A stretch of DNA of 17,029 bases from Opitutaceae bacterium (GTDB taxonomy: Bacteria > Verrucomicrobiota > Verrucomicrobiia > Opitutales > Opitutaceae), in the NCBI GenBank assembly GCA_031254955.1, contig JAIRTK010000484.1, positions 1 to 17,029 of the forward strand, given 5' to 3'. The notes below the pieces were generated by a model that made no database searches, was not told where the DNA came from, and was given only the letters and a program-made list of their open reading frames with translations. The position numbers were made by a program, and so were the translations under genes. Shown piece after piece: positions 1 through 17,029 of this stretch; the stretch's first letter is position 1, and each line of letters starts with the position of its first letter.

Positions 1-2265
1 GCGCAAAAAGTGCTGCGCAAGCTCGCGGGGAACTGGACGTTTGTCGTCGTGACCGACCGCGTGGAACTCGACGACCAGATTGCCAAGACTTTCAAAACCA
101 CCGGCGCGGTCAGCGAAGCGGAAGGCGACGCGTGCCATGCGTCGAGCGGCGCGCACCTGCGCGAATTGCTGCGCGGCAATCACCGCTACGTTTTTTCCCT
201 GATTCACAAGTTCCAAACGCCCGAGCTGCTCAACGACCGCTCCGACATCGTCGTGCTGACCGACGAGGCGCACCGCAGCCAATACGACACGCTCGCCGTC
301 AACATGCGCGCCGCGCTGCCCAAGGCCGCGTTTCTCGCCTTCACCGGCACGCCGCTCATCGCGGGCGAGGAGCGCACGAAGGAGGTTTTCGGCGATTACG
401 TGTCCATCTACGATTTCCAGCAATCCGTCGAGGACGGCTCGACCGTTCCGCTTTTCTACGAAAACCGCACGCCGGAACTGCAACTCGTCAACCCCGACCT
501 CAACGAAGACATTTACGCCCTCATCGAAGCGGCGGAACTCGACCCCGAACAAGAAGCCAAGCTCGAACGCGAATTGAGCCGCCAATACCACATCCTCACG
601 CGCGACGACCGCCTGGAAACCGTGGCAAAGGACATCGTGCGCCATTTTCTCGGGCGCGGCTTCATCGGCAAGGCGATGGTGGTTTCCATCGACAAAGCCA
701 CCGCGCTCAAGATGCACGACAAAGTGCGCAAACACTGGACGGCGGAACAGCAACGCGTGGAAAAGGAAATCGCCGAACTCGCAAAATACGCCACTTCGCC
801 AAAATCAAAGACGCCCGAAACCGCCGAAGCGAATGCCGCCAAACTCCGCGAACTCAACCAACGCCTGCATGTGCTCAAGACGACCGATATGGCGCTGATT
901 GTTTCGCCCGCGCAAAACGAGATCGAGCAAATGAAAAAGCTCGGCCTCGACATCGTGCCGCACCGCCGGCGCATGAACGATTCCGAGCCGGGATTGGACG
1001 AGAAATTCAAGGCCCCCGCAGACCCGCTGCGCCTCGTGTTTGTCTGCGCCATGTGGCTGACCGGCTTCGACGCGCCAAGCTGCTCCACGCTGTATTTGGA
1101 CAAGCCGATGCGGAATCACTCGCTCATGCAGACCATCGCGCGCGCAAACCGCGTGTTTCCCGGCAAGCAGAGCGGCATCATCGTGGACTACGCCAACGTC
1201 TTCGCCTCGCTCGAAAAAGCGCTCGCGATCTACGGTGTCGGCAAAAACGGCGAAACGCCCCTCAAAAAGAAATCCGAACTCGCGGACGAACTGCGCAAGG
1301 CAATCGCCGCCGCCGTTGCGTTCTGCGCCAGGCACGGCGTGGACATCGCGGCGATTGAGACGGTGCCCGCCGGCAGTCTCGAACGTCTCGACAAAATGGA
1401 CGCCGCCGTGAACGCGCTCATCTCGCCGGACGCGTTGCGCGGCGAGTTTCTGGCGCACCAGCGTTTCGCCAATCTGCTCTACAAGGCGGTGAAGCCCGAC
1501 CCGTCAGCGGTGGAATTTTCCAGCCGCATGGCGTGCCTCACTGCGATTGCCGAGGCGATGCAAACAAAGCTGAACCCGAATCCGGTGGATATTTCCGCCG
1601 TGATGGAAGGCATCCAAGGCGTCTTGGACGATTCAATCAGCGGGGTTGCCATGCCCGCCAAACCGTGGGCCGCGCTCGACCTCTCGAAAATAGATTTCGA
1701 GGCGCTGGCGAAACAGTTCAAGAAATCGAAAACGAAAAACACCGACCTCGAAATCCTCAAGGCGGCGGTGCGCGCCCAACTGGAAAAACTCGTGCGTCTC
1801 AATCGGACGCGCACCGATTATCTGGAAAAATTCGAGGAACTGATCGAGTCCTACAACAACGGCAGCCGCAACGTGGAGGACTTGTATGCGCAACTGCTGG
1901 CGTTGAGCCGCGCCTTGAACGACGAACAGCAAAGGCATGTGCGCGAAAACCTGAGCGAGGAAGAACTCGTGATTTTCGACCTGCTCACCCGCCCCGCGCC
2001 GGAACTGACCGCCGAGGAACGAAACGAGGTCAAAAAGGTCGCCCGCGAATTATTGGTGAAACTGCAAGGCTTGCTCGTCCTGAATTGGAAAGAAAAAGCC
2101 GCATCGCGCTCGCAACTCCAACTGGCGATTGAAGACGCCTTGGACAACGGCTTGCCGCGGGCTTATACGAAGGAACTCTACCGGCAGAAATGCACGGTCT
2201 TGTTTGAGCACGTTTACGAAAACTACAACGGCGAAGGCCGTGGCGCCTACTGCCAAGTCGCATAA
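1..2265 (+). CDS. hsdR: Type I restriction enzyme R subunit (HsdR), 5'-truncated by the window edge
   Basis: This is the ATP-dependent translocase and endonuclease subunit of a type I restriction-modification complex, which works with HsdM and HsdS. The frame is open from base 1, so the gene begins outside the window and the GTG at 10 is not a real start. Numbering from that GTG, superfamily 2 helicase motifs appear in order: the DRVELDDQ segment after motif I (about 16-23), DEAH box D85-H88, FTGTPL at 111-116, TGFDAP at 351-356 and QTIARANR at 374-381. The long alpha-helical C-terminus (about 400-751) fits the HsdR C-terminal domain that contacts the methylase. Walker A and the N-terminal PD-(D/E)XK nuclease domain should lie upstream. 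The visible part has no frameshift or internal stop. It ends in TAA at 2263-2265. No hsdM, hsdS or anti-restriction gene follows, so any partners lie to the left. Family assignment is firm; activity cannot be judged from this fragment. Confidence 0.95.
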   Translation, partial: AQKVLRKLAGNWTFVVVTDRVELDDQIAKTFKTTGAVSEAEGDACHASSGAHLRELLRGNHRYVFSLIHKFQTPELLNDRSDIVVLTDEAHRSQYDTLAVNMRAALPKAAFLAFTGTPLIAGEERTKEVFGDYVSIYDFQQSVEDGSTVPLFYENRTPELQLVNPDLNEDIYALIEAAELDPEQEAKLERELSRQYHILTRDDRLETVAKDIVRHFLGRGFIGKAMVVSIDKATALKMHDKVRKHWTAEQQRVEKEIAELAKYATSPKSKTPETAEANAAKLRELNQRLHVLKTTDMALIVSPAQNEIEQMKKLGLDIVPHRRRMNDSEPGLDEKFKAPADPLRLVFVCAMWLTGFDAPSCSTLYLDKPMRNHSLMQTIARANRVFPGKQSGIIVDYANVFASLEKALAIYGVGKNGETPLKKKSELADELRKAIAAAVAFCARHGVDIAAIETVPAGSLERLDKMDAAVNALISPDALRGEFLAHQRFANLLYKAVKPDPSAVEFSSRMACLTAIAEAMQTKLNPNPVDISAVMEGIQGVLDDSISGVAMPAKPWAALDLSKIDFEALAKQFKKSKTKNTDLEILKAAVRAQLEKLVRLNRTRTDYLEKFEELIESYNNGSRNVEDLYAQLLALSRALNDEQQRHVRENLSEEELVIFDLLTRPAPELTAEERNEVKKVARELLVKLQGLLVLNWKEKAASRSQLQLAIEDALDNGLPRAYTKELYRQKCTVLFEHVYENYNGEGRGAYCQVA

Positions 2266-2476
2266 AATTTCGAGAAACTTTCATTCTGAAAAGTGTAACC
2301 CGAAAAGGCGACACGGTGCCGGAATCCCGGCCTTTTCAGGAGTTTTCCTGAAACATCCCGAATCACGCAAACCTTGTTGTATCCTGTTTTAGAATACTTG
2401 GGGTGATTCAGGACGGATCGCGCGACTCGTTCATTTTCAAATGATACCCATTACCAATGAAAAGCACTCTTTTGCA

Positions 2477-2560
2477 GGGGCGTCGCTTGCGACACCCGGC
2501 TTGATAACCGTGAGCCAGCAAAGGCCGTGCTCCAGCAGCGGGCTTCGCAAGCGAAGCCCC
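2477..2560. repeat. Inverted pair of GCTTCGC-palindrome elements (family C)
   Basis: The right copy (2538-2560) contains GGCTTCGCAAGCGAAGCCCC. Read on the minus strand, its core is GGCTTCGCTTGCGAAGCCC, a near-perfect hairpin. The left copy (2477-2500) is a diverged version in the opposite orientation, with core GTCGCTTGCGAC. One T:A stem pair has become G:C in a compensated way and an adjacent pair is mismatched. Together the two form an 84-bp larger palindrome. A third copy, 21 of 23 bases identical to the right copy, lies inside purH at 15994-16016. Mobility is inferred from the copies, not shown. Confidence 0.65.
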
Positions 2561-2607
2561 TACATGGCTCTGCTCCTAAAGGGTCCTGTTCACTGGGAAA
2601 GGGTAGC

Positions 2608-2745
2608 ATACCCTTTGCGAATGAAATTCACACAATGGAAGCCGTTAAAGGTAGGGCGAGGCGTCCCGCCGAGCCGTGTGAACCGCGCGCGGTTCGGCGG
2701 GACGCCTCGCCCTACCTGAAGGGGATTTTTGACTGCAAAGGGTAT
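2608..2745. repeat. 138-bp element with 11-bp terminal inverted repeats, MITE-like
   Basis: ATACCCTTTGC at 2608-2618 is perfectly mirrored by GCAAAGGGTAT at 2735-2745, and the central hairpin at 2651-2715 lies between them. The left end also belongs to a local palindrome, AAAGGGTA (2598-2605)/TACCCTTT (2609-2616). A sequence resembling the left end (ATACCCATTACCAATGAAAA) occurs near 2444, which suggests nested or repeated insertion. No transposase and no clear target-site duplication are visible, so calling it a non-autonomous element is inference. Confidence 0.5.
2651..2715. repeat. Large hairpin repeat, family A, copy 1
   Basis: The left arm (2651-2675, beginning GTAGGGCGAGGCGTCCCG) and right arm (2691-2715) are 25 bases each and complementary at 24 positions. 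Inside lies a perfect 16-base palindrome, GAACCGCGCGCGGTTC (2680-2695). The same arms occur at 4041-4103, so this is a dispersed repeat and not a one-off terminator. No T run follows on either strand. Confidence 0.8.
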
Positions 2746-2933
2746 TAGAAACTGAGGTCATGCGCCGCTTCTCTCTGGGTTCCGAGCGAAGCGAGAAGCC
2801 TGACAACCTGCGTTACGACAAACTGGCCGCACTGGCCTGCCCAAGGCGCATTCGACAGCTATTGTGCATTTTGCATGACGGCCTTGCAGGGCCGCAGGGC
2901 ATTTTGCACGACGCATGGGAGGGGGATTATGAG

Positions 2934-2961
2934 TTGACATTATAATATATTGTTTTAAAAT
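2934..2961 (+). promoter_or_regulatory. Sigma-70-type promoter for the sigma factor gene
   Basis: A perfect -35 box TTGACA (2934-2939) is followed by a 16-base spacer and TAAAAT (2956-2961), one mismatch from TATAAT, in a locally AT-rich stretch within GC-rich DNA. It lies about 30 bases before the ATG at 2992 and 85 before the ATG at 3046. Housekeeping-type boxes imply transcription by the main sigma factor and not by autoregulation. Confidence 0.7.
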
Positions 2962-2991
2962 AGGTTGTGTTGGGATTCCTGATATTGGCAC

Positions 2992-3840
2992 ATGAACTGG
3001 TCTAAGGAAATCTCCGACTCATTTAACGGATCCAGTTCGCTTCCTATGATTACACTCACCGACGATTCGATCACGGCACCCTCTGGGAAACGCGCAGAGG
3101 GAGCCGCCGGCTCCGCTGTCGAATGCCAGCCCGAGGCCGCGACGACAGCATTTTCCTCCGATTCCGCGCGCGAGGCCGCCTACGATGCGAAATTGGTCGA
3201 GCGATTCCGCGCGGGCCACGAACAGGCGTTTGTCGAAATCATGGAACGCTATCGCGGACGCATCTTCGGGCTTGCCCAGAATCTCTTGCGCAATGCCTCC
3301 GACGCCGAGGAAATCACGCAGGACACTTTTATCCGCGCGCATCGCGGGCTGGCGGAATTTCGCGGCGATTCCTCGCTGGCGACCTGGCTGTATCGCATCG
3401 CGCTGAACCTTTCGCGCAACCGCTATTGGTATTTCTTCCGCCGCCGCCGCCAGGATTCCATATCGTTGGAGTTGTCGCTGGGCGAGGATTCGTCGGCCAC
3501 ATTTTCCGATTTGATCGCGGCGGAGTCGCGCAGCCCGCTTCAGGAAACCGTCACGCAGGAATTCACGGAGCTGGTCGCGCGCTGCATGGAAAAACTCGAT
3601 CCGGTGCACCGCGAAATCCTCACGATGCGCAACATCCTGAACCTGCCCTACGAGGAGATCGCCAACACCATCGGCATCAACGTGGGCACGGTGAAAAGCC
3701 GCATTGCGCGCGCCCGCGAAAACCTGCGCCGGCTCATGGTGGCCGAAGCGCCTGAGTTTGGCCCGGAGCCGTCCGTGTCCGCGGATTTTTTCGAGCATTC
3801 GCGGACGATTCACGGTTGCCTCGCGATCGCCTATGCGTGA
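2992..3840 (+). CDS. ECF-type RNA polymerase sigma factor (RpoE/SigW-like)
   Basis: A sigma-70 family factor that directs RNA polymerase to alternative promoters. Numbered from the ATG at 2992, region 2 spans about residues 76-146, with the typical DAEEITQDTFIRAH segment (104-117) and a TWLYRIALNLSRN helix. Region 4 spans about 193-248, with PYEEIANTIGINVGTVKSRI as its helix-turn-helix. The first 60 residues are low-complexity and unlike the family, and the last 30 or so form an extra tail. At 282 aa it is longer than most ECF factors. Translation may instead begin at the in-frame ATG at 3046 (residue 19); neither start has a Shine-Dalgarno sequence. A strong promoter lies just upstream. No anti-sigma factor gene follows, which is unusual for this class; control may come from the tail or a distant partner. 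Family is certain; the regulon is unknown. Confidence 0.92.
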   Translation: MNWSKEISDSFNGSSSLPMITLTDDSITAPSGKRAEGAAGSAVECQPEAATTAFSSDSAREAAYDAKLVERFRAGHEQAFVEIMERYRGRIFGLAQNLLRNASDAEEITQDTFIRAHRGLAEFRGDSSLATWLYRIALNLSRNRYWYFFRRRRQDSISLELSLGEDSSATFSDLIAAESRSPLQETVTQEFTELVARCMEKLDPVHREILTMRNILNLPYEEIANTIGINVGTVKSRIARARENLRRLMVAEAPEFGPEPSVSADFFEHSRTIHGCLAIAYA

Positions 3841-4040
3841 GGCCGTGGCCTTGGCGAACGAGGATTCCTCGAGCCAAACTCGCGGGTGACGGGCGCAGCG
3901 AGGAATCCACGGAGCCGGAAGCAAGACCCCACGCCCCAAAGAGGCGGCAGCGCCGTGCGCGCGCATGCCGGTTTTCCTCTTCCATCTCGTGCCGCGCTGC
4001 CGGCCTTTCATACCATGTCCGAACGAGATTTATATTTTGG

Positions 4041-4103
4041 GTAGGGCGAGGCGTCCCGCCGAGCCGAGGGGTGGCAACGGCTCGGCGGGACGCCTTGCCC
4101 TAC
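4041..4103. repeat. Large hairpin repeat, family A, copy 2
   Basis: The left arm (4041-4065) is identical to the left arm of copy 1 over 25 bases. The right arm (4079-4103) complements it at 24 of 25. The 13-base loop differs from copy 1, and the 11-bp terminal repeats found around copy 1 are absent. The conserved unit is therefore the pair of arms, which suggests selection for, or spread of, the hairpin itself. Confidence 0.8.
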
Positions 4104-4196
4104 CTAGGGCACCAATCCTGCCTAAAGTCTAAAAATGCTTCGGAACTGGTATCAGTGCTTGATTTTCCTTCATCCCAACCCGGTTGGTCTCACGCG

Positions 4197-4244
4197 GATG
4201 TGCAGATGTGCAGATGTGCAGATGTGCGGATGTGCGGATGTGCG
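4197..4244. repeat. Tandem octamer array, (GATGTGCR) x 6
   Basis: Three copies of GATGTGCA are followed directly by three of GATGTGCG, 48 bases in all, then a decayed unit (AAGGTGCT). Such an array can change length by slipped-strand replication. It lies in non-coding DNA about 660 bases from the 3' end of the gene that converges on it, so a phase-variation role is not obvious. Confidence 0.85.
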
Positions 4245-4635
4245 AAGGTGCTTTCAGGGCACGTTGGTCAAATCTCGATTTCCGGTTGTTCCCTCGCGGC
4301 GTTCGAGCGCCACCGGCTCAACGCGGCACCCCTCCGGCGCTGAAATGCAAACCACCACCGTTCCACGGCGCTTGGTTTCGCCTTGGTTCGGCGGAAGTCG
4401 ATTTAAGTCGGTTTAAGTCGCGCCACGGCCTTGGTCTGGCGCCAGCGCGTCCCATAGCCAGCGTGTCCCATGAGTTTTTCCTTGGTTAGCTGAGGTTGCG
4501 CGGAGGGCTTATGGGATTGAGTGGCCTGGGCGACTCGCCCATGAGTCCGGGAGGTTTGCGGCGCGGAGCGCCGTCCACGGGCGAACCGCCTGTGCCACCC
4601 GAACCGCACTGCCACAGGGGCCGCTCTGTCTCGCG

Positions 4636-4830
4636 TTAGAGCCTTTTCGGTTTATAGTGTCGCCAACACAAGAGGTCTGGCGCGGGAGCGCCGGTAGGGA
4701 GGCCTCTCCGAGGCCTCCGCCAGACGGGGCTGGCGGTTTGAATTTTCATGGGGAAATCGGGACGGCATGAGAAATCGAAGCGTTTTCGCGGAGGCCTCTA
4801 CGAGGCCTCCCTACCAGCGCTCCCGCTCCC
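4636..4830. repeat. Composite palindromic element, family B, copy 1
   Basis: A 39-base left unit (4682-4720) has an internal stem GGAGGCCT/AGGCCTCC (4698-4705/4711-4718). It is mirrored by a right unit at 4788-4826 (35 of 39 complementary), enclosing about 67 bases. The left unit is identical over 39 bases to 14853-14891. Similarity between the two loci continues about 45 bases upstream (TTAGAGCCTTTTC against TTAGAACCTTTCC) and into the interior, so the mobile unit is probably about 170-190 bp. No coding capacity. Confidence 0.7.
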
Positions 4831-4905
4831 AAGGAGGAAATCTGCGTTACACCAGCAGCGCGTAACGGCAGTCAGTAATAGGAGCAAAACTCCGCGCCAT
4901 CCGTG

Positions 4906-7900
4906 TCAGGCTTCCACTAATTCGGGCGCGGGGGATCGGGTGGCTTCCACTCGGGCGTTTTGGATCATGAAGTGGAGGCGGTTCAGGAGGTTCGCTTCGC
5001 TGGCGCCGCTGTCGAGGTCGAGGAAGAGGAGGTTCATGCGCGGGTAGAGGTCGCGGATGCGTTTTTCAATGCCTTTGGCCACGAGGTGGTTCGCGATGCA
5101 GCCGAAGGGTTGCAGGCTGACGGCGTTGTGGATGCCGCGGTGCGCGAAGGAGGCGAGTTCGGCGGGGATGAGCCAGCCTTCGCCGTATTGGGCGGCGAGG
5201 TTGATGATGCGCGAGGCGGTCTTCGCTTCCCGGTAGATGTCGGGGAAGGGGTGATGGTGGCGGAAGGCGGAGCCGATGCGGTCAAACTTTTTCAGGTAAT
5301 GGCGCACGAGGGCGTAGGCGAGCGTGTCCATGAAGGGGAGGCCGGTGCGGCGGGCGAGGTTTTGCGCGATGTTGGTGCGGCGGTTGGGGAATTCTTGGAG
5401 AAAGAAGCCGGCGAGGGGGGGGACGACGGGTTCGATGCCTTGGGCGATGAGCCATTCGACGATGTTTTTGTTTCCGATGGAGTTGTACTTGACGTAGATT
5501 TCGCCGACGATGCCGATGCGGGGGACGCGGGTTTGGGCGGGGTCGGCGGCGGCGTTGAAGTCGCGCGCGGCTTCGCGGAGGAGTTGGTAGAGGGCGGGGA
5601 GGTCGCGGCGGGCGACGCAGGCGGCGCCGGCCGCGGCGTAGTCGTCGCGCAGGCGGGCGGAGGCGCCGGGCGCGCGTTCGCGGGGGGCGGTGGCGTTGTG
5701 CATTTGCGCGATGCGGTCGGCGTAGAGGATGGCGGCGATGGTGGGGCGGATGTTGCCGCGCCAGCGCAGTCGGAAGCCGGGTTGGTCGTTGGAGAGGGCG
5801 CCGTCGGCGGTGGCGACGGAGATGACGGGGATGTCCGGATGGCCGGCGGCGACGAGGGCTTTTTTGATGAGGGCGATGTAGTTCGATGCGCGGCATTGTC
5901 CGCCGGTTTGCGTGATGCCGACGGCGGTTTCGCGGGCCGGGTATTGGCCGGAGTTGAGCGCGCGGATGATGTCGCCGACGACGAGGGTGGCGGGGTAGCA
6001 GACTTCGTTGTTGGCGTATTTGAGGCCGTAGTCGATGGAGGTGTCGTTGGCGGGCGGGAGGTTGATGGCGCGGTAGCCCATGAGGCCGAGGATGGCGGGG
6101 ATGAAGGGCGAGTAGGTTTCGGAAAAGAAGGGTGCCAGGATGGTGCGGCGGCGGTCGGCGGCGGTGAAGGCGGGGGTGGTGGAATGGGGAATCGGGGGCG
6201 AGCCGGTGGTGTGAGGGGGGGGAAGCGGCGTCTTGCCGTTTGTCTCTTCGCGCGGGATGGGAAGCGGCGGGATGCCGCTTCCTCTTTGGCCGGCGCGGTA
6301 GGCGAGGCTTTCGACGAGGGAGCGGATGCGGAGGCGGAGGGAGCCGAGGTTGTTGATGTCGTCGATTTTCAGGATGGTGTGGCTTTTGCCGGCGCGGCGG
6401 AGGATGTCGCCGGTTTCGTCGATGACAAAGGCGTCGGGGCCGCAGCCGAAGGAGGTGAGTTGAACGAGGTGGACGTGGGCGGGGGCGCCGGCCACCCAGC
6501 GGGCGGCTTTGAGGATGCGGTTGGTGTAGGCCCATTGGCGCACGGTGCCGGGGTCGGCGGCGGCGGGGTCGTCGTCGAGGCGGACGATGTCTTCGCTGAT
6601 GATGTGCGCGCCGAAGGCCGCGATCATGTCGGCGACTTTGTGCTGGATGAGCGGGTCGGCGTGGTAGGGGCGTCCGGCCAGGAGGATGAGGAGGCGGTTT
6701 TTTTCGGCGGCGGTCGCGGCGATGGCGCGCGCTTTTTCGGCGAGGTCGCGGGCGTGCGCGGTCTGGGCGGCGAGCGCGGCGGCGAAGGCGCGCGGGAAGG
6801 CGCGCGCGGGGAGGCCGAGTGTGTCCACAATGTAACCACGGCAGGCGCGTTCCAGGAGCCGGGTGTCGTGGAAGGTGATGCCGGGGGCGTCGAGCGCGAT
6901 GCCGTGTTTTTTTTCGGGGTCGATGGCGCTGCGGATAACGTCGGAGTAGCCGGTGACGATGGGGCAGTTGAAGGTGTTGACGGAGCGGGTGTCTTCGCGT
7001 TGTTCGTAAACGACGAAGGGCATGAGGATGCGGTCCACTTTGCGGGCGATGAGGTCGTGGATGTGGCCGTGGACGAGTTTGGCGGGGAAGCAGATGTTGT
7101 CGGACATGATGGTGCCCGCGCCTTTTTCGTAGAGGTTGAAGGTGGAGCGTCCGGAGAGGACGACGCGTGCTCCGGCGGTGGTGAGCAGCGCGTGCCAGAA
7201 GGGGTAGTTTTCGTAGTAATTCAGCGCGCGGGGGATGCCGATGGTGAGCGTTTTGCGCTCACTTGATGGTGCTTGGTGAAGGGTGTATGGGGCATGGGGC
7301 GTCGGTGCTCCGGGGGCGGCGGTGTTGGGCGGGGCGGGGGAGTTGGGTGGGGCGGCGGCGGCGTTGGTCGGGGCGGGGGCGGTGTTGAGCGGAGCTGGGG
7401 CGGTGCTGGCGCGGCCAAAGATTTGGGTGTATTTGAAGGAGTAGATGTTTTCGCCTTTGCGGGCGGTGGTCCCGCGGTTGGTGAAGATTTTTTCGCATTT
7501 GTTGCCGGAGAAAAAGGTGTTGGCGTTGGCGAAGGTGTATTTGCGGACGGAGCAGCGGTTTTCGCAGCCGGGGCAGGTGATGTCTTCGGCGGTTTCGCCG
7601 TCCAATGGAGCTTTGATAATGGATAATGTGGAATGCCGCACGGCGGTGTCGGTGTTGGCGGCATTGTTCCTGCGCGCGTGGTGCGCGCTCAGGGCGTGCA
7701 GCGCGGCTCCATAGGCGCCCATGAGTTCGGGCACGTCGGCGAAGAGGACTTCGCGGCCGGTCAGGCGTTCCAGCGCGCGGACGACGGCGTGGTTGCGCAT
7801 GGTGCCGCCTTGCACGACGATGTGCGCGCCGAGGTCGCCGGGGTTTTTCAGTTTCAGGACTTTGTAGAGGCAGTTTTTGACGACGGAGTAGGCGAGGCCG

Positions 7901-9459
7901 GCGGCGATGTCTTGGAGGGTCGAGCCTTCGCGGAGGGATTGCTTGACCTTTGAATTCATGAACACGGTGCAGCGCGTGCCGAGGTCGCAGGGGGCGTCGG
8001 CGGCGCAGGCGAGCGCGGAAAATTCGGCGGCGGTGTGGCGGAGCGAGTTGGCAAAGCCTTCGATGAAGGAGCCGCAGCCGGAGGAGCAGGCTTCGTTGAT
8101 GTCGAGGCGCACGATGGCGCCGTTTTCGATGAAGGCGGCCTTCATGTCTTGTCCGCCGATGTCGAGGATGAAGGTGACCGCGGGGGCGAGTTTGCGCGCG
8201 GCGAGGTAGTGCGCGATGGTCTCGACCAGGCCCAGTTCGAAGTCGAAGGCGGCCTTGATCAGGTCTTCGCCGTAGCCGGTGACGGCGGCGGAGGCGATGC
8301 GGAGCGCGGGGTGGCCGGCGGCGGCGGCTTCGTCGTGGAAGCGCGCGAGGCCTTTGCGCGCGGCGGCGAGCGGGTTGCCGTTGTTTTTTTCGTAGAAGGC
8401 GAACAGGACGCGTTCGCGCGCGTCGATGGCGACGATTTTCGTGGTGGTCGAGCCGGAGTCGATGCCGAGGAAGCAGGTGTCGGTTTCGAGGGCGTCGAGC
8501 GCGACGCGGGGGAGCGCGTGGCGTTGCTTGGCGGTTTTCCACGCGGCGTAGGCGGCGGGGTCGGCGAAGAGTTTTTCGAGGCGGGCGCCGTTCATGGGCG
8601 CCATGCCGGGGCGCGCGGCGGAGAAGCGGGCGAGGAGTTCGTCGATGGTGCCGGCGAGGCGGGCTTGGTCGCGCGCGATGGCGCAGCCGAGAGCGGGGAC
8701 GAGCGCGGCGTTTTCCGGCACGGCGCAGTCGGACTCGGAGATGTTCATCTGCTTCAGGCAGGCGGCGCGCAGGCCGGGGATGAAGGCGAGCGGGCCGCCG
8801 CAGAGCAGCAGGCGGGGCATGATGTCGCGGCCGCGCGCGAGCGTGGTGACGATCTGGAGGGCGACGGCGTGGAAGACGCTCGCGGCGATGTCGGCGGGGG
8901 GGACATTGCGCGCGAGGAGGTTCTGGATGTCGGTCTTGGCGAACACGCCGCAGCGCGAGGCGATGGGGTGCACCGTGCGGGCGTCGCGCGCGAGCGCGTC
9001 GAGTTGCGCGACTTCGACGCCGAGGAGCGTGGCGACTTGGTCGATGAACGCGCCGGTGCCGCCGGCGCAGGAGCCGTTCATGCGGATGTCGGGCGCGCGG
9101 CCGGGCGCGAAGAAAATCATTTTCGCGTCCTCGCCGCCGATGTCGATGAGGGTGCGGATGCCGGGATTGCGCCGGGTGACGACCTCGGCGGCGGCGATGA
9201 CTTCCTGGAGAAACGGGATGCCGTGCGCTTCGGCGAGGCCCATGCCGGCGGAGCCGGTGACGGTGAGCGCGATGCGCGCACCGGCGCCGATGACCGCGCG
9301 GGCACCGGCGAACACGGCGCGCAGGCCGGCGAGGATGTCGGTGTTATGACGGCGGTATTCGGAGAAGACGATGCCGCCGCCGGCAGGCTCGACGATGACG
9401 AGTTTGAGCGTGGTGGAGCCGACATCGAGGCCGGCGTGAAATTCGGCTTGGGGTTGCAT
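4906..9459 (-). CDS. Giant 2-hydroxyacyl-CoA dehydratase activase-type fusion protein (two BcrAD/BadFG ATPase domains, DUF2229-like, HgdB-like)
   Basis: Members of this family are ATP-driven electron activators related to HgdC and BcrA/D, fused to a dehydratase-like part; the substrate of the giant fusions is not established. The first ATPase domain spans about residues 8-265, with GLDVGSTT at 10-17 and the likely [4Fe-4S] ligand C131 in GSCAGGTG. The second spans about 330-600, with GIDSGSTTTK at 332-341 and C458/C462 in NEACSSGCG. A cysteine cluster follows (C629, C632, C636, C655). The DUF2229-like region starts near TIGIPRALNYYENYPFW (739), with C790 and C1006 (SFGCGPD). The C-terminus has NEVCYPA (C1154), TGGQCRASN (C1189) and an HgdB-like VGEIYVKYNS near 1315. 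Two Pro/Ala-rich linkers (about 675-735 and 1055-1110) break the fold, and the second carries repeat DNA. The gene lies 15 nt after the TetR gene and is surely cotranscribed with it. No separate HgdA/HgdB genes adjoin. Soluble and cytoplasmic by appearance. Confidence 0.88.
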   Translation of the reverse strand: MQPQAEFHAGLDVGSTTLKLVIVEPAGGGIVFSEYRRHNTDILAGLRAVFAGARAVIGAGARIALTVTGSAGMGLAEAHGIPFLQEVIAAAEVVTRRNPGIRTLIDIGGEDAKMIFFAPGRAPDIRMNGSCAGGTGAFIDQVATLLGVEVAQLDALARDARTVHPIASRCGVFAKTDIQNLLARNVPPADIAASVFHAVALQIVTTLARGRDIMPRLLLCGGPLAFIPGLRAACLKQMNISESDCAVPENAALVPALGCAIARDQARLAGTIDELLARFSAARPGMAPMNGARLEKLFADPAAYAAWKTAKQRHALPRVALDALETDTCFLGIDSGSTTTKIVAIDARERVLFAFYEKNNGNPLAAARKGLARFHDEAAAAGHPALRIASAAVTGYGEDLIKAAFDFELGLVETIAHYLAARKLAPAVTFILDIGGQDMKAAFIENGAIVRLDINEACSSGCGSFIEGFANSLRHTAAEFSALACAADAPCDLGTRCTVFMNSKVKQSLREGSTLQDIAAGLAYSVVKNCLYKVLKLKNPGDLGAHIVVQGGTMRNHAVVRALERLTGREVLFADVPELMGAYGAALHALSAHHARRNNAANTDTAVRHSTLSIIKAPLDGETAEDITCPGCENRCSVRKYTFANANTFFSGNKCEKIFTNRGTTARKGENIYSFKYTQIFGRASTAPAPLNTAPAPTNAAAAPPNSPAPPNTAAPGAPTPHAPYTLHQAPSSERKTLTIGIPRALNYYENYPFWHALLTTAGARVVLSGRSTFNLYEKGAGTIMSDNICFPAKLVHGHIHDLIARKVDRILMPFVVYEQREDTRSVNTFNCPIVTGYSDVIRSAIDPEKKHGIALDAPGITFHDTRLLERACRGYIVDTLGLPARAFPRAFAAALAAQTAHARDLAEKARAIAATAAEKNRLLILLAGRPYHADPLIQHKVADMIAAFGAHIISEDIVRLDDDPAAADPGTVRQWAYTNRILKAARWVAGAPAHVHLVQLTSFGCGPDAFVIDETGDILRRAGKSHTILKIDDINNLGSLRLRIRSLVESLAYRAGQRGSGIPPLPIPREETNGKTPLPPPHTTGSPPIPHSTTPAFTAADRRRTILAPFFSETYSPFIPAILGLMGYRAINLPPANDTSIDYGLKYANNEVCYPATLVVGDIIRALNSGQYPARETAVGITQTGGQCRASNYIALIKKALVAAGHPDIPVISVATADGALSNDQPGFRLRWRGNIRPTIAAILYADRIAQMHNATAPRERAPGASARLRDDYAAAGAACVARRDLPALYQLLREAARDFNAAADPAQTRVPRIGIVGEIYVKYNSIGNKNIVEWLIAQGIEPVVPPLAGFFLQEFPNRRTNIAQNLARRTGLPFMDTLAYALVRHYLKKFDRIGSAFRHHHPFPDIYREAKTASRIINLAAQYGEGWLIPAELASFAHRGIHNAVSLQPFGCIANHLVAKGIEKRIRDLYPRMNLLFLDLDSGASEANLLNRLHFMIQNARVEATRSPAPELVEA
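6221..6287. repeat. Two in-frame hairpin units inside the 1517-aa gene linker (family D)
   Basis: GGAAGCGGCG-TCTT-GCCGTTT begins at 6221. GGAAGCGGCG starts again at 6260 and continues GGATGCCGCTTCC, whose arms GGAAGCGGC and GCCGCTTCC are perfectly complementary. The two starts are 39 bases (13 codons) apart, so both are read in the same frame; on the coding strand they give SGIPPLP and NGKTPLP. They sit at about residues 1058-1080, in a disordered-looking Pro-rich linker between conserved domains. A similar hairpin, GCGGCAGGATGCCGGCGC, lies in non-coding DNA near 13006-13023. Confidence 0.6.
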
Positions 9460-9474
9460 GTCGGATACGACGAA

Positions 9475-10158
9475 TCAACGGCGGGGCGCGGGGGAGCGGC
9501 GGGGGGAGTTTTGTTTTTTTGCCTTTGGCGAGCCGTTTGCCGGGGCCGCCGGGGGCGTCTTCATCAGGCTGGCCAGCATGGCCAGGATGATGGGTTTCTG
9601 CGCCTGCATGAAGCGCGGAAACGCCTGCGGATCGTCGCCGAAAAACACCTCGTCGAGCGCGGGCTTGGCGAGAAACGGAAACAGCACCAGCCCGTAAACG
9701 CTGGTGAACAGGTGCGCGAGCGCGTGTTTGGCGGGCACGGGGATGCGCAGCTCGTCGGCGATTTGCTGTTGCACGCGGTGGAGCGCGCCGAAGTTTCCGC
9801 TGCGCGAGCGGATAAGCTCGACGAGCACCTGCGGGTCGCGGCGGATTTCGATGACGAAGAAATGGGGCAGCAGCGGGTCGTCGAGCAGGAGCTGGAGGTA
9901 GTTGTCCACCACGCGCTCGATCTTGGTCATGAGCGGCAGGTCGGTCTCGACGATGCTGGCGATGCGCGGGATGATTTCGCTGACGGCGTGCACGAGAATC
10001 GCGCGGAAAAGGGTCTCCTTCGTGCGGTAATAATAATGCAGCAACGTGCGGCTGATGCCGGCCTCGACGGCGATGTCCTGCATGGACGCGGCTTCGAGTC
10101 CCTTGCGGAGAAAAACCGTCTTGGCGGCGAGGAGAATGGTGGTCTCGGTTTCTGGCAT
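9475..10158 (-). CDS. TetR/AcrR-family transcriptional regulator
   Basis: A 227-aa DNA-binding repressor-type protein with an N-terminal helix-turn-helix. SMQDIAVEAGISRTLLHYYY at residues 26-45 is a classic TetR recognition region, followed by RTKETLFRAIL. Residues 50-200 form the variable ligand-binding and dimerisation helices. The last 25 or so residues are Pro/Ala/Lys/Arg-rich, an extra basic tail. The frame stays open upstream, but the ATG at 10158 is preferred: family homology begins there and the putative operator lies just upstream at 10179-10198. No Shine-Dalgarno sequence precedes it. The stop is 15 nt before the giant dehydratase-activase gene on the same strand, so it probably controls that gene and itself. 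By analogy with other TetR regulators of acyl-CoA metabolism the ligand may be an acyl-CoA, which is inference. Confidence 0.9.
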   Translation of the reverse strand: MPETETTILLAAKTVFLRKGLEAASMQDIAVEAGISRTLLHYYYRTKETLFRAILVHAVSEIIPRIASIVETDLPLMTKIERVVDNYLQLLLDDPLLPHFFVIEIRRDPQVLVELIRSRSGNFGALHRVQQQIADELRIPVPAKHALAHLFTSVYGLVLFPFLAKPALDEVFFGDDPQAFPRFMQAQKPIILAMLASLMKTPPAAPANGSPKAKKQNSPRRSPAPRR

Positions 10159-10178
10159 CGAGCGGGGAGAAAGACGGG

Positions 10179-10198
10179 GTTTGACAGATGTGTCAAAC
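10179..10198 (-). promoter_or_regulatory. Probable TetR operator (perfect inverted repeat)
   Basis: GTTTGACA-GATG-TGTCAAAC is a perfect 8-4-8 inverted repeat ending 21 bases upstream of the TetR start. On the minus strand its first arm contains TTGACA, which could serve as a -35 box, though the hexamer 17 bases on (CTTTCT) is a poor -10. A dimeric repressor bound here would block transcription of its own gene and the downstream giant gene. Confidence 0.7.
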
Positions 10199-10489
10199 AG
10201 GAAAGTCAGGATTGGGGGCGGCTTGTCACCTGCGGCATCCGGCGCCTGCCTTTCGCCCCATCGCGCGGTTTTCCACCCGCCCCGCCCGCAAGGGAAGTCC
10301 TCCGCGGCTGGCTGAGATTGCGGCGCGCACGGCTGCCCGGCGCCCGGAAATCCGAAGCGGATAATGTCTGCCGGCGAAGGAACCTTTGCCGTGAAAAACA
10401 GCCACTCAGCATAACGGGGAGTCAATAATCGTATATCCCGGTTTGACTTCCTCAAGCCGATGCCCAATTGACCAGCCCGAAAAATCCCA
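10199..10489. other. Intergenic region between the divergent TetR and TPR genes
   Basis: Apart from the riboswitch candidate, the last 100 bases hold TTGACT at 10443-10448, a possible -35 box, but no good -10 hexamer at the right spacing. No palindromic repeat of the families seen elsewhere is present. There is no ribosome binding site before the ATG at 10490. Confidence 0.5.
10288..10389 (+). ncRNA. Candidate TPP (THI-box) riboswitch, orphan
   Basis: About 100 bases match the order of conserved TPP-aptamer segments. GGCTGGCTGAGA contains the invariant CTGAGA (10312-10317). Further on, TCCGAAGCGGATAATG and then CCGGCGAAGGAA (10371-10382) resemble the family's CCTGATCTGGATAATG-CCAGCGTAGGGAA block. 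A closing helix can form between GCAAGGG (10288-10294) and CCTTTGC (10383-10389), with one G-U pair. An extra TCTG in the loop after GATAATG and some unusual bases weaken the match, so it may be degenerate. The next plus-strand gene, 100 bases on, is a TPR protein with no known thiamine link. I see no terminator in the expression platform. Confidence 0.6.
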
Positions 10490-11476
10490 ATGAACAAAGC
10501 ATTATATCAACAACTTGACCAGTGGCACGAGACAGGCCGTCACGAGGAAATTGTAAAGGCAATCGAGGCGCTGCCGGAGACCGGGAAGGATTATGACATT
10601 ATCAACAAACATGCGCGGGCATTGAACAACCTCAGCCGCTATGACGAGGCGCTGACGCTGCTTTTGTCGGTGCGCGAGCGGGGGGCGAACGATCCGCACT
10701 GGCATTTTCGCGTGGGCTATTCGCTGTATTACATGGACGGACGCGAGGCCGAGGCCGCCCGCCACTTTGAGCGCGCCATCGAACTCGGCGACGATTTCCC
10801 GGATACTTTCCAGATGTTGCAGTGGGCGAGGAAAGCCGCCGGTGAGGTGGAGGACGAGGCGGGCGGGGGCGGCGAGGGCGGGGATTTTGAGTTTGAGCCG
10901 GGGGCTTTTGCCACCATCGCGCTGAACATGCGGCTCCAACCGGAGGTTCGCCACGAGCGCATTGAGGACGGGCTGGACAGGGTGCTGCGCGGCAAAAAAA
11001 TCGGCTGCGTCAGCGGCGGCGGCACGGCGCTTTCGGAAAACAAGGAGCCGGAGGCCTGCGATATTGAAATCGACCTGGCGGACGACTCGGAGGCGACCCG
11101 GCAGACCGTGCTCACCGCCGTCCATAGGCTCGGAGTCGCCAAAGGCTCCCTGCTGACATTTCGCGCAAAGAGCGGGGAAAAGTTGTCCGCGCATCCCGTC
11201 GGGCAGCTTGAGGGGTTTGCCGTCTATATCAAGACGTCCGATTTGCCCAACGCGAACACGTGCAAGACGAAAAACCTGAGCGAGATGGTCGCTGACTTGA
11301 CAGACCTGCTCTCGAACAACGGGGCGTTGATTCGGAGCCACTGGATCGGCCCCTCGGAGGTCGCCCTGTATTTTTATGGTGAGGGCGGCGTTGATGGCAT
11401 GATTGAAAAAGCGCGCCCGTTTTTGAACGCGCACCCGCCCTATCAAAAAAACAGAATCGTGCGCCTGACGGAGTAA
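10490..11476 (+). CDS. TPR-repeat protein with an unrecognised C-terminal domain
   Basis: A 328-aa protein whose function I do not recognise. Residues 1-115 or so are helical tetratricopeptide-like repeats (DYDIINKHARALNNLSRYDEALTLL; HWHFRVGYSLYYMDGREAEAARHFERAIEL), usually a protein-interaction scaffold. A Glu/Gly-rich linker (about 120-135) leads to an alpha/beta-looking C-terminal region with KIGCVSGGGTALSENKEPE followed by CDIEIDL, then LGVAKGSLLTFRA. A second block, DLLSNNGALIRSHWIGPSEVALYFYG, has a similar predicted helix-strand-strand-helix order, hinting at an internal duplication. There is no signal peptide or membrane segment, so it is probably cytoplasmic. The ATG at 10490 is the first in frame and lacks a Shine-Dalgarno sequence. 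It stands alone and diverges from the TetR operon. A role as an immunity-type or regulatory scaffold protein is conceivable but unsupported. Confidence 0.75.
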   Translation: MNKALYQQLDQWHETGRHEEIVKAIEALPETGKDYDIINKHARALNNLSRYDEALTLLLSVRERGANDPHWHFRVGYSLYYMDGREAEAARHFERAIELGDDFPDTFQMLQWARKAAGEVEDEAGGGGEGGDFEFEPGAFATIALNMRLQPEVRHERIEDGLDRVLRGKKIGCVSGGGTALSENKEPEACDIEIDLADDSEATRQTVLTAVHRLGVAKGSLLTFRAKSGEKLSAHPVGQLEGFAVYIKTSDLPNANTCKTKNLSEMVADLTDLLSNNGALIRSHWIGPSEVALYFYGEGGVDGMIEKARPFLNAHPPYQKNRIVRLTE

Positions 11477-11817
11477 ACGAAAGCGGCGTTTTATTTTTGC
11501 TCCGTCCCGATATTATTTTCAAATGAGATGCCCCTGCAGCCATCCAAAGGGGCAAAAAAGGGGCGGAGGAAAGAGGGGATTCGAGATATATTGTTTTATT
11601 TCTTAGAGTGCCCAACGAAATAACCCACGCAAAGACGCAAAAAGGCAAATAAAGTCTGTTTTGACACAAATCTCCGACACGAAGAGCACAGAGAGAAAAA
11701 ACCTTTTCAGGCAAAATCTCCGTGGCCTCTGCGGCTCGCGCCCTGTGTCCTCCGCGCCACAACAGGCCGCCTGTTTTTCTTTTTGATAGATGCTCTTAAT
11801 TTGAAATCTTCCGAGGC
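11477..11817. other. Gene-free spacer after the TPR gene
   Basis: No credible gene. A GCCCCT/AGGGGC stem (11528-11533/11546-11551) is followed on the plus strand by A and not T, so it is not a terminator for the TPR gene. The stretch 11610-11765 (CCACGCAAAGACGCAAAAAG, then ACACGAAGAGCACAGAGAG, then TCCGCGCCACAACAGG) has the look of a dispersed intergenic repeat, but no second copy lies in this window, so I cannot confirm that here. Confidence 0.4.
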
Positions 11818-12123
11818 TTATCTGAATAATTGCACGATTCCTATCACAGGAAATATCACAATGAAAAACCTCATGGGAATAAAGAAAAAGGAACTCGTCA
11901 TTCCTATTTTGAACTCATGTCCGGTTTCCTTGTCGATCACCGTCCGCGTAAATCTCTTTTCAATAATCCTGTCAAGAAAGTAACATGCAATTCCAGACAA
12001 TATCAATCCAAACAATATGGGGATTTTCCCATCAGATGTTGATCCCGCCGCCGCCATGCTCGCACCGACGAAGGCACAGGCGATCATGGGGACGATTATT
12101 CCAAATCCGCTCCAGATAATCAT
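11818..12123 (-). CDS. Small hypothetical membrane protein, 101 aa
   Basis: Not recognised as a named family. Hydrophobic segments lie at about residues 5-26 (IIVPMIACAFVGASMAAAG), 34-52 (IPILFGLILSGIACYFL) and 77-99 (FFFIPMRFFIVIFPVIGIV). A charged stretch between the second and third (DRIIEKRFTRTVIDKETGHEF) gives a three-helix layout with a polar loop. The ATG at 12123 is the first in the frame; there is no Shine-Dalgarno sequence. Base composition is clearly AT-richer than the metabolic genes on either side, as in the next gene upstream. That neighbour (12254-12511) is on the same strand, 130 bases away, and has a similar small-membrane-protein layout with a polar loop before a last helix. 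The pair may be distantly related or functionally linked. Confidence 0.6.
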   Translation of the reverse strand: MIIWSGFGIIVPMIACAFVGASMAAAGSTSDGKIPILFGLILSGIACYFLDRIIEKRFTRTVIDKETGHEFKIGMTSSFFFIPMRFFIVIFPVIGIVQLFR

Positions 12124-12141
12124 GGTATTTTTTGGTTAAAC

Positions 12142-12169
12142 TTTGATTGCCATAGATATGGCAATCAAA
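12142..12169. repeat. 28-base near-perfect palindrome between the two small membrane protein genes
   Basis: TTTGATTGCCATA (12142-12154) and TATGGCAATCAAA (12157-12169) are exact reverse complements separated by GA. It lies about 20 bases upstream of the 101-aa gene. It could be an operator or an RNA hairpin; there is no T run on the minus strand, so it is not a standard terminator. Confidence 0.6.
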
Positions 12170-12253
12170 AATCAGCAATCGCCGTGGAAGTTTTTGTTTT
12201 TCGGCGGGTGCCCGCCGACTGCCACGTCATGCCAGAGCTGAACGCATTAATGC

Positions 12254-12511
12254 TCATCTGGATAGTAAAACGCTTGTTACGATGGCTATATAAACAAGCG
12301 CGATTAATATGGCCGCCACTCTGTTGGTCGTTCCCCATTTCTTCAGGCTGCCGTCGGGTTCTGTCACTTTGTAATAAACGTCGCCGGTCAACAAGACAAT
12401 CGTCACGATCAAAATGCCTGGGAACAGGCCGCAGGTAAGCAGATTGGCCAAAAGCAAGCCGGTGCAGACACCGGATCGCCTAAGCCACGGGATTTCATTA
12501 TATGTATTCAT
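12254..12511 (-). CDS. Small hypothetical membrane protein, 85 aa
   Basis: Not recognised. The ATG at 12511 (MNTYNEIPWLRRSG) is chosen over a frame extension to 12580, because the extension runs through AT-rich upstream DNA and adds an unhydrophobic stretch. Residues 14-43 are strongly hydrophobic (CTGLLLANLLTCGLFPGILI) and could span the membrane once or as a hairpin. A polar loop VYYKVTEPDGSLKKWGTTNR follows, then a last helix (VAAILIALVYIAIVTSVLL) to the C-terminus. The gene precedes the 101-aa membrane protein on the same strand and may share a transcript with it, although a 28-base palindrome lies between. The terminator of the structured RNA lies about 70 bases upstream, so this gene needs its own promoter, which I could not identify. 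Confidence 0.55.
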   Translation of the reverse strand: MNTYNEIPWLRRSGVCTGLLLANLLTCGLFPGILIVTIVLLTGDVYYKVTEPDGSLKKWGTTNRVAAILIALVYIAIVTSVLLSR

Positions 12512-12582
12512 TTTATAATTATGAATGAAATTATTTTCAAAAGCATTCTTGATTCCGGGCGGGGTTCCGTCGGAAAACAAAC

Positions 12583-12612
12583 AATAAAAAAGGGACGCAT
12601 TTACTTGCGTCC
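12583..12612 (-). terminator. Intrinsic terminator of the structured RNA
   Basis: On the minus strand GGACGCA-AGTAAA-TGCGTCC forms a perfect 7-bp stem with a 6-base loop, followed by CTTTTTTATTG. The stem starts immediately after the closing helix of the RNA candidate, so it most likely ends that transcript. Confidence 0.8.
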
Positions 12613-12740
12613 AGTATCAGGGCACCTTGGAAGGCCCACCAGAAAAACGCTTTCAACGCGCCCCGACTGAGGCGTGCACTAAGCGCGGTTTTCTGGTGGC
12701 CGTTTGTCGTGTGAAATTTCCAAGGTTTCGATACTGACAA
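12593..12740 (-). ncRNA. Candidate structured non-coding RNA, long irregular hairpin (6S-like architecture possible)
   Basis: Read on the minus strand, distal segments pair in nested order. TCAGTATC (near 12736) pairs with GATACTGG (near 12615), ACCTTGGAA with TTCCAAGGT, and GGCCACCAGAAAA with TTTTCTGGTGGGCC (one bulged G). An apical region contains CGCTT/AAGCG and CGCC/GGCG stems. Between the second and third helices the 5' strand has about 17 unpaired bases (ATTTCACACGACAAACG). A T-run terminator follows directly. A closing helix, a large bubble, an apical helix and a terminator at about 150 nt recall 6S RNA, but the bubble is one-sided and no diagnostic sequence clinches it. No credible ORF fills the region. 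Confidence 0.55.
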
Positions 12741-13176
12741 TAGCCGAAGCTACGCGAAATTAATTATGGTGATTGGGAAAATTCTTGGTTGGTTGCGTGG
12801 GTTAAGTTGAAGAATAAAACATCTGTATCAATGAGGCTGAATATCTGACGAGGTAAGAAAGTTTTTGGATTTTTTAATTCCTCGCGCATGGCGGGGCATG
12901 ACTTGTTGGAGAGAGCGGGCATCGTAGGATTTTTGCAGGGTTTGAGCAGGGATGGCTTGTGACAGTCCGTGCCTGGGGTGACGGCGCGCGGCGTCCATGC
13001 CGGGGGCGGCAGGATGCCGGCGCTCTCCCGGTCGCCGGCGCATTTTCGGGGAGCGTGCCGTTGTCCTGTTGGCCGCCGTTTGAAAAATCGTTCTCGTTCT
13101 CGTTCTCGTTCTCGTTCTCTCTTCTTTCCGTTCTCTTCCATTTTCAAACCACCGCATCCCTCCGTCCTCCGCCGCC
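12741..13176. other. Spacer between the structured RNA and proA, with a pyrimidine-rich leader
   Basis: No gene is visible. A hairpin resembling family D (GCGGCAGGATGCCGGCGC) lies near 13006-13023. The last 90 bases before proA are pyrimidine-rich and contain a hexamer array (13090-13119). No Shine-Dalgarno sequence or clear promoter is seen. Confidence 0.5.
13090..13119 (+). repeat. Hexamer tandem array (GTTCTC) x 5 in the proA leader
   Basis: Five perfect GTTCTC units end 57 bases before the proA ATG and run into more pyrimidine-rich sequence. Copy number could vary by slippage and alter the spacing between promoter and start, if the promoter lies upstream. Confidence 0.85.
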
Positions 13177-14517
13177 ATGCCCTCCAACGAAACCACCACC
13201 ACCGCCGGCGCGCCTGCCGCCGGCGCCGCCACCGCGCCCGTCGCCGACCTCGCCGGCCTCGTCCTCGCCATGGCGAAGCGCGCCCGCGCCGCCTCGCTCG
13301 CGCTCGCCACCGCCGCCACCGCGCGGAAAAACGCCGCCCTGCTCGAACTCGCCCGCCGGCTCGAACTCCCCGCCGACTCCGACGCCATCCTCGCCGCGAA
13401 CGCCCGCGATCTCGCCGCGGCCCGCGAAAACGGCCTCGCCGCGGCGCAAATCGACCGCCTCACGCTCACACCCGCGCGCCTCGCGCACCTCGCCGAAAGC
13501 GTCCGGCAGGTCGCCGCGCTGCCCGATCCCGTCGGCGAATTGCTGGACGAGACGACGCGCCCCAACGGCCTGCGCATCCGCCGCGTCCGCGTGCCCATCG
13601 GCGTCATCGGCATCATTTACGAAGCGCGCCCCAACGTCACCATCGACTGCGCCATCCTTTGCCTGAAGTCCGGCAACGCCTCCATCCTTCGCGGCGGCAA
13701 GGAGATTTTCCACACCAACACCGCCTTTGCCGCGCTCCTGCCCGCCGCGCTCGCGCACGCCGGGTTGCCCGCCGATGCCGTCCAGCTCATCCCCACCACC
13801 GACCGCGCCGCGCTCAACACGCTGCTCAAGCTCGACAACCACATCCACTGCATCATCCCGCGCGGCGGCGAATCGCTCATCCGCTTCGTCGCGGAAAACG
13901 CCACCATCCCCGTCATCAAGCACTACAACGGCATCTGCTTCGTTTACCTCGACGAAACCGCCGAACCCGCGATGGCGGAAGCCGTCACGGTCAACGCCAA
14001 GACCTCGCGCGCCTCCGTGTGCAACGCCGCCGAGCAACTCCTCGTGCATCGCGCCGCCGCCGACACGCTCCTGCCCCGCGTGGCCCGGGCGCTCGTGGCC
14101 CGAAAAGTCGAACTCCGCTGCGACCCCGCCTCCGCCGCGATTCTCGCGCGCGGGCAAATCCCGCACACCGCCGCGACCGAGGCCGATTACCGCACCGAGT
14201 TTCTCGCGCCCACCCTGGCCGTGCGCGTGGTGGACACGCTCGACGAAGCCGTCGCGATCATCAACCGCGACGGCTCCGCGCACAGCGACGCCATCATCAC
14301 GCGGGACGAGACCGCCGCGCGCCGCTTCCTCGCCGGCGTGGACAGCTCCGCTGTTTTCTGGAACGCCTCCACGCGCTTCAACGACGGCTTCGAGTTCGGT
14401 TTCGGCGCGGAAATCGGCATCAGCACCGACCGCCTCCACGCCCGGGGGCCGATGGGGCTGCGCGAGCTGTGCAGCTACAAGTTTCTAGTCGAAGGCACGG
14501 GTCAGGTGCGCGTGTGA
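13177..14517 (+). CDS. proA: Gamma-glutamyl phosphate reductase (glutamate-5-semialdehyde dehydrogenase)
   Basis: Catalyses the NADPH-dependent reduction of gamma-glutamyl phosphate to glutamate-5-semialdehyde, the second step of proline synthesis from glutamate, in the cytoplasm. The protein is 446 aa against about 417 for E. coli ProA. The excess is mostly an N-terminal Thr/Ala/Gly/Pro-rich extension (residues 1-25). The family core begins at DLAGLVLAMAKRARAAS. Recognisable segments are IGVIGIIYEARPNVTIDCA, KSGNASILRGGKE, the catalytic cysteine C282 in ASVCNAAEQLLVH, and a C-terminal RFNDGFEFGFGAEIGIST with GPMGLRELCSYK. The ATG at 13177 follows a pyrimidine-rich leader and has no Shine-Dalgarno sequence; a later start would cut into the extension only. 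No proB adjoins on the right, and purH follows 738 bases later on the same strand, too far to assume an operon. Confidence 0.96.
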   Translation: MPSNETTTTAGAPAAGAATAPVADLAGLVLAMAKRARAASLALATAATARKNAALLELARRLELPADSDAILAANARDLAAARENGLAAAQIDRLTLTPARLAHLAESVRQVAALPDPVGELLDETTRPNGLRIRRVRVPIGVIGIIYEARPNVTIDCAILCLKSGNASILRGGKEIFHTNTAFAALLPAALAHAGLPADAVQLIPTTDRAALNTLLKLDNHIHCIIPRGGESLIRFVAENATIPVIKHYNGICFVYLDETAEPAMAEAVTVNAKTSRASVCNAAEQLLVHRAAADTLLPRVARALVARKVELRCDPASAAILARGQIPHTAATEADYRTEFLAPTLAVRVVDTLDEAVAIINRDGSAHSDAIITRDETAARRFLAGVDSSAVFWNASTRFNDGFEFGFGAEIGISTDRLHARGPMGLRELCSYKFLVEGTGQVRV

Positions 14518-14538
14518 AAGGCGCGTGTGTGAATCATG

Positions 14539-14631
14539 CCCGAAAAACCGTCCTCCCTGAAAACTCACTCCCCTTGAAAACCTGCTCCCTTGAAAACTCG
14601 CACTAAAACTCGCCCCCTTGAAAAACCGCCC
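14539..14631. repeat. Degenerate 16-base tandem array just after proA
   Basis: Six units fit a consensus near CCTTGAAAACTCGCTC: starts at 14539, 14556, 14572, 14588, 14604 (12 bases, truncated) and 14616. Spacing is 16 or 17 bases except for the short unit. It begins 22 bases after the proA stop codon. Unit decay suggests an old array. A minus-strand ORF across it gives a Ser/Phe/Gly-rich pattern that looks non-coding. Confidence 0.7.
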
Positions 14632-14713
14632 CATTCTCTTGCACGTTCGCGTTCGCGCGCTCTCCTTTCTTCTTCTTTCTTCGGGTGCGATGCAAAGTGA
14701 AGCCATGCGCCCA

Positions 14714-14809
14714 AGCTCTTTCCTCTTTATCTCCCCCGTTCCCCTTTATCTCCCCCGTTTCTCGTTTCTCTTTCCTCTTTCCTCTTTATCTTTCTCTTTC
14801 TCCCTTAGA
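14714..14809 (+). repeat. Pyrimidine tract of about 95 bases
   Basis: Almost pure C/T on the plus strand, broken only by isolated A or G (for example CTCTTTATCTCCCCCGTTCC). It includes the near-duplicate CTTTATCTCCCCCGTT at about 14725 and 14744. Mirror-like purine/pyrimidine tracts can adopt triplex structure. It directly abuts the family B element. Confidence 0.75.
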
Positions 14810-14970
14810 ACCTTTCCTATTTACTCTGTCGCATTGGAGACGGCAGTTTGGCGCGGGAGCGCCGGTAGGGAGGCCTCTCCGAGGCCTCCGCCGGGCGGAG
14901 TGACCGATTGAGTATTTTCTTGGCAAGTCGGGGCGTGGTGACAGCGGCCTCGGAGAGACCTTCCTACCGC
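14804..14970. repeat. Composite palindromic element, family B, copy 2
   Basis: The left unit 14853-14891 is identical to 4682-4720 over 39 bases. The right arm 14946-14969 complements 14863-14886 at 22 of 24 positions. Upstream and interior sequence also resembles copy 1 (TTGAGTATTTTCTTGGCAAG against TTGAATTTTCATGGGGAAA), showing that the whole unit, and not only the hairpin, is repeated. Confidence 0.7.
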
Positions 14971-15255
14971 GGATATGACTTATCGGATGGTTCACAGGGC
15001 GCCTTCGCGTAACCACGGCTTTGAATCGCATCCCGGCGGAAAAGAGGTGAGAAAGCGGTTTCGAGCGAAACGACAATCTGCCAAGGTGAGTTTCCCACCG
15101 TTTTCGGTGGCGGTGGCAAGAGCTGTTTAATTCTCTTTTGTTAACTGAAATTACGCGGACGGCTCGCGGGCTTGACCTCTCTCCCTCCCCCCCTCTCGCC
15201 CCCCCGCACGATTGACTTGCCACCTGTTTCCGCCCGGCTCCAAGATGGCCGGCGT

Positions 15256-17028
15256 ATGGAAAAACTCGCCCTCCTCTCCGTGAGTGACAAATCCGGCCTT
15301 GTCGAGTTTGCGACGGCCCTCGTGCAACGCCACGGCTTCCGCCTCCTCTCCACCGGCGGCACCGCCAGGCTACTGGCTGAAAAAGGCCTGCCCGTCACCG
15401 AAGTCAGCCAGCACACCGGCTTCCCCGAAATCATGGAAGGCCGCGTGAAAACCCTTCACCCCAGAATCCACGGCGGCCTCCTCTGCCGCCGCGACAAACC
15501 CGGCCACCTGGCCCAGGCGCAAGCCAACGACATCGCCATGATCGACCTCGTGGTGGTCAATCTTTACCCCTTCGAGCAAACCATCGCCAAACCCGGCGTC
15601 GCCTTCGAGGAAGCCATCGAAAACATCGACATCGGCGGCCCCTCCATGCTGCGCAGCGCGGCCAAGAATCACGAAAGCGTCACCGTGGTCTGCGACCCCG
15701 CCGACTACGGCTCCGTGCTCGCCGCCCTCGACCCAACCGCCACCGCCCCCGCGACGCTCGCCGCGCTCCGCCGCAAGCTCGCGCTCAAAGTCTTCCAGCG
15801 CACCGCCGGCTACGACGCCGCCATCGCCGCCTACCTCGAAAAACAAACCACCACCACCGCCACAGCCGCCACCCCAGCCGTCATCCCCCTCGCTGCCGCC
15901 GCTCCTGCCACCATCGCCCCTGACGCTACCCTCTCCGCCACCGCCGCCGCCATCACCACCCCGGCCACCGCCGCCGCCATCCCCCTCCCAACTGGAGCTT
16001 CGCTTACGAAGCCCGCCGCCATCACCGCCCCCACCGCCACACCAGCCCCCACCACCGACGCCCCCCCCGACCTCGACGCCATCGCCGGCCTGCCCGCCAC
16101 CCTCACGCTCACCCTCCCCAAAGCCCAGTCCCTTCGCTACGGCGAAAACCCGCACCAGCACGCCGCGCTCTACGGCACCTTCCACGACCATTTCCAGCAG
16201 CTCCAAGGCAAGGAACTCTCCTACAACAACATTCTCGACATCACCTCGGCCACCCACCTCATCGGCGAATTCGAGCACCCCACCGTCGCCATCCTCAAAC
16301 ACACCAACCCCTGCGGCGTCGCCAGCGCCGGGACGCTCGCCGAAGCCTGGGAAAACGCGCTCGCCACCGACCGGCAGGCGCCCTTCGGCGGCATCATTGC
16401 GGTCAACCGCACGCTCGACGCCGGCCTCGCGGAACGCATCAAGGAAATCTTCACCGAAGTCATCATTGCCCCGCGCTTCAGCGACGACGCGCTCGCGCTC
16501 TTCTCCAAAAAGAAAAACCTCCGCCTCATGGTGGCCAAAGCCGCCCCCGGCGCCGACTCGCTCCTCGACATACGCTCCGTCGTCGGCGGCCTCCTCGTGC
16601 AGGACCGCAACACGCGGCTTCTCGGACGGCAGGCCGATCTCAAAGTCGTGACCCGGCGCCAGCCCGACGCGGCGGAATGGGCCTCGATGCTGTTCGGCTG
16701 GCGGGTCTGCAAACACGTCAAGTCAAACGCCATCGTTTACTGTCGCGGCGAACAGACGCTCGGCATCGGCGCGGGCCAGATGGCGCGCGTGGACAGCTCG
16801 CGCATCGCGGTCTGGAAAGCGGGCGAAGCCGGGCTTGACCTGCGCGGCTCGGTGGTGGCGAGCGAGGCGATGTTCCCCTTTGCCGACGGCCTCATCGCCG
16901 CCGCCGACGCCGGTGCCACCTCGGCCATCCAGCCCGGCGGCTCCGTGCGCGACGCCGAAGTCATCGCCGCCGCCGACGAACGCGGCCTGGCCATGGTCTT
17001 CACCGGCATCCGGCATTTCAAACACTAG
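15256..17028 (+). CDS. purH: Bifunctional AICAR formyltransferase / IMP cyclohydrolase with an expanded linker
   Basis: Carries out the last two steps of de novo purine synthesis, AICAR to FAICAR (10-formyl-THF) and FAICAR to IMP. The ATG at 15256 starts [19 protein letters not shown], the usual N-terminus; the frame is open 84 bases further up but only with C/T-rich leader sequence. The IMP cyclohydrolase domain covers residues 1-195, with [10 protein letters not shown] at 65-74 and [15 protein letters not shown]. The transformylase covers about 280-590, with [27 protein letters not shown] (catalytic-type K-H), [21 protein letters not shown] and the terminal FTGIRHFKH. It is 590 aa against about 529 in E. 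coli. The excess lies in residues 197-276, an Ala/Thr/Pro linker between the domains that holds a copy of the family C palindrome. The stop TAG is at 17026-17028, so the gene is complete. No Shine-Dalgarno sequence; a C/T-rich leader precedes it. Confidence 0.97.
15994..16016. repeat. Family C palindrome embedded in frame in purH
   Basis: GCTTCGCTTACGAAGCCCGC within this span matches the minus-strand reading of the intergenic copy at 2538-2560 at 21 of 23 bases. It encodes GASLTKPA (residues about 247-254), the only Lys-containing, non-repetitive island in the Ala/Thr/Pro linker. Insertion into a tolerant interdomain linker is the simplest reading. Confidence 0.65.
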
Positions 17029-17029
17029 A

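Follow-up and report, generated by a model that had tools for sequence, protein, structure and literature searches.

Rickettsia palindromic elements (RPEs), as reviewed in the accessible part of PMC2229807, are elements of 105-146 bp that are found in Rickettsia and can be fused in frame. REPINs were defined in PMC3116915 and, in the accessible part of that study, they are overwhelmingly extragenic, with only 14 16-mers overlapping genes and with 1,067 occurrences of the most abundant ones. As for GTAG repeats, the accessible text of PMC3733652 reports that GTAG ends furnish TAG stop codons and that the highest number of intragenic repeats of this type is found in Opitutus terrae. This species belongs to the Opitutaceae, which is also the family of Termitidicoccus and strain TAV5. 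The same accessible text on intragenic REPs does not name purH.

The locus considered here lies in a window of 17,029 nucleotides, the whole stretch of DNA analysed, from a termite-gut bacterium of this family, in whose genome a short mobile hairpin is scattered and has landed in genes without breaking them, a purine-synthesis gene included. The purine-synthesis gene is purH (15256-17028, plus strand, 590 aa; NF002049, 704 bits; TIGR00355, 640 bits, both above cut-off). A segment of its interdomain linker very probably derives from a GTAG-type REP that arrived long ago, has since become somewhat worn, has survived in frame and is most likely neutral; the family would be spread by a REP-associated tyrosine transposase (RAYT).

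A preliminary description of the window had pointed to a resemblance between positions 15994-16016 (GGAGCTTCGCTTACGAAGCCCGC) and an intergenic palindrome at 2538-2560 (GCGGGCTTCGCAAGCGAAGCCCC). The agreement at 21 of 23 bases that it reported was recovered when the reverse complement of the palindrome, GGGGCTTCGCTTGCGAAGCCCGC, was used. As purH starts at 15256, position 15994 is the first base of codon 247, and 15994-16014 (plus strand) correspond exactly to codons 247-253, GGA GCT TCG CTT ACG AAG CCC, translated as GASLTKP. This REP-type hairpin differs from the 21-base consensus at two positions. The GGG to GGA change is silent (Gly) and breaks one stem pair, while the GCG to ACG change replaces Ala by Thr and costs no stem pair because the predicted folds place it in the loop, which has four bases. 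The PurH copy still folds as single-stranded DNA with a predicted energy of -7.3 kcal/mol, a value equalled by one of 200 shuffles, compared with -9.5 kcal/mol predicted for the intergenic copy. The proposed extension of the match beyond the stem proved weak; both copies agree at CCCG(C), but upstream PurH has AACT before GGAG where the family has TGTA before GGGG. The GTAG tag is therefore absent, so that the PurH copy taken alone lacks one defining feature of the REP family. In addition, a search of the linker for a second inverted arm gave a best inverted match of 16/25 that lay on the same hairpin, which indicates a single copy. The PurH copy is worn, with one change that breaks a stem pair and with its GTAG and partner arm missing, and descent from a REP copy is its most likely origin.

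The hairpin sits in an expanded Ala/Thr/Pro-rich linker (residues 198-271; 15847-16068, plus strand), recognized from its spacing relative to that of relatives. The distance from.YD..I to RYGENP is 110 aa in the window PurH, while 11 loci among the 16 measured have 40 aa. The parser covered 30 loci, printed no linker for 10 of them, and in four others (L039, L042, L045 and L060) started at a more distant motif, so that their value of 80 is no linker length. In the same way, 109 of the 120 homologues among the matches listed in a protein search have 39 residues against 109 in the query, with a ruler that is one residue shorter. The extra stretch, first put at about 65 residues, amounts to approximately 70, of which the hairpin accounts for only 7. 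The idea that these extra residues are the element itself was rejected, since the linkers of P0004, G001 and Termitidicoccus mucosus (G002, same genus as the host) rule against it. Most of the stretch is low-complexity sequence. The Ala/Thr-rich linker measures 72 residues in P0004, a metagenome PurH that aligns with 55% of the query at 91% identity, and 93 residues in genome G001, and neither contains the hairpin peptide, which indicates that low-complexity linker growth occurs in this lineage independently of the REP. Relatives show the linker without the element, and in most of those measured it is short. The GASL.KP motif was present in one of the 120 PurH homologues among the matches listed, the query itself, and this set gives no sign of a linker peptide conserved in distant relatives. 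Since the linker is of low complexity, the ends of the insertion cannot be defined and a filled/empty proof is absent for purH itself.

The PurH linker of an Ereboglobus (G004) carries a different palindromic element in frame, which is composite and whose hairpin is matched 19 times in that genome in the forward direction with at most two mismatches. The palindrome CATGGGCGACTCGCCCATG has an exact in-frame copy in this linker (locus L037, 1461-1479), inside the composite element repeated in G004, and a one-mismatch copy at window positions 4525-4543. P0004 also contains an extra stretch, TTTAAIGTDRNVCPTLAATATPAS, between DPADY and ALRR of the first PurH domain, which is known from protein alone and may be another captured repeat. 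Elsewhere in the window, a 1517-aa acyl-CoA dehydratase activase-like protein (4906-9459) has a Pro/Ala/Thr-rich insert (PAPLNTAPAPTNAAAAPPNS...) in a low-complexity style similar to that of the PurH linker.

The hairpin belongs to an abundant family. The host genome (G000) comprises 3.58 Mb in 574 contigs and is 68.67% complete. When up to three mismatches were allowed, the 21-mer matched it at 328 places in the forward and 330 in the reverse direction, which are read as about 330 sites because the 21-mer is nearly its own reverse complement; the reversed pattern, used as control, gave none at this threshold in the whole 3.58 Mb. At least 100 copies are exact. Neither of the two outcomes that the preliminary description had named as refuting was observed, the copies being numerous and the linker peptide not conserved. 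A codon-usage test flagged as coding none of the 100 exact copies listed, 17 of which are hardly judgeable as they lie less than 100 bases from the end of their stretch. The test was trained on six window genes; it flags 867 of 1200 positions inside them and none of 400 between genes. The family is mostly extragenic.

With at most one mismatch allowed, matches to the 20-base hairpin GGGCTTCGCNNNCGAAGCCC numbered (forward/reverse) 263/259 in the host, 16/18 in T. mucosus, 16/16 in strain TAV5 (G007) and 10/6 in G001. Matches were found in 14 of 57 genomes, and the 53 genomes other than these four hold 0-2 per strand; each of the ten minor ones totals one to three places, and in four of these ten the control reaches the same level. 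In parallel, an exact scan of named genomes returned at least 8 stretches, 4 in Geminisphaera colitermitum, 3 in a Verrucomicrobiota MAG and 1 in a Kiritimatiellae MAG.

Aligned copies read ATGTAG and then the hairpin, with the consensus ATGTAGGGGCTTCGCTTGCGAAGCCCGTTGC. The family consensus is ATGTAG followed by GGGCTTCGC..., and ATGTA precedes GGG in most of 135 distinct copies, a set that was partly chosen by its flanks. Tallies of 74, 138 and 135 distinct copies refer to overlapping loci under different de-duplication rules. Copies beyond contig C254 were found through flank-selected patterns only, which miss those with G then A/G at +7/+8 after the stem, so more genic copies may exist. In the window, sequence and 21-mer search place the intergenic member of the family on the minus strand at 2540-2563, with its hairpin at 2540-2559 and its GTAG tag (CTAC on the plus strand) at 2560-2563. 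It lies within a larger composite repeat of class 1 (2444-2605) with near-inverted ends ATACCCATTACCAATGAA ... TTCACTGGGAAAGGGTA and flanks similar to those of the family consensus, the opposite end of which bears a sister hairpin, GGGGCGTCGCTTGCGACACCC (2477-2497, plus strand), with a weak predicted fold (z -0.42). Many copies are found within larger composites, either of class 1 with ATACCC.TTCCCAGTGAA ends or of class 2 with other flanks, so that there are two or more kinds of composite around the hairpin module. Inverted hairpin pairs separated by a spacer are present on both flanks of the RAYT gene and in an insert in ygiQ. The family is of the GTAG-type REP/REPIN.

Other repeats were observed in the same window. 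A second GTAG-hairpin family, GTAG-GGAGGCCTCTCCGAGGCCTCC, is present at 4694-4718 and 4790-4814 (an inverted pair within 4675-4832) and at 14865-14889. A further palindromic repeat, GGTAGGGCGAGGCGTCCCGCCGAGCCG, and its inverse form inverted pairs at 2649-2717 and 4040-4104, and a tandem 8-base repeat, GCAGATGT-like, lies between the main genes at 4194-4251.

A likely transposase is encoded in the host genome at C529:8470-9024 (NF047646, E 2.2e-19; PF01797, E 9e-8). This RAYT scores 69.8 bits with NF047646, under the NCBIfam curated cut-off of 80, and its protein contains one H-x-H. The gene has an inverted pair of the family hairpin on each side and its reading frame continues through its own downstream pair. 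Relatives at E<=1e-10 were found in 22 of 57 genomes, the host among them. When 30 RAYT-like loci were examined, the family hairpin was seen at the host's own locus; among the 29 others, GTAG/CTAC hairpins with other stems lie near 13, for instance in G004, and a simple test revealed no GTAG hairpin at the remaining 16. G001 and TAV5 contain hairpin copies and no RAYT was found in them at E<=1e-10 with the host query, which argues against a strict link between hairpin and RAYT. The architecture of the locus together with a filled/empty site pair in ygiQ suggests that the host RAYT moves this REP family.

Three internal in-frame cases were found in the host genome, purH, metG and ygiQ. In metG (TIGR00398, above cut-off), an exact GTAG-tagged copy lies in frame inside an Ala/Thr-rich insert, and after it an Ala/Thr/Asp block is repeated in tandem. 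The MetG linker could be read in 26 of 30 loci; it is 134 aa long in the host and 72-103 aa in the other 25. The REP peptide is found in one of the 120 homologues among the matches listed, the query. The ygiQ gene (TIGR03904, 762 bits, above cut-off) carries a whole inverted pair of 138 bp, or 46 codons, tagged GCAG. The corresponding site is empty in T. mucosus, where 435 of 465 flanking bases are the same, and G001 shows there an Ala-rich expansion without REP; the linker parser gave five rows for 26 loci, from these three genomes, and the other genomes were judged from gapped matches. The mobility of the family is thus supported by the filled and empty ygiQ sites, and not for purH.

Copies were also found at gene ends. 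The NuoI-like protein encoded upstream of the RAYT gene, a name that relies on profile models scoring below their curated cut-offs, runs through the upstream hairpin pair and reaches 297 aa, while homologues among the 120 matches listed have 186-264 aa and the closest listed, from T. mucosus, has 213. The VGASLAKP motif of its tail is shared by two of the 120 homologues listed, from Geminisphaera colitermitum and an Opitutaceae MAG, and the nuoI copy retains GTAG. RlmN (TIGR00048, above cut-off) has a REP-derived C-terminal tail and takes its stop codon from the ATGTAG of the next hairpin. A REP-like place may also extend a C-terminus (GASLAKPVV) at locus L236 of T. mucosus.

Near gene starts, an insertion in BatD (PF13584) is not claimed, as the copy falls at about residue 12 of the open frame, counted from its first Met, and may precede the true start. 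Capture in two genes that we take to be sufD and der was rejected, since the copy precedes the likely start and looks intergenic. A REP is found just upstream of the presumed der both in the host (contig C485, near 4438) and in T. mucosus (C1, near 2219614; locus L122), which indicates that some REP positions are common to the two species. Finally, a relaxed pattern applied to 38 loci (35 from G001, T. mucosus and TAV5, and 3 from the host) returned 47 hairpin-like places with no clear internal in-frame REP, and several of them were plainly ordinary coding sequence; the codon model used for these loci had been trained on the host.

These observations are best accounted for if the REP family is spread through the genome by a RAYT, usually with an inverted pair (REPIN) as the moving unit. 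A RAYT is a single-strand transposase of IS200/IS605-like type, whose presumed target is the hairpin with its GTAG tag. Most copies would end up between genes, and genic ones would persist only if the frame is kept and if the site is a flexible linker or a tail. The bare 21-base hairpin is stop-free in all six frames and measures seven codons, which makes survival inside genes possible; when the tag is added, one frame meets TAG. The PurH copy would have fallen into or beside the Ala/Thr/Pro-rich linker and then been translated with it, and we infer that it came by the RAYT route. The most likely and simplest reading is that this hairpin would be neutral and tolerated in a flexible linker. It may tentatively be proposed that the family is a recurrent supplier of linker peptides in termite-gut Opitutaceae, on the ground that the bare hairpin is open in every frame. 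Capture would then have been repeated at the same tolerant enzyme spots in different genera, as in the NuoI tail of the host, of Geminisphaera colitermitum and of one further Opitutaceae bacterium, and in the PurH linker, which holds this REP in the host and another palindromic element in Ereboglobus, the read-through of the RAYT into its own flanking pair included.

The PurH hairpin could be derived from a REP and have been copied from another one by recombination or template switching and not by transposition, a possible if doubtful route. Such copying would explain the missing GTAG and second arm, PurH having the hairpin alone with different bases at the tag position and no inverted partner, and the module is found in distinct composite surroundings as if it travelled apart from its neighbours. 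However, GTAG is retained in metG and nuoI and GCAG in the ygiQ pair, which is a clean insertion of the unit, so that transposition-like capture does happen in this genome, and later mutational loss of the tag is a simple alternative for purH. That a GC-rich, repetitive linker acquired a hairpin-like 21-mer by chance is strongly disfavoured, its probability being close to negligible. An order-0 composition model predicts 6.5e-5 matches at up to two mismatches per window (both strands) and 0.014 per 3.58 Mb genome, and the reversed control found none. The linker is indeed of low complexity and the match was first picked out by eye, which entails a look-elsewhere effect, but the hairpin itself does not have this low-complexity character, and neither P0004 nor G001 shows its peptide in the expanded linker.

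Retention for a function, for example as an mRNA structure that delays translation at the domain junction or as a spacer peptide under selection, appears very unlikely. It would fit with the predicted folding of the PurH hairpin, with the action on RNA proposed for gene-adjacent REPs in the accessible text of PMC3733652, and with the different palindromic element in the Ereboglobus linker, which implies that the site was used more than once. Yet the copy has lost a stem pair to one of its two mismatches, the great majority of listed PurH homologues (109/120) do with a 39-residue spacer and no insert, and the other insert-bearing proteins are unrelated. Only slightly less improbable, and mostly refuted as a general rule, is the view that the hairpin seeded the whole expansion, with REP insertion followed by replication slippage and Ala/Thr/Pro repeats. 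The same pairing is seen in metG, where the REP precedes a tandem block, but the PurH linkers of P0004 and G001 and the YgiQ linker of G001 are long and of low complexity without the REP peptide, and so is the Pro/Ala-rich insert of the window protein at 4906-9459. A worn REP copy thus remains the preferred reading of the PurH segment.

In the host, several conserved enzymes carry natural in-frame insertions. For one of them a sister species has a closely related allele that is empty, and the host genome also encodes a likely transposase. Such a set allows the cost of a REP insertion to the protein to be measured, as well as the filtering of intragenic transposition by selection. Moreover, the PurH and MetG linkers of this lineage tolerate large inserts, which is relevant to annotation.

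RPEs, as described in the accessible part of PMC2229807, have in common with this family a palindromic repeat that is in frame in conserved protein genes and apparently tolerated. The RPE-like insertion suggested in the preliminary description is indeed seen in metG, in ygiQ and, as the best reading, in purH. Membership of the RPEs was rejected, since the GTAG tag and the RAYT fit the REP/REPIN better; RPEs, compared here by description and not by sequence, are 105-146 bp long and that text shows no RAYT link. The REPIN of PMC3116915, in its accessible part, is alike in that the moving unit is an inverted REP doublet with a spacer, as in the clean 138-bp ygiQ insertion, and differs in that some of the host copies are inside conserved genes. 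The closest likeness in features is with the GTAG REPs and REPtrons of PMC3733652 which, in the accessible text, share a short GTAG-tagged hairpin, high copy number, inverted pairs and a repeat-flanked RAYT gene, are mainly intergenic with some wholly within ORFs, and have a REP end that gives a TAG stop, here in rlmN. The present case differs by its host genus and by a PurH copy without GTAG, and the likeness is judged on these features. No title on this REP family in Termitidicoccus or on purH was found among the open-licence papers listed, which is no proof of absence. The preliminary description took in-frame capture to be poorly documented in bacteria of this kind, which the report of intragenic GTAG repeats in Opitutus terrae contradicts. 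Intragenic GTAG REPs being already known in the same bacterial family, the kind is not new, and this REP family and its hosts are a fresh case of it.
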